From an uncultured Ruminococcus sp. (GTDB lineage: Bacteria; Bacillota; Clostridia; Oscillospirales; CAG-272), in contig CADBKZ010000001.1 in assembly GCA_902795355.1 (NCBI GenBank), positions 1-64,000 on the forward strand: DNA of 64,000 nt, given 5' to 3'. Position numbers and translations under genes: made by a program. How positions within the stretch are numbered: the stretch's first letter is position 1; every line of letters begins with the position of its first letter. A model generated the notes under the pieces. It saw nothing but the letters and a program-made list of their open reading frames with translations, searched no databases and was not told the DNA's origin. Positions 1-64,000 of this stretch are shown here, piece after piece.

Positions 1-63
1 CCCTCTCTCCTTCTCCCCGCAGATTCTTCGCTCTCTTCTTTTCTCTCTCCCTTTTGTTTTTTC
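1..63. other. Pyrimidine-rich stretch, no gene
   Basis: Almost all C and T on the plus strand, at the window edge. No start codon with a ribosome binding site, no promoter and no repeat unit could be recognised. It lies downstream of the terminator of the minus-strand gene that follows. Confidence 0.5.
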
Positions 64-133
64 TTGCTTTTTTGGTCTCACATCATTGACAAATATACAA
101 ACTTTCGGAAAGAGAATAAAAAAGCGAAGAAAA

Positions 134-153
134 GGGGCGGCCGACGCCGCCCC
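134..153 (-). terminator. Rho-independent terminator of the 160-1377 gene
   Basis: Perfect 8-bp GC stem (ggggcggc / gccgcccc) around a cgac loop, followed on the minus strand by a T-rich run. It begins a few bases after the stop codon of the zinc-ribbon/LRR protein. Confidence 0.8.
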
Positions 154-159
154 CGAAAA

Positions 160-1377
160 TCAATTCGCGGAATAGTAGTAAAAAACGTAGTCTCCCGCGT
201 TTTTATCCCAATCGGTCCCCTTGGTAACACGCTCCCATTGGAGTTTGGTTCCCTGATAGTGGATCTCTTTCAACGAGGTGCAGTTTAGGAATGCGGATGC
301 CCCGATGGATGTTACGGAGTCTGGGATGGTAACGCTTTCCAAAGCGGTTCCGGCAAAGGCGGATTTCGGAATGGAAGCGGTCCCTTCCGGAAGAACCATA
401 TTCTTCCAGCCGAGCTTGACCGCCTGCGCGTATTCGCCGTCCAGCATACATTCGCAGATCAGCCCCAAATTATCGGGGTCGTCCGCCGTGTTCCGCAAAA
501 GCCGCAGAGCCTGCTCGTATTTGCCGTTCTCCATTTGCGAAACGGCCTGCTGATACGCGAAACCGGAAAACTCCGGCAGGGAATCTCCCACAAGCTGATA
601 CAAAACGACCGTGTTTGCGTACATCACCCCGCTGAACATCAGCAGCGAGAGAATTGCCAACAGCAAAACCAGAAACCTTGTGATTCCCGACGGCGGCGGA
701 TTGACGGCATGGCGTTTTCCCGGCCGAGCCGGACCGAGGTTCTCTCTTGCCGGCCGATCGGGCGACAACGCCGTGCGGCGGCGAAGGAAATCGCCGTCCG
801 CTTTCTCCAATTTTTCCAGAGATGCGCCGCAAGCCGAGCAGTTCTCTTCGGCAATCGGATTCGCCGCGCCACAGGCGCAAAGCCACACGCTCTTGCCGCG
901 ATACGGAAGATATTTTGCCGTTCTTCCGAAAAGCTCCCGATACCGCTCGCGTTGCGCCGCGTTCCAAAGTTCCGCGGCGACCGGTTTCTGCGACGGGAGC
1001 GGACGCCATTCCGCGGACGGCGAAAAGGTTTCTCCGCTCTCAAACCCGATCTCCGTTACCGAAACGGAAAATCCGCATGCTTCTTCCGGCATCGGAACGG
1101 CGGTCTCTCCCCCGAAAACGGTCTTGGCCGCGCCGCCGACGTCCTCGTAAACATACGCGATGGGTTCGCCGATCGGTTCGCCCTGCGCGTTGGTGGGGAG
1201 AATGGAAACCGAAATGCGCGCGATTGCAGACTCGGTCAGGTTCCGGAATTTCAGCTGGGCATAGAGCAATTCTTCCTCGGCATCCCACGTCAGAACGCCG
1301 GCGGGGATCAGAACGGGGCTTCCTTCCGCATACAGGTTTTCGGGAAGCCGGAAAATTCTGCAATAGCGATTTGACAT
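160..1377 (-). CDS. Membrane protein with zinc ribbon and C-terminal BspA-like leucine-rich repeat
   Basis: A 405-residue protein of unknown role. The N-terminal ~130 residues look like a beta-rich domain. A short zinc ribbon follows, with Cys167, Cys169, Cys180 and Cys183. A single hydrophobic helix lies near 234-256, and the last ~70 residues contain a BspA/LRR_5-type repeat (pattern IPxSAFxGTALESVTIPDSVTSIGxSAF). The start at 1377 is chosen because GGGGGGAG sits just upstream and longer readings run into the DUF975 gene. It lies 17 nt after that gene and shares its promoter. BspA-like repeats usually mediate surface binding; here they would follow a cytosolic zinc ribbon and one membrane pass. 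The function is not known. Confidence 0.75.
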   Translation of the reverse strand: MSNRYCRIFRLPENLYAEGSPVLIPAGVLTWDAEEELLYAQLKFRNLTESAIARISVSILPTNAQGEPIGEPIAYVYEDVGGAAKTVFGGETAVPMPEEACGFSVSVTEIGFESGETFSPSAEWRPLPSQKPVAAELWNAAQRERYRELFGRTAKYLPYRGKSVWLCACGAANPIAEENCSACGASLEKLEKADGDFLRRRTALSPDRPARENLGPARPGKRHAVNPPPSGITRFLVLLLAILSLLMFSGVMYANTVVLYQLVGDSLPEFSGFAYQQAVSQMENGKYEQALRLLRNTADDPDNLGLICECMLDGEYAQAVKLGWKNMVLPEGTASIPKSAFAGTALESVTIPDSVTSIGASAFLNCTSLKEIHYQGTKLQWERVTKGTDWDKNAGDYVFYYYSAN

Positions 1378-1394
1378 GATATCACTCCCCCCTC

Positions 1395-2072
1395 TCAAAA
1401 ATCGGCGGGGATCTGCGGCGGAACCTCTTCCCGCGGAGCGGAAAGCTCGGTGGCAAATCCGGCATGGACCAACAGATAAAGCGGCGGAACAACAAGCACA
1501 AAGAACAGGGCCAAAACAGAAACAAGGATTGAGAACAGCGGGTGGATGTTCACCAGCAGGCCGAACAGGAAAACGACCACGGCGGGGCAAGTGAACGCCA
1601 GCACATCGACTCCGAACATGATCCCGCGATACCCGAACGTTCTGTTTTCGGAAACATAAATCGCCTGTTTGGCTTCAATTTCCGGCTCGGTGACGAGAAT
1701 ATACAAAGTCAGTCGATACGAATATACTTTTATAATGGCAAAAATCCAACCGACCACCGGAATCAACATCCACAAAAAGATGTGCAGGGCCTGCCAACCG
1801 AGGCCGCACAGAATGCGCTTTGCGGTTTTCCAATTGCGGAACGCCTGAAACAGCTGGGAAAGCTCCACATGCTCTTCCGAATATGCGTTCAGAAACAGGA
1901 TGTAAAGTCCGGCTTCCAACAGCCAGATTACGCAGACTGCGGCAACCGGCAGGAAGAAAAAGCCGAAAAGCGCGAGCGCGGCGAGCAGCGGGGTCAGCAA
2001 TCGGATGCCGATCATATAGAACGGTCGCCTTCCGAACGCGGCGAAGGATTTTTTGAGCATTTGTCGGATCAT
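1395..2072 (-). CDS. DUF975-family integral membrane protein
   Basis: A 225-residue polytopic membrane protein with four to five hydrophobic segments and a short charged C-terminus. The central KVYSYRLTLYIL segment and a following glutamate-rich stretch resemble the DUF975 protein at 43884-44534, so the two look like distant paralogues. Family function is unknown. The start has GAAAGGAGAT and a clean TTTACA-N17-TATAAT promoter upstream. The zinc-ribbon/BspA-like gene follows 17 nt downstream, so the pair is probably one transcript ending at the hairpin at 134-153. Confidence 0.7.
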   Translation of the reverse strand: MIRQMLKKSFAAFGRRPFYMIGIRLLTPLLAALALFGFFFLPVAAVCVIWLLEAGLYILFLNAYSEEHVELSQLFQAFRNWKTAKRILCGLGWQALHIFLWMLIPVVGWIFAIIKVYSYRLTLYILVTEPEIEAKQAIYVSENRTFGYRGIMFGVDVLAFTCPAVVVFLFGLLVNIHPLFSILVSVLALFFVLVVPPLYLLVHAGFATELSAPREEVPPQIPADF

Positions 2073-2101
2073 ATAAGATCTCCTTTCAAAATGATAGTCT
2101 C

Positions 2102-2130
2102 ATTATATCACAATTACGGGAAAATGTAAA
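2102..2130 (-). promoter_or_regulatory. Sigma-A promoter for the DUF975/BspA-like pair
   Basis: TTTACA (2125-2130), 17-nt spacer, TATAAT (2102-2107) on the minus strand. TGTGA immediately precedes the -10, an extended -10 motif. Confidence 0.85.
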
Positions 2131-2197
2131 GATATTTTTTTGTGAAAAACCGAAAAAAAGAAATCTTATCTTTCGGGAAAAGTGGTGAATATAAAAC

Positions 2198-2220
2198 GCC
2201 GCCGGTGCGTTGCCGACGGC
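2198..2220 (-). terminator. Probable guaB terminator (second hairpin)
   Basis: Eight-bp stem gccgccgg / ccgacggc with one G-T pair and a 7-nt loop, followed on the minus strand by gttttat. It lies about 110 nt after guaB, beyond a larger hairpin with no T run. Confidence 0.5.
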
Positions 2221-2269
2221 TTTAACAGCAGAATATAAACTCGCTGTTCTTTTTCAGGGGAGATGATCG

Positions 2270-2312
2270 GAAGGCGGGGCCCTTTTCCGCAAGAAAAGGA
2301 TTCCCCGCCTTC
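2270..2312. repeat. Large two-part inverted repeat downstream of guaB
   Basis: Outer arms of 10 bp (gaaggcgggg / ccccgccttc) enclose inner arms cctttt / aaaagg. The long hairpin starts 17 nt after the guaB stop. There is no T tract next to it, so it may be an mRNA-stabilising structure or a weak terminator. Confidence 0.6.
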
Positions 2313-2328
2313 ATGATCCCGCTCCGGT

Positions 2329-3822
<1,494 letters not shown>

Positions 3823-3827
3823 TTACA

Positions 3828-3856
3828 ATTATAGCAAATAAACGCGGATTTGTCAA
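3828..3856 (-). promoter_or_regulatory. guaB promoter
   Basis: Full consensus TTGACA (3851-3856), 17-nt spacer, TATAAT (3828-3833). No purine riboswitch-like structure fits in the ~30-nt leader. Confidence 0.9.
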
Positions 3857-3998
3857 TCACCTTTTTCCATTTTTTTCGATTTCTCCGCACGCGTGATGAT
3901 TATTCGGTCGGACGAGGTTCCTTTTGTGGAATTTGGCATAAATCCGGACCGTTTCGGATAAACTATACCGAAGTTTTCATATTTTCGAGGGCATAACG

Positions 3999-4736
3999 GT
4001 GTTTCAACGGATCATTCTCCCTTTTCTTTTAACGGTTTCCCTGCTCGCGGGCGCGTCGGCCGTTTTTGCCGCAAGGGCAAAAACCGGCTTGGAAGTTGCC
4101 GCGGACGGCGCGGTTCCCACCGTTGTGATCGACGCGGGACACGGCGGAGAGGACGGCGGCGCCGTGAGCGCGGGCGGTCTGCTCGAAAAAGACGTCAACC
4201 TTGACATTGCCCTGCGGCTGCGCGATCTGCTGACGGCGAACGGGATTCCCGTTGTGATGACCCGCACCGAGGACACCCTGCTCTACGACAAAAACGCGAA
4301 CTACCAAGGCCGCAAAAAAGCGCTCGACCTTGCCGCGCGGCGACAGATTGCGGAAGAAACGCCGGATTGCCTGTTCGTCAGCATCCATATGAACGCCTAC
4401 CCCGACGCTCGCTACGACGGCTTGCAGGTCTGGTATTCGCCGAACCACCCCGCGTCCGCGTCGGTTGCCGAAACGATCCAGCGCACGGCGCGGGAACTCC
4501 TGCAACCCGAGAACGACCGCGAAATTAAAGCGGCGGGAAGCTCGATCTACCTGCTGCACCGACTGACGGTCCCCGCGGTTCTGGTGGAATGCGGGTTTCT
4601 CTCCAACCCCGCCGAGGCCGCAAAGCTTTCAACCGACGATTACCGCGGGCAGGTCGCGTTCACGCTGTTTCTCGCCATCAGCGAGGTTTGCGGGAAAACA
4701 ACTGAAAATTTCGCAAAATCCGCCCCGAACACTTGA
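3999..4736 (+). CDS. cwlD: N-acetylmuramoyl-L-alanine amidase, CwlD type
   Basis: Amidase_3 family zinc enzyme of 245 residues that cleaves the lactyl-peptide bond of muramic acid. CwlD-type enzymes help make muramic-delta-lactam in the spore cortex. An N-terminal signal/anchor helix (~1-26) is followed by the VVIDAGHGGEDGG motif, a glutamate in the LLEKDVNLDIA segment, SIHMN and VECGFLSN, which together supply the zinc ligands and catalytic Glu. The start codon is GTG at 3999 with a weak RBS. The size and spore setting (spoIIA in the same window) favour CwlD over a vegetative autolysin. Its stop codon overlaps the -35 of radA. Confidence 0.85.
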   Translation: MFQRIILPFLLTVSLLAGASAVFAARAKTGLEVAADGAVPTVVIDAGHGGEDGGAVSAGGLLEKDVNLDIALRLRDLLTANGIPVVMTRTEDTLLYDKNANYQGRKKALDLAARRQIAEETPDCLFVSIHMNAYPDARYDGLQVWYSPNHPASASVAETIQRTARELLQPENDREIKAAGSSIYLLHRLTVPAVLVECGFLSNPAEAAKLSTDDYRGQVAFTLFLAISEVCGKTTENFAKSAPNT

Positions 4737-4761
4737 TTTTCGGCGGTAATTCCTGTATAAT
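4733..4761 (+). promoter_or_regulatory. radA promoter
   Basis: TTGATT (4733-4738), 17-nt spacer, TATAAT (4756-4761). The -35 overlaps the cwlD stop codon, so radA can be expressed separately from cwlD. Confidence 0.8.
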
Positions 4762-4791
4762 AGATATAAACAATTCCAATCGGGGGCGTTT

Positions 4792-6180
4792 ATGAAAGGT
4801 TTGAAAACGGTTTATATCTGTTCGGAATGCGAATACAAAACCGCGAAATGGATGGGCAAATGCCCCAATTGCGGCGCATGGAACACGTTTGTTGAGGATG
4901 TGGAAGAAACGGCTCCCGCCGCCGCGGCCGCGCCGAAGCGCATCAGCATGTCGCCTTCCGCCGAGGAGAACCGCGCCACAGGGTTCCGCGACCTTGAAAT
5001 TCCCGATTACATGCGGCAGAACACGGGATTGCGCGAGCTGGATCGCGTACTCGGCGGCGGGTTGGTGCACGGTTCGGTCGTTTTGCTCTCGGGCGAACCC
5101 GGGATCGGCAAATCCACCCTGCTGATGCAGATCTGCGACGTTCTCGGCGCGGCGCGGCGCGTGCTTTACATTTCGGGCGAGGAATCGGGCGGCCAGCTCA
5201 AACTCCGCGCCAAACGCCTCGGCGTTCTCGGGGACAACCTGTTTATCCTGACCGAAACCAACATGGAAAACATTCTGCGCGAGGCTGACCGCGTGAAACC
5301 CGACGTGATGATTGTGGACTCGATCCAGACCATGTATTCCGCTTCGGTCAATTCCACCCCGGGGAGCATTTCGCAGGTGCGCGAAACGGCCCTTTCCTTT
5401 ATCAACAAAGCCAAGAACGACGGTATTTCGGTGATTATGGTGGGGCACGTGAACAAAGAGGGGAGCATCGCGGGGCCGAAGGTGCTGGAACACATGGTGG
5501 ACGCCGTTCTCTATTTTGAGGGCGAACGCCAGCAGGCCTACCGCATTATTCGCGCCATTAAGAACCGCTACGGCTCCACCAACGAAATCGGCGTTTTTGA
5601 GATGACCGACAAGGGGCTTCTGGAAGTGGAAAACCCATCGGAAATGCTGTTGGCGGGCCGCCCCAAGAACATTTCTGGCAACTGCGCGGTTTGCACGCTG
5701 GAAGGAACGCGCCCGCTGATTGCGGAAATACAGGCGTTGGTAACGCCAACGTCCTTTCCCGCTCCTCGCCGCACCACCAACGGCATTGATTACAACCGCA
5801 TGTGCCTGATTATCGCCGTTCTCGAAAAGCGGCTCGGGCTGAAATTCTATCAGAACGACGTCTACCTGAACGTGATCGGCGGTCTGCGCATCGACGAACC
5901 GGCTTCCGACCTTTCGGTTGCGCTCGCGCTGATCTCGTCCGTGACCGACCGCGTGATTCCCGACGACCTGATTGCCATTGGAGAGTTGGGGCTGGCGGGG
6001 GAATGCAGAGCCGTGGCCAATCTGGAACAGCGCGTGAAAGAAGCGGCGCGCCTCGGCTTTACCAAAGCGGTGATCCCCTACCGCAACGTTGAAAAGCGGA
6101 AGCTCGACGTTGCGGGCATCACGCTGATCCCGATCAAAGGAATCTACCAGACCCTGCAACTGCTCAAAGAACAGGAATAA
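4792..6180 (+). CDS. radA: DNA repair protein RadA
   Basis: A 462-residue RecA-related ATPase that promotes branch migration of recombination intermediates. It has an N-terminal C4 zinc finger (CSECEYKTAKWMGKCPNC), a Walker A motif GEPGIGKST near residue 100, the RadA-specific KNRYGS motif (usually KNRFG) and a C-terminal Lon-protease-like domain (VIGGLRIDEPASDLSVALAL). Length is normal for the family. It is preceded by a consensus-like promoter and a GGGGG ribosome binding site and followed by a bidirectional terminator. Confidence 0.96.
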   Translation: MKGLKTVYICSECEYKTAKWMGKCPNCGAWNTFVEDVEETAPAAAAAPKRISMSPSAEENRATGFRDLEIPDYMRQNTGLRELDRVLGGGLVHGSVVLLSGEPGIGKSTLLMQICDVLGAARRVLYISGEESGGQLKLRAKRLGVLGDNLFILTETNMENILREADRVKPDVMIVDSIQTMYSASVNSTPGSISQVRETALSFINKAKNDGISVIMVGHVNKEGSIAGPKVLEHMVDAVLYFEGERQQAYRIIRAIKNRYGSTNEIGVFEMTDKGLLEVENPSEMLLAGRPKNISGNCAVCTLEGTRPLIAEIQALVTPTSFPAPRRTTNGIDYNRMCLIIAVLEKRLGLKFYQNDVYLNVIGGLRIDEPASDLSVALALISSVTDRVIPDDLIAIGELGLAGECRAVANLEQRVKEAARLGFTKAVIPYRNVEKRKLDVAGITLIPIKGIYQTLQLLKEQE

Positions 6181-6195
6181 ACAAACTTTGAAAAA

Positions 6196-6222
6196 AGATC
6201 CGCCCTTTCGCAGGACGGATCT
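6196..6222. terminator. Bidirectional terminator between radA and polA
   Basis: Stem agatccg-cct with one mismatch and a ttcgc loop, flanked by A6 on the left and a T-rich run on the right. It can stop radA on the plus strand and polA on the minus strand. Confidence 0.85.
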
Positions 6223-6235
6223 TCTTTTTTTGCTT

Positions 6236-8749
6236 TTATTTCGCGTCGTACCAAGTGTCGGCGGTGTGGATTTCCACCGTGAGCGGAACCGCAAACCGGA
6301 CAACGTTTTCCATTTCCTCTTTCAGAATCTTTTCCGCTTCCGCGGCGCATTCGGCTTTGGCCTCGATCAGCAGTTCGTCGTGTACCTGCAAGATCAGCCG
6401 CGCGTCAAGACCGCTTTCGGCAAGCCGCCGGTGAACGCGGATCATCGAGAGTTTAATCAGGTCGGCGGCGGTTCCCTGAATCGGGCTGTTCATGGCAACG
6501 CGTTCGCCGAATTTTTGCAGCACCTTGTTCTTGCCCGCAAGCTCGGGAATATAGCGGCGGCGGCCGAACACGGTGGTAACGTAGCCCTTTTCATAGGCTT
6601 CCCGAATGGTTTCTTTGAGATACGAATCCACCTTCGGGAACCCCGCGAGGTATTGGGCGATATAGGCTTTCGCCTCGGCGCGGGAAACGCCGATGTCGTC
6701 CGCCAGCGAGAACGGCCCGATGCCGTACATAATGCCGAAGTTGACCGCTTTCGCCTTTTTGCGCATTTCGGGGGTCACTTCCGCTTCGGGAACGCCGAAA
6801 ACCGTGGCGGCGGTGGTTGCGTGAACGTCAACGCCCGTGTTGAACGCGCGGATCAGGTTTTCATCGCCCGAAACATGCGCGAGCAGGCGCAATTCGATTT
6901 GCGAATAGTCGGCGTCCACGATCCGATACCCGTCCGCAGGCAGAAAATACCGCCGCAGTTCGCGCCCAAGCTCGGTGCGGATGGGGATGTTCTGCAAATT
7001 TGGCTCGGTGGAAGAAAGCCGTCCCGTTGCGGTTCCCGTTTGCCGGAACGTGGTATGCACCCGCCCGTTCGCGTCGGCAACCTTCAAAAGCCCGTCGGTA
7101 TACGTGCTTTTGAGCTTTGTGACCTGCCGGTAATCCAGAATGTCCTGAACAATGGGGTGATACGGCCGCAATTTTTCAAGGATCTCGGCATTGGTGGAAT
7201 ACCCGTTCTTGTTTTTCTTATCATGCGGCAGGTGCAGCTGATCGAACAGCACCTCGCCGAGCTGTTTCGGGGATTGAATGTTGAAGGTTCTCCCCGCCTG
7301 CATATAAATTTGCGCTTCGAGCGCTTCGGCCACCTGCCCGAGCTGCTCGCCATAGCGGGCGATACCCTCGCGGTCAATGCAAAAACCCACGGTCTCCATA
7401 TCCGCCAGCACCACCGCCAGCGGCATTTCCACCGTTTCCATCAGTTTGCGCTGGTCGCTTTCTTCGAGCTTTTGCAGAATTTCGCGGTACAACCGAAGAA
7501 AATACGCAACGCGCGGCGTTTCCTCGGCGGGAAGTTCGCCGAGATAATCCATGGTCAGAATCCGGAACTCGTACTTGTTTTTGGAAGAGTTGACCAGATA
7601 GGCACCAAGCATCAAATCAAAGAGCGAAAGCTCCCGCAAGCCGCGAAACGCGGGGTTTTTATACAACTGCTTCGCGTCGTAAACCACAACGGTTTTCCTC
7701 GCAAGAAGCGGCAGGAGTTCCGCAAATGTTCCGCGAACGCGGTATACGGCCTCTACCACCCCAAGGTAGAGCGCGTTTTCCTCGCAATCCACCGCAATTT
7801 CGGCTGCGCCCGCGCAAATGCGGCCAAGCTCGGAAACCGGAACTTCCCGAACCTCTGTTTTTTTCTCGGGAACCGCCGGAGCGTCTGGATTTTCCGGCGC
7901 AATGCGATTGAGAAACGCGGCAAATTCCAAACGGATGAAGAGCCGCCGCAAATCCGCCGTGTTCTTTTCGGCCGTCAGGTCGTCAACCGTAATTCCCAGC
8001 GGGACCTCGCGGCAGATGCGCGCCAGCTTTTGCGAAAGATACGCGCTCTCCTTCCCCTCTTGCATTTTGCGGTAGGCCGCGGGTTTGAGGTCGGCGTTTT
8101 CCAGATTCGCGTATACGCCGTCGAGCGAGCCGAACCGCGCGATCAACGAAAACGCGGTTTTCTCGCCGATCCCCGGGACCCCGGGAATGCGGTCGGAAGC
8201 GTCGCCCATCAACGCTTTTACATCCACGAACGCGGACGACGGAACGCCGTACTTTGCAAGGAAAGCCGCTTCGTCAACGTCCTCGGTCTCGTGGTTGGTC
8301 GCAAGCAGCACATGGACCGACGGGCTGATCAGTTGGAGCGCGTCGCGGTCGCCGGTCATCAGGTAGGCGTCCACGTTTTCCCGCTCGCACATGGCGGCAA
8401 GCGTTCCGAGAATGTCGTCGGCCTCGTAGGTCTCCATTTCCAGAACCGTGTAGCCGAGAGCGCGGAGCAGCTCCTTGGCAACGGGCAGCTGCTCGGCAAG
8501 CTCCTCGGGCATAGGTCGGCGACCCGCTTTATAACCATCGTACATCTTATGGCGGAAAGTGGGGGCTTTGAGGTCAAATGCCACGGCGCAATAATCGGGG
8601 CGGATCGCCTCGGCCTGCCTTGTTACCATGGAAACCAGCCCATAGAGCGCGTTGGTGTGGAACCCGTCCTTGGTGGTCAGCGGGCGAACGCCGTAAAACG
8701 CGCGGTTGAGAATGCTGTTTCCGTCGATGGCGAGCAAACGTTTTTTCAT
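6236..8749 (-). CDS. polA: DNA polymerase I
   Basis: Repair and Okazaki-fragment polymerase, 837 residues. The N-terminal 5'-3' exonuclease domain (LAIDGNSILNRAF; ADDILGTLA; TGDRDALQL) is complete. The polymerase domain has motif A DADYSQIELRLLAH, motif B RKKAKAVNFGIMYG and motif C LQVHDELLIEA. The middle 3'-5' exonuclease-like domain is short and degenerate: an acidic pair (DCEE) remains, but the Exo III Tyr-x3-Asp site reads AYFLRLYREIL without the Asp, so proofreading is probably absent, as in Bacillus PolA. The start at 8749 overlaps the stop of the upstream hydrolase as ATGA, implying translational coupling. Confidence 0.95.
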   Translation of the reverse strand: MKKRLLAIDGNSILNRAFYGVRPLTTKDGFHTNALYGLVSMVTRQAEAIRPDYCAVAFDLKAPTFRHKMYDGYKAGRRPMPEELAEQLPVAKELLRALGYTVLEMETYEADDILGTLAAMCERENVDAYLMTGDRDALQLISPSVHVLLATNHETEDVDEAAFLAKYGVPSSAFVDVKALMGDASDRIPGVPGIGEKTAFSLIARFGSLDGVYANLENADLKPAAYRKMQEGKESAYLSQKLARICREVPLGITVDDLTAEKNTADLRRLFIRLEFAAFLNRIAPENPDAPAVPEKKTEVREVPVSELGRICAGAAEIAVDCEENALYLGVVEAVYRVRGTFAELLPLLARKTVVVYDAKQLYKNPAFRGLRELSLFDLMLGAYLVNSSKNKYEFRILTMDYLGELPAEETPRVAYFLRLYREILQKLEESDQRKLMETVEMPLAVVLADMETVGFCIDREGIARYGEQLGQVAEALEAQIYMQAGRTFNIQSPKQLGEVLFDQLHLPHDKKNKNGYSTNAEILEKLRPYHPIVQDILDYRQVTKLKSTYTDGLLKVADANGRVHTTFRQTGTATGRLSSTEPNLQNIPIRTELGRELRRYFLPADGYRIVDADYSQIELRLLAHVSGDENLIRAFNTGVDVHATTAATVFGVPEAEVTPEMRKKAKAVNFGIMYGIGPFSLADDIGVSRAEAKAYIAQYLAGFPKVDSYLKETIREAYEKGYVTTVFGRRRYIPELAGKNKVLQKFGERVAMNSPIQGTAADLIKLSMIRVHRRLAESGLDARLILQVHDELLIEAKAECAAEAEKILKEEMENVVRFAVPLTVEIHTADTWYDAK

Positions 8750-9723
8750 ACTTCGGTTCCCCTTTGCGATTTCTGTTTCGGCAAATGTCCCTTGATAAAC
8801 GAAAGAATTTCGGTCCGGTAACGCTCGGGATCGAGCACGAACGAAATTCCGTGCGCGGCTTTCGGAAATGTAACGCGGCGCACCATGGCGGGATTCGCCG
8901 CCGCGATCCGCTCGCTCATTTCGGCCGGAACAAAGCGATCGTCCTCTCCATGAACGATCAGAATGGGATACTTCGCGCCCGCAACGGCGCGAACGGCGTC
9001 GGTCTCCCGCAGGCGGAAATGCCCGAAGAGGAAGGCCGCGCCGTAGAGAAACGGCTTGACAAAGCGCGTATGGATCCCCATATCCCGCGCGGTGTGCAGG
9101 ATGATGTCCTCGGGCGTGGAATACGGGCAATCGGCAAGAATGCCGCAAACGTTCCCCGAAAGCTCCATGTCGGACGCCATCAGGACCGTTGCCGCGCCCA
9201 TGGAAATTCCCACCAGAAAGAGCGGCCTCTCTTTGCCGAATCGCTCGGCGGCATAGCGGACCCAGCTTGCAACGTCGCGCCGCTCCTTGATCCCGAAGGT
9301 AATCGTTCTGCCGCGGCTGCGCGCGTGCCCCCGTTCGTCCACAAGGATGGCGTTATACCCGCTTTCCGTAACCATTTTCAGCCCGCCGCCGAAATCGCGC
9401 AATCCCTCGCCCTTGTAGCCATGGAAAAGCAGGCAGACAGGCGCGCCGTCCGCGATTCGGTAATATTTTGCGTAGAGCGTTCCGCCATCATACGCGGGAA
9501 TGCGGATCTCCTCGGTTACGGGGATGGCATGCGCGTTCTCGATGGTCTGCGCCATGAAATCATGATAAGGGTCGTACTGCTCCCCCGCCATCACCTCGCG
9601 GGAAATATCGTCGTTCTTCCGGTTGTTCCAAAACGCCATGCGATAGATGATGAACGAGCCGACGAGATAGACGACCAGACAAACGCCGAGCAAAGCCCCG
9701 ATTGCGATGAAAGCGGGAATCAT
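8746..9723 (-). CDS. Membrane-anchored alpha/beta hydrolase
   Basis: A 325-residue serine hydrolase with an N-terminal membrane helix (~1-30). The fold shows an HGYKGEG oxyanion loop, nucleophile elbow GISMGAAT, acid residue in DDRFVP and catalytic His in AAHGISF, so the triad is complete. It resembles YqkD/CocE-like hydrolases, and the substrate is unknown. Both ends overlap neighbours as ATGA (9720-9723 with the ABC exporter, 8746-8749 with polA), so it is translated as part of a tightly coupled unit. A role with the exporter is possible but unproven. Confidence 0.85.
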   Translation of the reverse strand: MIPAFIAIGALLGVCLVVYLVGSFIIYRMAFWNNRKNDDISREVMAGEQYDPYHDFMAQTIENAHAIPVTEEIRIPAYDGGTLYAKYYRIADGAPVCLLFHGYKGEGLRDFGGGLKMVTESGYNAILVDERGHARSRGRTITFGIKERRDVASWVRYAAERFGKERPLFLVGISMGAATVLMASDMELSGNVCGILADCPYSTPEDIILHTARDMGIHTRFVKPFLYGAAFLFGHFRLRETDAVRAVAGAKYPILIVHGEDDRFVPAEMSERIAAANPAMVRRVTFPKAAHGISFVLDPERYRTEILSFIKGHLPKQKSQRGTEV

Positions 9724-11636
9724 TCCGTTCTCTCCTGTTTCTGCCGTTCGCGGTTCCGTTCCTCTTCGCGCCGCTTTGTTTCACGGTACAAGGCATAGTA
9801 TTTTCCCTGTTGCGCAAGCAATTCCGCATGCGTTCCCTGCTCCTCGATCACCCCGTGCGACAGGACGATGATGCGGTCGGCGTTGCGGATGGTGGAAAGT
9901 CGGTGCGCCACCACCAGCATGGTGCCGATGGACATCATCTTTTCCAGCGAGTTCTGAATCAGCTGTTCGGTTTCGGTGTCGATATTGGCGGTGGCCTCGT
10001 CGAGGATCATGATCTCGGGGCGGTGCAGAACGGTTCTGGCAAAGGAAAGCAGCTGCCGCTGACCCGCCGAGAAGTTATTGCCGCGCTCGCGGACTTCTTC
10101 ATCCAACCCGTTTTTGAGTTTGTTCAGGAACGAATCGGCGTTCACATACCGGCAGGCTTCCAGAACCTGTTCGTCGGTAAAGCTCTCCTCGCGCAGAACG
10201 AGGTTGGAACGAACCGTTCCCGAGAAGATGAACACATCCTGCAGCATTTGCCCCATATGCCGCCGCAGGCAGGAAATTTTATAACGGCGGATGTTGATTC
10301 CATCCAGCAGGATTTCCCCTTTCTGAATGTCGTAGTTGCGGCAAAGAAGCGAAAGGATGGTGGTTTTACCCGACCCCGTGGCCCCCACGAACGCAACGGT
10401 CTCCCCCGCCGCAATGCGGAAAGAAACGCCTTTGAGCACCCATTCTTCCGGCACGTAGGAAAACCACACGTCGCGGAACTCGATTTCGCCGCGGATATGC
10501 TCGGGGTCGATGGCGTCGGGTTCATCGGTGATCTCCGGCTGCATATCGAAAATGGTAAAGATCTTTTCCGCGGAAGCAAACGCCGATTGCAGGCGGTTGA
10601 ACTGCTCCGCAAGGCTTTGAATGGGGTTGAAGAAGGTTCCGATGAAGAGATAGAAAGTGACAATGGTTCCCGCCGTTATCGTTTGACCGAAAAACGAGGT
10701 TCCGTTGATGTAGCCGCGGCCGCCGAGATAAAGCAGGCACAGAACCGAAGCGATATAGAGCATGTAAACCAGCGGGCGGAACACGGCGAACACGTAAATT
10801 TCATCCCGCCGCGCGCGCCAGAGCTTGCGGTTCTTTTGGTTGAACTCTTCCTGCTTCCGCTCCTCGCGGTTGAAGATCTGAATGATCTTCATGCCCGAAA
10901 GATGCTCCGAGAGGAAGGTGTTGATGTCGGTGGTCCCGTCCTTAACGCGACGATATGCGCGGCGCGAAAATTTGCGGAACACGAACGAAAACAGCACGAT
11001 GAACGGCGAAAAGCAAAGCACCATGAGCGCCAGCTCCACGTTGATTACAAACATGGCCGCCATAACCCCGATGATCACGAAGAAGTTTTTGATCAGATTC
11101 ACCATGATGTTCGTGAAAAGGCGGGAGATCGAATCGGTGTCGTTTGCCACGCGCGTGACCAATTTCCCAACGGGAATGGCGTTCAGCTGGGCATGGGAGA
11201 GGCTTTCGATATGCACGAACGTATCCTCGCGCATTTTCGAGAGGATCTTTTGCCCCACCCGCTGCAAAACGATCATTTCAAAATAGAGGCAGAGTACCGA
11301 AACGGCCAGCACGCCCGCAAACACGGCGATGCGCGCAAACAACGCCGACATGGCGAACCCTTCCACGCGCAAAACCTCTTCAATGTCGCCCACGATCACG
11401 GGCGAGATTACGTCGTATGCGGTGGAAAGCAGCATAATGAGAAGCGCGCCGAGGAAGGTTTTCCAATGCGGCTTGGCATAAACGAGCAGGCGGCGGATGA
11501 TCTCGCGGTCCTTCATGTGCCGGTCAAAGCCGATCCCCGCTTTATCATCCTTAATGGTAAGATAGGCGACGATGAAAACCGCCGAGAAAAGCCCGACGAT
11601 CGCCCCCACGATCAGAAGCGGATACCATTCATACAT
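9720..11636 (-). CDS. ABC exporter half-transporter, canonical-Walker-B subunit
   Basis: A 638-residue fused membrane/ATPase subunit of the multidrug/lipid exporter type. Six hydrophobic segments occupy roughly residues 1-340. The ATPase domain has Walker A GATGSGKTT, Q-loop, a variant signature FSAGQ (not LSGGQ) and Walker B IMILDEATANID with the normal catalytic Glu. The start at 11636 has GGGGGGAG upstream and overlaps the preceding subunit by 8 nt. Together with 11629-13431 it should form a heterodimer. Substrate unknown. Confidence 0.93.
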   Translation of the reverse strand: MYEWYPLLIVGAIVGLFSAVFIVAYLTIKDDKAGIGFDRHMKDREIIRRLLVYAKPHWKTFLGALLIMLLSTAYDVISPVIVGDIEEVLRVEGFAMSALFARIAVFAGVLAVSVLCLYFEMIVLQRVGQKILSKMREDTFVHIESLSHAQLNAIPVGKLVTRVANDTDSISRLFTNIMVNLIKNFFVIIGVMAAMFVINVELALMVLCFSPFIVLFSFVFRKFSRRAYRRVKDGTTDINTFLSEHLSGMKIIQIFNREERKQEEFNQKNRKLWRARRDEIYVFAVFRPLVYMLYIASVLCLLYLGGRGYINGTSFFGQTITAGTIVTFYLFIGTFFNPIQSLAEQFNRLQSAFASAEKIFTIFDMQPEITDEPDAIDPEHIRGEIEFRDVWFSYVPEEWVLKGVSFRIAAGETVAFVGATGSGKTTILSLLCRNYDIQKGEILLDGINIRRYKISCLRRHMGQMLQDVFIFSGTVRSNLVLREESFTDEQVLEACRYVNADSFLNKLKNGLDEEVRERGNNFSAGQRQLLSFARTVLHRPEIMILDEATANIDTETEQLIQNSLEKMMSIGTMLVVAHRLSTIRNADRIIVLSHGVIEEQGTHAELLAQQGKYYALYRETKRREEERNRERQKQERTE

Positions 11637-13431
11637 GTTCGGCTCCCCCCTTCTCGCGGTCGTTCTCCAAGGATTGCGCTTCCACCATGCGGCGATACTC
11701 CGCGCAGGTTTCGCAAAGCGTTTCGTGGCTTCCCATGGCAACCACCTCGCCGTTGTCGATCAACAGGATCCGGTCCATGTCTTCCACGGTGCTGATGCGG
11801 TGCGCGATGAGAATGGTGGTTTTGCCGCGTCGGGTTTTCCGCAAATTTTCAAGAATGGTTTTTTCGGTGCTCACATCCACGGCCGAAACGGAATCGTCCA
11901 GAATCAGGATCGGCGCGTCCTTCATGAGCGCGCGGGCAATGGAAATGCGCTGTTTCTGCCCGCCCGAAACGGTTACGCCGCGTTCGCCGAGGATCGTTTC
12001 GTACCCCTCGGTGAACTCGCTGATGTTATCATGCACGTCCGAGAGCCGCGCCGCGGCCATTACCGATTCGCGGTTGTCGCTGTCCGAGGCGAAGGCAATG
12101 TTGTTGGCAATGGTATCGCTGAACAGGAAATTATCCTGCGGAACATAGGCGGCGTTTGCGCGAACGGTGCGGATGGGCAGGGTGTTGACGTCGCGACCGT
12201 CGAGAAACAGGGTTCCGTCCGGAACATTGTAGGTGCGCAGAATCAGGTCCACAACGGTGGTTTTGCCGGATCCCGTGCGGCCGATGATGCCGATGTTCTC
12301 CCCCGCTTCAATCCGGAACGAAACGTGTTTGAGCGCGTCGTAATCGGCTTTCGGGTAACGGAAAGTCAGGTCGCGGAACTCAATTTCGCCCCGCAGGGTT
12401 TTCACGTCGTCGGTAACGTTTTCGCCGTCCACCACATCGGGAGCGGCTTCCAACAGGGAGCTGACGCGTTTGAGCGAGGCTTTTCCCCGCGCGCGCATTC
12501 CGATCAGCTCGGAAACCGCCATAACCGGCCAGACCACCGCGCCGAAATAGCCGACAAATTCGATCAGCTGCCCCGCGTTGAATACGCCCCGCGAAACCAA
12601 CCACCCGCCAACGCCGAGAATGATGCCCGTTACCGACTCGACAAACAGGAAGATGAGCGCTTCGAGAAGCGCGGACGACTTGGTAAAGTCGATATTCGCG
12701 TTTTCGTTGTTCCGGTTGAGCCGGCGGAAGGCAAGCAGTTCCTTGGTCTCCTTTACAAAAGCCTTGATCACCGCGATGCCGGAAAAGTTCTCCTGCGCAA
12801 AATCCGAAATGGCCGAATAGGATTCCTGCCGCTTATCCCATTTGCGCTCCATGCTCTTCCCCACAATGGTTCCGATTCCGAAAAGGAACAGCATGGGAAT
12901 CATGCAAAGCAGGGTCAGCCAACCGTGCATCCGCGCCATTTTGACGATGGAGAGCGTTCCGAGAAAGAGCGCGTCGCAGGACATCAGGATTCCCGACTCG
13001 AAGCACTCGGTAATGGTGTCGAGGTCGTTTGTGAACAGCGACATCAGATCCCCGACCTTATTGACTTGGTAATACTGTTGGGAAAGTTCCTTGCAATGGC
13101 CGAACATCCGCTCCCGAAGGTCGCGCTCCACGCGCGTGGAAGTTCCGAACAGGCAGATACGCCATAAAAACCGCCCGAGCACCATCATCACGATTACAAC
13201 GATCAGCGGGCGACAAATGTGGTCAAGCAAAAACTTCATATCGAACGGAACCGAAGCCCCGTTCACCGTTCCGAACCCCGTGTTGATGCCGTTGATCACC
13301 TCGCGGTACAGCTCGGGAACGATCAGTTGGAAATAATCGACCAACAGCAGCGAGGCGGCTCCGAGCAGGATCGGAAAGAAATATTTGAGATAGTAACGAT
13401 TGATGTGTTTTCCGAAGAGCAAACGTTTCAC
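11629..13431 (-). CDS. ABC exporter half-transporter, degenerate-Walker-B subunit
   Basis: A 600-residue exporter half-transporter with a six-helix membrane domain followed by an ATPase domain: Walker A GRTGSGKTT, signature VSGGQKQR and Walker B ILILDDSVSAVD. The catalytic Glu is replaced by Asp, the hallmark of the degenerate partner in heterodimeric exporters such as BmrC/BmrD and TM287/288. The GTG start at 13431 lies only 1 nt from AAAGGAG. A TTG three codons later (13422) has better spacing and may be the true start. Upstream is the DUF1836 regulator in the same orientation. Confidence 0.93.
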   Translation of the reverse strand: MKRLLFGKHINRYYLKYFFPILLGAASLLLVDYFQLIVPELYREVINGINTGFGTVNGASVPFDMKFLLDHICRPLIVVIVMMVLGRFLWRICLFGTSTRVERDLRERMFGHCKELSQQYYQVNKVGDLMSLFTNDLDTITECFESGILMSCDALFLGTLSIVKMARMHGWLTLLCMIPMLFLFGIGTIVGKSMERKWDKRQESYSAISDFAQENFSGIAVIKAFVKETKELLAFRRLNRNNENANIDFTKSSALLEALIFLFVESVTGIILGVGGWLVSRGVFNAGQLIEFVGYFGAVVWPVMAVSELIGMRARGKASLKRVSSLLEAAPDVVDGENVTDDVKTLRGEIEFRDLTFRYPKADYDALKHVSFRIEAGENIGIIGRTGSGKTTVVDLILRTYNVPDGTLFLDGRDVNTLPIRTVRANAAYVPQDNFLFSDTIANNIAFASDSDNRESVMAAARLSDVHDNISEFTEGYETILGERGVTVSGGQKQRISIARALMKDAPILILDDSVSAVDVSTEKTILENLRKTRRGKTTILIAHRISTVEDMDRILLIDNGEVVAMGSHETLCETCAEYRRMVEAQSLENDREKGGAEHV

Positions 13432-13494
13432 TCTCCTTTCTGCAAAGGGAAAATAGAAAAACAGAACTGTTGAGTGGATTCGGGCGGAAACGGG

Positions 13495-14076
13495 TCAATC
13501 CCCGCCCATTCCGGCAAGCAGGCGGTCGGCATGCGCCTTGACCGTTGCGGCGCAATAGGTGACAACGATTACTTCCAGCGCTTTTGCAAGGCGTTCCTTT
13601 GCGCCCGCAACCGGCTCGCGGTAATCGGCGATCACCTGCTCCACCGTTGGCCGCACGTCGGAAAGATCGCAAACCGGACGCGCTTCCATGCCGTCAAGAA
13701 TCCGGCAGATATAGTCGTAGAGCTGCGTATCGGCAATAATATCGTCCGAAGCGTCCTCCACCTCGCCGTTGATATAGCGGATAATGAACGCGATATGCTC
13801 CAACTGCATGCAGGAACGAAGCATGTTGATCATAAGGATGTGCGCCACCTGCTCGATGTCGTAATGGCGGTTCCGGCTGTTGGCGACCCATCCCCGCTTG
13901 ACCCAATTTTGCAGGGTGGACGTATCAATGCCCGAAATGCCGCGGATCGTGGACATCATCACCCCCGAGGAAGCGAAAAACAGCCGGCGCAAAAAAGGAA
14001 GCCCCGAAAGCCCGTCCGTTTCCTGCCGGCTTAAAATGGTTCCCGGGACGGTTGTATTCCGAAATTGAAGAATCAT
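13495..14076 (-). CDS. DUF1836 (MerR-like HTH) regulatory protein
   Basis: A 193-residue protein whose N-terminal half carries a winged-helix of MerR type (SGIDTSTLQNWVKRGWV, then YDIEQVAHILMINMLR), followed by the helical remainder typical of DUF1836 proteins. The family is presumed to bind DNA; target unknown. The start at 14076 is preferred because GGGGGA sits at proper distance; an ATG five codons earlier lacks an RBS. It lies between dxs and the ABC exporter on the same strand. Its own promoter is wrapped in inverted repeats, suggesting autoregulation. Confidence 0.8.
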   Translation of the reverse strand: MILQFRNTTVPGTILSRQETDGLSGLPFLRRLFFASSGVMMSTIRGISGIDTSTLQNWVKRGWVANSRNRHYDIEQVAHILMINMLRSCMQLEHIAFIIRYINGEVEDASDDIIADTQLYDYICRILDGMEARPVCDLSDVRPTVEQVIADYREPVAGAKERLAKALEVIVVTYCAATVKAHADRLLAGMGGD

Positions 14077-14095
14077 AGCTTTTTCCCCCATAAAA

Positions 14096-14152
14096 ATCGC
14101 GATACCTATATTGTATCACGCAATCGTGCGATTGTCAATAAGGTATCACGAT
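14096..14152 (-). promoter_or_regulatory. Promoter and nested dyad operator of the DUF1836 gene
   Basis: TTGACA (14133-14138), 17-nt spacer, TACAAT (14110-14115). The spacer holds a palindrome aatcg-tg-cgatt (14122-14133). Outer arms atcgcgatacct (14096-14107) and aggtatcacgat (14141-14152) are complementary at 11 of 12 positions. The upper arm overlaps the dxs stop codon. A MerR-like protein binding its own promoter spacer would fit. Confidence 0.75.
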
Positions 14153-16071
14153 TTTTCTTTGAATTTTGCCAAAGAATCCGTTACCGCGCGCGCGATGGAT
14201 GCGCCGTCCAATCCCGCGGTTTCAAACAGGGTTTTTCCCACTTCCGCCGTCAGGAACGCGTTTTGCAGAGCGAGGATCCGAACGGTTTTGTTTCGCATTG
14301 CGGGGAGATCGCGCATTGCGTCCGAAAGGAGCATGCCCATGCCGCCCTCGCGGATCTCTTCTTCCAGAAAGACGACCGCGCGCGCGCTTTCCGGCAGCCT
14401 CGGCGCAATTCGCTCCGCCACCGCGGAATACGGTTTGATCTGCTCCAAAAGCAGCGTTCCCGCGCAAATTCCCCGCTCGGCAAGCAGCTGTTCCGCGCGG
14501 ATCGCCTCGGTCACGATCCTTCCGTGCGTGATGATCACGGCGTCAAGCGTTTCCCGCGCGTTGAAATCGGATTGCAGAAATTCGCCGGACGGCGACGCAT
14601 CCTTGTAAAACCGCTCCACAACCTCGTCGGATTCCCGACCGTTCGGGTAGCGGATTACGGCGGGAACATTCCCCGCAAAGGCCGCGTCCATGGCGCGGTG
14701 GAGCGCGCCGACGGTGATCGGTGTGTAAATATCAATATCCGGTATCTCCGAGAAAAAGGCAACGTCGAACACTCCGGCGTGCGTTGGGCCGTCGCATCGG
14801 TTCAACCCCGCGCGATCCGCCAGAAAAACGACCGGCAGTTTCTGCAACGCAACATCGTGTATGATGCTATCATAGGCGCGTTGCAGGAACGTGGAGTAAA
14901 CGGCAACGGCGGGTCGCTTCCCCGCCGCGGCAAGACCCGCCGCAAACGTTACCGCGTGTTCTTCCGCAATGCCAACGTCGAAAAACCGCTTCGGGAACGC
15001 CTCGCGGAACGGCTCCAACCCCGTTCCCGAGGCCATTGCCGCCGTTATGGCGCAAATCCGGCGGTCGCTTTCCGCCAAAGCGCAAAGGCGCGCGCCCATC
15101 GCTTCCGAAAAGGACGGCGCGGAAGAGGCCGGCGCGGCGGCGGGAGCCATACCGTGGAACCGGTCCGGCGTTTTCTCGGCCGGCGTATACCCCTTTCCCT
15201 TTTGCGTTTTCAAGTGGATAATGCAGCTCTGCCCGTAGGCCTTGGCTTCCCGCAGCAGCCGCTCCACGGTGTCCTCGCGGTTTCCGTCGGCGGGGCCGAG
15301 GTAGAAGAGGCCGAGGTCCTCGAAAATGTTGCTTCCGTAAACCGCCGATTTCAGCCCCGATTTGAGATGGAGCAGGCGATTGAAAATCCATCGGCCGATG
15401 AACGGAATGCGAAGGAAGAACCTTGCAATCGCGTTTTTGGTTTTAATGTACCCATGCGAGGATCGCAGATGCGCGAGGTTCTTCGCGAAACGCCCGATAT
15501 TCTTGGAAATGGACATTTCGTTCTCGTTGAGAATGATGATCAGCCGCAGATCCTTCCGGCAGTTGTTGAGCGCCTCATGGATCATTCCGCCCGTATATGC
15601 CCCGTCCCCGAGAACGCAAACGGTAAACGCGTCCGACCCGTCAAGCCGGTCGGCCTCGGCAAACCCGAGCGCGGCCGAAAGCGATGTAGAAGCATGGCCG
15701 GTCCCAAAGGCGTCGTGCTCGCTCTCGCTCCGCTTCGGAAAGCCCGAAAGTCCTCCGTCCTGCCGGATGGTGGAAAACCGGTCGCGCCGACCCGTCAGGA
15801 GTTTATGTACATAGCATTGATGTCCGACGTCGAAAATGATATGATCCATCGGCGAGGAGAACACGCGGTGGACCGCCAGAGTCAGTTCCACAACGCCGAG
15901 GTTGGAAGCCAGATGCCCGCCGTTCTCCGAAACGCGGTTGACGAGGCATTTGCGGATCTCTTCCGCCAGCGGTTCCATTTCGGCCGCGGGCAGAGCTTTC
16001 AGGTCATCCGGACTGTCGACCCGCGCAAGGATCGGATAGAGGACCGCGGGATCGGTATGTTCGTTTTCCAT
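14146..16071 (-). CDS. dxs: 1-deoxy-D-xylulose-5-phosphate synthase
   Basis: Thiamine-diphosphate enzyme condensing pyruvate and glyceraldehyde-3-phosphate, the first step of the MEP isoprenoid pathway. The 641-residue protein has the HLASNLGVVELT segment, FDVGHQCYVHK, a ThDP-binding GDGAYTGGMIHEALNN motif, GIAEEHAVTFAAG and the C-terminal transketolase domain. The start at 16071 has AAGGAG at ideal spacing; a longer reading would cross the promoter. It is a stand-alone gene here, although in many Clostridia it lies between ispA and tlyA. ispH and ispA elsewhere in the window belong to the same route. Confidence 0.96.
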   Translation of the reverse strand: MENEHTDPAVLYPILARVDSPDDLKALPAAEMEPLAEEIRKCLVNRVSENGGHLASNLGVVELTLAVHRVFSSPMDHIIFDVGHQCYVHKLLTGRRDRFSTIRQDGGLSGFPKRSESEHDAFGTGHASTSLSAALGFAEADRLDGSDAFTVCVLGDGAYTGGMIHEALNNCRKDLRLIIILNENEMSISKNIGRFAKNLAHLRSSHGYIKTKNAIARFFLRIPFIGRWIFNRLLHLKSGLKSAVYGSNIFEDLGLFYLGPADGNREDTVERLLREAKAYGQSCIIHLKTQKGKGYTPAEKTPDRFHGMAPAAAPASSAPSFSEAMGARLCALAESDRRICAITAAMASGTGLEPFREAFPKRFFDVGIAEEHAVTFAAGLAAAGKRPAVAVYSTFLQRAYDSIIHDVALQKLPVVFLADRAGLNRCDGPTHAGVFDVAFFSEIPDIDIYTPITVGALHRAMDAAFAGNVPAVIRYPNGRESDEVVERFYKDASPSGEFLQSDFNARETLDAVIITHGRIVTEAIRAEQLLAERGICAGTLLLEQIKPYSAVAERIAPRLPESARAVVFLEEEIREGGMGMLLSDAMRDLPAMRNKTVRILALQNAFLTAEVGKTLFETAGLDGASIARAVTDSLAKFKEKS

Positions 16072-16105
16072 CGCTTTCTCCTTTCTTCCCGAAATCTGTT
16101 CCATT

Positions 16106-16134
16106 ATTATAGCATATTTGGCTTTGTTTGTCAA
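16106..16134 (-). promoter_or_regulatory. dxs promoter
   Basis: Full consensus TTGACA (16129-16134), 17-nt spacer, TATAAT (16106-16111), with an extended -10 TATGC. Confidence 0.9.
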
Positions 16135-16257
16135 CACCTCTTTCGCCTTTTGCTTCCCTTTTGCCGATTTTCGCGAAACAGCGAAAAAAGGAGATTTTTT
16201 AAGAAAAATGCCTGTTTTTTTGCTCTGATCGCCTCTGATCGGCTTTTGTTTTTCTAT

Positions 16258-16329
16258 TTTGACTTTCTTTGACTTTGACTTTCTTTGACTTTTGTGGTAT
16301 CATATTGTCGTAGGTCAGGGAAAGTCAAA
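16258..16329 (+). promoter_or_regulatory. ctsR operon promoter with three CtsR boxes
   Basis: Two back-to-back CtsR boxes, each a direct repeat of TTTGACT spaced by TTC, lie at 16258-16274 and 16274-16290 (sharing one base). A third, in the opposite orientation, is GGTCAGG-gaa-AGTCAAA at 16313-16329. The promoter TTGACT (16275-16280), 17-nt spacer, TATCAT (16298-16303) has its -35 inside the second box. CtsR bound here would block the operon until heat or protein stress. Confidence 0.9.
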
Positions 16330-16349
16330 AAAGAAAGGAAGCAGGCAAT

Positions 16350-16802
16350 ATGTTGACCGATTATATCGCACAAATGATAGAGGAGATGCTCAACGAGGGC
16401 AACGGAACGCTCGAACTGCAACGCAACGAAATGGCAAACCGCCTCGGCTGCGTTCCGAGCCAGATCAGCTACGTGATCTCTTCCCGCTTCACCCCCGAAC
16501 GCGGATATGTAATTGAATCGCGGCGCGGCGGCGGCGGGTGTATCCGGATCGTTCGCAAACAGATCGGGCGGAACGAATACATGATGCACTTCTTCTGCGC
16601 CATCGGCGACAGCATTGACGAAAACGAAACCGTTGCCTACCTGAAAAATCTTGCGGGCAACGGGCTGATGACCGAGCGCGAGCTTCGCATTGCCGCCGCG
16701 GCGACCTCAAACGCCGCGCTGGCCTCGATCCCGCCGGATCGACGAAATGCGACGCGCGCACAGATATTCAAACAAATTATGCTCTCGCTGATGGCGGTTT
16801 AG
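16350..16802 (+). CDS. ctsR: Class III heat-shock repressor CtsR
   Basis: A 150-residue repressor of clp genes. The N-terminal winged helix includes the DNA-contacting turn ESRRGGGGCIRI, which is diagnostic for CtsR, and the C-terminal half is the dimer/McsB-interaction domain. It is the first gene of ctsR-mcsA-mcsB-clpC and lies directly behind three CtsR boxes, so it represses itself. RBS AAAGGAAG. In this system the arginine kinase McsB and its activator McsA control CtsR activity and stability. Confidence 0.95.
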   Translation: MLTDYIAQMIEEMLNEGNGTLELQRNEMANRLGCVPSQISYVISSRFTPERGYVIESRRGGGGCIRIVRKQIGRNEYMMHFFCAIGDSIDENETVAYLKNLAGNGLMTERELRIAAAATSNAALASIPPDRRNATRAQIFKQIMLSLMAV

Positions 16803-16913
16803 AGCAAAAAAGCGGAAAACATTCGCCCGAGGGAGAAAATGCGACACGCTTCGCGCCCGTAATCCTCTATAATGAAAACAACCGTTGGGACAAGCCCACG
16901 ACAGGAAAGGAAG

Positions 16914-17465
16914 ATGAAACTTATGCTTTGCGAAAAATGCAAAAAGAGAGCGGCCACCGTATTCTACAACGAAAACATCAACGGTAAGACCCGTTCCTAT
17001 TCCCTTTGCGGCGAGTGCGCCGCGAAACTCCGCGAAAAAGGAGAATTGCAGGATATTACCTCGATGATCGGCAGTTTTGCGGACCCGTTCTCCAAACTCC
17101 ACGACGACTTTTTCGGCGGGTTCTTCGGCATTCCCGCCCGTATCTCCTCAACCGACACGAAAAAATGCCCCGAATGCGGAACAACGTTCCGCGAAATTGC
17201 CGACGGCGGAAAAGTCGGGTGTCCGACCTGTTATACCACGTTCGGCGACGAACTTTCGGATCTGATCCGTTCGGTTCACGGAACCACCGCCCACACAGGG
17301 CGCGTTCCGTCCCGTCACCGCGCAAAGCAGGAACGCACCGAAAAGCTCAACGCGCTCCGCGAAGAGCTGAAAGCCGCCATTGGAAACGAGGAATATGAAA
17401 AAGCGGCTTCCCTGCGCGATGAAATTCACAAACTCGAAGCCGAAAACGGGAAGGGGGCGATTTGA
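16914..17465 (+). CDS. mcsA: McsA, zinc-finger activator of McsB
   Basis: A 183-residue protein with two C4 zinc modules (Cys6, Cys9, Cys32, Cys35, and a second CPECG/CPTC pair near residues 85-105) and a C-terminal UVR motif (EEYEKAASLRDEIHKLEAE). McsA activates the McsB arginine kinase. The start at 16914 (MKLMLCEKC) has AGGAAAGGAAG upstream. A TATAAT at 16868-16873 precedes it without a convincing -35. Its stop lies 2 nt before the mcsB ATG. Confidence 0.95.
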   Translation: MKLMLCEKCKKRAATVFYNENINGKTRSYSLCGECAAKLREKGELQDITSMIGSFADPFSKLHDDFFGGFFGIPARISSTDTKKCPECGTTFREIADGGKVGCPTCYTTFGDELSDLIRSVHGTTAHTGRVPSRHRAKQERTEKLNALREELKAAIGNEEYEKAASLRDEIHKLEAENGKGAI

Positions 17466-17467
17466 TT

Positions 17468-18484
17468 ATGGCATGGTACAACACCGTTGGAACCGCGTCG
17501 GATACGGTCATCAGCTCCCGCGTCCGTCTGGCGAGAAATCTGGTCGGTTATCCGTTCGCGTCCAAGTTGGACGCGGCGGGCGCCAACGAGATTATTGAAA
17601 AAGTTTCCGTCCCGCTGGAAGCGGCCGGCTTCCGGAAAATCAACTTTTCGGACATTTCTCCCGTTATGGCGACTTCCTATGTGGAACGCCACTACGTCAG
17701 CCCCGATTTTGCAACCAAGGAAACGCCCCATGCCCTGCTCTTGCAGGAAACGGGCGGCATTGCCGTTATGGTTTGCGAAGAGGATCACCTGCGGATCCAG
17801 AGCATTCTTTCGGGTCTCGAGCTGGAAGAGGCCTACCGGAACGCCATGCGCGTGGAAAAACGGCTGGATGAAGATTTCGACTTTGCTTACAGCGAACAGC
17901 TCGGCTACCTGACCCACTGCCCCACCAACTTGGGAACCGGCATGCGCGCCTCGGTGATGATGTTTCTTCCCGCTCTCACGGCGGGCGGCTACATGGATTC
18001 CCTCGCGGCGCAGCTTTCCAAAATCGGGCTGACCGTTCGCGGTCTGTTCGGCGAGGGGAGCGGAGCGGCGGGCTGCATGTACCAGATCTCCAACCAAATC
18101 ACCCTCGGCATTACCGAAGAGGAAACGCTGAAAAAATTAAAGGACGCCGTTTCGCAGATCATTGAAAGCGAGCGCAAAGCGCGCGCCTCGATCACCGGCG
18201 AATCGCTCGAACGCCTGACCGACCGCGTCAAGCGCGCGGAAGGCGCTCTCCGGTATGCCTACCGGATGTCCTCGGCCGAGTTCATCAAGCTCTTTGCCGA
18301 CGTTCGCTTCGGCATTGCGCTGGGCGTTATTACCGACATCACCTACGAGCAGTTGGGAACGCTTTTGGTTGAGGCCATGCCCGCAACGCTGACGCTCTCT
18401 TCCGAGAACGCGCCGAAAACCGAGGCCGCGCGCGACCGCCTCCGCGCGCAAAAAATTCAAAATATTCTCTCCGCGCAGGGGTAA
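17468..18484 (+). CDS. mcsB: Protein-arginine kinase McsB
   Basis: A 338-residue phosphagen-kinase-fold enzyme that phosphorylates arginines on proteins, marking them for ClpCP. Recognisable elements are SSRVRLARN, HCPTNLGTGMRAS, the GEGSGAAGCMYQISN nucleotide loop and a C-terminal RLRAQKIQ tail. The ATG at 17468 is chosen; a TTG at 17462 overlapping the mcsA stop is also possible. The gene sits between mcsA and clpC, as in Bacillus. Confidence 0.95.
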   Translation: MAWYNTVGTASDTVISSRVRLARNLVGYPFASKLDAAGANEIIEKVSVPLEAAGFRKINFSDISPVMATSYVERHYVSPDFATKETPHALLLQETGGIAVMVCEEDHLRIQSILSGLELEEAYRNAMRVEKRLDEDFDFAYSEQLGYLTHCPTNLGTGMRASVMMFLPALTAGGYMDSLAAQLSKIGLTVRGLFGEGSGAAGCMYQISNQITLGITEEETLKKLKDAVSQIIESERKARASITGESLERLTDRVKRAEGALRYAYRMSSAEFIKLFADVRFGIALGVITDITYEQLGTLLVEAMPATLTLSSENAPKTEAARDRLRAQKIQNILSAQG

Positions 18485-18520
18485 CGCCCCGCGCGGGATA
18501 ACCGAAAGGTGTGATGACTT

Positions 18521-20986
18521 ATGACCAATCGCTTTACGCAAAAAGCCCAGAATGTGCTGAACCTTGCGCTCCGCACAGCCTCGCAAATGGGGCATACCTA
18601 TATCGGCTCCGAGCATTTGTTGCTCGGGTTGCTCGCAGAGGAATCCGGCGTTGCCGCGCATTACCTGACCGAGCGCGGAGCCGACGCCGAAAAGATCAAA
18701 GCCGCGGTGGTTCAAATGGCCGGCGTCGGAACCCCCACTCCCCTTTCCGCCGCGGATATGACGCCGCGCACGAAAAATATTATTGAAGCGTCGCTCTATG
18801 AATCGCAACGGAACGGTCAGGATTATATCGGCACCGAGCATCTGCTCCTCGCCCTGCTCGGCGAGGAAGATTGCGTTGCCGTGCGGATCCTCGAAAACCT
18901 CGGCGTTTCCGTAAACGACCTGCGGCAGGATCTTCTGACCTTTCTCGGAAGCGCGGCCTCGGACCGCGAAGCCCGCGCTTCGGGCGGCCGTTTCGGCTCC
19001 GCCGAAGGGGGGCGCGCTCCCGCCGGAACCGACTCCGCGCCCACGTTGAAAAACTTCGGTCGCGACCTGACCGCGCTTGCCAAAGAGGGCAAGATTGACC
19101 CGATTATCGGCCGCGACAGCGAAACCGAACGGGTGATTCAGATTCTCTCCCGCCGTACCAAAAACAACCCCTGCCTGATCGGCGAACCCGGGGTCGGCAA
19201 AACCGCCGTGGTCGAGGGGCTTGCCGAGCGGATCGTTGCGGGCAACGTTCCCGAAAACCTGCGCGGCAAAACCATTGTAACGCTCGACATCGCATCCATG
19301 ATCGCGGGCGCAAAATACCGCGGCGAATTTGAAGAGCGGTTCAAGAACGTGATGGAAGAGGTTCGCAAAAACCCGAATATCATCCTGTTCATCGATGAAA
19401 TTCATACCATCATCGGCGCGGGTGCGGCCGAAGGAGCCGTGGACGCGGCAAACATCATCAAACCCGCGTTGGCGCGCGGCGAAATGCAGGTCATCGGCGC
19501 CACGACCATTACCGAATACCGCAAGCACATCGAAAAGGACGCCGCGCTCGAACGCCGCTTCCAATCGGTAATGGTGGGCGAGCCGACCAAAGAAGAAGCC
19601 GTTCAGATTCTTCGCGGCCTGCGCGATAAATATGAAGCGCACCACAAATTGAAAATTTCGGACGAAGCGATCAATGCCGCCGTCAACCTTTCCTCGCGGT
19701 ATATCGCCGACCGTTTCCTGCCCGACAAGGCGATCGACCTTGTGGACGAGGCGGCCTCGCGCCTGCGCATTTCGGCGCACACTTCCCCCGCCGACCTTAA
19801 AGAGACGGAAGAAAAGCTGAAATCTCTGGCGCATGAAAAAGAAGAAGCCATTTCCGCGCAGGATTTCGAGCGCGCCGCCCGCCTGCGGGACGAGGAGCAG
19901 AAACTGAAAGCCGATTACGACTCCCGCCGCGCCGAATGGGAACGCGCCCGCACCGACAAAGACCTTTCGGTTACAGAGGCGGACATTGCGGACATTGTGA
20001 CCCAATGGACGGGCATTCCCGTGAACCGCCTGCTGGAAGAAGAAAGCGACAAGCTCCTGCACCTTGACGAACTGCTCAAAGCGCGCGTAATCGGGCAGGA
20101 CGACGCCGTAACCGCCGTCAGCCGCGCCATCCGCCGCGGCAGAATGGGGCTGAAAGACCCGAAACGTCCGGTCGGCTCCTTCATCTTCATGGGGCCGACG
20201 GGCATCGGCAAAACCGAGCTTGCCAAGGCTTTGGCCGAGGTTATGTTCGGCGACAGCTCCGCCATGATCCGGCTCGATATGTCCGAATACATGGAGAAGC
20301 ACAGCGTTTCCAAGCTGATTGGTTCGCCCCCCGGATACGTCGGCTACGACGAGGGCGGGCAGTTGACCGAGCAGATCCGCCGCCGCCCCTACTCCGTGGT
20401 GCTGTTCGACGAAATCGAAAAGGCGCACCCCGATGTGTTCAACATTCTTTTGCAGGTGCTGGAAGACGGCGTTCTGACCGACTCGCAGGGACGGCATGTG
20501 GACTTCCGCAACACGATTCTGATTCTGACCTCGAACGTTGGGGCTTCGGAGCTTGCGGCGGCCAAATCGCTCGGGTTTACCTCGGGCGACGTTGCAAAGA
20601 ACGACGCCGAAGCGCGCAAGGAACGCATGATGTCCGCGCTGAAAGGCACGTTCCGCCCCGAATTTCTCAACCGGATTGACGATATTATCATCTTCAACAG
20701 TCTGGGGCAGCCCGAAATCGAATCCATCGCAACGCTGATGCTGCAAGAGGTGGTCAAACGGATCGAGGAACTCGGCATTCACATTCATTTCGACGCCTCG
20801 GTTCCCGCCCTGCTCGCCAAAGAGGGCTTTGACCCCGCCTACGGGGCGCGTCCCCTGCGCCGCGCCGTGGTTCGCTTGGTCGAGGACGCGGTTTCCACCG
20901 AAATGCTCGAAGGAAAGATCCACGCGGGCGACACCGTCAACGCCCGCGCCGAGGATGGCAAACTCGTTTTTGAAAAACAAAGCTGA
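18521..20986 (+). CDS. clpC: ATP-dependent Clp protease ATPase subunit ClpC
   Basis: Hsp100 unfoldase of 821 residues feeding substrates to ClpP. It has an N-terminal double Clp_N repeat (1-150), a first AAA+ domain with Walker [11 protein letters not shown] near 223, a UVR-type middle segment ([15 protein letters not shown] near 445), a second AAA+ domain with [10 protein letters not shown] near 557, and a C-terminal D2-small domain. The UVR middle region separates ClpC from ClpB. RBS AGGTG precedes the ATG. It is the last gene of the CtsR-controlled operon; the MecA-like protein at 48685 is a candidate adaptor. Confidence 0.97.
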
Positions 20987-20997
20987 CCGGAACGCAA

Positions 20998-21029
20998 AAA
21001 AGCTGCGCCGCAATTGCGGCGCAGCTTTT
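20998..21029. terminator. Bidirectional terminator after clpC
   Basis: Perfect 14-bp stem aaaagctgcgccgc / gcggcgcagctttt with an aatt loop. The A and T ends are symmetric, so it also serves the converging lipoprotein gene. Confidence 0.9.
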
Positions 21030-21048
21030 GATTTTCAGTGGAGAACGG

Positions 21049-22866
21049 TCATTTCGTGTAAACGAAGGTGAAGGTCACGTGGTAGATTTCACCGTTCCCG
21101 ACATCACTCTCCGTGTACATAATCACATTCCCATCGCGGAACGAACCGTCGCCTTTTGCTTCTTGAAAACCGTCTACCGGTTCTCCGTTGCTGGTTACGG
21201 ATGTAATTGTCATGTGGAAATCAATGCCGTTGCTCTCTAACGTATAGGTTCCGTATTCGATGATCCCCCCAATGATTATCTGAACGCTTCCATCTTCGCC
21301 AAACACGAGCTGCGCGCCTTGGTTGTATTTTTCTTGCATTTCCAGCGTTTCCTTATCCCATTCATCGCATTTAATCGACTGGAAGGTATAGGTATTCCCC
21401 GCAAGCGGGTCTTTTGGCTTTTGCGGAGCGGTAGCATCCGTGTATTCCGTAGGCAGATCGACCGTCGTCGTGCCGTAGTCATACACGAAAAATTCATAGA
21501 GCCCGTCGGGGTCGCTGATATCGTTGCGCACGCAGGAAATATACGCGATCCTCGTGCCCGCAAACTTGATCGTAACATCCGAAAAGGTCATTGTCCAACC
21601 CGGCTCAAAGGGAGAGTTGGCTTCCAGCCCCGTTCCATGGTAAAGGTAGGCACCAAGGTCGGCATCGTAGGTGAATTGATCGTAGTAATCGGCGAAACTC
21701 GGCAGGATCAGGGTAAAGGCCATATTCGCTTCTGCCTCTTTCAGGTCTCTTGTTTCACGGTAAACAGTACCGTTCATCGGCATATACCCTTCGACGGTTG
21801 TGCCGTCGAGAACACGGAACCACATCTCGTAGTTTACATCTTTCTGCGTCATGATCACATAGACCTTCGGATCCTTGCGATCCATTTCCGCTTTTCGGTA
21901 GGCAACACGTGCATAATGTTCGTTCGTATGTTTGATGGTGCTGTTTGCGAACGCACCGTCGGTGAACGCCGCAAGCCATTCCGCTTCGTTCACTTGATCG
22001 GATTTGAGCGATTTGAAATCGGTGTTTTCCGTCAGCGAAGCGGCAGGATCCGGCTTGATATTCGGAGCGGTAGCATCGGTGAACTCGGTCGGAAGGGTGA
22101 CCGTGGTGGTGCCGTAGTCATAGAACGTATAGGACATGGAGAACTCTTCCTCGCCCATCATTTGGGTCGTGTCCAAGGCGACCAAACGACCGTTCGCGAA
22201 TTTGAGCGTGGTATTTTTCAGGACAACCTCCTGCCCCGCATAGTTGAACGATACCGTATCGGCAATGTAGGCCTTTGCCTCTTCGTTGTAGGTGAACTGC
22301 GACCCGAGGCCGACAAAGGTCGCCGGGAGGGTCGTGGCGGCAGTGAGCCCAGGGAAGCGGCCCTGATACTCCTCTTCCGTCCATTCGGTGCGGTTCCATT
22401 CGCCGTTTTCGGTACGGAAGAAATAATAATAGTGATCTTCCACCTTTGCCACGATCATTTGCATCTTTGTAACGACGTAATCCGAAGCGGTTTCGGAACC
22501 GTCGTCGTTCGTCAAGATGGTACGTCCGAATTGGTACCCTTCGGTGTATATACGGTTGTTGAGAAGGTCAACTTTGGTCTCGATGATAACTTCAATGCCA
22601 TTGGGACTGGACTTTGTTGCGAACGTTACATTGGCGAAGCTTGGGGTCGCCAACGCCACCGCCCATTGGGTTTCGTTCACTTGGGGTTCGGGCTCGGCGG
22701 GCGTTGCGTCGTCGGGCGCCGCGGTGGTCGCGGGCGCCTCTGTGGTGTTGTTGGCGAGGTACTCGGAAATGATCTCCTCGGCGGTCTTATCGCCGCAGGA
22801 TGCCAATGCCAGCATACATGCCGCCGCACATACAAGGGTCAGAAATGCGAGAAAGATCTTTTTCAT
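21049..22866 (-). CDS. Large lipoprotein with duplicated extracellular domain
   Basis: A 605-residue secreted lipoprotein. The signal peptide ends in the lipobox LALASC (Cys24), followed by a Thr/Ala/Pro/Glu-rich linker. Residues ~62-289 and ~291-490 are an internal duplication: each begins QVNExxW, contains SFAN/AFAN and ends YDYGTTTVxLPTEzTDATAP. The last ~115 residues start with the same TF/FxSIK pattern but continue as a different beta-strand domain. RBS GGAG. The family is unknown to me; similar repeat lipoproteins are frequent in gut Clostridia. It is transcribed alone from a promoter with a perfect palindrome at its -35. Confidence 0.8.
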   Translation of the reverse strand: MKKIFLAFLTLVCAAACMLALASCGDKTAEEIISEYLANNTTEAPATTAAPDDATPAEPEPQVNETQWAVALATPSFANVTFATKSSPNGIEVIIETKVDLLNNRIYTEGYQFGRTILTNDDGSETASDYVVTKMQMIVAKVEDHYYYFFRTENGEWNRTEWTEEEYQGRFPGLTAATTLPATFVGLGSQFTYNEEAKAYIADTVSFNYAGQEVVLKNTTLKFANGRLVALDTTQMMGEEEFSMSYTFYDYGTTTVTLPTEFTDATAPNIKPDPAASLTENTDFKSLKSDQVNEAEWLAAFTDGAFANSTIKHTNEHYARVAYRKAEMDRKDPKVYVIMTQKDVNYEMWFRVLDGTTVEGYMPMNGTVYRETRDLKEAEANMAFTLILPSFADYYDQFTYDADLGAYLYHGTGLEANSPFEPGWTMTFSDVTIKFAGTRIAYISCVRNDISDPDGLYEFFVYDYGTTTVDLPTEYTDATAPQKPKDPLAGNTYTFQSIKCDEWDKETLEMQEKYNQGAQLVFGEDGSVQIIIGGIIEYGTYTLESNGIDFHMTITSVTSNGEPVDGFQEAKGDGSFRDGNVIMYTESDVGNGEIYHVTFTFVYTK

Positions 22867-22944
22867 ATTGTCTCCTTTTTTCTTTTGCGGAAGGTACCGC
22901 TTTATTATGATGAACGGATTCAAGGAGCCGTTAATCTATACAAT

Positions 22945-22985
22945 ATTATAACATACCCTCCCCCCCTATTTGTCAATATTGACAA
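22945..22985 (-). promoter_or_regulatory. Lipoprotein-gene promoter with 16-bp palindrome
   Basis: TATAAT (22945-22950) and TTGACA (22971-22976) on the minus strand, separated by 20 nt that include a G-rich run. The -35 is embedded in the perfect palindrome TTGTCAATATTGACAA (22970-22985). The long spacer suggests the promoter needs an activator or is weak; the palindrome is a candidate operator. The rest of 22867-23198 holds only the aminotransferase leader. Confidence 0.65.
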
Positions 22986-23198
22986 TATACAAAAAATATT
23001 TATCTTTTTTCACTCTTTTTGGCAAAAAACGAGCAATGCAAGGGGAATGGATCGAAAACGCATGGAAAACGCGGGTTTGATCGATCATCCCCATTTGGCA
23101 GAAAGCGGGTGGATTCTTTCTTTTTTTACCTGAACCGATCGCTCCGTTCCGGCATATCCTTTCAGTACGGGGAACCACCCCGCGGAAAGGAAGCCGCC

Positions 23199-24056
23199 AT
23201 GAAAACTCTCGGGTATTATAACGGGGTTGCGGAAGAGGCCGAAAAGCTCCGCATTCCCGCGCTCGACCGCGCCTGCTATTTCGGCGACGGGGTCTATGAT
23301 GTTACATACAGCCGCAACTACCGCATTTTCGCCATGGAAGAACACATTGCCAACCTGTTCCGCAGTGCGGCCGCCGTGGAAATGGAACCGCGGATTACGC
23401 CGGACGAGGCAGCCGCACTGCTCCGCGATCTGGTTGCGCGCATGGATACGGGCGAAAACCGGATTTACATACAGTTTTCCCGCGGAACGGCCCCGCGGGC
23501 GCACGCGTTCCCGCATGGAGAATCGCGCCCCAACCTCTTGGTTCTGATCTTCCCCGCCGCCGTTCGCGATCCCTACCGCCCCATGCGCTGCATTACGCGC
23601 CCCGACACCCGCTTTTTCCATTGCAACGTCAAGTCTCTCAATCTCCTGCCGAACGTGCTGGCGAGCGAGGCCGCCGAACGCGCGGGAGCGGACGAATGCA
23701 TTCTGCACCGCAACGGCGTTGTTACCGAGTGCGCCCATTCCAACGTTTCCATTCTGCTGGGCGGAACGCTCCTGACCCACCCCGCCAACGAACGGATCTA
23801 CGCGGGCACGGGGCGGGCGCACCTGCTTTCGCTCTGCCGAGCGGTCGGCATTCCTGTGGAAGAAAAGACCTACACGCTGGAAGAGCTGAAAAAGGCCGAT
23901 GAAATTCTCGTAACGTCCGCTTCCGTTTTCTGCGCGCCGGTACTCGAATTGGACGGCGAGCCGGTGGGCGGCGGACGCCCCGAGCTTGTTCGCGCTTTGC
24001 AGGACGCCCTGACCGACCGCTATCTGAAAGAAACAAACGCTCCGTCTCCCGTATAA
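23199..24056 (+). CDS. Class IV PLP aminotransferase, D-amino acid transaminase-like
   Basis: A 285-residue fold-type IV enzyme. Visible marks are the FGDGVYDVTYS motif, the PLP-binding lysine in NVKSLNLLPN, the CILHRNGVVTECAHSN segment with its conserved Glu, and NERIYAGTGR. The pattern matches D-alanine/D-amino acid aminotransferase (Dat), which would supply D-Ala or D-Glu for peptidoglycan. Branched-chain aminotransferase and aminodeoxychorismate lyase are the alternatives. RBS GGAAAGGAAG. No convincing promoter was found upstream. Its stop codon lies inside the following terminator stem. Confidence 0.8.
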   Translation: MKTLGYYNGVAEEAEKLRIPALDRACYFGDGVYDVTYSRNYRIFAMEEHIANLFRSAAAVEMEPRITPDEAAALLRDLVARMDTGENRIYIQFSRGTAPRAHAFPHGESRPNLLVLIFPAAVRDPYRPMRCITRPDTRFFHCNVKSLNLLPNVLASEAAERAGADECILHRNGVVTECAHSNVSILLGGTLLTHPANERIYAGTGRAHLLSLCRAVGIPVEEKTYTLEELKKADEILVTSASVFCAPVLELDGEPVGGGRPELVRALQDALTDRYLKETNAPSPV

Positions 24057-24099
24057 AACAAAGCGGAGAGCTTCCAAAGAAAGCTCTCCGCTTTGTTTT
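24055..24099. terminator. Bidirectional terminator between the aminotransferase and ohrR
   Basis: A 19-bp perfect stem (24055-24073 / 24081-24099) with a 7-nt loop and A4/T4 ends. The left arm begins within the aminotransferase stop codon. Confidence 0.9.
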
Positions 24100-24107
24100 A
24101 TAACGCG

Positions 24108-24548
24108 TTATGATTGCTCCGCAAAATACCCGAGAAGCTTATGGAGCGTTTGGTAAAGGGTCAACGCCTCGTCCGCTTCCAGCCGGATGCACCCCGCAAC
24201 CTGCTCGGGAATCCGCACGGCCGCCTCGCGGAGCGACATTCCCGCCTCGGTAACTTCCGCAATCAGCAGGCGTTCGTCCTCTTTGCATCTCTCGCGCGTA
24301 ATGTACCCCTTGCTCTCCAACGCTTTGAGAACCGGCGTCAGCGTTCCGCTGTCGAGAAAGAGTTTCTTCCCGAGGTCGCGGACGCTGACCGACCGCTGTT
24401 CCCAGAACACCATCATGGCGATATACTGCGTGTAGGTCAGCCCCAATTCGGACAGATACGGATGGTACCGTTTTACCACTTCCCTTGCCGCCGCATAAAG
24501 CGGAAAGCAAAGTTGATTTTCCAATTTCAAAGCGTCGTATTTCGCCAT
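24108..24548 (-). CDS. OhrR-type MarR-family peroxide sensor/repressor
   Basis: A 146-residue winged-helix regulator. The N-terminal LENQLCFPLYAAAREV segment carries the single reactive cysteine in the same context as Bacillus OhrR, and LTYTQYIAMMVFWE, LFLDSGTLTPVLKALE and ERCKEDER match the OhrR wing and recognition helix. OhrR proteins lose DNA binding when this Cys is oxidised by organic hydroperoxides. It is the last gene of gpx-TSCPD-ohrR, and no ohr gene is in the window, so the peroxidase genes are the likely targets. The start at 24548 has AAGGAAG. Confidence 0.9.
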   Translation of the reverse strand: MAKYDALKLENQLCFPLYAAAREVVKRYHPYLSELGLTYTQYIAMMVFWEQRSVSVRDLGKKLFLDSGTLTPVLKALESKGYITRERCKEDERLLIAEVTEAGMSLREAAVRIPEQVAGCIRLEADEALTLYQTLHKLLGYFAEQS

Positions 24549-24573
24549 TGTGCGTTTCTTCCTTTCTTCGCGT

Positions 24574-24834
24574 TCAGGCCGCGTGCGTTTCGTTATACGC
24601 CGCGCGAACCGCCTTTGCAAGCTGATCGGCGCAAGAGGTGGGGCGGCGGCCGCAGGTGTTGCCGAGAAGATATTCTTCAATCTTCTCCACCGTCCATCCG
24701 TCCACCAGCTTGGCAATGGCTTTCAGGTTTCCGTTGCACCCGCCGTAAAACACGATGTTGGTGATGATATGATCATTGATGTCGAAGCTGATCACCTGCG
24801 AGCAGGTCATCTCGGTTTTGTATTCGTAGTGCAT
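24574..24834 (-). CDS. TSCPD-domain protein
   Basis: An 86-residue protein of the small TSCPD family, with the conserved GGCNGNLKAI and TSCADQLA segments and three cysteines (CSQ, GGCNG, NTCG) besides the TSC one. The same domain occurs at the end of vitamin-B12-dependent ribonucleotide reductases, but the free-standing form has no established function. Its ATG overlaps the gpx stop (TGATG), and the RBS GGAGG lies in the last codons of gpx, so translation is coupled to a peroxidase and followed by ohrR. Confidence 0.8.
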   Translation of the reverse strand: MHYEYKTEMTCSQVISFDINDHIITNIVFYGGCNGNLKAIAKLVDGWTVEKIEEYLLGNTCGRRPTSCADQLAKAVRAAYNETHAA

Positions 24835-25376
24835 CAAAGCGCCTCCTCAACTTTTGCTTTCACTTTCTTCATATTCTCCGTAGGCTCAAACCGCGCAACG
24901 ATCTCGCCCTCGCGGTTGATCAGGAATTTGGTGAAATTCCATTTCACATTGCCGTTGTTTTTGTAGTCCTTATCCATTTTTTTCACTGCGGAACCGAGAA
25001 TCAGCCCCATGGGGCCTGCATGGAAGCCCTCGAACTTGGTGTTCTCGGAAAGATACCGGAAAAGCGGATCCGCGTTCTCTCCCAAAACGTCAATTTTGGA
25101 GAACTGCGGGAATGTGATGCCGAAGCGACCCGTGCAGAAAGAATGGATCTCCTCGTCGCTCCCCGGGGCCTGCTCGGCAAATTGGTTGCAGGGGAAATCG
25201 AGAATTTCCAACCCGTCCTTCTGATGTTCCTCGTAAAGATCCTGCAATTCATCATACTGCGGGGTAAAGCCGCAACCCGTTGCGGTGTTGACGATTAAAA
25301 GGACCTTTCCCCTGTAATCCGCGAGAGATACCTCGCTCCCATCCTGCGCTTTTACCTTGAAATCATAGACCGACAT
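24834..25376 (-). CDS. Glutathione peroxidase-family thiol peroxidase (copy 1)
   Basis: A 180-residue GPx-fold peroxidase using Cys instead of selenocysteine ([11 protein letters not shown]), with catalytic Gln in DFPCNQF and Trp in KWNFTKF. Bacterial Cys-GPx enzymes mostly use thioredoxin as reductant and reduce organic hydroperoxides. The start at 25376 has GGGAGGAAAC. It is the first gene of gpx-TSCPD-ohrR, driven by a full-consensus promoter with dyads just after the -10. Copy 2 is at 57597-58070 and has the same operator. Confidence 0.95.
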   Translation of the reverse strand: MSVYDFKVKAQDGSEVSLADYRGKVLLIVNTATGCGFTPQYDELQDLYEEHQKDGLEILDFPCNQFAEQAPGSDEEIHSFCTGRFGITFPQFSKIDVLGENADPLFRYLSENTKFEGFHAGPMGLILGSAVKKMDKDYKNNGNVKWNFTKFLINREGEIVARFEPTENMKKVKAKVEEAL

Positions 25377-25403
25377 GTTCGTTTCCTCCCGATAAATTTG
25401 ATT

Positions 25404-25432
25404 AAATTCAATTGAGTTCAATTGATTTCAAT
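25404..25432 (-). promoter_or_regulatory. Candidate OhrR operator of gpx copy 1
   Basis: Two overlapping dyads: attga-tt-tcaat (25421-25432) and caattga-gt-tcaattg (25409-25424). On the minus strand 25423-25404 reads AATTGAACTCAATTGAATTT, identical to the site at 57562-57581 before the other gpx. It starts 3 nt after the -10, covering the transcription start. Confidence 0.75.
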
Positions 25433-25435
25433 GTC

Positions 25436-25464
25436 ATTATATCATACGGAACCGCGTTTGTCAA
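25436..25464 (-). promoter_or_regulatory. gpx copy 1 promoter
   Basis: Full consensus TTGACA (25459-25464), 17-nt spacer, TATAAT (25436-25441) with an extended TATGA. Confidence 0.9.
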
Positions 25465-25513
25465 CCCTTTTTTTTTAAAAAAGCGAAAATTCCATCAAAT
25501 ACCTTTGTCAGCA

Positions 25514-25545
25514 CACGGCGCACGGCAGACTTGCCGTGCGCCGTG
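25514..25545. terminator. Hairpin after ispH-rpsA
   Basis: Perfect 14-bp stem cacggcgcacggca / tgccgtgcgccgtg with a 4-nt loop, 20 nt after the gene. There is no immediate T run on the minus strand, so it may end transcription poorly or protect the 3' end. Confidence 0.55.
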
Positions 25546-25564
25546 GTGTTGCCGTTTGGTCAGA

Positions 25565-27706
25565 TCACTCCTGCGCGGGAGTCTCTTCCGCGGGGGCATC
25601 CTCTGCCGGAGCTTCCTCAACCGGAGCTTCCTCGGCCGGAGCTTCCTCAACAGGGGTTTCTTCCGCCGGAGCTTCCTCGGCAACGGTCTCCTCGGCGGGA
25701 GCCGCTTCCTCGGCATAGGCTTCCGCTTCGGCGGCGGCCGCCTGCTCTTCCAGAAGCGCGCGGATAGAGAGGCTTACCTTATGGTTCTCCTCGTCAATGT
25801 CCACAATGCGCGCGTCGACTACCTGCCCGACCGAAAGAACCTCGCCCGGGTTGGCAATGCGGTGCATGGCAATGCGGGAAACATGAATCAATCCGTCCAC
25901 GCCGTCCACAATTTCGGCAAACGCGCCGAAAGGCTGAATGTTGACAATTTTGACCGACGCAATATCCCCAACGGCATACTGCGCTCTGAAAATGTTCCAC
26001 GGGTTGTCCGCCTCGGTTTTATAGCCGAGGGAAATGCGTTTCTTTTCGGCGTCGAAGCTCTTGACGAACACATTGATATGATCGCCCACGGAAACGACCT
26101 TGGCCGGATTGCCGATTCTCTTCCACGAAAGCTCGCTGACATGAACCATTCCGTCAACGCCCGCGCCGAGGTCAACGAACGCGCCGTAGGAAGTCAGACT
26201 TCTGACAACGCCCTCGTAAACCTTTCCAACCTCGATTTCCGCCCAGAACTCGGCTTCCTGCGCGCGCTTTTCCTCGCGCAGAACCTGACGGATGGAACCG
26301 ATGGCCTTTTTGCCCTGCTGTTTGATCTCGATGATGCGGTAGCGAACGTCGCTCCCCACCAGCGCGGTCAGGTCGCCGTCCTTCGGAACGCCCGTTTGAG
26401 AAGCGGGAACGAACACGCGGCTCGCATTGCAGAAAATAACCACGCCGCCCTTCACCGCCTCGGCAACTTTGCCTTCCAGAACGGTTTTGGCTTCGTATGC
26501 CGCAACAATGTTCTGCCAATTGCGGTCGGCGTCCACCCTCTTCTTGGAGAGCTCCGCAACGCCTTCCACATCGCTGACGCGGATTACGAACGCCTCGATT
26601 TCATCGCCTTTCTTGAATGTTTCCGTCAACTTCAAGGCAGGATCGTCGGATATCTGATCCGCTTTGATGTAGCCTGTAACGCTTGTTCCGAGGTCGAGCT
26701 GCAATTCAGCATCCGACACTTGCGTAACGGTTCCGGTAACGACGTCTCCTATATTCAAAGTTGAGCACTGCTCTTCCAGCATTTGTTCGAAATTCTCTTG
26801 GATTTCGCTCATGGTTTTATATACCTCCTCTATTTCATTGCGCGGCGTGGAAGCGCCGGCAACAATTCCGATATGATGTGCGCCGGATAAAAGTCCGGCA
26901 TCGAGTTCCGCCGCGCCCGCGATCCAAACGGTTCGCGCGCAGTTCGCGCGGCAGATCTCGTACAGTTTCGCCGTATTGGAGCTTTCCCTGCCGCCGATTA
27001 CAACCACGGCGTCGCACATGCGCGAAAGCTCGGACGCTTCGTTCTGCCGCGAATCGGTAACATTACATATTGTATCAAAAATTACGGCGTTTGTATATAG
27101 TTTTTTGATAATTTCCTGACTTTTTTGCCAATTGCCCAAATTCAGGGTCGTTTGGGCGACCATTACGGGCTTTTTTTTGGTGATTTTGACGTTTCCCGCG
27201 GGGGACAGCGCGTGTTCAAGCTCCTCGGCCGATGAAAAAACATATTTCTCACCGTTGAAATAGCTCATAATTCCGACAACCTCGGGATGCCGCGCCGCGC
27301 CGATTAAGAGAAACACATTCTCGGGCAAGCTGTTTTCCATGGCCACCGTATGGATTTTTTTGACATACGGGCAGGTGCAATCGATCCACCGGAAATGCGG
27401 GTTTTCGGCGCAGGTTTCCAAAACGGCCTGCGTTCCGCGCGGAATGCCGTGCGCCCGCACCAAAACGGTTACGGGGTGCGCCTCGTCGGCTTTTTCGGCC
27501 AATGCGGGCAAGTCCGCCTCGCTCACGGTAACGACCCCGCGCCGCAGCAGCGATTCGTTATAAACCTCGTTGTGGATCAGATGCCCGAGCGTGCAAACGG
27601 TCTCCCCCGCCCTCGCGTTTGCGAGCGCTTCTTCCAGCCGGTCGGTCGCCCGTTTGACGCCAAAGCAGAACCCTGCGTGCTTCGCAACGGTAATGCGCGG
27701 AGCCAT
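25565..27706 (-). CDS. IspH (HMB-PP reductase) fused to ribosomal protein S1
   Basis: A 713-residue fusion. The first ~280 residues are 4-hydroxy-3-methylbut-2-enyl diphosphate reductase, with the three 4Fe-4S cysteines in GFCFGV, DCTCPYV and TICNVT; this is the last MEP-pathway step. After a linker come four S1 RNA-binding repeats (the third, VGKVYEGVVRSLTSYGAFVDLG, is the most typical). The last ~60 residues are Ala/Glu/Pro only. This fusion is known in Clostridia. The start at 27706 is 1 nt after the cmk stop; the RBS is weak, so coupling with cmk is likely. Confidence 0.92.
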   Translation of the reverse strand: MAPRITVAKHAGFCFGVKRATDRLEEALANARAGETVCTLGHLIHNEVYNESLLRRGVVTVSEADLPALAEKADEAHPVTVLVRAHGIPRGTQAVLETCAENPHFRWIDCTCPYVKKIHTVAMENSLPENVFLLIGAARHPEVVGIMSYFNGEKYVFSSAEELEHALSPAGNVKITKKKPVMVAQTTLNLGNWQKSQEIIKKLYTNAVIFDTICNVTDSRQNEASELSRMCDAVVVIGGRESSNTAKLYEICRANCARTVWIAGAAELDAGLLSGAHHIGIVAGASTPRNEIEEVYKTMSEIQENFEQMLEEQCSTLNIGDVVTGTVTQVSDAELQLDLGTSVTGYIKADQISDDPALKLTETFKKGDEIEAFVIRVSDVEGVAELSKKRVDADRNWQNIVAAYEAKTVLEGKVAEAVKGGVVIFCNASRVFVPASQTGVPKDGDLTALVGSDVRYRIIEIKQQGKKAIGSIRQVLREEKRAQEAEFWAEIEVGKVYEGVVRSLTSYGAFVDLGAGVDGMVHVSELSWKRIGNPAKVVSVGDHINVFVKSFDAEKKRISLGYKTEADNPWNIFRAQYAVGDIASVKIVNIQPFGAFAEIVDGVDGLIHVSRIAMHRIANPGEVLSVGQVVDARIVDIDEENHKVSLSIRALLEEQAAAAEAEAYAEEAAPAEETVAEEAPAEETPVEEAPAEEAPVEEAPAEDAPAEETPAQE
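25571..25706 (-). repeat. Imperfect 18-nt tandem repeats encoding the acidic tail
   Basis: Variants of cggagcttcctc with 6-nt changes recur about every 18 nt and encode EEAPAE/EEAPVE/EETPVE hexads at the C-terminus of the IspH-S1 fusion. The number of copies is likely to vary between strains. Confidence 0.75.
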
Positions 27707-27707
27707 A

Positions 27708-28379
27708 TCAGCGGCCGAGTTTTTCGGCAACGATCGCCTCGATTTGCGAAACGCATTCTTCAATCGAGAGATCGGAACTATCCACGGGGATCGCGTCCGG
27801 CGCGGCGACGGCGGGCGCAATCTCGCGGCTGCTGTCGGCGTTATCGCGCTTTCGCATGTCGGCAAGGACTTCTTCGAGCGAGGTTTCGATCCCCTTCTCC
27901 CGCAATTCGAGGAAACGCCGTTTTGCGCGGCATTCGTCGCTCGCCGTCAGATAGATTTTGACGTTTGCGTTCGGCAGGATCACCGTTCCGATGTCGCGCC
28001 CGTCCATCACCACGCCGTTTTTCGCGGCGATTTCCCGCTGGGTATCGAGCAGAAAGGCGCGAACCGCCGGAATGGCGGAAACCGCCGAGGCGTACATGGA
28101 AATTTCCGGCGTGCGGATGCGGTCGCCCGTAGGCTCTCCGTTAAGGTAGACCTGCTGGCTCCCGTTTTCATAGCGGAGTTCCGCATGAATTTCCGGCAGC
28201 AGCTCCGCAACCGCGGCCGCGTTATGCGGATCGACCCCGCACATTTGCGCGTAAAGCCCGACCGTCCGGTAGAGCGCGCCCGTATCCACATAGAGGATCC
28301 CGAGCTTTTTTGCGAGCGCCTTTGCAATGGTGGATTTTCCCGCGCCGCTCGGCCCGTCGATAGCGATTTGAACATTCAT
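27708..28379 (-). CDS. cmk: Cytidylate kinase
   Basis: Phosphorylates CMP/dCMP with ATP. The 223-residue protein has the P-loop DGPSGAGKST, YVDTGALYRTVG, DGRDIGTVILPNA and a LID region with RKRDNADSSRE. The start at 28379 (MNVQIAIDG) has AAAGGAT upstream. It lies 4 nt after the flavoprotein gene and 1 nt before ispH-rpsA; the cmk-ispH-rpsA order is usual in Clostridia. Confidence 0.96.
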   Translation of the reverse strand: MNVQIAIDGPSGAGKSTIAKALAKKLGILYVDTGALYRTVGLYAQMCGVDPHNAAAVAELLPEIHAELRYENGSQQVYLNGEPTGDRIRTPEISMYASAVSAIPAVRAFLLDTQREIAAKNGVVMDGRDIGTVILPNANVKIYLTASDECRAKRRFLELREKGIETSLEEVLADMRKRDNADSSREIAPAVAAPDAIPVDSSDLSIEECVSQIEAIVAEKLGR

Positions 28380-28383
28380 GATT

Positions 28384-29688
28384 TTATGATCCTTTCGGAT
28401 GCAGAAATGATTTCTCCGCTCCCGCGGCGGCATGAACGCCGGCAAGCGTTGCCGTTGAAAACGCGATTTGCAGGTTGAAGCCGCCGGTATACGCGTCCAC
28501 ATCGAGGATCTCCCCCGCAAACCACAACCCCGCGACCAACCGCGACGCCATGGTGCCCGGGTCGACCTCTTTGACCGAGACCCCGCCCCGCGTTACAATG
28601 GCTTCCTCGATCGGCCGCAAGCCGCCCAGCGGCACGCGGAAACACTTGAAAAGCCCGATCAGCCGTTCGCGTTCCTCTCTTGTGACCGAATGCACCTTTT
28701 TATGCGGGTCGACGCCGGAAAGGCGGACCATCGGCGCAATCATTTTTTGCGGGAGCAGGTCGCCGAGCGCGTTTGCGAAATCCCGATTGGCGTATTTGCC
28801 GAAATCCGAAAGCAGCCGCGCGTTCAGTTTTTCCACGTTGAGCGCGGGTTTTAGGTCGATCTGCGCCTCGTACCGATCGGGGGTGATCTCCGAGAGGTGC
28901 GCCGACGCGGAAAGCGCAACGGGACCGGAAAGCCCGAAATGCGTGAACAGCAGTTCGCCAAAATCGTCGTAAACGGTTTTCCCGTTCGTCCGGTCGGCCA
29001 CGCGGAACCCGATGTTCCGCAGAGAAAGCCCTTGCATTTCGGCGCAGAGGGTCCCCCGCTCCACCAAAGGAACCAGCGAGGGGCGAACTGGCGTTATCGT
29101 ATGCCCAAGCTCCCGCGCCATGCGGTAGCCGTCGCCGTCCGATCCGGTTTTCGGGTAGGATCGGCCGCCCGTGCAGAGAATCACCGCGTCCGCAGCGTAC
29201 TCTCCTTGTTCGGTACGGATGCCCGTAACCTTCCCATCCGCGGTCAAAACAGCCGAAACGCGCGCGCGCAGAACCGAAACGCGCAATTCCCGACACCGCC
29301 GCGCCAAGGCGTCGGCAATGTCGTCGGCGCGGTCCGAAACGGGAAACACCCGTCGGCCGCGTTCGGTTTTGAGCGGAACGCCGAGACCTTCAAAAAATTC
29401 CATCGTATCCGCGGGTTCCATTGCGGCGAGAGCCGCGTAGAGAAACCGCGGGTTGGTGGAAACATTGGCTAAAAATTCGCTGCGGTCGCAGCAATTGGTA
29501 ACGTTGCACCGGCCCTTCCCCGTAATGCGGAGTTTGCGGCCGAGGCGGTCGTTCCGCTCGAAAAGCAGGACGCGCGCGCCGTTTTCGGCGGCTCGGATTG
29601 CCGCCATAAGTCCCGCCGCGCCGCCGCCGACCACGGCGACCGTCCGAACTTTCCCGCCGATGTCAGTTTCCTTTTTTATCGTAGACAT
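28384..29688 (-). CDS. BaiN/HI0933-family flavoprotein
   Basis: A 434-residue FAD-dependent oxidoreductase. The N-terminal dinucleotide fold is VAVVGGGAAGLMAAIRAAE, followed by LGRKLRITGKGRCNVTN, diagnostic of the HI0933/YhiN/BaiN family, and the C-terminal FAD-contacting LWFAGEILDVDAYTGGFNLQIAFSTATLAG. The physiological reaction of most members is unknown; BaiN was implicated in bile acid dehydroxylation, but sequence alone does not support that here. The start at 29688 overlaps rpiR by 26 nt and has a weak RBS. Confidence 0.88.
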   Translation of the reverse strand: MSTIKKETDIGGKVRTVAVVGGGAAGLMAAIRAAENGARVLLFERNDRLGRKLRITGKGRCNVTNCCDRSEFLANVSTNPRFLYAALAAMEPADTMEFFEGLGVPLKTERGRRVFPVSDRADDIADALARRCRELRVSVLRARVSAVLTADGKVTGIRTEQGEYAADAVILCTGGRSYPKTGSDGDGYRMARELGHTITPVRPSLVPLVERGTLCAEMQGLSLRNIGFRVADRTNGKTVYDDFGELLFTHFGLSGPVALSASAHLSEITPDRYEAQIDLKPALNVEKLNARLLSDFGKYANRDFANALGDLLPQKMIAPMVRLSGVDPHKKVHSVTREERERLIGLFKCFRVPLGGLRPIEEAIVTRGGVSVKEVDPGTMASRLVAGLWFAGEILDVDAYTGGFNLQIAFSTATLAGVHAAAGAEKSFLHPKGS

Positions 29689-30526
29689 CGTAGCGATCCC
29701 AAACGTCTTCCAACTCGCGCAAACGACGGTCAAGGTCTTCCTGCTTTCTGCGCGAGAGAGCCACGATCATGGCGTTGATAATGCTCATGGGCGCAACGAG
29801 CGAATCCACGAAAGACGCCATATCGCTCTGCGCCACCAACAGCTGATCGGCGGCGGACGCGATGGGGGATTGGGAACTATCGGTAATGGCGATGATGTCC
29901 GCCCCGCGCCCTTTTACGAACTCCACGCCGTGAACCACGCTCTTGGAATACCGCGGGAAGCTGATTGCGATGACCACATCGCCGCGGCGGATCGGAAGCA
30001 ACTGCTCGAAAAGCTCGCTTCCCGAGGTGGATTGCAGGAGTTTGACGCGATCGAAGATCATGCGCAGATAATAGTTGAGGAAACCCGCGAGGTAGGAAGA
30101 GGAACGCACGCCTACGATATAGATATTTTCGGCGTTCACAATTTGGTCGATGGCCTGATCGAACGACACGCGGTTGGTAATTTCAAGCGTATGGCGGATG
30201 CGCTCCGCATCGGAGAACAACACCTTTTCCAGCACATTCCCCTCTCCGATGAGTTGGTTGGAAACTTCCATTCTCTGGAACGACGTTAAGCGGTTGCGCA
30301 TCAGCGTTTGCAGGGAATGCTGAAAATCGGGGTACCCCTCGAATCCGAGCTCGATGGCAAAGCGCACCACCGTGGACTCGGAAACGCCGACAATCTCGCT
30401 CAACTTGGAAGCGGTCATGTACGCCGCTTTATCGTATTGTTCCAGAATGTAGGTTGCGATCCGTCGCTGCCCTTTGGAAAAAGAGGGCATCTTTTCTTCG
30501 ATCAGTTTCAGCAGATCTCCGTTCAT
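29663..30526 (-). CDS. RpiR/MurR-family transcriptional regulator
   Basis: A 287-residue regulator with an N-terminal RpiR helix-turn-helix (1-77; KLSEIVGVSESTVVRFAIELGF) and a C-terminal SIS domain (~125-265; GVRSSSYLAG, ISFPRYSKSV) that senses phosphosugars. No sugar pathway gene is adjacent; it heads an operon with a flavoprotein, cmk and ispH-rpsA. The start at 30526 has GGAAGGACG. The ligand cannot be read from sequence. Confidence 0.9.
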   Translation of the reverse strand: MNGDLLKLIEEKMPSFSKGQRRIATYILEQYDKAAYMTASKLSEIVGVSESTVVRFAIELGFEGYPDFQHSLQTLMRNRLTSFQRMEVSNQLIGEGNVLEKVLFSDAERIRHTLEITNRVSFDQAIDQIVNAENIYIVGVRSSSYLAGFLNYYLRMIFDRVKLLQSTSGSELFEQLLPIRRGDVVIAISFPRYSKSVVHGVEFVKGRGADIIAITDSSQSPIASAADQLLVAQSDMASFVDSLVAPMSIINAMIVALSRRKQEDLDRRLRELEDVWDRYDVYDKKGN

Positions 30527-30637
30527 AGCGCGTCCTTCCGAAAAGAATCCAAAGTTACCCGCACCGCGCGTTTCCGTTCGCGCCGATGCGCTTGCAAGAC
30601 GCCCGCCGATGGTTCTCGGGGTTGGTCTTAACATCTT

Positions 30638-30666
30638 ATTATAACAGAAAATCAACGGATTGTCAA
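30638..30666 (-). promoter_or_regulatory. rpiR operon promoter
   Basis: Full consensus TTGACA (30661-30666), 17-nt spacer, TATAAT (30638-30643). The ~110-nt leader shows no obvious structure. Confidence 0.9.
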
Positions 30667-30705
30667 CCGTTTTGCCGAAAATTCATTGTCTTTTGCGGAA
30701 AAAGA

Positions 30706-30729
30706 GGGGCCGAACCCGCGTTCGGCCCC
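30706..30729 (-). terminator. yebC terminator
   Basis: Ten-bp stem ggggccgaac / gttcggcccc with a 4-nt loop, followed on the minus strand by TCTTTTT. It lies between yebC and the rpiR promoter. Confidence 0.9.
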
Positions 30730-30743
30730 CTTCTTCGGGCAAA

Positions 30744-31478
30744 TTAATCGTCGCAATTTTCCCAGTTGTGGTAAACGTCCATCACGTCGTCGTCCTCTTC
30801 CAGCTTCTCGATCAGCAGATTCATGAATTTGATGTCGTCCGGATCGGTCAGCGTGACCGAGGTGGAAGCCTGCTTCGTCTTTTCGGCGGAAAGAATTTCG
30901 TAACCCGCTTTGGCAAGGTCTTCCTGAACCGCGTAAACGTCGTCCGGCTCGGTGGTGACAATGAACACTTCCCCATCCGACTTGAAATCCGACGCGCCGG
31001 CTTCCAAGGCTTTCTCCATCAGTTCATCCTCGTTGACGTCGCCATCCTCGTTGTTGACGACGATCTCGCCCACGTCGGTGAACAGGTAGCCCACGCAGCC
31101 GGTTTGCCCCATGTTGCCGTGGTATTTGGAGAAATACGCGCGGACGTTGCCCGCCGTGCGGTTGCGGTTATCGGTGGTGGCGTTGACGATGACCGCGATA
31201 CCCGCGGGACCGTAGCCCTCGTAGGAAACTTCCTCGTAGCTTTCGCCCGTGGAACCCATGGCTTTCTTGATGCAACGCTCGATGTTATCGTTGGGAACGT
31301 TGTTCGCCTTGGCTTTCTGAATCAGATCGCGGAGCTTGGAATTGGAGTTCGGGTCCCCGCCCCCCTCTTTTACGGCAACGGTGATCTCCTTGCCGATCTT
31401 GGTAAAGATTTTCCCGCGCGCGGCGTCGGTTTTTTCCTTTTTGTGTTTGATGTTGGCCCATTTGCTGTGTCCTGACAT
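30744..31478 (-). CDS. yebC: YebC/PmpR-family protein (TACO1)
   Basis: A 244-residue protein with the family's opening MSGHSKWANIKHKKEK, the YEGYGPxGIAVIV motif and an acidic C-terminus. Members are described as transcription regulators and, more recently, as ribosome-associated factors easing proline stalls; which applies here is unknown. It lies 34 nt after argS and shares its transcript, ending at a strong terminator. RBS AAAGGGAG. Confidence 0.95.
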   Translation of the reverse strand: MSGHSKWANIKHKKEKTDAARGKIFTKIGKEITVAVKEGGGDPNSNSKLRDLIQKAKANNVPNDNIERCIKKAMGSTGESYEEVSYEGYGPAGIAVIVNATTDNRNRTAGNVRAYFSKYHGNMGQTGCVGYLFTDVGEIVVNNEDGDVNEDELMEKALEAGASDFKSDGEVFIVTTEPDDVYAVQEDLAKAGYEILSAEKTKQASTSVTLTDPDDIKFMNLLIEKLEEDDDVMDVYHNWENCDD

Positions 31479-31512
31479 GATCGTTACTCCCTTTGAAAAT
31501 TCAAAATTGAAA

Positions 31513-33246
31513 TCAGACTTTTTCGGTGCGGCGCAGGCAGATCAGATCGAGCGCGTTGCCGAGCACCGTTTTGGTTGCCGCCGTTAAATTGAGGCGCGAA
31601 GCGCGAACGGCGGGGTCGTCCGCCGTGTGGATGGGGCAATTGTGGTAGAAGCGGTTGAACGCCGCCGCAACGTCGAGGATGAAGCGCGTGATCACGCTCG
31701 GTTCGTAGTCCGCAATCGCGGCGCAAACCTTTTCGCCGAATCGGCAGAGCGTTTTGACCAGCGTTGACTCTTCCTCGCAGGTAATGTGAACGGTTTTGCC
31801 GTCGTTGCCCCCCGCTTTTGCGAGTACCGAGCAGGCGCGCGCATAGGTATACTGCACGTAGGGACCGGTGTTTCCGTCAAAGTTCAGGGCCTCTTCCATA
31901 ACGAAGTTAATATCCTTCATGCGGTTGTTGGAAAGATAATAGAACACGATGGCCCCAACGCCGACCGCCTCGGCGATTTCGTCGTCGTTTTCGGCGACCT
32001 GCCCTTTCTCGCGGCGGATCTCCCTGACCTTTTCAACGGCAAGCCCGAACAGATCGCGCAGAAGCACCACGTTCCCCGTTCTCGTTGCGAGCTTTTCGCC
32101 GCCCAGCGAAACGGTTCCGTAAGGGACGTGAACCAATTCGTTGTACCACGGGTAGCCCATCAGCTCCACAACTTTGAACCATTGCGCGAAATGCAGGCAT
32201 TGCTGCGCGCTGGTAACGTAAATCGCCTTATCGAAATGGTACGTTTCCTTGCGGTAAACGGCGGCGGCAATATCGCGCGTGGGATAAAGCGTGGAACCGT
32301 CGCGTTTGAGGATCAGGCAAGGCGGCATATTGTAGTCCGAAAGGTCGACGATCGAGGCGCCGTCGTCAATTTTAAGCAATCCTTTTTCGCGCAGTTTTTC
32401 GATCTGCGCGGGCATTTTGTCGGTATAAAAGCTCTCGCCGAGGTAGGAATCAAACGCAATGCCGAGCTGTTTGTATGTCTTTTCGTATTCTTTCAGGCTG
32501 ATGTCCACAAACCAACGCCAGAGCGCGAGGTTTTCCCGATCTCCCGTTTCCAGCTTATGGAACTCGGCGCGGGATGCTTCCGCAAGGTCGTCCCGCGGGG
32601 CAATTCCCTTTTCGGGATCGCCTTTGATCGCGTTGTTAATGCGGACATAGAGCGACACCAGAACGTCGATGCCGCCTTTTTCCACCTCTTCGCGGCTCCC
32701 CCACAGGCGGTAGGCCGTAATCAGTTTGCCGAACTGCGTGCCCCAATCGCCGAGATAGTTGATGCCGAAGCAATCATAACCGGCAAATTCATGCAATTTG
32801 CGGAGCGAATGGCCGATAACGGTGGTTCCGAGATGGCCGATATGGAACGGCTTCGCAACGTTGGGCGACGAATAGTCGAGCACCACTTTCCGGCCCTTGC
32901 CGAAATCCTGCGCGCCGTAGCGGTCGCCTTTTTCGAGAATTTCGGGAACCACGGCCGAAGAGAGATATTCGTTGGAAACGGTGAAGTTCAGGTAGCCGTT
33001 GACCGCCGAAACCGAGCCGATTCCTTCACCCCCGACCGTTCCGGCAAGCGTTTGCGCGATCTGAACGGGGGAGCGGCGCAGAACCTTGCTCAACCGGAAG
33101 CACGGAAAGGCAAGGTCGCCCATGGCCGGATCGGGCGGATATTCGAGCAGCGCGGCGATTTCGGCGGCGGAAAGCCCATGGTCGGCGTTCAGCGCGTTCA
33201 CGCCCGCGAGGATCGCTTCCGCGACCCGTTTTTTGATGGTTTGCAT
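31513..33246 (-). CDS. argS: Arginyl-tRNA synthetase
   Basis: A 577-residue class I synthetase. It has the N-terminal Arg-tRNA-synthetase additional domain (~1-100), the HIGH-type motif PFHIGHLGTT, VLDYSSPNVAKP and a C-terminal anticodon-binding DALR domain. The KMSKS position reads KLATRTGNVV, a substitution common in this enzyme. RBS GAGGAAA. No T-box leader is present between promoter and start. Confidence 0.97.
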   Translation of the reverse strand: MQTIKKRVAEAILAGVNALNADHGLSAAEIAALLEYPPDPAMGDLAFPCFRLSKVLRRSPVQIAQTLAGTVGGEGIGSVSAVNGYLNFTVSNEYLSSAVVPEILEKGDRYGAQDFGKGRKVVLDYSSPNVAKPFHIGHLGTTVIGHSLRKLHEFAGYDCFGINYLGDWGTQFGKLITAYRLWGSREEVEKGGIDVLVSLYVRINNAIKGDPEKGIAPRDDLAEASRAEFHKLETGDRENLALWRWFVDISLKEYEKTYKQLGIAFDSYLGESFYTDKMPAQIEKLREKGLLKIDDGASIVDLSDYNMPPCLILKRDGSTLYPTRDIAAAVYRKETYHFDKAIYVTSAQQCLHFAQWFKVVELMGYPWYNELVHVPYGTVSLGGEKLATRTGNVVLLRDLFGLAVEKVREIRREKGQVAENDDEIAEAVGVGAIVFYYLSNNRMKDINFVMEEALNFDGNTGPYVQYTYARACSVLAKAGGNDGKTVHITCEEESTLVKTLCRFGEKVCAAIADYEPSVITRFILDVAAAFNRFYHNCPIHTADDPAVRASRLNLTAATKTVLGNALDLICLRRTEKV

Positions 33247-33282
33247 CGGGATTTTTCCTCTTTTGGATTTGATAACTTTATT

Positions 33283-33311
33283 ATTTTACCACATTTCCGG
33301 CGTTTTTGCAA
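33283..33311 (-). promoter_or_regulatory. argS promoter
   Basis: TTGCAA (33306-33311), 17-nt spacer ending aaatgtgg, TAAAAT (33283-33288). The -35 is only ~16 nt after the ybaK stop and no terminator lies between, so readthrough from the nusB-ybaK operon is likely. Confidence 0.8.
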
Positions 33312-33326
33312 GAGCAAACCGCCGAT

Positions 33327-33797
33327 TTACACGGTAATTTGCGCGGTTTTTGCGGCAAGAAAGCGCAGCAGCGCGCCGCGATCCAGCAAAAGCTGCGCGC
33401 CGCGCGTTCCGGAGCTGACCGTGATGCGGTCGAACCCGAGCGCGCTTTCGTCGAAATAGGTCGGGAATTTTTTCTTCATGCCGACGGGGGAAACGCCGCC
33501 GCGGATATAGCCCGTGAGCGCGAGCAGATCCTTGACATGCGCCATTTCAATCTTCTTATTCCCCGTTACCGCCGCGGCGCGGCGAAGGTCGATCTCTCTC
33601 GCAACGGGAACGCAAAAGACGAGCGGTCCGGTTTTATCGCCCCTCGCAACCAGCGTTTTGAACATGCGCTCCGGCGGAAACCCGAGCGTTTCGGCAATGT
33701 GCGTTCCCGAAAGGTCGGATTCGTCCACCTCGTATTCAAGCGTTTCGTAGGGGATTTTTGCGGCGTCGAGCATCCGCATGGCATTGGTTTTGGTCAT
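33327..33797 (-). CDS. ybaK: YbaK/EbsC-family aminoacyl-tRNA deacylase
   Basis: A 156-residue editing protein that hydrolyses Cys-tRNA(Pro). The fold is marked by VARGDKTGPLVFCVPVAREIDL, the catalytic-lysine segment NKKIEMA, GYIRGGVSPVGMKKKFP and FDRITVSSGTRG. The start at 33797 lies 4 nt after recN. It ends the long nusB operon, just before argS. Close relatives include ProXp-type deacylases. Confidence 0.92.
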   Translation of the reverse strand: MTKTNAMRMLDAAKIPYETLEYEVDESDLSGTHIAETLGFPPERMFKTLVARGDKTGPLVFCVPVAREIDLRRAAAVTGNKKIEMAHVKDLLALTGYIRGGVSPVGMKKKFPTYFDESALGFDRITVSSGTRGAQLLLDRGALLRFLAAKTAQITV

Positions 33798-33801
33798 GGT
33801 T

Positions 33802-35478
33802 TCAACGTCCTGTTTTCCGGTATTCTTCAATCATTTCCCGCGCGGCTTCGCGCTGAACGTCGGTCACTTCGATGCCGCCGAGGATCCGCGCGATCTCTTC
33901 CACGCGTCCGGCTTCCGAAAGCTCTTCCACGCTCGTTTCCGCGCGCCCGCCCCGCTCGGATTTGCTGACGCGGTAATGCGTATCCGCGAGCGACGCGATC
34001 TGCGCGCTGTGCGTTACGCAGAGGACCTGCGCGTGCTTTGCGGCCTGCGCGAGCTTGATGCCGATTTTGCGGGACGTTTTGCCCGAAACGCCGGCGTCGA
34101 TCTCATCAAAAATCACGGTCTCGGCGCCGTCGCGGTCGTTGATCACCGATCGCAGCGCGAGCATAATGCGGGAAAGCTCGCCGCCCGAGGCGATCCGCGC
34201 CATGGGAAGCAAGGGTTCCCCGAGGTTGGCGGCAATCAGAAACTCGGCGTCGTCCGCGCCGTTCTCGTTCGGTTCGCAGGGGGTCAGCGCAACGTCGAAC
34301 CGCACCTTCGGCATATCGAGGAACGAAAGCGCGTCCGTAACCTGCTTGGTAATCTCCTTTGCGCCCTCGGCGCGCGCTCGATGCAACGCGGCCGCATGCC
34401 GCTCCACCTCGGCGCGGAGCCGTTTGCATTCGGCCTCGGCGGCGGCGCGCTTTTCATCCGAGCAATCCAGCTCTTCCAATTCGGCGGCGGCGCGGCTGCG
34501 GAACGCAAGCACCTCGGCAACCGTTGCCCCGTACTTGCGTTTGAGCTTGGCAATGGCTTCCAATCTTCCTTCCAAGCGGTCGATGCGCGCGGTGGGATCC
34601 TCGCGGTCGTCGTCGGCGTACCCCGCAACGGTTTCGGCAATATCGAACAGTTCGCTTTCGGCGCGATCCAAACGCTCCAACAGCTCTTCCGCCCCGTCCA
34701 CAACCGAGCCGAGCGCGGCAACCGCGCTCCTCGCGCGGCGAATCAGGCTGACGGCCGAGGTTTTCTCCCCGCCCGCAAGACACCGATAGGCAAGATCGGA
34801 ATTCTGATTGATTTTTTCGAGATTGAGCAGGCGATCGCGCTCTTTTTCGGCCGCTTCTTCCTCGCCCTCGCGAAGTTTGAGCGCGTCGATGTCCGCGATC
34901 TGATATTTGAGCATTTCCTGCCTGCGAAGCGTTTCCGAAGCGTCGCGCGAGAGCGATTCCAACCGCTTTTCAGCATCGCGGTAGGCGCGGTAAACCCCGC
35001 GATAGGCGGCAAGCTCCGCCTCGGGTCTGATATAAGCGTCGATCAGCGCGAGGTGCCCCGATTTTTGCAGCAGCTTCTGGCTATCCGATTGCCCGTGGAT
35101 GCTGACGAGCATGCCCGCCACGCGCCGTTGTACCGCTTGCGTGACCGTTTGGCCGTTGAGCCGCGTTTGCGATTTGCCGTCGGCCGTCAGCGTGCGTTGG
35201 AGCATCAGCGTTGCGTCCTCGCAGGGAAAGCCCATTTCGGAAAGCGCGTTCAGAACCGGCTCCGAAAGCTCTTCGAACACGGCCCCCACGGTCGCCTTTT
35301 CTTCCCCGCTCCGCACAAGCTCGCGCGAAACGCGGTTGCCGAGCAACAGGTTCAGGCTGTCGATCAGGAGCGATTTTCCCGCGCCGGTTTCCCCTGTGAG
35401 CGCGGAGAATCCCGCGCGGAAATCCACGTCCGCCCGACGAATTACGGCAATGTTTTCAATGTGTAACGAAGTCAGCAT
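33802..35478 (-). CDS. recN: DNA repair protein RecN
   Basis: SMC-like ATPase of 558 residues acting early in double-strand-break repair. It has Walker A GETGAGKS near the N-terminus, two long coiled-coil stretches (~150-350) and the C-terminal signature/Walker B region (IASGGELSRIMLALR, VIFDEIDAGVSG). The start at 35478 shares its A with the argR stop (TGATG). Confidence 0.96.
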   Translation of the reverse strand: MLTSLHIENIAVIRRADVDFRAGFSALTGETGAGKSLLIDSLNLLLGNRVSRELVRSGEEKATVGAVFEELSEPVLNALSEMGFPCEDATLMLQRTLTADGKSQTRLNGQTVTQAVQRRVAGMLVSIHGQSDSQKLLQKSGHLALIDAYIRPEAELAAYRGVYRAYRDAEKRLESLSRDASETLRRQEMLKYQIADIDALKLREGEEEAAEKERDRLLNLEKINQNSDLAYRCLAGGEKTSAVSLIRRARSAVAALGSVVDGAEELLERLDRAESELFDIAETVAGYADDDREDPTARIDRLEGRLEAIAKLKRKYGATVAEVLAFRSRAAAELEELDCSDEKRAAAEAECKRLRAEVERHAAALHRARAEGAKEITKQVTDALSFLDMPKVRFDVALTPCEPNENGADDAEFLIAANLGEPLLPMARIASGGELSRIMLALRSVINDRDGAETVIFDEIDAGVSGKTSRKIGIKLAQAAKHAQVLCVTHSAQIASLADTHYRVSKSERGGRAETSVEELSEAGRVEEIARILGGIEVTDVQREAAREMIEEYRKTGR

Positions 35479-35933
35479 CAGATGTTTCTCAAAAGCTCCT
35501 GCACCTGCACCGAAAAGGCGGCGGCGCAATCCCGATCCTGCGTTACGACGAGGATGGTATCATCCCCCGCCACGCACCCGAGCACCTGATGGAGCCGCAT
35601 ATGGTCGATCCCAACGGCAACGGCCTGCGCCATTCCCGGGTAGGTTTTGAGCACCACAAGGTTTTCCGCGTTGCCGACGCTTACAATGGAATCGGTAAGC
35701 GCGGCGCTGAATTTGACGCTCGGAACGCTCTCCGCCTGCCGCGGCAGAACATAGCGGTAGGTCCCCTTTCCCGTGGTCATTTTGGCAATTTTGAGTTCGC
35801 GGATGTCGCGCGAAACGGTGGCCTGCGTGACGTCGAACCCGTGTTCCCGCAGTTTTTCAATCAGTTCGTCCTGCGTTTCGATTTCATAGCGAGAGATCAG
35901 GTCGAGCAGTTTTTCCTGTCGGTTTCGTTTCAT
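35478..35933 (-). CDS. argR: Arginine repressor ArgR
   Basis: A 151-residue regulator with an N-terminal winged helix (DVTQATVSRDIRELKIAK) and a C-terminal arginine-binding/hexamerisation domain (GCVAGDDTILVV, containing the GDD motif). It regulates arginine metabolism in response to arginine. The start at 35933 has GGGGGAAAC; an in-frame TTG overlapping nadK lacks an RBS. Placement between nadK and recN is the normal Firmicute order. Confidence 0.95.
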   Translation of the reverse strand: MKRNRQEKLLDLISRYEIETQDELIEKLREHGFDVTQATVSRDIRELKIAKMTTGKGTYRYVLPRQAESVPSVKFSAALTDSIVSVGNAENLVVLKTYPGMAQAVAVGIDHMRLHQVLGCVAGDDTILVVTQDRDCAAAFSVQVQELLRNI

Positions 35934-35953
35934 CGGTCGTTTCCCCCTGTTTT

Positions 35954-36832
35954 TCAAAAATGAGCTTCCCGCATTTTGCGGCAGAGCTTTTGGTAAAAGC
36001 CGCTGTCCTTGAAGCGGATCAGTTTGGTTTCGAGTTTCGCTTTGGTAATGCGAACGGTCTGGTTCCGGTACAGTTCAAAATTCATGCGCCCGTCCACCGT
36101 CAGATACAGCATTTTCTCGCGGACGCAGATGTTGCGCACGTCGAGCGTGGAGAGGTCCGAGAAGATCAGCGGCCGCGCGGCAAACGAATGCGGGCAGATG
36201 GGCGTTACGCAAATGCAGGGCACGCGGGGATCCACAATCGCCCCGCCCGCTGACATGGAATAGGCCGTGGATCCGGTTGGCGTTGCGATGATAAGACCGT
36301 CCGCCCGATAGGTGGTGACGGGCGCGCCGTTCTCGGACAGTCCGAGGTCGATGATACGGGAGACCGACCCGTTGGAAATGGTTGCGTCGTTGAGCGCGTA
36401 GCAGAACGAGCGAAGTTCTCCCTGCGCCGAGAGCAGCTCCACGCGGAGCATGGACCGCGACTCCAAGCGAAAATCGTCGTTGACCAAGCGCGGAAGAAAA
36501 TCAAGCTCGTCCGGTTCCAGCTCGGCCATAAAGCCGAGCCTGCCGAGGTTGACCCCGAGAATCGGCGTTCCGCGGTTTGCCGCGCGCCGCGCGGCTTCGA
36601 GAATGGTTCCGTCCCCGCCGAGAACGATGATGGCTTCCGCTTCGGAATACACCGCTTCGTGCGGCAGATAGCGGAACGCTTCCCGATGGCCCTTCACCCG
36701 CTCCAAACGGTCGCGGTTGAACGCGGCGATCAGAACTTCCGCGCCGCATTCGAGCAGGCGATCCGCAACGCGAACCGCCGCTTCGGCTTTCTCGGGGATA
36801 TTGAAATTGGTAATCAAAGCGATTTTTTTCAT
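35954..36832 (-). CDS. nadK: NAD kinase
   Basis: Makes NADP from NAD and ATP. The 292-residue protein has the GGDGT motif (VLGGDGTILEAARR), the ALNDA segment and the glycine-rich IIATPTGSTAYSMSAGG loop. Its ATG follows directly on the tlyA stop (TAAATG), with RBS AAAGGAG inside the end of tlyA. Confidence 0.96.
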   Translation of the reverse strand: MKKIALITNFNIPEKAEAAVRVADRLLECGAEVLIAAFNRDRLERVKGHREAFRYLPHEAVYSEAEAIIVLGGDGTILEAARRAANRGTPILGVNLGRLGFMAELEPDELDFLPRLVNDDFRLESRSMLRVELLSAQGELRSFCYALNDATISNGSVSRIIDLGLSENGAPVTTYRADGLIIATPTGSTAYSMSAGGAIVDPRVPCICVTPICPHSFAARPLIFSDLSTLDVRNICVREKMLYLTVDGRMNFELYRNQTVRITKAKLETKLIRFKDSGFYQKLCRKMREAHF

Positions 36833-37621
36833 TTATCGATCTCCTTTCCCGCGTCCGACTGCCGCCGAAACGCGAGATTCTTCCACTTCGGGCATATCGC
36901 CCGCCATTCGGAAATAAACCAGAAATTCGCGGTTTCCGTCCCCGCCCGCAATGGGCGACGGGATCAGCCCGACGGGGTGCAGCCCAGCCGCTCTTCCCGC
37001 CGCCAGCACGCGGTCAACGGCCGCGCGGCGCGCTTGCGGATCCCTGACGATTCCGCCCTTTCCGACCCATGCCCGACCGACCTCGAATTGCGGCTTGATT
37101 AAGCAGACTGCCCCGCCCTCGGGCGCGAGCAGTTCGGGAAAGCGCGGGATAATATAGGTTGCGGAAATGAACGACACGTCCATTACGATCAGCGGGACGC
37201 GCCCGCCGACCGCGTCGGCGGTCAGATAGCGCGCGTTGCAATGCTCCAACGAGGCAACGCGGGGATCGTCGCGCAATTTTGCCGCGAGCTGACCCGCTCC
37301 CGCGTCCACGGCGCAAACGCGCGCCGCTCCGTTTTGCAAAAGGCAATCGGTAAACCCGCCGGTGGACGCGCCGATGTCCAGCGCGGAAATTCCCGCAACG
37401 TCAATGCCGAACGCTTCCAGCGCGGCTTTGAGTTTGAAGCCGCCGCGGCCGACATACGGCGAACGCTCGCGAACCGCAACGTTCCCGCCCTCGGGAATCT
37501 CCTCGGAAGCCTTTGCAACCGTTTTCCCGTTGCAGGTAACGGCCCCTTCCCCGATTAACAGCTTGGCCTGCTGGCGGCTCGGCGCGTACCCGTTTGCAAA
37601 GAGAAACAGATCGGCTCTCAT
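36833..37621 (-). CDS. tlyA: TlyA-family rRNA 2'-O-methyltransferase
   Basis: A 262-residue protein with an N-terminal S4 RNA-binding domain (LFLFANGYAPSRQQAKLLI) and a FtsJ-like methyltransferase domain (LDIGASTGGFTDCLLQNGA, VMDVSFIS, CLIKPQFEVG). Homologues methylate 16S and/or 23S rRNA. The ATG at 37621 overlaps the upstream PAP2-like stop as ATGA and gives a standard S4 start; a GTG four codons earlier is possible. Confidence 0.93.
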   Translation of the reverse strand: MRADLFLFANGYAPSRQQAKLLIGEGAVTCNGKTVAKASEEIPEGGNVAVRERSPYVGRGGFKLKAALEAFGIDVAGISALDIGASTGGFTDCLLQNGAARVCAVDAGAGQLAAKLRDDPRVASLEHCNARYLTADAVGGRVPLIVMDVSFISATYIIPRFPELLAPEGGAVCLIKPQFEVGRAWVGKGGIVRDPQARRAAVDRVLAAGRAAGLHPVGLIPSPIAGGDGNREFLVYFRMAGDMPEVEESRVSAAVGRGKGDR

Positions 37622-38088
37622 ACGCTCGGCCACGGAATCAGCGAGAGAAGCAACGCCGACGCAACCCCGATGGCAAACCCGACCGCGACCTGCGCGAACG
37701 AATGCCCCAGAAGCGTTTGAAACCGCTTGCCGTCCTCGGGGGCGGGTTCTCTGCCCTCATCCACCATGCGGTTGAGAAACCGCGCGTGTCGCCCCGCTTC
37801 CAAGCGGACCGCCATGGCGTCGGTCATGATTACAATGGCGAGCATTCCCGTAACAACGGGGAGCGGCGAACCGGTCCCGTGGGTCACGACGAGCGCGACC
37901 GTGAGCGCAACGGCGGAAGCGGTATGCGCGCTCGGCATGCCGCCCGAGCCGAAGATCATGGCGCGCAGGGTGAATCTGCGTTCTTTGAACACGCCCGTGA
38001 ACAGTTTTGCGATCTGCGAAACCGCCCAGCCCGTAAACGCGCTCCAAAACCAATAGTTGGTCAGAAATTTCAGAAAAAAATCTTTCAT
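37618..38088 (-). CDS. Divergent PAP2-family membrane protein (YuiD type)
   Basis: A 156-residue membrane protein with four to five helices and the PAP2-derived motifs GSGGMPSAHTASAVAL and LGHSFAQVAVG. Such proteins may be phosphatases acting on undecaprenyl or other lipid pyrophosphates; no activity is established for this subgroup. It is located between ispA and tlyA, the position where dxs usually follows in related genomes. RBS GGAG. Confidence 0.9.
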   Translation of the reverse strand: MKDFFLKFLTNYWFWSAFTGWAVSQIAKLFTGVFKERRFTLRAMIFGSGGMPSAHTASAVALTVALVVTHGTGSPLPVVTGMLAIVIMTDAMAVRLEAGRHARFLNRMVDEGREPAPEDGKRFQTLLGHSFAQVAVGFAIGVASALLLSLIPWPSV

Positions 38089-38100
38089 AACGTCTCCGTT

Positions 38101-38994
38101 TTATTTTTTCCGTTCCGCAAGCCATTTGGCAAGGGCCGCCAGCGTTTCGGAATCGGGAAAACCGCGGATCGCATCAATCGCTTCGGCGGTCAGTCGGTCG
38201 GCGTAGTATTGCGCCTCTTCCACATCATAGAAGGAAAGGAACGTGGTCTTTTCGTGTTCGCTGTCCACGCCCGTTCGTTTGCCGAGCGTTTGTTCGTCGC
38301 CGGTGCGGTCGAGAATGTCGTCCACAATCTGGAACGCAAGCCCGATCTTTTCGGCGTAGGCAACCACCTTTTCCATGGAAGGATCCTGCAGCGGAACGCC
38401 CGCCGCAAGCGCGCCGAGCACACAGGCCGCGCCGATCAGCGCGCCGGTTTTGAGCGAATGCAGTTTCAGCAGTTCCTCGGGCGAAAGGCGGCGGCACTCC
38501 CCTTCCATATCCATGATCTGCCCGCCGACCATGCCGTACCGCCCCGCGCTCGACGCGAGATACGCCACCGCCACGGCGGCGATTTCGGCGGTTACGGCGG
38601 TGTTGGTTGCGGCGGCCTCGAACGCGCCCGTTAAAAGCGAATCGCCCGCGAGAAGCGCAACGGCTTCCCCGAACACTTTATGGTTGGTGGGCTTTCCGCG
38701 GCGCAGGTCGTCGTTATCCATGCAAGGCAGGTCGTCGTGGATCAGCGAATAGGTATGGATCATTTCCACGGCGCAGGCAAACGGCAGCGCCGCTTCGTCG
38801 CGCCCGCCGAACATGCGGCAAAATTCGAGCGTCAACGCGGGGCGGATCCGTTTTCCGCCCGCAAACAGGCTGTACCGCTCGGCGTTGAGCAGGGATTTCA
38901 GGTCGGCGTCCTCGGCGGGGTAATACCGGAGCAGAGCGTGCTCGGTCATCTTTGCATCGCGTTCAAGCGCCAATTGCAGGGTCTCCTCGGTCAT
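38101..38994 (-). CDS. ispA: Polyprenyl synthetase (farnesyl/geranylgeranyl diphosphate synthase)
   Basis: A 297-residue short-chain prenyltransferase condensing IPP with allylic diphosphates. First aspartate-rich motif DDLPCMDNDD and second DDILDRTGDEQTLGK are both intact, as are GGKRIRP and the KTGALIGAACVLGAL segment. The ATG overlaps the xseB stop as ATGA. With dxs and ispH in this window it forms part of isoprenoid supply. Confidence 0.95.
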   Translation of the reverse strand: MTEETLQLALERDAKMTEHALLRYYPAEDADLKSLLNAERYSLFAGGKRIRPALTLEFCRMFGGRDEAALPFACAVEMIHTYSLIHDDLPCMDNDDLRRGKPTNHKVFGEAVALLAGDSLLTGAFEAAATNTAVTAEIAAVAVAYLASSAGRYGMVGGQIMDMEGECRRLSPEELLKLHSLKTGALIGAACVLGALAAGVPLQDPSMEKVVAYAEKIGLAFQIVDDILDRTGDEQTLGKRTGVDSEHEKTTFLSFYDVEEAQYYADRLTAEAIDAIRGFPDSETLAALAKWLAERKK

Positions 38995-39239
38995 TCCGCG
39001 TCGTCACCCCCGTCGGTATCGAAATCGGTCAGAACGGCGGTTCCGTCCGCGCGAAAGGACAGCGTTTTCACCTTTTGCTCCGCGCGGTCGAGCGTTTCGG
39101 TGCAAACGCGCACCAATTTAACGCCTTCTTCATACAGTTTCAAGGATCGGTCGAGACTTTCGGCTCCGCTGTCCAGCGCGCGAACGATCTCTTCGAGCCG
39201 CTCCATGGACGCCTCGAAATCCGGTTGTTTTACTGACAT
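38991..39239 (-). CDS. xseB: Exodeoxyribonuclease VII small subunit
   Basis: An 82-residue helical protein ([18 protein letters not shown] then [15 protein letters not shown]), normal for XseB. It associates with XseA to degrade single-stranded DNA. It overlaps xseA by 10 nt, with its AAAGGAG in the end of xseA, and overlaps ispA by 4 nt. Confidence 0.95.
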
Positions 39240-40462
39240 GGTGATTCTCCTTTCAAAATCGGGTCGGCCTCGACCGCGGCTTTCGCGGAGCCGTCCGAAA
39301 AGCGAATGTCAATCAGGTCCCCCGCGCGCAGTTCTTTTGCGGAAGAAACGGCGGTTCCGTTCTTTCCCACCGCGGCATAACCGCGCGATAGGACGCGCAG
39401 CGGGCTTAACGCTTCCAGCGAAGTCGTTGTTTTGGAAAGGCCCGTCCGGAGCCATTTGCACCGCGATTCCATGCTCCCCGCAAGCCGGTTTTCCAGATCG
39501 GAGAGCCGCATGCGAACGGGATCGAGCAACCGCTCGGGGCCGGACAATGCCCGCGACGCGACGAGCTGCGCGAGATAACGACGCTCGCCGCTGATTTTTT
39601 GTTCCAACACGCGTTTCATGCGCGCGGCGGCGGTCAGAAACGCTTGTTTCAGTTCTTCCCCGTCCGGAACGGCAAGCTCCGCGGCGGCCGAGGGAGTCGG
39701 CGCGCGCAGATCGGCGACAAAATCGCAGATGGTGAAATCCACTTCATGCCCGACCGCCGAGATTACGGGAATCGTACAATCGGCGATCGTCCGCGCGAGC
39801 GTTTCGTTGTTGAACGCCCAAAGATCTTCCGCGGATCCGCCGCCGCGGCCGATGATGATCACATCGGCGAGGTTGTAATTCTGGAAAAAGAGCAGACCGG
39901 AGATCAACTGTTCCACCGCGCCGTCACCTTGTACGGCGGCCGGAAACAGGATCATTTCGGCGCACGGGAAACGGCGGCCGAGAATGTTGCGGATGTCCCG
40001 CACCGCCGCGCCGGTGGGGGATGTGATCACCCCGATGCGCGCGGGAAATTTCGGGATCGGCCGTTTCCGCTCCGCGTCAAAAAGCCCTTCCGCTTCCAAT
40101 TTGCGGCGCAGCTGTTCATACTGCATGGCAAGGATCCCCGCGCCGTCCGGCTGGATCTCGTTGACATAAATCTGATATTGCCCGCCCGCGGTGTACACCG
40201 AAACGCGCCCCTGCACGAGAACCTTCATCCCGTCCTCGGGGAGAAAGCGCAGGCGCGCGGCCTGCGCGCGGAACATTACGGCGCGGATCTGCCCCTCGGG
40301 GTCTTTCAGCGTAAAATAGAGATGCCCCGACCGCGGCGCGGAAAAGTTGGAAATTTCGCCGCGCACCAGAACGCCCGAGAGCAGCGGGTCGCCGTCCATC
40401 TGCATGCGCAGATATTCATTCAGCTCGGTTACGGAAAGCGGATTCCGCTCGGTTCGCGTCAA
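39230..40462 (-). CDS. xseA: Exodeoxyribonuclease VII large subunit
   Basis: A 410-residue nuclease subunit with an N-terminal OB-fold ([24 protein letters not shown]) and a catalytic core ([60 protein letters not shown]). The start is TTG at 40462: AAAGGAG lies 7 nt upstream, and the codon overlaps the upstream stop as TTGA. No ATG at a suitable place exists. Confidence 0.95.
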
Positions 40463-41412
40463 GGCGTTTCTCCTTTCTCGTATGCCCGCTTGCAAAGCAG
40501 GGCGATTCCCGCCGCGTTATCCGCGGAAAAAGCGGGTTCGGCAAAATACGTGTTCGCACGGCGCGAAAGCCGGCTTTGCAGCAGCCGATTGCTCATTACG
40601 CCGCCCGCATACACAATGGGCGCGTCAGGGAACCGCTCGTCCGCTCCCGCGGTCATCCGCTCCAAGGTTTTCGCGGTAAATTCCATAACAAACGCGCTGA
40701 CCAGAGCCGGATCGCGGGTCTCGCTCCACAATTTGGCGGCAAGGTTCTCCAACCCCGAAAAATGGCAGGTTGTCCCCTCGACCGAAACGCGCGGCGACGG
40801 GATCTTTCCGGTATTTTGCGCGGAAAGCCGTTCCATTTCCTTTCCGCAAGGGAAAGAAAGGCCCATCATAACGCCCACGCGATCAATAGCCTGCCCCGCG
40901 TGCAGATCCGCGCTCCCGCCGACCGTTTCCGCGTTGAATCCGACCGGACGCGGGGAGACCGACAAAACCTCGGTGGTGCCGCCGGACACATGAAAAGCGA
41001 CAAACGGCCGGTCGAGCAGCCGCTCCGCCCCCGCCGAGTACAACGCCGCGCGGATATGCCCTTCTTGGTGGGCAAAGCGGAACACGGGTAACGCCGCCGG
41101 CGCGGCAAACGATTCGGCCGCCGCAACCCCCGCCAAAAAGCAGGGCATGTAGGACCCCTCGGCGCGGCGCGGCCGCTCCGAAACGCCAACGGCGACCGCT
41201 TGCCTCCCGCGCAGGACCCCGCGCAGTTCCGCCATGGCAAGCGGCAGGTTGCGGACATGCGCAAACACCGCGTCGCTCTGGCGCAGGCCGCGCTCCCCCT
41301 CTTTTACGGGAAGCGGGACGCGGATGTTGGCAATTACGGTCCCCCGCTCGTCGCAGGCGGCGCAAGAGGTGGTATAGTTGCTGGTATCGATCCCGATAAA
41401 ACAGCGGTTCAT
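40459..41412 (-). CDS. TsaD/Kae1-like paralogue (O-sialoglycoprotein endopeptidase-like)
   Basis: A 317-residue ASKHA-fold protein. It opens with [13 protein letters not shown], keeps a metal-binding-type HQEGH (in place of HxEAH/HxEGH of TsaD) and VSGGTTEVL, and ends [12 protein letters not shown]. It is shorter than canonical TsaD, and the [15 protein letters not shown] segment replaces the normal GPGLxGSL region. Proteins of this type sit next to nusB/xseA in several Clostridia as a second Kae1-like gene. Whether it takes part in t6A tRNA modification is unknown. It overlaps both neighbours by 4 nt. Confidence 0.8.
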
Positions 41413-41825
41413 TTGCCGTTCGCCAACTCGTCTTTTGCGCCGTTGAGAATCCCGTTTACGAACTTGCGGGCCTTCTCGTCGTCGTATTTCTTCACCAATT
41501 CAATAGCCTCGTTAATGGCAACAAGGGCGGGAACGTCTTCCCGCTCGGTCATTTCGTAAATGGCAAGGCGCAGGATGTTGCGCGTCAGCGGCGCGATGCG
41601 CTCCAACGTCCACCCGTGGGACAGGCGAATGATGCGCTCGTCGATCTTCTCTTTTTCGGAGAGCACGCCGAAATAAACGTCGCGGATGTATTCCGTTTCG
41701 CGAAATTCGCGCGCCTCTTCCGCCAACGAATAAATTTCCTCGGGCGACCGATCCCCGTGGAACTCGGTTTCAAACAGCAGAAACAGGGCTTGTTCTCTTG
41801 CTTCCCGTCTCGTAACAGCAGGCAT
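41409..41825 (-). CDS. nusB: Transcription antitermination factor NusB
   Basis: A 138-residue all-helical RNA-binding protein (TRREAREQALFLLFETEF at the start, LRLAIYEM and PALVAINEAIELVKKY later) that acts with NusE on rRNA operon boxA. The start at 41825 has AAAGGAT. First gene of a long operon through ybaK; its stop overlaps the next gene as ATGA. Confidence 0.95.
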   Translation of the reverse strand: MPAVTRREAREQALFLLFETEFHGDRSPEEIYSLAEEAREFRETEYIRDVYFGVLSEKEKIDERIIRLSHGWTLERIAPLTRNILRLAIYEMTEREDVPALVAINEAIELVKKYDDEKARKFVNGILNGAKDELANGK

Positions 41826-41903
41826 TTGCAGATCCTTTCCGGTTTTCCGCGCGGTTTGCGCGAAAAAATCCCCTACACCTAAATATAAATCCAATCTAAA
41901 CCT

Positions 41904-41931
41904 ATTATACTATTTTTTTCCGAAAAGTCAA
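41904..41931 (-). promoter_or_regulatory. nusB operon promoter
   Basis: TTGACT (41926-41931), 16-nt A-rich spacer, TATAAT (41904-41909). No other promoter of comparable quality was noticed before ybaK. Confidence 0.8.
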
Positions 41932-42025
41932 CAGGAAAATGAATATTTGCATATTTTTTATTCATTTTTTCATTCCCGCTTTCAGACCGAATTGTGACTT
42001 TTTTTCAAATTCTCCCAAAAGAGGC

Positions 42026-42054
42026 TTGCATTGGAAAGCATAATGTGGTACACT
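42026..42054 (+). promoter_or_regulatory. Promoter for 42090-43806 genes
   Basis: TTGCAT (42026-42031), 17-nt spacer ending taatgtgg, TACACT (42049-42054). Confidence 0.75.
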
Positions 42055-42089
42055 GATGGCAACACTATTTTTCGGACGGAGAGACGGAT

Positions 42090-42491
42090 ATGAGCAAACT
42101 TCGGTTCCTGCGGGAGATTTTGATCGGCGCGTGCGTTCGTTTTACGGCGCTTGCCGTATGCCTTATGATCTTGAAGATCATTGATTCGGGCGGCTCGACC
42201 GACGGCGCGATCAGCATTTTATCGTTCCTGCTGCTCTTTCCGTGCGGGCTTTGCATCGCCGCGGCGGGATCGCTTCGGAAAACGTCGCTTTCTCCCGCGC
42301 TCTTCCGTCTGTTGCATTTTTTCATTACTTGGCTGTCGGTCTTTCTGTTTCTTTGGCTCCCGACCGGTAACGGCTACAACGTTTCGCGGAACCTGATCGC
42401 GCTTTTCGTAATCGCCCTGCTCTATTGGCTCGTTTACCTGATCGGGCGATGGACGGCCGCGCGCTTCCGCAACTTTCGGGAAGAGGACTGA
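42090..42491 (+). CDS. Small integral membrane protein, unknown function
   Basis: A 133-residue protein with four predicted membrane helices (about 10-30, 42-60, 70-92, 100-118) and a basic C-terminus. No family was recognised beyond a vague resemblance to DUF3021-like proteins. RBS GGAGAGACGG. It is 26 nt ahead of the SGNH hydrolase on the same strand and shares its promoter. Confidence 0.65.
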   Translation: MSKLRFLREILIGACVRFTALAVCLMILKIIDSGGSTDGAISILSFLLLFPCGLCIAAAGSLRKTSLSPALFRLLHFFITWLSVFLFLWLPTGNGYNVSRNLIALFVIALLYWLVYLIGRWTAARFRNFREED

Positions 42492-42517
42492 CCGCCGGAC
42501 AACGGAAGGAAGTCCTT

Positions 42518-43258
42518 ATGAAACCGATCATTCGATCTGCTTGGAAAACGGTTCCGATCTGGCTTTTGCTCGTTGCCCTGACCCTGCCCGCTTCGGCGGC
42601 CGGCATCTTTCTCGAAAAGAGCGACGACGGGGGCGCGGCATATCGGGACCGTTTGCTTTTTTTGGGGGAATCCACCACCTGCCATCTCCGTTCGCGCGGG
42701 GTGCTGACGGGCGGAACGGGGACCGATCGCGTTCTGGCTCCCGATTCGGGGACCATGATGCTGAACCGGCGGACCCTTTCCGCGCAAATCACCGAGCCGC
42801 GGAGCGGCAAAAAAATGTCGGTGGAAGAAGCGGTCGCCCTGCGCCGCCCCGAAATTCTCGTCGTTTCTTTCGGGTTGAACGGAATCGTCGGGTTTCTTGC
42901 GGAAAAAGAGCGTTATACCGAGTCGTATCGCGTGCTGATCCGCGGGATCCGTCGGGCGTCTCCCGAAACGGCGGTCGTCCTGCAAACGGTCTACCCCGTT
43001 GCCGAACGCCCCGCGGAATGGAAGTTTGACCGCACGCCCGCCGAAATCAACCGCGGCATTGAAACGCTGAACGCATGGCTGCCCGAAATTGCCGGAAGCG
43101 AGGGCGTGTTTCTGGCCGACACCGCCTCGGTACTCAAAGGCGAAAACGGGTATTTGCGCGAAGAATTCTCGGCGGACGGAATCCACCTGACGCGCGCGGG
43201 ATACGAGCAAGTCCTTTTTTATTTGCAAACGCACCGGATACCGGAGGGGGAACCATGA
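42518..43258 (+). CDS. Secreted SGNH/GDSL-like hydrolase
   Basis: A 246-residue extracytoplasmic protein: signal/anchor helix to ~27, block I LFLGESTTCHL with the nucleophile Ser, block III-like SFGLNG, and block V ADGIHLTRAGY with Asp and His. Such enzymes add or remove O-acyl groups on polysaccharides or lipids. RBS GGAAGG. Its stop overlaps the DUF4358 start by 4 nt (ATGA). In gut Clostridia this gene and DUF4358 often accompany DHHW/MBOAT genes like those at 49-52 kb. Confidence 0.82.
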   Translation: MKPIIRSAWKTVPIWLLLVALTLPASAAGIFLEKSDDGGAAYRDRLLFLGESTTCHLRSRGVLTGGTGTDRVLAPDSGTMMLNRRTLSAQITEPRSGKKMSVEEAVALRRPEILVVSFGLNGIVGFLAEKERYTESYRVLIRGIRRASPETAVVLQTVYPVAERPAEWKFDRTPAEINRGIETLNAWLPEIAGSEGVFLADTASVLKGENGYLREEFSADGIHLTRAGYEQVLFYLQTHRIPEGEP

Positions 43259-43806
43259 AACGAACGCTGCTTGTTCTTCTTGCGCTCTGCCTTCCCGCGC
43301 TTTCCGCCTGCCGCGCCAAGGCCTACCGGAACGACGTTGCTCCGCAAACGCTCGCTTTGCTCGGAGCGGAGGCGGCGGGAATGGAAGCCCCCGTATTCGC
43401 CGGCGCGGACGAGCTGGCGGAAATTACGGGACAGCGGGAAGAATTGCCCGACATTGCCGTTTGCTATGCCGCGGACGGAAACTCGCTGGATGAATTCGGC
43501 GTCTGGCGCGCGGGCAGCGACGATATAAAAGCCGCTGCGTCTCTTCTCCGCGCCTATCTTTCCTCGACCTACGAGAACAACCGCGCCTACTACGATTCGT
43601 ATATCCCCGCGGAAACCCCGAAACTGCGGGACGCGGAAGTGCGCGTTTACGGCGCATACGCCGTTTATGCGATCCTCTCCCCCGAATCGCGCGAGCGGTT
43701 CTTCTCGAAAATCGAAACCGAGTTGGCTCCCGTATCACCGGAAAACACGCGCGATTGGCAGATCGCGCGTGTTTTTTTCGGAAAATTGACGAAATATTCG
43801 CAATAG
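43255..43806 (+). CDS. DUF4358-family lipoprotein
   Basis: A 183-residue lipoprotein with a short signal peptide ending LPALSAC (Cys19). The body has the DUF4358 pattern LPDIAVCYAADGNSLDEFGVWRAG, and near the C-terminus a VYGAYAVYAILS strand. Function unknown. Its ATG overlaps the SGNH stop. A strong rho-independent terminator lies inside its last ~20 codons, before the TAG at 43804-43806. Confidence 0.8.
   Translation: MKRTLLVLLALCLPALSACRAKAYRNDVAPQTLALLGAEAAGMEAPVFAGADELAEITGQREELPDIAVCYAADGNSLDEFGVWRAGSDDIKAAASLLRAYLSSTYENNRAYYDSYIPAETPKLRDAEVRVYGAYAVYAILSPESRERFFSKIETELAPVSPENTRDWQIARVFFGKLTKYSQ
43743..43778 (+). terminator. Rho-independent terminator inside the DUF4358 coding sequence
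   Basis: Perfect 13-bp stem (43743-43755 / 43762-43774) with a tggcag loop, ending in a run of seven T (43772-43778). It lies 26 nt before the stop codon of the gene it interrupts. Confidence 0.85.
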
Positions 43807-43809
43807 GTG

Positions 43810-43838
43810 TTGACTTTATGAATAAACTGTGATAAAAT
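43810..43838 (+). promoter_or_regulatory. Promoter of the DUF975 gene at 43884
   Basis: TTGACT (43810-43815), 17-nt spacer, TAAAAT (43833-43838) with extended TGTGA, starting 4 nt after the DUF4358 stop. Confidence 0.85.
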
Positions 43839-43883
43839 AGTGACATCACAAGCCGTAAGGCTGATTTTAAGGAGGACTTTTTC

Positions 43884-44534
43884 ATGCTTTCCAGACCCGA
43901 ACTCCGTCGCCGTGCCAGACAACAACTCGGCGGCAACATCTTCGCAACGGGGTGGCTTTCCCTGTTGCTCGTTTTCCTGCTCGGCGACATCATCCTCAGC
44001 GCAGGTTCCGTGGTTTTCATCGGCTCCCTGATTTTGATGGGCCCGATTTCCTACGGAATGTCCAAGATCACCTTGGATCTCGTTCGCGGTAAAAACGACG
44101 GCAAAGTGAGCTTCGGCGACCTCTTCGCGGGCTTCACCGACGACTTTCTGAACACGTTCCTGCTCGGCCTGATGGAATCGATTTTTGTTTTCCTTTGGTC
44201 GCTCCTGTTCATCATTCCCGGAATTGTCAAATCCTATTCCTACGCCATGGCCTTCTACATTCAGAAAGACGCCGAGGATAAAGATTGGAACGCCTGCATT
44301 ACCGAAAGCCGCAAGATGATGGACGGCCACAAATGGGAGCTCTTCGTTCTTGATTTGAGTTTTCTCGGCTGGTATATCGTCGGCATGCTCTGCTGCGGCA
44401 TCGGCATGCTTTGGGTGATTCCCTACCATGAAGCCGCCCGCGCGAACTTTTACGAACAGCTTCGCGGCCCTGAAACGGAGAAAACCGAGGACGCTCCCGC
44501 GCCCGAATCCCCCGCGGAGGATCCGCTTGCCTGA
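43884..44534 (+). CDS. DUF975-family integral membrane protein
   Basis: A 216-residue membrane protein, paralogue of 1395-2072. It opens with LSRPELRRRARQQLGGN, then three to four hydrophobic segments, the KSYSYAMAFYIQKD motif and WELFVLDLSFLGWYI, which together are typical DUF975. The acidic, Pro-rich C-terminus is probably cytosolic. RBS TAAGGAGG is a full match. Own promoter, bidirectional terminator behind. Family function unknown. Confidence 0.85.
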   Translation: MLSRPELRRRARQQLGGNIFATGWLSLLLVFLLGDIILSAGSVVFIGSLILMGPISYGMSKITLDLVRGKNDGKVSFGDLFAGFTDDFLNTFLLGLMESIFVFLWSLLFIIPGIVKSYSYAMAFYIQKDAEDKDWNACITESRKMMDGHKWELFVLDLSFLGWYIVGMLCCGIGMLWVIPYHEAARANFYEQLRGPETEKTEDAPAPESPAEDPLA

Positions 44535-44550
44535 ACCGGAACCGCGCCGA

Positions 44551-44582
44551 AAAAAAATCCGCCCCTCGGGGCGGATTTTTTT
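44551..44582. terminator. Bidirectional terminator after DUF975
   Basis: A7, then stem tccgccc / gggcgga with loop ctcg, then T7. Serves the DUF975 gene and the converging aminotransferase. Confidence 0.92.
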
Positions 44583-44584
44583 CG

Positions 44585-45871
44585 TTATTGACCCAGCAGT
44601 TTTTCCAGCGCGGCAATGCGGACGCAAAGCGTCAGCACGCGCATGGCGACCCGCAATTCATCCTCGGCGGGAAAGGTGGGTGCAATCCGGATGTTGCTGT
44701 CGTCGGGGTCCTTCGAGTAGGGGTAGGTCGCGCCCACCGAAGTCAGTTTCACGCCCACATCGGAGCAGAGCCGATAGGCCCGTTTGGCGCACCCTTTCAT
44801 TACATACAGGCTGACGAAATAGCCGCCTTTCGGGTTGGTCCACCGCGCAATTCCCGCGTCGCCGAGGTCGTCGCGCAGCGTGTCCAGAACAATCCCGAAT
44901 TTCGGGCGGATCAGGTTGGCGAGCATTTGCATATGCAGGCGGATGTTCTCGGAACTCCCGTCGAAATAGCGGACATGGCGCAGTTGGTTGATCTTATCGA
45001 ATCCGATGGTCTGCGCGCCGATGATGGGCATGATTTGCGCGAGGTTTTCGCGCGACGCCGCCATGATTGCAACGCCGGACCCCGGGAACGTGATTTTGGA
45101 TGTGGAAGCGAAGTAAAACACGCGGTTGGGGTTCCCCGCCGCGTTGCATGCCTCGAAGATGTCGGCGAGCGTGTCTCCCCCGTCGGGGTAAAGATCGTGC
45201 ACGGCATACGCGTTATCCCAAAAAACGCGGAAGTCCTTTGCGGCGGTTTTCATGGAACCGAAGCGGGCAACGGTTTCATCCGAATAGGTGATCCCGTCCG
45301 GATTGGAGTATTTCGGGCAGCACCAAATCCCCTTGATCTGCGGGTCGGACGCCGCAAGCCGCTCCACCTCGTCCATGTCGGGTCCCGTCGGCGTCATGGC
45401 AACGGGAATCATGCCGATGCCGAGCGATTCGCAAATGCCGAAATGGCGGTCGTACCCCGGGGCGGGGCAAAGAAACCGGATTTCGGGTTCGCGGCACCAC
45501 GGGCGGTCGCTGTCGCAAACGCCGTAGAGCATGGCGCGGGCAACGGTATCGTACATCAGATTGAGCGACGAGTTGCCCCCGATAAACAGATTTTCCTCGC
45601 GCAGCCCGAGCAACTCGGCAAACATCCGTTTTGCCTCGGGGATCCCGTCGAGAACGCCGTAGTTCCGGCAATCAAACCCGCCCTCGGAGCGGCAATCGCT
45701 GGAAGAAACAATGCAGTTCAGCATTCCGCGGAGCATATCGAGTTGTTTTGCCCCGGGTTTACCGCGCGAGAGATCGAGCGAAAGCCCCTGCCCCGCGTAG
45801 GTTTCGTATTGCAGTTGCAGGCTTGCAAGCTCCGCTTGCAGGCTCTGCCGATCCATGGATAAATAGTTCAT
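44585..45871 (-). CDS. Putative aspartate aminotransferase (fold type I, MocR-like subgroup)
   Basis: A 428-residue PLP enzyme. It has [29 protein letters not shown], the [10 protein letters not shown] loop, [10 protein letters not shown] with the PLP-contacting Asp/Tyr, and the Schiff-base lysine in [11 protein letters not shown]. The subgroup is annotated as aspartate aminotransferase, but substrate range is not settled. The start at 45871 has AGAGG upstream; a Met five codons later is possible. It is expressed from its own promoter through a ~117-nt structured leader. Confidence 0.88.
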
Positions 45872-45916
45872 TCCCAAACCTCTGGCCATCTATGATCGAA
45901 CCGATAACAGGATATG

Positions 45917-45978
45917 TTTGCGCGGGCGGTTCGGACACCGCGCAAAAGACATCGACGCGCCCGAACGGGCGCGTCGAT
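45917..45978 (-). ncRNA. Structured 5' leader with two hairpins upstream of the aminotransferase
   Basis: Hairpin A (45951-45978) is a perfect 12-bp stem atcgacgcgccc / gggcgcgtcgat with a 4-nt loop, followed on the minus strand by gtctttt. Hairpin B (45917-45946) has a 9-bp stem tttgcgcgg / ccgcgcaaa. Both lie between the promoter and the start codon. Hairpin A could also end transcripts from the upstream helicase gene. No known riboswitch class was recognised. Confidence 0.55.
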
Positions 45979-45994
45979 CCGTCTTGACCTGCTT

Positions 45995-46023
45995 ATTATA
46001 GCATATTTCCCGCCCGATTGCAA
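45995..46023 (-). promoter_or_regulatory. Aminotransferase promoter
   Basis: TTGCAA (46018-46023), 17-nt spacer ending gggaaatatgc, TATAAT (45995-46000). Confidence 0.85.
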
Positions 46024-46070
46024 TAGATTTTGCAAAATTTATACGGAAAAATTGCAAAAAATCTTCAAAA

Positions 46071-48497
46071 TCAAAATTTTTTCCAAAAATCAGAGGCGAT
46101 ATTTGCAAGTTCCGAGGCGGTTTTTGCATATTGAAGGCGATTCCAATGGTTTGGGATCAGCTGTTGATAGCGCGGCTCGCCCCAACGGTCGTCCGCAAGA
46201 ACAATGATTCCTTTGTCGGTTTCGCTTCGGATTACCCGCCCCGCCGCTTGCAGCACGCGGTTCATCCCGGGGTAGGTATAGGCATAGTCGTATCCGCTCT
46301 CGCGGGTGGATTCGTAGTAGTCGCGCAGAATGTTCCGTTCATCCGAGAGCGCGGGCAGACCGACCCCGACGATCGCAACCCCGATCAACCGGCCGCCGGC
46401 AAGGTCCACCCCCTCGGAAAACGACCCGCCGAGCACGCAGAATCCCACGCGGAGCTTCCCGTCGTCGCGAAACGCGCCGAGGAACGCCTCGCGCGCTTCG
46501 GCTCCCATGCCGCGCGTTTGAACCACGGTCGGCACCTTCGGGTATTTTTCCGAAAAGGCTTTCCGCACCTTTTCCATGTAATCATAGGACGGGAAATAGG
46601 CGATGTAGTTTCCCGCTCGGGCGGACGCCATGGCGGCGATAACCGCGGCGAGCTTTTTCACCGATTTTTCCCGATCCTCGTACCGTGTGCTGACCCCCGT
46701 TACCGCGGCGACGCAGAGATTTTCCGGATCGTAAGGCGACGGCAGCGCGACCTTGACCGCGCCCCTGCCGCCTCCGAGGATGTCCGCAAAATAATCGAGC
46801 GGCGTCAGCGTTGCCGAAAACAGAACGGACGCTTTGGCAAGCGAGAGCTTTTCGGCAAGGATTTCCGAGGGGTCAAGGCAGATCAACCGCACCGAAACGT
46901 CCCCGTTCCGCACGGCCACAAAGGTCAGAAAACGCGAATCGAAAAAGGGCGCGACGGTCTCGAAACGCCGCAGAGACGAGAGAAACCGCAGCAATTCGGT
47001 TTCGGTCTCCTCGCCCGAATGCGCGCGGCTCCATGCCTCGGCCGCTTCCCGACAGGCCGCAACCGCTTCGAAGAGCTGCGGAACGGTTCCGTGGTTCAGG
47101 TAGTATCCCTGCTCCGTTCCGTCCTCGTTTTTGGTCAGCGTATCGCGGCAGAGTTTTTTCAGCCCGCGCAGAACGCCGACATAATCCGCCATCGGTTTGA
47201 GCGCGTCCCGTTCGGCCGGATGCGCCGCGAGCAGCGCGCGAAGGAGCAACTCCGCGGGGAGAACCGTCAGCTCGGCCGAGTACATGGCCGCGGCGCGGTC
47301 GCCGAGGTTGTGCGCCTCGTCCACAAGGAACACAAACCGCCCCGCCTGCCTCGCGTCGTCGTCGTCGAAATACCGCCGCAGGTACACCATGGGGTCGAAC
47401 ACATAGTTATAATCGCAAATCAGAATGTCGCAGAACTCGGAAAGTTCCAACTGAAATTCGTAGGGGCAGATCCCGCAGGCGTCGGCCGCCTCGGCAATTG
47501 TGGCGCGCGGATAGCCGCTCTGGCGGGCAAGCAGATCGCAGACCGCGGCCTTGGAGCGGTCGTAAAAATCCCGCGCGCGCGGGCAATCCTTCGGGTTGCA
47601 ATGGCGGGAGATTCCGGCGGGGTCGTTCTTGGCCGCCGGATTGGCGCAGAGCTGTTCCCGCGAGGTCAGCACAACGGTGCGAAGCCGCGATCCGGCGCGG
47701 AAAATATCGGCGGCGGCGCGGTAGGCCTCGCGCGCCGTGGAAGTTTTGGCGGTCAGGTAGAAAATGCGGTCGCAACGCCCCTCCCCGAGCGCGCGGACGG
47801 CGGGATAAAGCGCGGAGACCGTTTTGCCAACGCCCGTTGGCGCCTGAATGAACAGCCGCCGGCCCAGCTTGATGTCGCGGTAACATTCGCGGAGCATAAT
47901 GTCCTGCGCCTCGCGGACCGTTTCATAGGGAAACTGCCCCGTTGCGACCGACGGAAGCAGAACGTTCCGCCGCTCTTCCAGAATGGCGGCGCGGTACTCA
48001 ATGCGGGCGAGAAGCCCGATGCAGAACGCTTCCAGCTCCGGCTCGGAGAACAGCGATTCAAACGTTCTGGTTTTTCCGTCGTCAAGGCGGAAGAGCGTCC
48101 GGCGCACGCGAACCGAGGCAAACCCCGCCTCGCGCAGGTAAAGCCACGCGGTCAGATTCGCCTGCGCGGTGTGGTACGCGTTTGGCTCCGCAAAGCCGCG
48201 CCCCGAAACCGACTTGATCTCTTCCACAGCGGGCGGATCGCCCGCGAGGATCGCGTCGGCTCGCCCCTGAATTTCATAGGTTCTGCCATGGAACGCAACG
48301 CGGGACGAAACGGGGACTTCGGCGCGATCATCCTTTCCGAGAGCCTCTTGCAGGCGGCGGTGCGCGTCCCTGCCCTGCGCCGCGCGCTCCGCGCTCCGGC
48401 GCCCCGCGCGCAAATCGAGACTGCCGCCGGTCAGCGCAAGATCGCAAACTTCTCGCACCGAAAGGCGGAACACGCCGTCGTCCGGACAGTATTGCAT
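46071..48497 (-). CDS. XPD/DinG-type helicase with N-terminal PD-(D/E)XK nuclease domain
   Basis: An 808-residue protein. The first ~170 residues form a Cas4/RecB-like nuclease domain with the signature GRADAIL...VEEIKSV. The rest is a superfamily 2 iron-sulfur helicase: Walker A QAPTGVGKT, a cysteine cluster for 4Fe-4S (LCANPAA, RHCNPKDC, CGICPYE), DEAH box VDEAHN and C-terminal motifs RGMGAEAREAFL and QAAGRVIRSETDKG. It probably processes DNA ends or R-loops in repair. The start at 48497 has GGAAAGGGG. Divergent from the MecA-like gene. Confidence 0.9.
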   Translation of the reverse strand: MQYCPDDGVFRLSVREVCDLALTGGSLDLRAGRRSAERAAQGRDAHRRLQEALGKDDRAEVPVSSRVAFHGRTYEIQGRADAILAGDPPAVEEIKSVSGRGFAEPNAYHTAQANLTAWLYLREAGFASVRVRRTLFRLDDGKTRTFESLFSEPELEAFCIGLLARIEYRAAILEERRNVLLPSVATGQFPYETVREAQDIMLRECYRDIKLGRRLFIQAPTGVGKTVSALYPAVRALGEGRCDRIFYLTAKTSTAREAYRAAADIFRAGSRLRTVVLTSREQLCANPAAKNDPAGISRHCNPKDCPRARDFYDRSKAAVCDLLARQSGYPRATIAEAADACGICPYEFQLELSEFCDILICDYNYVFDPMVYLRRYFDDDDARQAGRFVFLVDEAHNLGDRAAAMYSAELTVLPAELLLRALLAAHPAERDALKPMADYVGVLRGLKKLCRDTLTKNEDGTEQGYYLNHGTVPQLFEAVAACREAAEAWSRAHSGEETETELLRFLSSLRRFETVAPFFDSRFLTFVAVRNGDVSVRLICLDPSEILAEKLSLAKASVLFSATLTPLDYFADILGGGRGAVKVALPSPYDPENLCVAAVTGVSTRYEDREKSVKKLAAVIAAMASARAGNYIAYFPSYDYMEKVRKAFSEKYPKVPTVVQTRGMGAEAREAFLGAFRDDGKLRVGFCVLGGSFSEGVDLAGGRLIGVAIVGVGLPALSDERNILRDYYESTRESGYDYAYTYPGMNRVLQAAGRVIRSETDKGIIVLADDRWGEPRYQQLIPNHWNRLQYAKTASELANIASDFWKKF

Positions 48498-48542
48498 GCG
48501 GAACACCCCTTTCCCCGACTCCGAAACGCCGGAAACAAAGTA

Positions 48543-48571
48543 AGTATACCACATTTTTCCGCGAAAATCAA
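48543..48571 (-). promoter_or_regulatory. Helicase promoter
   Basis: TTGATT (48566-48571), 17-nt spacer ending aaaaatgtgg, TATACT (48543-48548). Confidence 0.8.
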
Positions 48572-48614
48572 GCCCCGCGGAGCGGTTCCTTGAAAATTAC
48601 CATTATTTTGGGGG

Positions 48615-48642
48615 TTCCATTTTTCGCAAAACCGACTATAAT
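48615..48642 (+). promoter_or_regulatory. Possible promoter of the MecA-like gene
   Basis: TATAAT at 48637-48642 with TTCCAT (48615-48620) 16 nt upstream; the -35 is weak. No CtsR box is visible here. Confidence 0.55.
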
Positions 48643-48684
48643 GGGAATAGAGGAGCCGCGGGCTCGGGGGAAAGGAGAAAGAAC

Positions 48685-49299
48685 GTGGAACTGATACGCA
48701 TCAGCGACCGAAAACTGAAAATTATGCTGACGCCTTCGGATATGTCGCAATTCGAAATGAACGCGGAACGGCTGGGAGAGGACTCGGAACAAATGCGCCG
48801 TTCGTTCCGGCTACTGATGCGCGAGGTGCGCCGCAAGATTGCTTTCGACCTTGACGACCGCCGCATTTCGGTTCAGTATTTTCCCTCGCGCGGGGGCGGC
48901 TGCGAAATGTTTGTGAGCAGTTTGCCCCAAGGCGACGACAAAAAGCGCGCGCTGACGCCGGTTGCCCCCTCGGGGCTTCCTGCAAAGCCGCTCCGCGCGC
49001 AAACCTTCCGTCGGGAATCCGCCTACCGGATGCGGGAGCTGGAACCGCTCCTGCGCGCATGCCGGCGGCTGCGCGCGCTCCGGTTTATGGGGGACAGCGC
49101 GGCCTATCGGGACGACCGCGGCGGGTACTTTCTCCTGATCGGTCTGGCGTCGCCTTCTCCGTTTTCCCTGCCGGACGAGGTCGCGTTTCTTTCGGAATAC
49201 GGAGAACTCCGCAACGTTTCGCAAACCAAAATCTACATCCGCGAGCACGCCGCGCTCATTTCCGACCGCGCCGTGGAACAGCTTTCGGAACTGATATAA
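48685..49299 (+). CDS. MecA-like adaptor protein for ClpC
   Basis: A 204-residue protein that opens MELIRISDRKLKIMLTPSDM, matching the N-terminal substrate-binding domain of the MecA/YpbH family, followed by GGCEMFVSSL. The C-terminal half (LGLASPSPFSL, FLSEYGELRNVSQTKIYIREHAALI) matches the ClpC-binding domain. MecA delivers substrates to ClpC and helps it assemble. The start is GTG with AAAGGAG. The clpC operon is 28 kb away; this is the only MecA-like gene seen in the window. Confidence 0.82.
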   Translation: MELIRISDRKLKIMLTPSDMSQFEMNAERLGEDSEQMRRSFRLLMREVRRKIAFDLDDRRISVQYFPSRGGGCEMFVSSLPQGDDKKRALTPVAPSGLPAKPLRAQTFRRESAYRMRELEPLLRACRRLRALRFMGDSAAYRDDRGGYFLLIGLASPSPFSLPDEVAFLSEYGELRNVSQTKIYIREHAALISDRAVEQLSELI

Positions 49300-49310
49300 G
49301 GGAATCTTTG

Positions 49311-49356
49311 AAAGAACATACGGGGCGTTCCGCGCGGAACGCCCCGTATGTTCTTT
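49311..49356. terminator. Bidirectional terminator between mecA-like and DHHW genes
   Basis: Perfect 21-bp stem (49311-49331 / 49336-49356) with a gcgc loop and AAAG/CTTT ends. Confidence 0.88.
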
Positions 49357-49367
49357 CGGGAACCCGC

Positions 49368-50534
49368 TTATCGGAAGCGGGCGGCCGTGTCGGTCGTCAG
49401 AACGTTGGAAAGGGTGTAGACCACCAGCGCGCGGTCGGCGCCGTACTCCATGGCGCGCGCGGTCAGGTCGGTAAAATCGGCGCGCGCGGAAGAGAGGTTC
49501 AGGAGAACCAGATCGAAATGCCGCGCCAGAAACGGCGCGAGGCTGTTCGCAAAACTGTCCTTGAAAACCACCAACCGCGGACGCGCCGCGCCGTCCCGTC
49601 GGGAAACGGTCACAACGTCGTGCGTTCCGTCGAGAAAGAGTTCGTAACCGATCTCCGCGCCCTCGTCGGGAAAGGTATAGAACCCGTCCGTCGGTTTTCC
49701 GTCGGCGGTCACGGCATAGTCCCCGTCGTCGGGTCGCGCCCAGATCTCCAAGCGGTCGGGAGCCACCCATTTCATGCCGCCCGCCGCCCAGAAGGAGCCG
49801 CGGAAACGGTTGGTAACGGTTACGGGCGCGAACGCGGACGGCGGCAGGATTTCGCGCTCCATTCCGAACGCGCGCATCGCCTCGCGATAGCCGTAATAGG
49901 CGCCGAGCGTGGTCCAATGGTGATCGGTGCGGTAAACGACCGCTTCCCCCGCCTCGTACCGTTCCCGCAGAACCCCCGCCATGTCCGGCGCGACGACCCA
50001 CGGGGCAAGCGCGCTCTCCCATTCTTCGAGCATCCCGCGCGAGGGTTCCGACGGATAATGGAACGCCGACGCGGCAACGTCAACGCTCCTGCCCGTAAAC
50101 AAAAAAACGGTTGGGACCCGCGCGTTTGCGGCGGCGCGGTTGACCCCCTCGGCGGCCGCCAGAAGGTGCGATTCGTCAACGCGGTCGGTATCGGGGATCG
50201 CGCCGTTTGCGGTCGCCATATCAAACCGGACGCGCGCGAGCTGCCCCGCTTTTCCAAGCAAAATACCGTTGTTTTCGCCCTTTCCGGCGGCGATCTCCAC
50301 CGCGCCTTTGAGGCCGACAAACCAATTGCGGAACGGAAATTGATCGGCATACCAATCGTTGACCTCTTCGCCAAGCCGCCCCGAAAGAAGCGAGCGGAAC
50401 TCCACACGAGGTTTCGTTTGCAGGGCGCGCTTCTCTTCCGCCGAGAACGGACTCTGCGGAAGCACAAGGAACAGAATGGCAAACATTACGAGAAACAGGC
50501 AAAACAGGATTACGGTGGTTTGTTCGGGTCGCAT
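49368..50534 (-). CDS. DHHW-family extracytoplasmic protein (AlgX/AlgJ-like)
   Basis: A 388-residue protein with an N-terminal membrane anchor (~8-28) and the DHHW motif YRTDHHWTTLGAYYGY. Later, RLVVFKDSFANSLAPFL carries a second conserved serine segment, as in AlgJ/AlgX/PatB-type SGNH acetyltransferases. It probably transfers acyl groups delivered by the adjacent MBOAT protein to a cell-surface polymer. RBS GAAAGGAG. It lies 12 nt after the MBOAT gene. Confidence 0.88.
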   Translation of the reverse strand: MRPEQTTVILFCLFLVMFAILFLVLPQSPFSAEEKRALQTKPRVEFRSLLSGRLGEEVNDWYADQFPFRNWFVGLKGAVEIAAGKGENNGILLGKAGQLARVRFDMATANGAIPDTDRVDESHLLAAAEGVNRAAANARVPTVFLFTGRSVDVAASAFHYPSEPSRGMLEEWESALAPWVVAPDMAGVLRERYEAGEAVVYRTDHHWTTLGAYYGYREAMRAFGMEREILPPSAFAPVTVTNRFRGSFWAAGGMKWVAPDRLEIWARPDDGDYAVTADGKPTDGFYTFPDEGAEIGYELFLDGTHDVVTVSRRDGAARPRLVVFKDSFANSLAPFLARHFDLVLLNLSSARADFTDLTARAMEYGADRALVVYTLSNVLTTDTAARFR

Positions 50535-50546
50535 GGCGGTCTCCTT

Positions 50547-51950
50547 TCAGAATTGAAAATATTCAAATGGGCTGAACGCGCGGTCGGCAAGGCAAGCCGT
50601 AACCAACAAGAGCGCAAGCACGCAGAGCGCGGGGCGAAGCCAACGGAAGCACGGGCGTTTTTCGGTCAACCGGTCGAACAACCGTTTCGGAAGCGGCGTA
50701 CACCCAACCGCGGCAACCGCGAGGAGCGGCAGCAAAACGAGCAAACGGTAGCCGTCGAGCAGGTCCGCAAAGCGACAGCCCGCGCCAACCAGATACCCGA
50801 GCGTGCGCCCCACGGTTGCAAGATCCGACTCCGAAAACAGCAGAAAACCGAGAAAAACGAGCAACAGCGTTCCCGCACGGCGCAAGCCCGCGGGAATTTT
50901 TTGAAGCCGCTCCCGCAGAAGAAAACGCTCGGCCGAGAGCAAAACCAGATAGTAAACTCCCCAAAGCAAAAAGTTCCAATCGGCCCCGTGCCAAAGCCCC
51001 GTTAAAACCCAGACAACGGCGAGGTTGCGGAATTGCTTCCACTTCCCGCGCCGGTTGCCGCCCAAGGGGATATAAACATATTCGCGGAACCATGCGGAAA
51101 GCGTGATGTGCCATCGCCGCCAGAAATCGGCAATGCTTTCGGCGGTATACGGGTAGCGGAAGTTTTCGGGAAAGTGAAAACCGAACATACGGCCCAGCCC
51201 GATCGCCATATCCGAATACCCCGAAAAATCAAAATAGAGATGCAGGCTGTAAAAGACGACCGAGAGCCATGCGCCGAGCGCGCTCGGGGAAAGCGTCAGG
51301 GCGTCCCGAAAATACGTCCACGCGCCGGCCAGAGGATCGCCGAGCAACACCTTTTTCGCCAATCCCGCGCAGAAACGTTCGGCTCCGGCGGCAAAGTCGG
51401 CCGCCGCAACCGTCCGGTCGCGCAGCTGTCGGTCGATTTCGCGGTAACGGACGATCGGACCCGCGATCAGCTGCGGAAAGAGCGCAACGTAGGTCCCGAA
51501 CGCGGCGTAATTCCGTTGGAGTTCGGCGTCGCCGCGGTAGAGATCGATGGAATAGGACATGATCTGAAAGGTATAAAACGAAATTCCAACGGGCAGGCGA
51601 AGCCCGAGGATCGGGAGATTCCAAAAAGGCAGGCGGGAAAGCGTTTCGGCGCCGAAATCGTAATATTTGAAAAACAAGAGCGCGGAAAGCGAAACCGAAA
51701 GCGAGAGGATCAACCACCGCCGCGCCGCGGCCGGCTTTTCCACCCGATTTTTCGCAATGGGAAAGCCGAACGCGTATGCCGCCGTAAAAGAGGCGACCAT
51801 CAGCAAAATGAATTTTGGCTCGCCCCAACCGTAAAACAAAAGGCTGAACAGCAACAGCACGGCGTTTCTCCACCGCCGCGGGCAAAGATAGCAGGCGGCG
51901 AGAACGGCGGGAAGAAACGCATAGAGAAACGCCAACGACGAAAAAACCAT
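50547..51950 (-). CDS. MBOAT-family O-acyltransferase (AlgI/PatA/DltB-like)
   Basis: A 467-residue polytopic membrane enzyme with about ten or more hydrophobic segments. MBOAT marks are RRWHITLSAWFREYVYIPLGGNRRG and the active-site histidine in GLWHGADWNFLLWG. AlgI/PatA-type enzymes pass acyl groups across the membrane to a partner acetyltransferase, here the downstream DHHW protein. The acceptor polymer cannot be deduced. RBS AGGGGCAGGG. Confidence 0.93.
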   Translation of the reverse strand: MVFSSLAFLYAFLPAVLAACYLCPRRWRNAVLLLFSLLFYGWGEPKFILLMVASFTAAYAFGFPIAKNRVEKPAAARRWLILSLSVSLSALLFFKYYDFGAETLSRLPFWNLPILGLRLPVGISFYTFQIMSYSIDLYRGDAELQRNYAAFGTYVALFPQLIAGPIVRYREIDRQLRDRTVAAADFAAGAERFCAGLAKKVLLGDPLAGAWTYFRDALTLSPSALGAWLSVVFYSLHLYFDFSGYSDMAIGLGRMFGFHFPENFRYPYTAESIADFWRRWHITLSAWFREYVYIPLGGNRRGKWKQFRNLAVVWVLTGLWHGADWNFLLWGVYYLVLLSAERFLLRERLQKIPAGLRRAGTLLLVFLGFLLFSESDLATVGRTLGYLVGAGCRFADLLDGYRLLVLLPLLAVAAVGCTPLPKRLFDRLTEKRPCFRWLRPALCVLALLLVTACLADRAFSPFEYFQF

Positions 51951-52089
51951 TCCCTGCCCCTCGCTTTTGCACCGGATTCAACATCAGTATTTTCCGATTT
52001 TGCTTTTTCATGCGGAAACGGTGAAAATCTCTTTTTTTCGCAAAGCAAATAAAAACGTGAAAATCGAAGATTTATAGCAAAAAAACGGA

Positions 52090-52118
52090 TTTACATTTTC
52101 GGGGAAATGTGGTAAAAT
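52090..52118 (+). promoter_or_regulatory. Promoter of the secreted esterase gene
   Basis: TTTACA (52090-52095), 17-nt spacer ending ggggaaatgtgg, TAAAAT (52113-52118). Confidence 0.85.
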
Positions 52119-52162
52119 AAAAACAGTCCATCCCGACAATTTCAAAGAAAGAGGAACCGCAT

Positions 52163-53245
52163 ATGAAACAACGCGCGCACGCCCTGCGAAAAGGATTCTT
52201 TTCGGCTGTAATCCTTTTGCTGATCTTTTCGTTCCCGTTTGCCGCTTCGGCAAATATCGTTCTCAAAAACGACCGAGGAGATGAATTTGACATGACCACA
52301 TTATTCAAAGCCGAATCGTTTACCTCTTCCACCGGAACCACGCTCCAATACCGCATCTTTCTGCCGGAAGATTACAACGCCGCAAAGAAATACCCGCTGA
52401 TCCTGTTTCTCCACGGCGCGGGAGAGCGCGGAAACGATAACGAATCCCAATTGAAAACCGGCATCTGCGAACCGTTCAAAAAAGTAAGCTCGGAAATTTA
52501 CGATTGCATTGTCCTCGCGCCGCAATGCCCCGCCGACAGCAAATGGGTGAATGTGGAGCAATGGACGGATTGCGAATACGACAGCGAAAAGATCCCCGAA
52601 TCGGCGGTTCTCGCGGCGGCGGTAGAGCTGTTTGAACAGACCAAAGCGACTTACAGCGTTGATCCCGACCGCGTGTATGTGACCGGCCTTTCCATGGGCG
52701 GCTACGGCACATGGGATCTGCTGGTGCGCCACCCCGATCTGTTTGCGGCGGCCATGCCCCTATGCGGCGGCGCGGACTACCGGAAAGCCGACCTGATCCG
52801 CGATATTCCCATTTGGACGTTCCACGGTTCGGCAGACCCCACGGTTCCGCCGCATGGCACCGAAAGAATGGTGAACGAAATTATTGATACGGGCGGGGAC
52901 GAATGCATTTATACGGTATACGAAAACAGCGCGCATAATATCTGGGGGCCGGTTTATTCCCGAACCGATATTCTGCCTTGGCTGTTGAGCAAAAAACTCT
53001 CCGACCGCCTCGGCTCGCCGAGCGAGACCGCCAAGCAAACCGAAGCGACGGAAACGACCGCTCCGACCCCGACCGAAACAACGCAGCCTGTAACCGCCGA
53101 CGAACCGCCGGCAACGGAAAGCGAGACGACGGAAGCCCCGAAAAACGCTTCCTGCAAATCCAGCGTCGGCGCGGCGATCCCCGCAATGGGAGCCGCGGCC
53201 GTATTTGCCGCGGTTGCGACCAAAAAGAAGAAAAAGGAAGATTGA
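52163..53245 (+). CDS. Secreted alpha/beta esterase with C-terminal membrane anchor
   Basis: A 360-residue secreted hydrolase of the prolyl-oligopeptidase/CE1-like esterase type. Signal peptide to ~30, oxyanion loop FLHGAGERG, nucleophile elbow GLSMGGYGTWD, Asp in HGSADPTVPP and His in SAHNIW. A Thr/Pro/Glu-rich spacer follows, then CKSSVGAAIP, a hydrophobic helix and a TKKKKKED tail that should hold the protein at the membrane. Likely substrates are acylated or feruloylated polysaccharides (inference). RBS AGAGGAAC. Confidence 0.87.
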   Translation: MKQRAHALRKGFFSAVILLLIFSFPFAASANIVLKNDRGDEFDMTTLFKAESFTSSTGTTLQYRIFLPEDYNAAKKYPLILFLHGAGERGNDNESQLKTGICEPFKKVSSEIYDCIVLAPQCPADSKWVNVEQWTDCEYDSEKIPESAVLAAAVELFEQTKATYSVDPDRVYVTGLSMGGYGTWDLLVRHPDLFAAAMPLCGGADYRKADLIRDIPIWTFHGSADPTVPPHGTERMVNEIIDTGGDECIYTVYENSAHNIWGPVYSRTDILPWLLSKKLSDRLGSPSETAKQTEATETTAPTPTETTQPVTADEPPATESETTEAPKNASCKSSVGAAIPAMGAAAVFAAVATKKKKKED

Positions 53246-53248
53246 ACC

Positions 53249-53294
53249 CCAAAGAAAGAGGACCGGCGCCTGCGCGTCGGTCCTCTTTCTTTGG
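53249..53294. terminator. Bidirectional terminator between esterase and YcxB-like genes
   Basis: Long stem (ccaaagaaagaggaccg-cgc against its complement, with one G-T pair) and a small loop. The arms are A-rich on one side and T-rich on the other. Confidence 0.85.
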
Positions 53295-53852
53295 TTATTG
53301 AATCTGAACTCCCGTTTTTTCGGAAAGGAATTGCAGAAAAGCGTTTTTTTCTTCCGCATCCCGAAAAGCGGTAAAAGGGATAATATAAAACGCCATTAAC
53401 GATTCTTTTCTGATATACAGATAGTTTTCATCCGAATATATTTGTTTGAGAATCGAATACCGGTGGCGTTCTTCCCCCCTACTGTCCACACATCGGAAGA
53501 ATTCATCCTCAAAAGAATACTCCATCGTTTCCCCGCAGAGATACTCTCCCGATTCGCACATTTTATGAACCGTTTCGGGTAGGTTTTTTGCTTCCCGGGA
53601 AACTCCGAAAAGCGCAATAATTACCACAATCAGGATAACGACATTTACCGCAACGCCGACGCCCATCGTTCGGGGGGCGGTTTTGATGGTCAGTAAAAAT
53701 AACGCCGACATGAAAGCGCAGTACGCAATGAGCCAGAAGAACAAGCCTCTTACCGATTTCTTTTGTTTCTGAACTTCGGGAACCTTTCGGAAAATGCACC
53801 GATTCATCCACAAATATGCGTCTTCATAGAGTTCAAAAGTCAAATGAAACAT
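53295..53852 (-). CDS. YcxB-like membrane protein
   Basis: A 185-residue protein with two membrane helices (~37-56 and ~65-83) and a C-terminal YcxB-type domain (YSILKQIYSDENYLYIRKESLMAFYIIPFTAF). Function unknown. Base composition is clearly more AT-rich than its neighbours, hinting at later acquisition. Its ATG directly follows the stop of the GH2 gene (TAAATG), and the RBS GGAAGGAT lies in the end of that gene. Confidence 0.8.
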   Translation of the reverse strand: MFHLTFELYEDAYLWMNRCIFRKVPEVQKQKKSVRGLFFWLIAYCAFMSALFLLTIKTAPRTMGVGVAVNVVILIVVIIALFGVSREAKNLPETVHKMCESGEYLCGETMEYSFEDEFFRCVDSRGEERHRYSILKQIYSDENYLYIRKESLMAFYIIPFTAFRDAEEKNAFLQFLSEKTGVQIQ

Positions 53853-55601
53853 TTACCGCGGATCCTTCCCTGTTTGCTCGGCCGTCTGTTCAAACGCCGC
53901 GGGTTGCGTCAGAACGCCGTAGAAAAAGGCGGGGTCGAATTTGGGTTTGCGGCCGTAGGTATACAGCCCGTTGATCTCCTGCTCCACGTCGGTCAATTGC
54001 GTATAGCACAGGCCGCCGATGAACGGGTTTTGAAGCAACGCCTCGGCAAGTCCCTTGAACCGCTCCAAAAACTCTTCCTCGCTCTGCGGGGTGTTGCCGT
54101 AGCCCCAACTGTTTTCCGCGGTGTTGTCAATGTCCCAACGGATGCCGCCGTACTCGCTGATGAAGGTGGGGCGAATCTCAAACGTCAAATGCTTTTTACT
54201 GACGATGGTTCCCCCGTTCGCCACATCCATGTATCTCTGGCGGAACGTTTCGGGATTCTGGTCGTAATCGTGCCAATCCATCATATCGCCAACGCCCGCA
54301 ACATGGGACCACCCCGAAGTTTCAATAACGGGTCGGGTGGGATCCAGCCGTTTGGTCAGCTCGTACCCGAACCGGAGATAATCGGGATCCTGATTGATTT
54401 GCGTCTCGTTGAACGGGCACCAGCCGATAATGGCGGGGTGGTTGAAATCGCGCTCAACGGCCTCGCTCCATTCGGGGAAAAACTTCCATGCGTCGGCGTT
54501 TGAAATGTCCATGCCCCAGTTGCCGTGTTCTTCCCAGACCATGTAGCCCAAGCGGTCGCAATGGTAGAGGAAGCGCGGCTCGAAGATCTTCTGGTGCAGG
54601 CGCGCGCCGTTGAAGCCCATCATCATGGAGCGTTGAATATCGGCAAGCAACTCGCTGTCGTCGGGAGCGGTATAAATGCCGTCCGGATAAAAGCCCTGAT
54701 CCAGCACCAAGCGCTGGAAAACGGGCTTGCCGTTGAGGTAGAGATACCCGTTGCGGCTCTCCACGGTGCGCATGCCGAAATAGCTTTGAACGACGTCGTC
54801 GCCGAACGTCAGCGTCAGGTCGTAGAGTTCGCCGTTGCCAAGCTCCCAAAGATGAAGCTCGGAAAGGTCAAGCTCCAAAACGGCGGAAGCGGACGTGATT
54901 TCCGCTTTCGCGCTTCCCACCTTTTTGCCGTGGTAAAAAGCGGTTGCCGTAAACGTTTCGGGGGAATCGGAAACGAACGCCGCCTCAATGCCGAGCCGTT
55001 CCTCGGCGGGGTTCGGAAACACGCGGAAGGACTTGATGTAGGCCGCGGGCGTGCTTTCCAGCCATACCGTTTGCCAGATGCCCGTGGTGCGCGTATAATA
55101 ACAGCCGTAGGAGCCGTAGCGGCCGCTCTGCTTCCCCGCGGGTTGTTTCCGGCCCCGAACGTCGTCCTGCGCGCGGATCGTGATTGCGTTTTCTCCCTCG
55201 CGCAGGTAGGCGGTAATCTCAAACGAAAACGAGATGTACCCGCCCGTATGCACGCCGACGCGCTCCCCGTTGACATACACGGTGGTGCGATAATCGCACG
55301 CGCCGATATGCAGGAACACGCGCTTTCCCTCGCCCGAAAAGTCCTCGGGCAGGGTTACGGCCTTGCGATACCAGACCGCGTTGCAAAAATCGGTATCACC
55401 AACGCCGGAAAGCTCGCTTTCCATGCAGAACGGAACGGTGATGGTTTCCGAAAGACGCTCCGCCATATGCCGCCCGCGGGCTTCCCCGCTGTCGGACCGG
55501 TCGCGTTCAAACTCCCATTCGCCGTTGAGGTTGATCCAATTTTCGCGGGCAAATTGCGGGTTGGGATACTCGGGGCGCGGTATGGAAACGGTGGTGTTCA
55601 T
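53853..55601 (-). CDS. Glycoside hydrolase family 2 enzyme (beta-galactosidase/beta-glucuronidase type)
   Basis: A 582-residue intracellular glycosidase without signal peptide. An N-terminal sugar-binding jelly roll (FCNAVWYRKAVTLP, HIGACDYRTTVYVNGERVGVHTGGY) precedes an immunoglobulin-like domain and a TIM barrel. The acid/base Glu is in WCPFNETQ and the nucleophile Glu in FISEYGG. It is short for GH2, lacking C-terminal extra domains. Specificity (galactoside, glucuronide, mannoside) cannot be told. RBS AAGGAG. It follows the flavodiiron gene by 30 nt with no terminator. Confidence 0.92.
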   Translation of the reverse strand: MNTTVSIPRPEYPNPQFARENWINLNGEWEFERDRSDSGEARGRHMAERLSETITVPFCMESELSGVGDTDFCNAVWYRKAVTLPEDFSGEGKRVFLHIGACDYRTTVYVNGERVGVHTGGYISFSFEITAYLREGENAITIRAQDDVRGRKQPAGKQSGRYGSYGCYYTRTTGIWQTVWLESTPAAYIKSFRVFPNPAEERLGIEAAFVSDSPETFTATAFYHGKKVGSAKAEITSASAVLELDLSELHLWELGNGELYDLTLTFGDDVVQSYFGMRTVESRNGYLYLNGKPVFQRLVLDQGFYPDGIYTAPDDSELLADIQRSMMMGFNGARLHQKIFEPRFLYHCDRLGYMVWEEHGNWGMDISNADAWKFFPEWSEAVERDFNHPAIIGWCPFNETQINQDPDYLRFGYELTKRLDPTRPVIETSGWSHVAGVGDMMDWHDYDQNPETFRQRYMDVANGGTIVSKKHLTFEIRPTFISEYGGIRWDIDNTAENSWGYGNTPQSEEEFLERFKGLAEALLQNPFIGGLCYTQLTDVEQEINGLYTYGRKPKFDPAFFYGVLTQPAAFEQTAEQTGKDPR

Positions 55602-55631
55602 TTTTGAAAATCTCCTTGTTCTATCGTAATG

Positions 55632-57425
55632 TTATGATTGAATCGGTTCAAAATCGGCGGCTCCGTGCTTGCAGAGCGGGCAAACAAAATCCTCGGGGAG
55701 TTCCTCGCCCTCGTAAACATAACCGCACACCTTGCAAACATAACCCTTTTTGCCTTGGGTTTCGGGCTTGGGTTTGACGTTGTTCTGATAGTAGGTATAG
55801 GTCATGGTCTCGCGGTCGTTGATCACGCGCGCTTCCGTAACCTTGCAGATGAACATGCCGTGGGTATCGAGATCGACATACTGCTCCACCTCGAGCGACA
55901 TAACCGCGTTGATATATTTGGGCAGGATCACGAGACCGTTATCCGACCGGCTCGGCGCGCAATCCGCGAATTTATCCACGTTCCGGCCGCTTTGGAACCC
56001 GAAAGTTTCAAACACCTTGAACGGCGCTTCCACCGAAAGGCAGTTGACGTTCATCTTTCCCGTTTGTTTGATAACATGATGCGAATAGTTCGCCTTATTG
56101 ATCGTTACCGCAACGCGGTTGGGTGTGTTCGTAACCTGCGAAACGGTATTGACAATCAGGCCGTTGTCCTTCTTGCCGTCGTTCGACGTTACCACATAGA
56201 GACCGTAACCGATGCGGAACAGCGCGGTCATGTCGTTTTTGTCCGCTTTTTCTCCCGAAAGGGCGATGTAGTCGCGGCAGAGCTCCTCGGCCATGGCCTT
56301 GATCTGCTCCCGATTTTCGGCGTTCGGCGCGGATTTGATTCTGACCGTGGTATTCAGCCACGTAATTTCTTTGCTGTTTGCGAACAGCTCTTTCATCACC
56401 TTGGCGGCCAGCGGCGCCCACGAGCCGTTTTCGATCAGCCCAACGGTGCGGTTGCGGTAGCCGCGCTCGGTCAGATGCTCGATGAAGGTGCGCATGAACG
56501 GGAAAATATCGGCGTTGTAGGTGGTGGTGGCAAGAATGAGTTTTCCATAGCGGAACGCGTCCTCAACGGCTTCGGCCATGTCGTCGCGCGCAAGGTCGGT
56601 AACAACCACTTTCGGGCAGCCGCGGGCTTTCAGCTCGTCGGCCAACAACCCCACCGCCTTTTTCGTATTGCCGTAAACCGAGGTATAGGCGATCATCACG
56701 CCCTCGCTCTCCACGCCGTAGGACGACCATGTGTTGTAGAGGTTGAGATAGTAGCCGAGGTTTTCGGAAAGCACGGGACCGTGGAGCGGGCAGATGGTCT
56801 GAATGTCCAGCGAGGCGGCCTTTTTCAGCAGGAGCTGCACCTGCGCGCCGTACTTGCCGACAATGCCGAAGTAGTACCGCCGCGCCTCGCATGCCCAATC
56901 CTCTTCCGCGTCCAGCGCGCCGAATTTGCCGAACGCGTCGGCCGAAAAGAGGGTTTTGGACGCGGAATCGTATGTTACCATCACCTCGGGCCAATGCACC
57001 ATGGGCGCGTGAACAAAGGTCAGGGTATGCCTGCCGAGCGAGAGCGTTCCGCCGTTCTCCGCAATCAGCTTTTTCTCCGGCGAGAATCCCTCAAAGAAAT
57101 TCTCCATCATAGCAAAGGCTTTCGCCGTTGCAACCACGGCGGCGTTCGGGTAGGTTTTCAGAAAATTGAGCAGGTTTGCGGAATGGTCCGGCTCCATGTG
57201 CTGAACGATCAGGTAATCGGGCTTCCGGCCGCCGAGCGCGGCTTCGAGGTTATCCAGCCATTCATGGGTGAATTTGGCGTCCACCGTGTCGAAAACGGCA
57301 ATTTTTTCATCGAGAACAACGTAGGAGTTATAGGCCATTCCGTTCGGGACGACATACTGCCCTTCAAACAGATCGATCCGGCGGTCGTTGACGCCGACAT
57401 AGCGAATATCTTGGGGTAATTTCAT
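55632..57425 (-). CDS. Multidomain flavodiiron protein (diiron-flavodoxin-flavin reductase-rubredoxin)
   Basis: A 597-residue O2/NO-detoxifying oxidoreductase. The metallo-beta-lactamase-like diiron domain has HMEPDHSAN, HAPMVHWPE, DAFGKFG and CPLHGPV as iron ligands. A flavodoxin domain starts at AYTSVYGNTKKAV (~250). From ~405 a flavin-reductase domain follows (FRIGYGLYVVTSNDGKKDNG). The last ~50 residues are rubredoxin (YVCKVCGYVYEGEELPEDFVCPLCKHG). All electron-transfer modules are therefore on one chain. Its promoter lies divergent to gpx copy 2. Confidence 0.95.
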   Translation of the reverse strand: MKLPQDIRYVGVNDRRIDLFEGQYVVPNGMAYNSYVVLDEKIAVFDTVDAKFTHEWLDNLEAALGGRKPDYLIVQHMEPDHSANLLNFLKTYPNAAVVATAKAFAMMENFFEGFSPEKKLIAENGGTLSLGRHTLTFVHAPMVHWPEVMVTYDSASKTLFSADAFGKFGALDAEEDWACEARRYYFGIVGKYGAQVQLLLKKAASLDIQTICPLHGPVLSENLGYYLNLYNTWSSYGVESEGVMIAYTSVYGNTKKAVGLLADELKARGCPKVVVTDLARDDMAEAVEDAFRYGKLILATTTYNADIFPFMRTFIEHLTERGYRNRTVGLIENGSWAPLAAKVMKELFANSKEITWLNTTVRIKSAPNAENREQIKAMAEELCRDYIALSGEKADKNDMTALFRIGYGLYVVTSNDGKKDNGLIVNTVSQVTNTPNRVAVTINKANYSHHVIKQTGKMNVNCLSVEAPFKVFETFGFQSGRNVDKFADCAPSRSDNGLVILPKYINAVMSLEVEQYVDLDTHGMFICKVTEARVINDRETMTYTYYQNNVKPKPETQGKKGYVCKVCGYVYEGEELPEDFVCPLCKHGAADFEPIQS

Positions 57426-57461
57426 TTCGGATTCCTTTCGAAGATATGAATTCCATATACT

Positions 57462-57490
57462 ATGTTACCATGAAACGGGGAAAAAGTCAA
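57462..57490 (-). promoter_or_regulatory. Flavodiiron-gene promoter
   Basis: TTGACT (57485-57490), 17-nt spacer, TAACAT (57462-57467), divergent from the gpx2 promoter about 40 nt away. Confidence 0.75.
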
Positions 57491-57530
57491 GCGAAAGAGA
57501 AAAAAGACTTTTCTTTTTTTCAAAAAACGC

Positions 57531-57559
57531 TTGACAAACACCGCGCAAAACGGTATAAT
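57531..57559 (+). promoter_or_regulatory. gpx copy 2 promoter
   Basis: Full consensus TTGACA (57531-57536), 17-nt spacer, TATAAT (57554-57559). Confidence 0.92.
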
Positions 57560-57561
57560 TA

Positions 57562-57581
57562 AATTGAACTCAATTGAATTT
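57562..57581 (+). promoter_or_regulatory. Candidate OhrR operator of gpx copy 2
   Basis: AATTGAACTCAATTGAATTT, identical over 20 nt to the minus-strand sequence at 25423-25404 before gpx copy 1. It contains the perfect dyad AATTGA-AC-TCAATT and starts 2 nt after the -10. Confidence 0.75.
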
Positions 57582-57596
57582 GGAAAGGATACGAAC

Positions 57597-58070
57597 ATGA
57601 ATATTTACGATTTCACCGTGAAAAACATTGCGGGAGAGGACGTTTCGCTCTCCGAATACCGCGGGAAGGTTCTGCTGGTGGTCAACACGGCCACGGGGTG
57701 CGGCTTTACCCCGCAATACGAGGGGCTGGAAAACCTTTACCGGCAATATGCGGAACAGGGGCTTGTGATCCTCGATTTCCCCTGCAACCAATTTATGCAC
57801 CAAGCGCCCGGGAGCAACGGCGAAATTGTGGAGTTCTGCAAACTGCACTACGACGTCACCTTTCCGCAGTTCTCGAAAATCGACGTGAACGGCAAGAACG
57901 CCGACCCGCTTTATAATTGGCTCCGCGCGCAGAAAAAGGGCGTTTTCGGCGGCAACATCAAATGGAATTTCACAAAATTTCTGATTGACCGCGAGGGCAA
58001 CGTGGTTGGTCGCTTCTCCCCTGCCACCAAGCCCGAAAAGCTGGAAGAAAAAATCAAAGCGTTGCTCTGA
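57597..58070 (+). CDS. Glutathione peroxidase-family thiol peroxidase (copy 2)
   Basis: A 157-residue Cys-type GPx with [18 protein letters not shown] and KWNFTKF giving the Cys-Gln-Trp triad plus Asn. It is shorter than copy 1: the segment before KWNF is ~20 residues shorter (compare GPMGLILGSAVKKMD there with [10 protein letters not shown] here). RBS GGAAAGGAT. Single-gene unit divergent from the flavodiiron protein, so both O2/peroxide defences share one intergenic region. Likely regulated by the OhrR-type protein at 24108. Confidence 0.95.
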
Positions 58071-58074
58071 ACGC

Positions 58075-58117
58075 AAAAAAAGAGGGCGTTTCCCGCGGGA
58101 AACGCCCTCTTTTTTTC
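58075..58117. terminator. Bidirectional terminator between gpx copy 2 and the XRE gene
   Basis: A6, a 12-14-bp stem agagggcgtttcc... and its complement around cgcg, then T7. Strong in both directions. Confidence 0.92.
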
Positions 58118-58165
58118 TTTTTGCGGCATGGGGAGCGCGGCATTTCCCCGCCCTTGGCGGTCGGC

Positions 58166-58771
58166 TCAATGCGTCAGTCTGCGGCGGCAGCAGCTCTTTT
58201 TGCCGCAGTTGGGGCATTTGAGGAAGCGGGTCAGGATTGTGTGCGGTCCCGCGATATATGCGCCCGCCGAGGGAACAAAGCGCGTTTTGCAATAGCGGCA
58301 TTCAAAGGTCCCCGTGTGAATGTCCACCGCAGCGGCAATCGTGCATCCGCCGATCACCAGAAATCCACCAATACCGATCAACGTCCAGCGCAGCCAAGTC
58401 TGTAAATCCGCAAGCCCCGCCAACATAAGCAGCGCAAAGGCGGGCAATACAACGGCAACGGCAACCGCGATTTGCAAATACACCTTCTTTTTGTTCCGCT
58501 CGCGTTCTTCCATTAAGTTCATCATGTTATCCTCCGCTTTTTTTCGGTAGTCGGAATCGGACAACCGTTCGCCCGAAAGCAGTTCGTTCACGCTGATGCC
58601 GAGAACCTCGCAGAGCGGGAGCATGAGCGCAACCTCGGGCATCCCGTTGCCGCACTCCCATTTGCTGACCGTTTTATCGCTGATCATCAGCCGATCCGAG
58701 AGTTGCCGCTGTGTCAACCCCCGCTCTTTTCTGACTTCCGCAATGAACTTTCCCGTTTTGATCTGATCCAT
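58166..58771 (-). CDS. XRE-family regulator with two membrane helices and C-terminal zinc ribbon
   Basis: A 201-residue protein. Residues ~8-62 are an HTH_3 domain (LTQRQLSDRLMISDKTVSKWECGNGMP). Two hydrophobic helices follow at about 97-118 and 125-147. The C-terminus has CRYCKTRF and CPNCGKKSCC, a likely zinc ribbon. A DNA-binding domain tied to the membrane and a metal site suggests a membrane-coupled sensor; the signal is unknown. RBS AAGGAGGAT. DUF3784 lies upstream on the same strand. Confidence 0.85.
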   Translation of the reverse strand: MDQIKTGKFIAEVRKERGLTQRQLSDRLMISDKTVSKWECGNGMPEVALMLPLCEVLGISVNELLSGERLSDSDYRKKAEDNMMNLMEERERNKKKVYLQIAVAVAVVLPAFALLMLAGLADLQTWLRWTLIGIGGFLVIGGCTIAAAVDIHTGTFECRYCKTRFVPSAGAYIAGPHTILTRFLKCPNCGKKSCCRRRLTH

Positions 58772-58835
58772 CGTCCGATCCTCCTTTTCCGTTGGCAACA
58801 GGATAGCATATTCCGAGGCAAAAGAACACCCACGC

Positions 58836-58871
58836 TCCGTAGAGTCCGCGAAAAAACGACGATTCTACGGA
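58836..58871. repeat. Inverted repeat upstream of the XRE gene
   Basis: Perfect 8-bp arms tccgtaga (58836-58843) and tctacgga (58864-58871) separated by 20 nt, about 65 nt before the XRE start. Candidate operator for autoregulation. Confidence 0.5.
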
Positions 58872-58905
58872 ACGAATAGGCAAAGACCCGCGTTTTTTGC
58901 AACGT

Positions 58906-59235
58906 TCAACCGAACCACGAGCCGTTATAGGTGTTTTGCGCGTGGTTGGCAAGGAGGAAAAAGACGACCATTCCCACCGCGAACGCAATCCACCCGAGCG
59001 ATGTATCGAACAGCGCGTTGAGAACGCCCGTTGCAACGAGGGCCGCGCCGAATACCAGAAGCGCGATCCCCATCAGACGGGTGTAAACGGGAATATCCTT
59101 CGGACGGACGTTCCGGTAATGATATTCATGAATCAAAGAGATCTTCTTTCCGATCCAAAGGAGCAATCCGAAAACGATCAGCAGAACGCCGACGGCCGAT
59201 AAGAGGATCAGTTGGATCACCAGATACGGTTTCAT
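58906..59235 (-). CDS. DUF3784-family membrane protein
   Basis: A 109-residue protein with three membrane helices (about 5-28, 53-73, 80-100) and the conserved loop between the first two (KKISLIHEYHYRNV...YTRLMG), typical of DUF3784. No function is known. RBS GAAAGGAG. It is read from a promoter ~184 nt upstream and may continue into the XRE gene 134 nt downstream. Confidence 0.8.
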   Translation of the reverse strand: MKPYLVIQLILLSAVGVLLIVFGLLLWIGKKISLIHEYHYRNVRPKDIPVYTRLMGIALLVFGAALVATGVLNALFDTSLGWIAFAVGMVVFFLLANHAQNTYNGSWFG

Positions 59236-59418
59236 GTTTCATTCGCTCCTTTCTGGGTTTTTAGGGGACTTCCGGACATTCTGCGCGCTTCGGATACGAG
59301 AAAAATTTTCGTTAGACCCACCAAAGCGGCGCGTCGGCAAGAAGCTCTGGCGCAAGATGGCGGAAAAGACTCGGTCGCTCCCGAATGCGAAGAATTTTCA
59401 GAGGTTCCCTTTATCACA
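59236..59418 (-). other. Long leader without recognised gene or motif
   Basis: Lies between the promoter at 59419-59447 and the DUF3784 start. It contains short imperfect hairpins only. A frame stays open through it on the minus strand, but its composition is arginine/lysine-rich and no RBS is present. Nothing further supported. Confidence 0.4.
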
Positions 59419-59447
59419 AGTGTACCATATTTTTGCCTGTTTGTCAA
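59419..59447 (-). promoter_or_regulatory. Promoter upstream of DUF3784
   Basis: TTGACA (59442-59447), 17-nt spacer ending aaaaatatgg, TACACT (59419-59424). Confidence 0.85.
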
Positions 59448-59478
59448 CCGTTTTTTGCAGTTTGGCGCGGGCAAGCGC

Positions 59479-59510
59479 AAGAACAGGCGTCCAAACGGAC
59501 GCCTGTTCTT
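59479..59510. terminator. Terminator hairpin after the Nif3-like gene
   Basis: Perfect 14-bp stem aagaacaggcgtcc / ggacgcctgttctt with an aaac loop. The T run on the minus strand is only the stem end, so efficiency is uncertain. Confidence 0.6.
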
Positions 59511-59547
59511 TGCCGGAAATATGAAATTGTCGTCTCTCGCGCGCCGT

Positions 59548-60330
59548 TCAGACGCCGTGATAGACCTCGCCGCAATCGAGATACGCCGTTGGAACGATCC
59601 GTTGGTTCATCGTTTCGGCCAGAAGCCGCATGCCCGCGTATTCGGAGCTGTAATGACCGAGCACCAGAACCGACTTGTTCTCCCCGAAAAAGCACGCGTC
59701 GCGAACATATTCGTCCACGCGCACTTCCCCGACTTCCCCTGTTATGAACAGGTCGCACCCGGGGTCGAAGAGCTTGTTGATCTGCGCCATGCCGACCGAC
59801 CCCAGCCCGAGGCAGACCGTTTCCAAGGGATAATCGTCCCTGCCGACGATCCTGACGAACTCAACGCCCAATTTTTCGCGGATGCGGACGGCCAGATCGC
59901 GCGTTGTAACCGTTTCGGCCAATTGATACCTGCATATGCCGAGGCTTTCCCGCTCGAAGGTTTTCCCGATTTTCAGGTCGATCGCCTTGATAAATCCCGC
60001 GTGGATATAGTCGGGGTCGGAGTTGTGCGCATGGTCGTGGAAGCGATAGACCGTGATCCCGCTTTCGTTCAGCAATTTCAGCTTCAGCAGGTCGATCTTT
60101 CCCGTAATCTCGCTCGGAACGTCGCTTTGCGAAAAGGTCGGCTCGTGCGTGATGATCAGATCGACATTGGACTTTGCCGCCCGATCGATCAGCTCCGCCG
60201 TCAGCTTAAAGCAGGTCCCCGCCTTGTGAACGACCTTGTTTTCATCGCCCGCAATCAGCCCGTCGCAGGTGGTATCCCACCGATACCGCGCTTCTCCCAT
60301 TAACGTTTGAAAAACTTCTTTTGCCGTCAT
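59548..60330 (-). CDS. Nif3-like dinuclear metal centre protein
   Basis: A 260-residue member of the NIF3/DUF34 family. Visible metal-ligand motifs are THEPTF, FHDHAHNSDPD, GEVRVDEY and GHYSSEYAG. Biochemical role is uncertain; several members bind GTP-cyclohydrolase-like metal sites. The start at 60330 has GGAAAGG upstream. It follows fucO by 42 nt without a terminator, so the two are probably co-transcribed. Close variants are annotated as Nif3-like hydrolases. Confidence 0.85.
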   Translation of the reverse strand: MTAKEVFQTLMGEARYRWDTTCDGLIAGDENKVVHKAGTCFKLTAELIDRAAKSNVDLIITHEPTFSQSDVPSEITGKIDLLKLKLLNESGITVYRFHDHAHNSDPDYIHAGFIKAIDLKIGKTFERESLGICRYQLAETVTTRDLAVRIREKLGVEFVRIVGRDDYPLETVCLGLGSVGMAQINKLFDPGCDLFITGEVGEVRVDEYVRDACFFGENKSVLVLGHYSSEYAGMRLLAETMNQRIVPTAYLDCGEVYHGV

Positions 60331-60372
60331 GTCCAGCACCGCCTTTCCGGTTCCGTTTTGCAAAAGCCGGAA

Positions 60373-61518
60373 TTACATCAGCGATTGGTAGAGCGCGATG
60401 ATGTCTTCGAGCGTGGGATCCTTCGGGTTCCCGGGGCGGCAGGCGTCCGCCATGGCGGATTCGGCGAGGAAACGGATGTCCTCTTCTTTCGCAATGCCTT
60501 TGAGATCCTGCGGAATGCCCACATCCTTGGAGAGCTGACGAACGGCGTCCACCGCGGCTTTGCGGTATTCGGCCTGCGTCATCTTCTCGGTTCCTTCCAC
60601 GCCCATCGCCTTGGCAATGTCGCGGTATTTCTCGCCCGTTGCGGGCGCGTTGTATTCCATAACCGTTGGGAGCAGGATGGCGTTTGCAACGCCGTGGGGC
60701 GTGTCGTAAACCGCGCCAAGAGAATGCGCCATGGAATGAACGATGCCCAGCCCCACGTTGGAGAAGCCCATGCCCGCAATGTATTGGCCGAGGGCCATTC
60801 CCTCTCTGCCCTCGGGCGTGTTGGCAACCGCGCCGCGCAGGTTCTTGGCAATCAGCTCAATGGCTTTCAGATGGAACATGTCGGTCATCTCCCAAGCGGC
60901 CTTGGTAATGTACCCTTCAATGGCATGGGTGAGCGCGTCCATGCCCGTTGCGGCGGTGAGTCCCTTGGGCATGGTGCTCATCATTTCGGGGTCGATGATG
61001 GCAACCACGGGAATATCGTGCACGTCCACGCAGACGAACTTTCTCTTCCTCTCCACATCGGTGATCACGTAGTTGATGGTAACTTCCGCGGCCGTTCCCG
61101 CCGTTGTGGGAATGGCGATGATGGGTTTGGACGGATATTTGGTGGGAGCCACGCCTTCCAGACTGCGCACATCCTCGAACTCGGGGTTGGCAATGATAAT
61201 GCCGATGGCCTTGCAGGTGTCCATCGAGGAGCCGCCGCCAATCGCAATCAGATAATCCGCGCCGCTCTTCCTGAACGCCGCAACGCCGTGCTGCACGTTT
61301 TCAATGGTGGGGTTCGGTTTGATCTCGGTATAAAGTTCATACGGAAGCCCCGCGCCGTCGAGAACGTCGAGGACCTTTTTGGTAACGCCGAATTTGACCA
61401 GATCGGGATCGGAACAAACGAGAGCTTTTTTCAGTCCTCTGCCCTTGACCTCGCCGACGATCTCTTTGATCGCGCCCGCGCCGTGATAGGATGTTTCATT
61501 CAGAACGATTCTTGCCAT
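60373..61518 (-). CDS. fucO: Iron-dependent alcohol dehydrogenase, lactaldehyde reductase-like
   Basis: A 381-residue group III alcohol dehydrogenase. It matches E. coli FucO over long stretches (SGADYLIAIGGGSSMDTCK, IPTTAGTAAEVTINYVITD, ALGQYIAGMGFSNVGLG, DTPHGVANAILLP). Iron ligands Asp and three His are in TGMDALTH and HSMAHSLGAVYDTPHG. FucO reduces L-lactaldehyde to 1,2-propanediol during anaerobic fucose/rhamnose use; no other genes of that pathway are in the window. RBS GGAGG. Confidence 0.9.
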   Translation of the reverse strand: MARIVLNETSYHGAGAIKEIVGEVKGRGLKKALVCSDPDLVKFGVTKKVLDVLDGAGLPYELYTEIKPNPTIENVQHGVAAFRKSGADYLIAIGGGSSMDTCKAIGIIIANPEFEDVRSLEGVAPTKYPSKPIIAIPTTAGTAAEVTINYVITDVERKRKFVCVDVHDIPVVAIIDPEMMSTMPKGLTAATGMDALTHAIEGYITKAAWEMTDMFHLKAIELIAKNLRGAVANTPEGREGMALGQYIAGMGFSNVGLGIVHSMAHSLGAVYDTPHGVANAILLPTVMEYNAPATGEKYRDIAKAMGVEGTEKMTQAEYRKAAVDAVRQLSKDVGIPQDLKGIAKEEDIRFLAESAMADACRPGNPKDPTLEDIIALYQSLM

Positions 61519-61580
61519 GGTAATATTTCCTCCGTTTTTTTGAAATGAAAATGCCGTGCGCCGACATTTTTCTCGCCTTT

Positions 61581-61610
61581 ATTTTACCATATTTCCCCAT
61601 GGGTTGTCAA
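61581..61610 (-). promoter_or_regulatory. fucO promoter
   Basis: TTGACA (61605-61610), 18-nt spacer ending ggggaaatatgg, TAAAAT (61581-61586). Confidence 0.85.
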
Positions 61611-61651
61611 GCGTTTATCAAAGTTTTTGAAAAATGCCCCCGACACACCTT

Positions 61652-61682
61652 AAAAAAACCGGACATTTCATCCGCCTCGGTT
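61652..61682 (-). terminator. Possible weak terminator after sigF
   Basis: Short arms aaccg / cggtt with a wide loop, followed on the minus strand by a run of seven T (61652-61658, part of the arm included). The arm overlaps the sigF stop codon. Confidence 0.4.
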
Positions 61683-62421
61683 ACGAGAGCGCGGCGCGCA
61701 GGCTTTGCAGAATCTTTTTCTCCTCGCGGGAGACCTTGACCTGCGACAGGCCGAGCTCGTCGGCGGTTTCCTGCTGGGTGCGGTTGCGGTAATACCGCAA
61801 GAGGACGATTTTCCGCCAAAGCGGCGGCAGTTTGCCGATGGATTGCGCCAACGCAACGCGGTCGCAGATGCGCTCGGCTTCATGCTCGCTCTCCTCGTCC
61901 GCAATCGTTCCCTCGAGCGTTATGCCGCTCTCGTCGCCGCCAACGGTGTCCGAAAGCGAGGCGATGGGCGAGAGCGCGTCGAGCGATACGGCCGCTTCCT
62001 CCGCGCTGATGCCGCAAAGAGCCGCCAGCTCGGCAATGCCCGCGTCGCGCCCTTCTTCCGCGAGAATGCGGTTCTTTTCGTGCATGAGCGCCATTCCCTG
62101 CCGCCGGTAAATGCGGCTGATTTTCATGGGGCCGTCGTCGCGCAGATGGCGGCGGATCTCCCCAACGATCAGCGGAACGGCGTAGGTGGAAAAGAGCGTT
62201 CCATGCTCGGGGGAAAAGGAGCGGATGGCTTTGATCATTCCGATGGTGCCGATCTGCATCAGATCGTCAAATTCGGTTCCCCGCCCCGTAAAACGGACGG
62301 CAACGCTCCGCACCAGCCCCATGTTTTCGCGGACGAGCGATTCCTCGGCGTCGGGATCGCCGCGGCGGAAACGCTCCAAAAGCTCGCTGTTCCGCTCATG
62401 AACGGCCACTTGTTCGACCAT
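61681..62421 (-). CDS. sigF: RNA polymerase forespore sigma factor F (SpoIIAC)
   Basis: A 246-residue sigma-70-family factor for early forespore transcription. Region 2 is ENMGLVRSVAVRF...FDDLMQIGTIGMIKAIRSF, region 3 follows, and region 4 is the HTH RTQQETADELGLSQVKVSREE. Identity as sigma-F rather than sigma-G rests on its place as third gene after spoIIAA and spoIIAB. The start at 62421 has AAAGGAG; 26 nt separate it from spoIIAB. Confidence 0.95.
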   Translation of the reverse strand: MVEQVAVHERNSELLERFRRGDPDAEESLVRENMGLVRSVAVRFTGRGTEFDDLMQIGTIGMIKAIRSFSPEHGTLFSTYAVPLIVGEIRRHLRDDGPMKISRIYRRQGMALMHEKNRILAEEGRDAGIAELAALCGISAEEAAVSLDALSPIASLSDTVGGDESGITLEGTIADEESEHEAERICDRVALAQSIGKLPPLWRKIVLLRYYRNRTQQETADELGLSQVKVSREEKKILQSLRAALS

Positions 62422-62447
62422 TTCAAAAGCTCCTTTCGCTTGGCAGG

Positions 62448-62906
62448 TTATGCCTGATGTAACCGTTTGAGCAGGATAACGGACGTTCCGCGCCCCAATC
62501 GGCTGGAAACGCGGACCGAATCGCAAAAGCTCTCCATAACGGTAAAGCCCATGCCGCTCCGCTCCCCCGCGGCGTCGGTGGTGTAGAGCGGTTCGCGGGC
62601 CTTTTTAACGTCGGCAATGCCGCAGCCCTTATCCCGGATTTCCACCTGAACGATCCGTCCCTCGCAGAGCTTGACGTTGATGCGGATGTCGCCTGCGGTA
62701 TCGCGATAGGCGTGGACAATGCAGTTGGTAACTGCCTCGGAAACGGCGCATTTCAGGTCGGCAAGCTCCACGGCGGTGGGGTTGAGCTGGGCGCAAAAGG
62801 CGGCCACGGCGGCGCGCGCCATCCCCTCGTTGACCGAGAGGGACGGCATGGTAAGGTCGAGTTCGTTTTCAACGCGGGCGGTGTAATCAATGGTGGTTCT
62901 GTTCAT
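62448..62906 (-). CDS. spoIIAB: Anti-sigma-F factor SpoIIAB (serine kinase)
   Basis: A 152-residue GHKL-type ATPase/kinase that holds sigma-F inactive and phosphorylates SpoIIAA. The N-box is EAVTNCIVHAY, G1 is DKGCGI, and the ATP-lid/G2 segment is GERSGMGFTVMESF. It follows spoIIAA by 4 nt. The RBS is GGAAAGGAAA. The catalytic framework is complete. Confidence 0.96.
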   Translation of the reverse strand: MNRTTIDYTARVENELDLTMPSLSVNEGMARAAVAAFCAQLNPTAVELADLKCAVSEAVTNCIVHAYRDTAGDIRINVKLCEGRIVQVEIRDKGCGIADVKKAREPLYTTDAAGERSGMGFTVMESFCDSVRVSSRLGRGTSVILLKRLHQA

Positions 62907-62910
62907 GGTT

Positions 62911-63252
62911 TCATTTCCTTTCCGAATGTGTGTAATGAATGGGGATCATGCGTTCCATCCCCGCGAGGTCGATCATTTTTTTGGCGGCGGGAGTGGGGTC
63001 GATCACGGTGAAATTGCCGCCGTAGCGGCGAACGAGCGAGTAGCGGCCCATAATCAGGCCGAGGCCGGAGCTATCCATAAAGTCGATGGCGGAGAGGTCG
63101 AGGCAGACGCGCGCGGGACGTTCCGCAAGGAGCTTTTCGTCAATGTGGGTGCGGACGTTCACGGCAGAATGGTGGTCGATTTCGCCGGAAAGACGGATCA
63201 CGAGTACGCCGTCGCGGTCGTCGTAGGCGATTTGGTGGTTGGTTCTGATCAT
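62911..63252 (-). CDS. spoIIAA: Anti-sigma-F factor antagonist SpoIIAA
   Basis: A 113-residue STAS-domain protein. The phosphorylatable serine lies in IDFMDSSGLGLIMGRY, and the VLVIRLSGEIDHHSA start and C-terminal helix are typical. Dephosphorylated SpoIIAA displaces SpoIIAB from sigma-F in the forespore. First gene of the operon; RBS AAAGGA 11 nt from the ATG. No spoVA genes follow the operon here. Confidence 0.95.
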   Translation of the reverse strand: MIRTNHQIAYDDRDGVLVIRLSGEIDHHSAVNVRTHIDEKLLAERPARVCLDLSAIDFMDSSGLGLIMGRYSLVRRYGGNFTVIDPTPAAKKMIDLAGMERMIPIHYTHSERK

Positions 63253-63296
63253 ATAGAAGCGGTTCCTTTCGTAGAATGCTTGTCCATGCTGCTTCT

Positions 63297-63354
63297 ATCA
63301 TAGCACATCGGGGGCGTAAAATTTGTCGGAATACGGCGCGGGGCAAAATTTCCG
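63297..63354 (-). promoter_or_regulatory. Candidate spoIIA operon promoter(s)
   Basis: A TATGAT lies at 63297-63302 without a good -35. Further upstream, CGGAAATT (63347-63354) and GTAT (63331-63334) resemble a sigma-H promoter, the class expected for spoIIA, with one mismatch in each half. Neither is certain. Confidence 0.35.
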
Positions 63355-63463
63355 AACGGGAAAAAACGACAAAATATTTTAATGGAAAACCCGTTTCACA
63401 ATGGACAGTCGTTTGAAAAACCCTCCCACGGAAAATGATGGAAAAATTGAAAAGGCAAAAAAA

Positions 63464-63515
63464 CTCCTTCCGTCACGTCCGCAAGCGGCCGCGACACCTC
63501 CCCCAAGGAGGAGGT
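63464..63515 (+). repeat. REP-like palindromic unit A
   Basis: Contains ctccttccgtcacgtccgc, the hairpin gtccgcaagcggcc-like core and a second hairpin cctcc-cccaa-ggagg. Same plan as units C and D but diverged. Inverted partner is unit B. Confidence 0.7.
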
Positions 63516-63573
63516 AAAAAGACAACCCATTGGAAAACAAACCGAAATGATCCTTTCGATGGCTGTTGTTTGA

Positions 63574-63626
63574 ACCTCCACCCTTGGGGGAGGGGGGACC
63601 GCGAGCGGAGCGAACGGTGGAAGGAG
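63574..63626 (-). repeat. REP-like palindromic unit B
   Basis: Reverse-complement orientation of unit A: acctccacccttggggga then gaccgcgagcggagcgaac and ending ggtggaaggag. Forms an inverted pair with unit A across a 58-nt spacer. Confidence 0.7.
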
Positions 63627-63655
63627 TTTGAATACTTACGGTTAGATCGCCGAAG

Positions 63656-63700
63656 GCCTCATCCGTCGCCTGCGGCGACACCTTCCCCCAAGGGGAAGGC
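63656..63700 (+). repeat. REP-like palindromic unit C
   Basis: gcctcatccgtcgcctgcgg followed by cgac and a ccttcccc-caa-ggggaagg hairpin. Two adjacent stem-loops: gtcgcc-tgc-ggcgac and ccttcccc/ggggaagg. This unit type is widespread in gut Ruminococcaceae-like genomes (recall, not searched). Confidence 0.8.
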
Positions 63701-63762
63701 TCACGATGTCCGCAAGCAAAGAAAAAGTTGAAATCAGTGTGTTTCCCAAAGGCCATATTTGT

Positions 63763-63808
63763 GCCTTCTCCTGTCGGAGAAGGTGTCGCCGCAGGCGACG
63801 GATGAGGC
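63763..63808 (-). repeat. REP-like palindromic unit D
   Basis: Reverse complement of unit C over its conserved first 29 nt (gtgtcgccgcaggcgacgg then atgaggc). The second hairpin is a compensated variant, ccttctcc-tgtc-ggagaagg. Paired changes in both arms show that the stem, not the sequence, is conserved. Confidence 0.8.
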
Positions 63809-63850
63809 TTTTATTCATCGGTTTGCAATAAGTCCACAAAATACAAAAAA

Positions 63851-63873
63851 CCCCGCGGGCAACGCCCGCGGGG
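63851..63873 (-). terminator. Terminator of a minus-strand gene entering from the right edge
   Basis: Ten-bp stem ccccgcgggc / gcccgcgggg with an aac loop, followed on the minus strand by TTTTTTG. It points to a minus-strand transcription unit beyond position 64000. Confidence 0.8.
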
Positions 63874-63946
63874 GAAAAAAAGAAAGGAGTAATATCTAAT
63901 ATATCTTATGAAAAAACGCATGCGAAAACACGAAATCTGACGGCGG

Positions 63947-64000
63947 TTACGGCGCGCCGCGCGAGCAAAACGAAACCAAGACCGCAACGCACAGCAGCAC
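63947..64000 (-). CDS. Possible 3' end of a minus-strand gene (partial)
   Basis: One minus-strand frame gives VLLCVAVLVSFCSRGAP and a TAA at 63947-63949, 73 nt before the terminator at 63851-63873. The hydrophobic tail would suit a membrane protein. Only 17 codons are visible, and another frame is open to 63906, so the frame is uncertain. Confidence 0.25.
   Translation of the reverse strand: MLLCVAVLVSFCSRGAP

What the first reader, a model, noticed from the sequence alone, without database searches (positions are those of the whole stretch)
57562..57581. Identical 20-nt dyad operator in front of both gpx genes, implying an OhrR-controlled peroxide regulon
AATTGAACTCAATTGAATTT occurs at 57562-57581 (plus) and exactly at 25423-25404 (minus), each time 2-12 nt after the -10 of a full-consensus promoter for a Cys-type glutathione peroxidase. 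It contains the perfect dyad AATTGA-AC-TCAATT; gpx copy 1 has a second overlapping dyad. Copy 1 is co-transcribed with an OhrR-type MarR protein carrying the reactive-Cys context LENQLCF. OhrR usually controls ohr; none is in the window, so here it may control GPx enzymes and a TSCPD protein instead. The operator match is direct observation; the regulator assignment is inference.
Basis: partly seen in the sequence, partly recalled or inferred. Interest (0 to 1): 0.72.

Follow-up and report, generated by a model that had tools for sequence, protein, structure and literature searches.

The report
OhrR-type peroxide operator controlling gpx genes
In this gut or rumen clostridial genome, both peroxide-removing gpx genes carry the same 24-letter repressor-binding site, almost certainly for the peroxide-sensing OhrR protein encoded beside one of them; this is an OhrR circuit that runs gpx instead of the usual ohr gene, related to one known in Pseudomonas.

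Summary
The 20-mer occurs only at 57562-57581(+) and 25404-25423(-), each just after a perfect sigma-70 promoter. It is part of a 24-bp operator, AATTn-AATTG-N4-CAATT-nAATT. Its two best matches in the 2.16-Mb genome are the promoters of the genome's only two gpx genes. GPx1 and GPx2 are 52% identical and lie in separate clades, so the shared site is not a recent duplication.

Relatives support OhrR as the binder. Upstream of 73 dereplicated OhrR-homologue operons, usually carrying gpx and/or TSCPD, this palindrome is the top de novo motif: 53 have it with at most 1 mismatch, against 2.1 in shuffles. All nine operator-bearing genomes tested encode an OhrR homologue. Promoters of gpx without this OhrR lack the site. 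The genome has no Ohr/OsmC gene.

Corrections: the site is longer and overlaps the -10; a second OhrR paralogue has a different operator and operon.

OhrR-family control of gpx is known (P. aeruginosa OspR), so this is a new member of a known kind. Unusual: absent ohr, an unlinked second gpx, TSCPD and thioredoxin as recurrent targets. No binding has been measured.

The parts
57531..57559 (+). gpx2 promoter: TTGACA, 17 nt, TATAAT
   Evidence: 12 of 12 consensus match
57557..57580 (+). OhrR1 operator of gpx2: AATTAAATTGAACTCAATTGAATT, overlapping the 3' end of the -10 and the expected start of transcription
57597..58070 (+). gpx2, Cys-type glutathione peroxidase-like protein (157 aa), stand-alone gene
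   Evidence: PF00255 4e-42; translation
58075..58116 (+). intrinsic terminator after gpx2
   Evidence: 19-pair stem with T tail
25436..25464 (-). gpx1 operon promoter: TTGACA, 17 nt, TATAAT
   Evidence: 12 of 12 consensus match
25405..25428 (-). OhrR1 operator of the gpx1 operon: AAATCAATTGAACTCAATTGAATT
   Evidence: 1 mismatch of 18, second-best site in the genome
25420..25433 (-). additional overlapping dyad CATTGAAATCAATT, shifted by 10 bp, upstream half of the gpx1 operator array
   Evidence: 1 mismatch; function inferred
24834..25376 (-). gpx1, Cys-type glutathione peroxidase-like protein (180 aa)
   Evidence: PF00255 3e-39; translation
24574..24834 (-). TSCPD-domain protein (86 aa), start codon overlaps the gpx1 stop
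   Evidence: TIGR03905 above cut-off
24108..24548 (-). ohrR1, OhrR-type MarR repressor with C14 and C120
   Evidence: best PDB match 1z91, B. subtilis OhrR, 1e-37; cysteine conservation
24055..24099 (-). likely terminator hairpin after ohrR1 (19-bp stem ending in TTTT)
   Evidence: read directly from the sequence

Best explanation
The two sites are operators for the OhrR-type repressor encoded at 24108-24548 (OhrR1). Reduced OhrR1 dimers sit on the 24-bp AATT array that overlaps the start of transcription and block RNA polymerase at the gpx1-TSCPD-ohrR1 operon (autoregulation) and at the unlinked gpx2. A hydroperoxide, probably organic, oxidises Cys14. This is probably followed by a disulfide to the conserved Cys120 of the partner subunit. 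OhrR1 then leaves the DNA, both gpx genes and the TSCPD protein are made, and the Cys-GPx enzymes, probably reduced by thioredoxin, remove the peroxide. Shown here: the sites, their uniqueness, their conservation and their association with OhrR1. Inferred: binding, the ligand, the disulfide, derepression and the electron donor.
For: Only two gpx genes in the genome and they own the two best operator sites. De novo palindrome search upstream of 73 dereplicated OhrR-homologue operons returns AATTG-N4-CAATT as top motif (16 exact, shuffle mean 0.13; 53 with at most 1 mismatch against 2.1), at about -30 to -90 from the start codon. Class-wide scan of 391 genomes: 43 sites against 8 for the reversed control; of 29 foreign loci read, 19 have a gpx and/or OhrR homologue within the roughly 3-kb locus and 3 more have thioredoxin. 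All 9 operator-bearing genomes tested have an OhrR homologue, unlinked or 8.6 kb away in four. OhrR and gpx co-occur: 13 of 13 OhrR genomes have gpx against 3 of 47 others. Promoters of gpx without OhrR1 lack the site. Operators precede TSCPD-OhrR operons that have no gpx, as in R. flavefaciens. Recognition helix LDSGTLTP matches B. subtilis OhrR. Published OhrR sites have an AATT-N-AATT core (PMC4999210).
Against: No binding or expression data. The second OhrR paralogue in the genome could cross-bind. About a quarter of the OhrR-homologue operons (20 of 73) lack a core site within 1 mismatch. In G042 an OhrR homologue and a gpx coexist on different contigs, with only a weak site upstream of the gpx -35. 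The ungapped alignment puts Cys120 one residue after X. campestris Cys127. The genomes compared are related, so the p-values overstate independence.
Confidence: 0.87

Rival explanations
1. The sites are bound by the second OhrR paralogue (OhrR2, contig C6:175809-176219) or by both paralogues.
For: OhrR2 is also an OhrR-type protein with LENQLCF, and in relatives G022 and G055 an OhrR2-type gene is adjacent to gpx.
Against: OhrR2 and its relatives have another palindrome in their own promoters, TTATRTCG-N4-CGATATAA, perfect only once in the genome; the two gpx promoters do not resemble it (5-6 mismatches). Its recognition helix differs (LKANTLAP against LDSGTLTP). Genomes with only OhrR2 lack the AATT operator at gpx.
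Confidence: 0.06
2. The shared sequence is only the residue of a recent gpx duplication, with no regulatory meaning.
For: Both genes are gpx and the 20-mer is identical.
Against: GPx1 and GPx2 are 52% identical and fall in different, well-supported tree regions, each nearer to foreign genes. The rest of the two promoters has diverged. The nearest GPx2 relative (G035, 70%), in a genome without a detected OhrR, has no such site. The palindrome is conserved across the class.
Confidence: 0.02
3. Another MarR or redox regulator, such as a PerR/Fur-type protein, binds the sites.
For: The genome has seven MarR-domain hits in all; palindromes at promoters are common.
Against: The operator tracks OhrR1 homologues across genomes, including operons without gpx, and its AATT core is what is published for OhrR proteins (PMC4999210, PMC3389018). 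No analysis of PerR/Fur was run here.
Confidence: 0.05

Closest known systems
Pseudomonas aeruginosa OspR-gpx (PMC4999210)
   Same: OhrR-family repressor controlling gpx; AT-rich operator with AATT blocks and TCAA/TTGA half-sites; [quoted passage not shown]
   Different: P. aeruginosa also has ohr/OhrR; here there is no ohr in the genome, a second unlinked gpx shares the operator, TSCPD is in the operon, and the AATT spacing (5/10/5) differs from the OspR boxes (N15, N11).
Bacillus subtilis OhrR-ohrA
   Same: Closest solved structure (1z91), same LENQLCF site and LDSGTLTP helix; published site is the inverted repeat TACAATT-AATTGTA (quoted in PMC3389018). From memory, not tested: its full ohrA operator also has AATT blocks at 5/10/5.
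   Different: Controls ohrA, and is a one-Cys regulator (family knowledge); here the targets are gpx genes and a second Cys is conserved.
2-Cys OhrR of Xanthomonas campestris and Chromobacterium violaceum (PMC3469484)
   Same: Sensing Cys near the N-terminus and a second Cys about 105 residues later (C21/C126 in C. violaceum; C14/C120 here), which form an intersubunit disulfide there.
   Different: Those control ohr; the second Cys here aligns one residue off without gaps.

Membership tests
OhrR subfamily of MarR repressors | Overall similarity to OhrR structures | tested here: met
   Best PDB hits 1z91 (1e-37) and 2pfb/2pex OhrR; NCBIfam OhrR model best but at 169.8 bits, below its 200 cut-off
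OhrR subfamily of MarR repressors | Reactive Cys in LENQLCF and the tyrosines near it (B. subtilis Y29, Y40) | tested here: met
   C14 in 107 of 108, Y28 and Y39 in 108 of 108 homologues
OhrR subfamily of MarR repressors | Operator with AATT-N-AATT inverted repeats over the promoter | tested here: met
   24-bp AATT array at both gpx promoters and across homologous operons
OhrR subfamily of MarR repressors | Controls ohr (OsmC family) | tested here: not met
   No PF02566 hit in the genome; 1 of 60 relatives has one and it lacks this OhrR. OspR shows that this feature is not obligatory for the family
OhrR subfamily of MarR repressors | Released from DNA by organic hydroperoxide | not testable with these tools
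   needs gel shift or reporter
2-Cys OhrR class | Second conserved Cys forming an intersubunit disulfide | tested here: inconclusive
   C120 conserved in 101 of 108, but one residue off X. campestris C127 in the ungapped alignment
OspR-like OhrR/gpx systems | OhrR-type gene linked to gpx and gpx promoter with its operator | tested here: met
   Same operon in the window; gpx within 2.5 kb upstream of OhrR in 46 of 80 fetched homologue loci
OspR-like OhrR/gpx systems | Regulator controls gpx in the cell | not testable with these tools
   needs a mutant and transcript measurement

The most novel reading that the evidence does not exclude
Across ohr-less Clostridia, OhrR1 runs a compact peroxide regulon of gpx, TSCPD and thioredoxin, where the TSCPD protein is a dedicated, so far uncharacterised partner of peroxide defence, and gpx genes of different lineages have been captured repeatedly by two OhrR subfamilies that read different operators.
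Probability: 0.45. Interest if true: 0.55.

Novelty: new member of a known kind. Interest (0 to 1): 0.42.

Why it matters
It gives a concrete, testable peroxide-sensing circuit for a large group of gut and rumen anaerobes, shows OhrR working in a genome without ohr, and ties an uncharacterised TSCPD family and thioredoxin genes to peroxide defence. The two-paralogue, two-operator set-up is a ready system for studying how MarR proteins change DNA specificity.

Tried and rejected
The one-mismatch sites on C2 and C23 were rejected: the C2 site overlaps the first codons of an HNH-type gene and the C23 site lies in GC-rich sequence without a recognisable promoter. Two weak 3-mismatch sites on C5 were not pursued; the one read lies 60 nt from an AraC-family gene. 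In the 60 relatives most perfect AATTGANNTCAATT hits outside gpx promoters looked like chance hits, many in coding sequence, so the longer 24-bp pattern was used. Papers on OhrR with Clostridium gpx, or TSCPD with MarR, gave nothing relevant in the open-access library; subscription papers were not covered. The original B. subtilis operator paper was not held. A recent-duplication origin was rejected by the GPx tree.

Full report
Observation. The 20-mer AATTGAACTCAATTGAATTT is present exactly at 57562-57581(+) and 25404-25423(-), and nowhere else in the window with up to 3 mismatches (0.01 expected). In the whole genome (2.16 Mb, 97% complete) the perfect core AATTGANNTCAATT occurs only at these two places. 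Each lies just after a 12-of-12 sigma-70 promoter with a 17-nt spacer.

Genes. The window holds gpx1-TSCPD-ohrR1 on the minus strand (24108-25376) and a stand-alone gpx2 on the plus strand (57597-58070). Pfam and NCBIfam give GSHPx for both peroxidases, TIGR03905 for the TSCPD protein, and MarR with OhrR as best model for the regulator. A genome search finds exactly these two gpx genes and no OsmC/Ohr gene.

The real operator. Upstream regions of the first gene of OhrR-homologue operons (from 80 loci; 73 after removing near-copies) were searched for any 5-bp-arm palindrome. AATTG-N4-CAATT came out on top: 16 exact cases against a shuffle mean of 0.13, with no palindrome exceeding 6 in any shuffle. 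53 of 73 have it with at most 1 mismatch against 2.1 expected. The aligned columns show further AATT blocks 5 bp outside each arm, giving AATTn-AATTG-N4-CAATT-nAATT. In the window this is 57557-57580 (no mismatch) and 25405-25428 (one mismatch). At gpx2 it overlaps the last 3 nt of the -10, and the expected transcription start falls inside it. With up to 3 mismatches the only other places in the genome are shifted registers at gpx1 and two weak sites on contig C5; the reversed control gives none.

Which protein. (a) OhrR1 is in the gpx1 operon; its closest solved relative is B. subtilis OhrR, with LENQLCF, the flanking tyrosines and the recognition helix LDSGTLTP. (b) In 60 relatives, all 13 genomes with an OhrR homologue have gpx, against 3 of 47 without (Fisher p about 1e-10, genomes not independent). 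(c) Promoters of gpx in genomes without OhrR1 have no such site (3-4 mismatches in 10), while those in genomes with it have 0-2. In one of these, G042, the site is misplaced upstream of the -35. (d) TSCPD-OhrR operons without gpx, for instance in Ruminococcus flavefaciens (L065, L082) and relatives (L072, L076), still carry the operator, so it follows the regulator rather than gpx. (e) A scan of 391 genomes of the class for the 24-bp pattern gave 43 sites against 8 for the reversed control. Of 29 foreign loci read, 19 have a gpx and/or OhrR homologue within the roughly 3-kb locus and three more precede a thioredoxin-sized gene (L164, L166 and L167; the first and third were identified as thioredoxin with Pfam, L166 by its matching layout). 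All nine operator-bearing genomes tested encode an OhrR homologue, in four of them on another contig or 8.6 kb away.

The paralogue. The genome encodes a second OhrR-type protein (C6:175809-176219, 45% identical) that heads an operon with a metallo-beta-lactamase-rubredoxin fusion and a ferritin-like protein. Its promoter has a different palindrome, TTATGTCGTATGCGATATAA, conserved in front of related genes in G014, G022, G033 and G055 and perfect only once in the genome. Its helix is LKANTLAP and it lacks the second cysteine. It is the only serious rival, and the sequence evidence points away from it.

Not a duplication relic. GPx1 and GPx2 are 52% identical. In the tree GPx2 sits with a gene from G035 and other lineages, GPx1 with the operon genes. 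The closest GPx2 relative, in a genome without a detected OhrR, lacks the operator. So gpx2 has probably been brought under OhrR1 control separately.

Mechanism. By analogy with characterised OhrR proteins, reduced OhrR1 represses and oxidised OhrR1 releases. A second cysteine (C120) is conserved in 101 of 108 homologues, which suggests the 2-Cys disulfide mode seen in C. violaceum (PMC3469484) and in OspR at the gpx promoter (PMC4999210); the register is one residue off X. campestris C127, so this is inference. Both GPx proteins have the cysteines expected of thioredoxin-dependent Cys-GPx (family knowledge). Thioredoxin genes under the same operator in relatives and next to OhrR in L054 fit that.

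Known or new. OhrR-family control of gpx is established for P. aeruginosa OspR (PMC4999210), so the finding is a new member of a known kind. Its less expected points are the lack of ohr in the genome and in nearly all 60 relatives (1 of 60 has OsmC), the second unlinked gpx, and the recurrence of TSCPD (56 of 80 loci) and thioredoxin as partners. Binding, the inducing peroxide and the role of TSCPD are untested.

Noticed in passing
L123 1400-3357 (genome contig C6, around 175700-177600): A second OhrR-type gene heads an operon with a metallo-beta-lactamase-rubredoxin fusion and a ferritin-like protein, under a different conserved palindrome (TTATGTCGTATGCGATATAA) lying between -35 and -10.
   Followed up: partly
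L118 1501-2490 and L119 938-1914 (G055, G022): In relatives the second OhrR type is adjacent to gpx under the ATCG palindrome, so gpx is tied to two OhrR subfamilies with different operators.
   Followed up: partly
L164, L166, L167 (motif at 1501), L161, L054: Thioredoxin genes lie directly behind the AATT operator or next to the OhrR gene in several Clostridia.
   Followed up: partly
L065, L072, L076, L082 (Ruminococcus flavefaciens and relatives): TSCPD-OhrR operons without gpx keep the operator, which suggests that the uncharacterised TSCPD protein is a core part of the response.
   Followed up: partly
L036 5303-5725, L042 5521-5973, L070 5580-5993: A short flavodoxin-like gene lies between gpx/TSCPD and OhrR in some relatives.
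   Followed up: no
L046, L074, L089: The gpx-TSCPD-OhrR operon also occurs in Spirochaetota genomes (with an operator-like dyad in L089), suggesting transfer between phyla.
   Followed up: no
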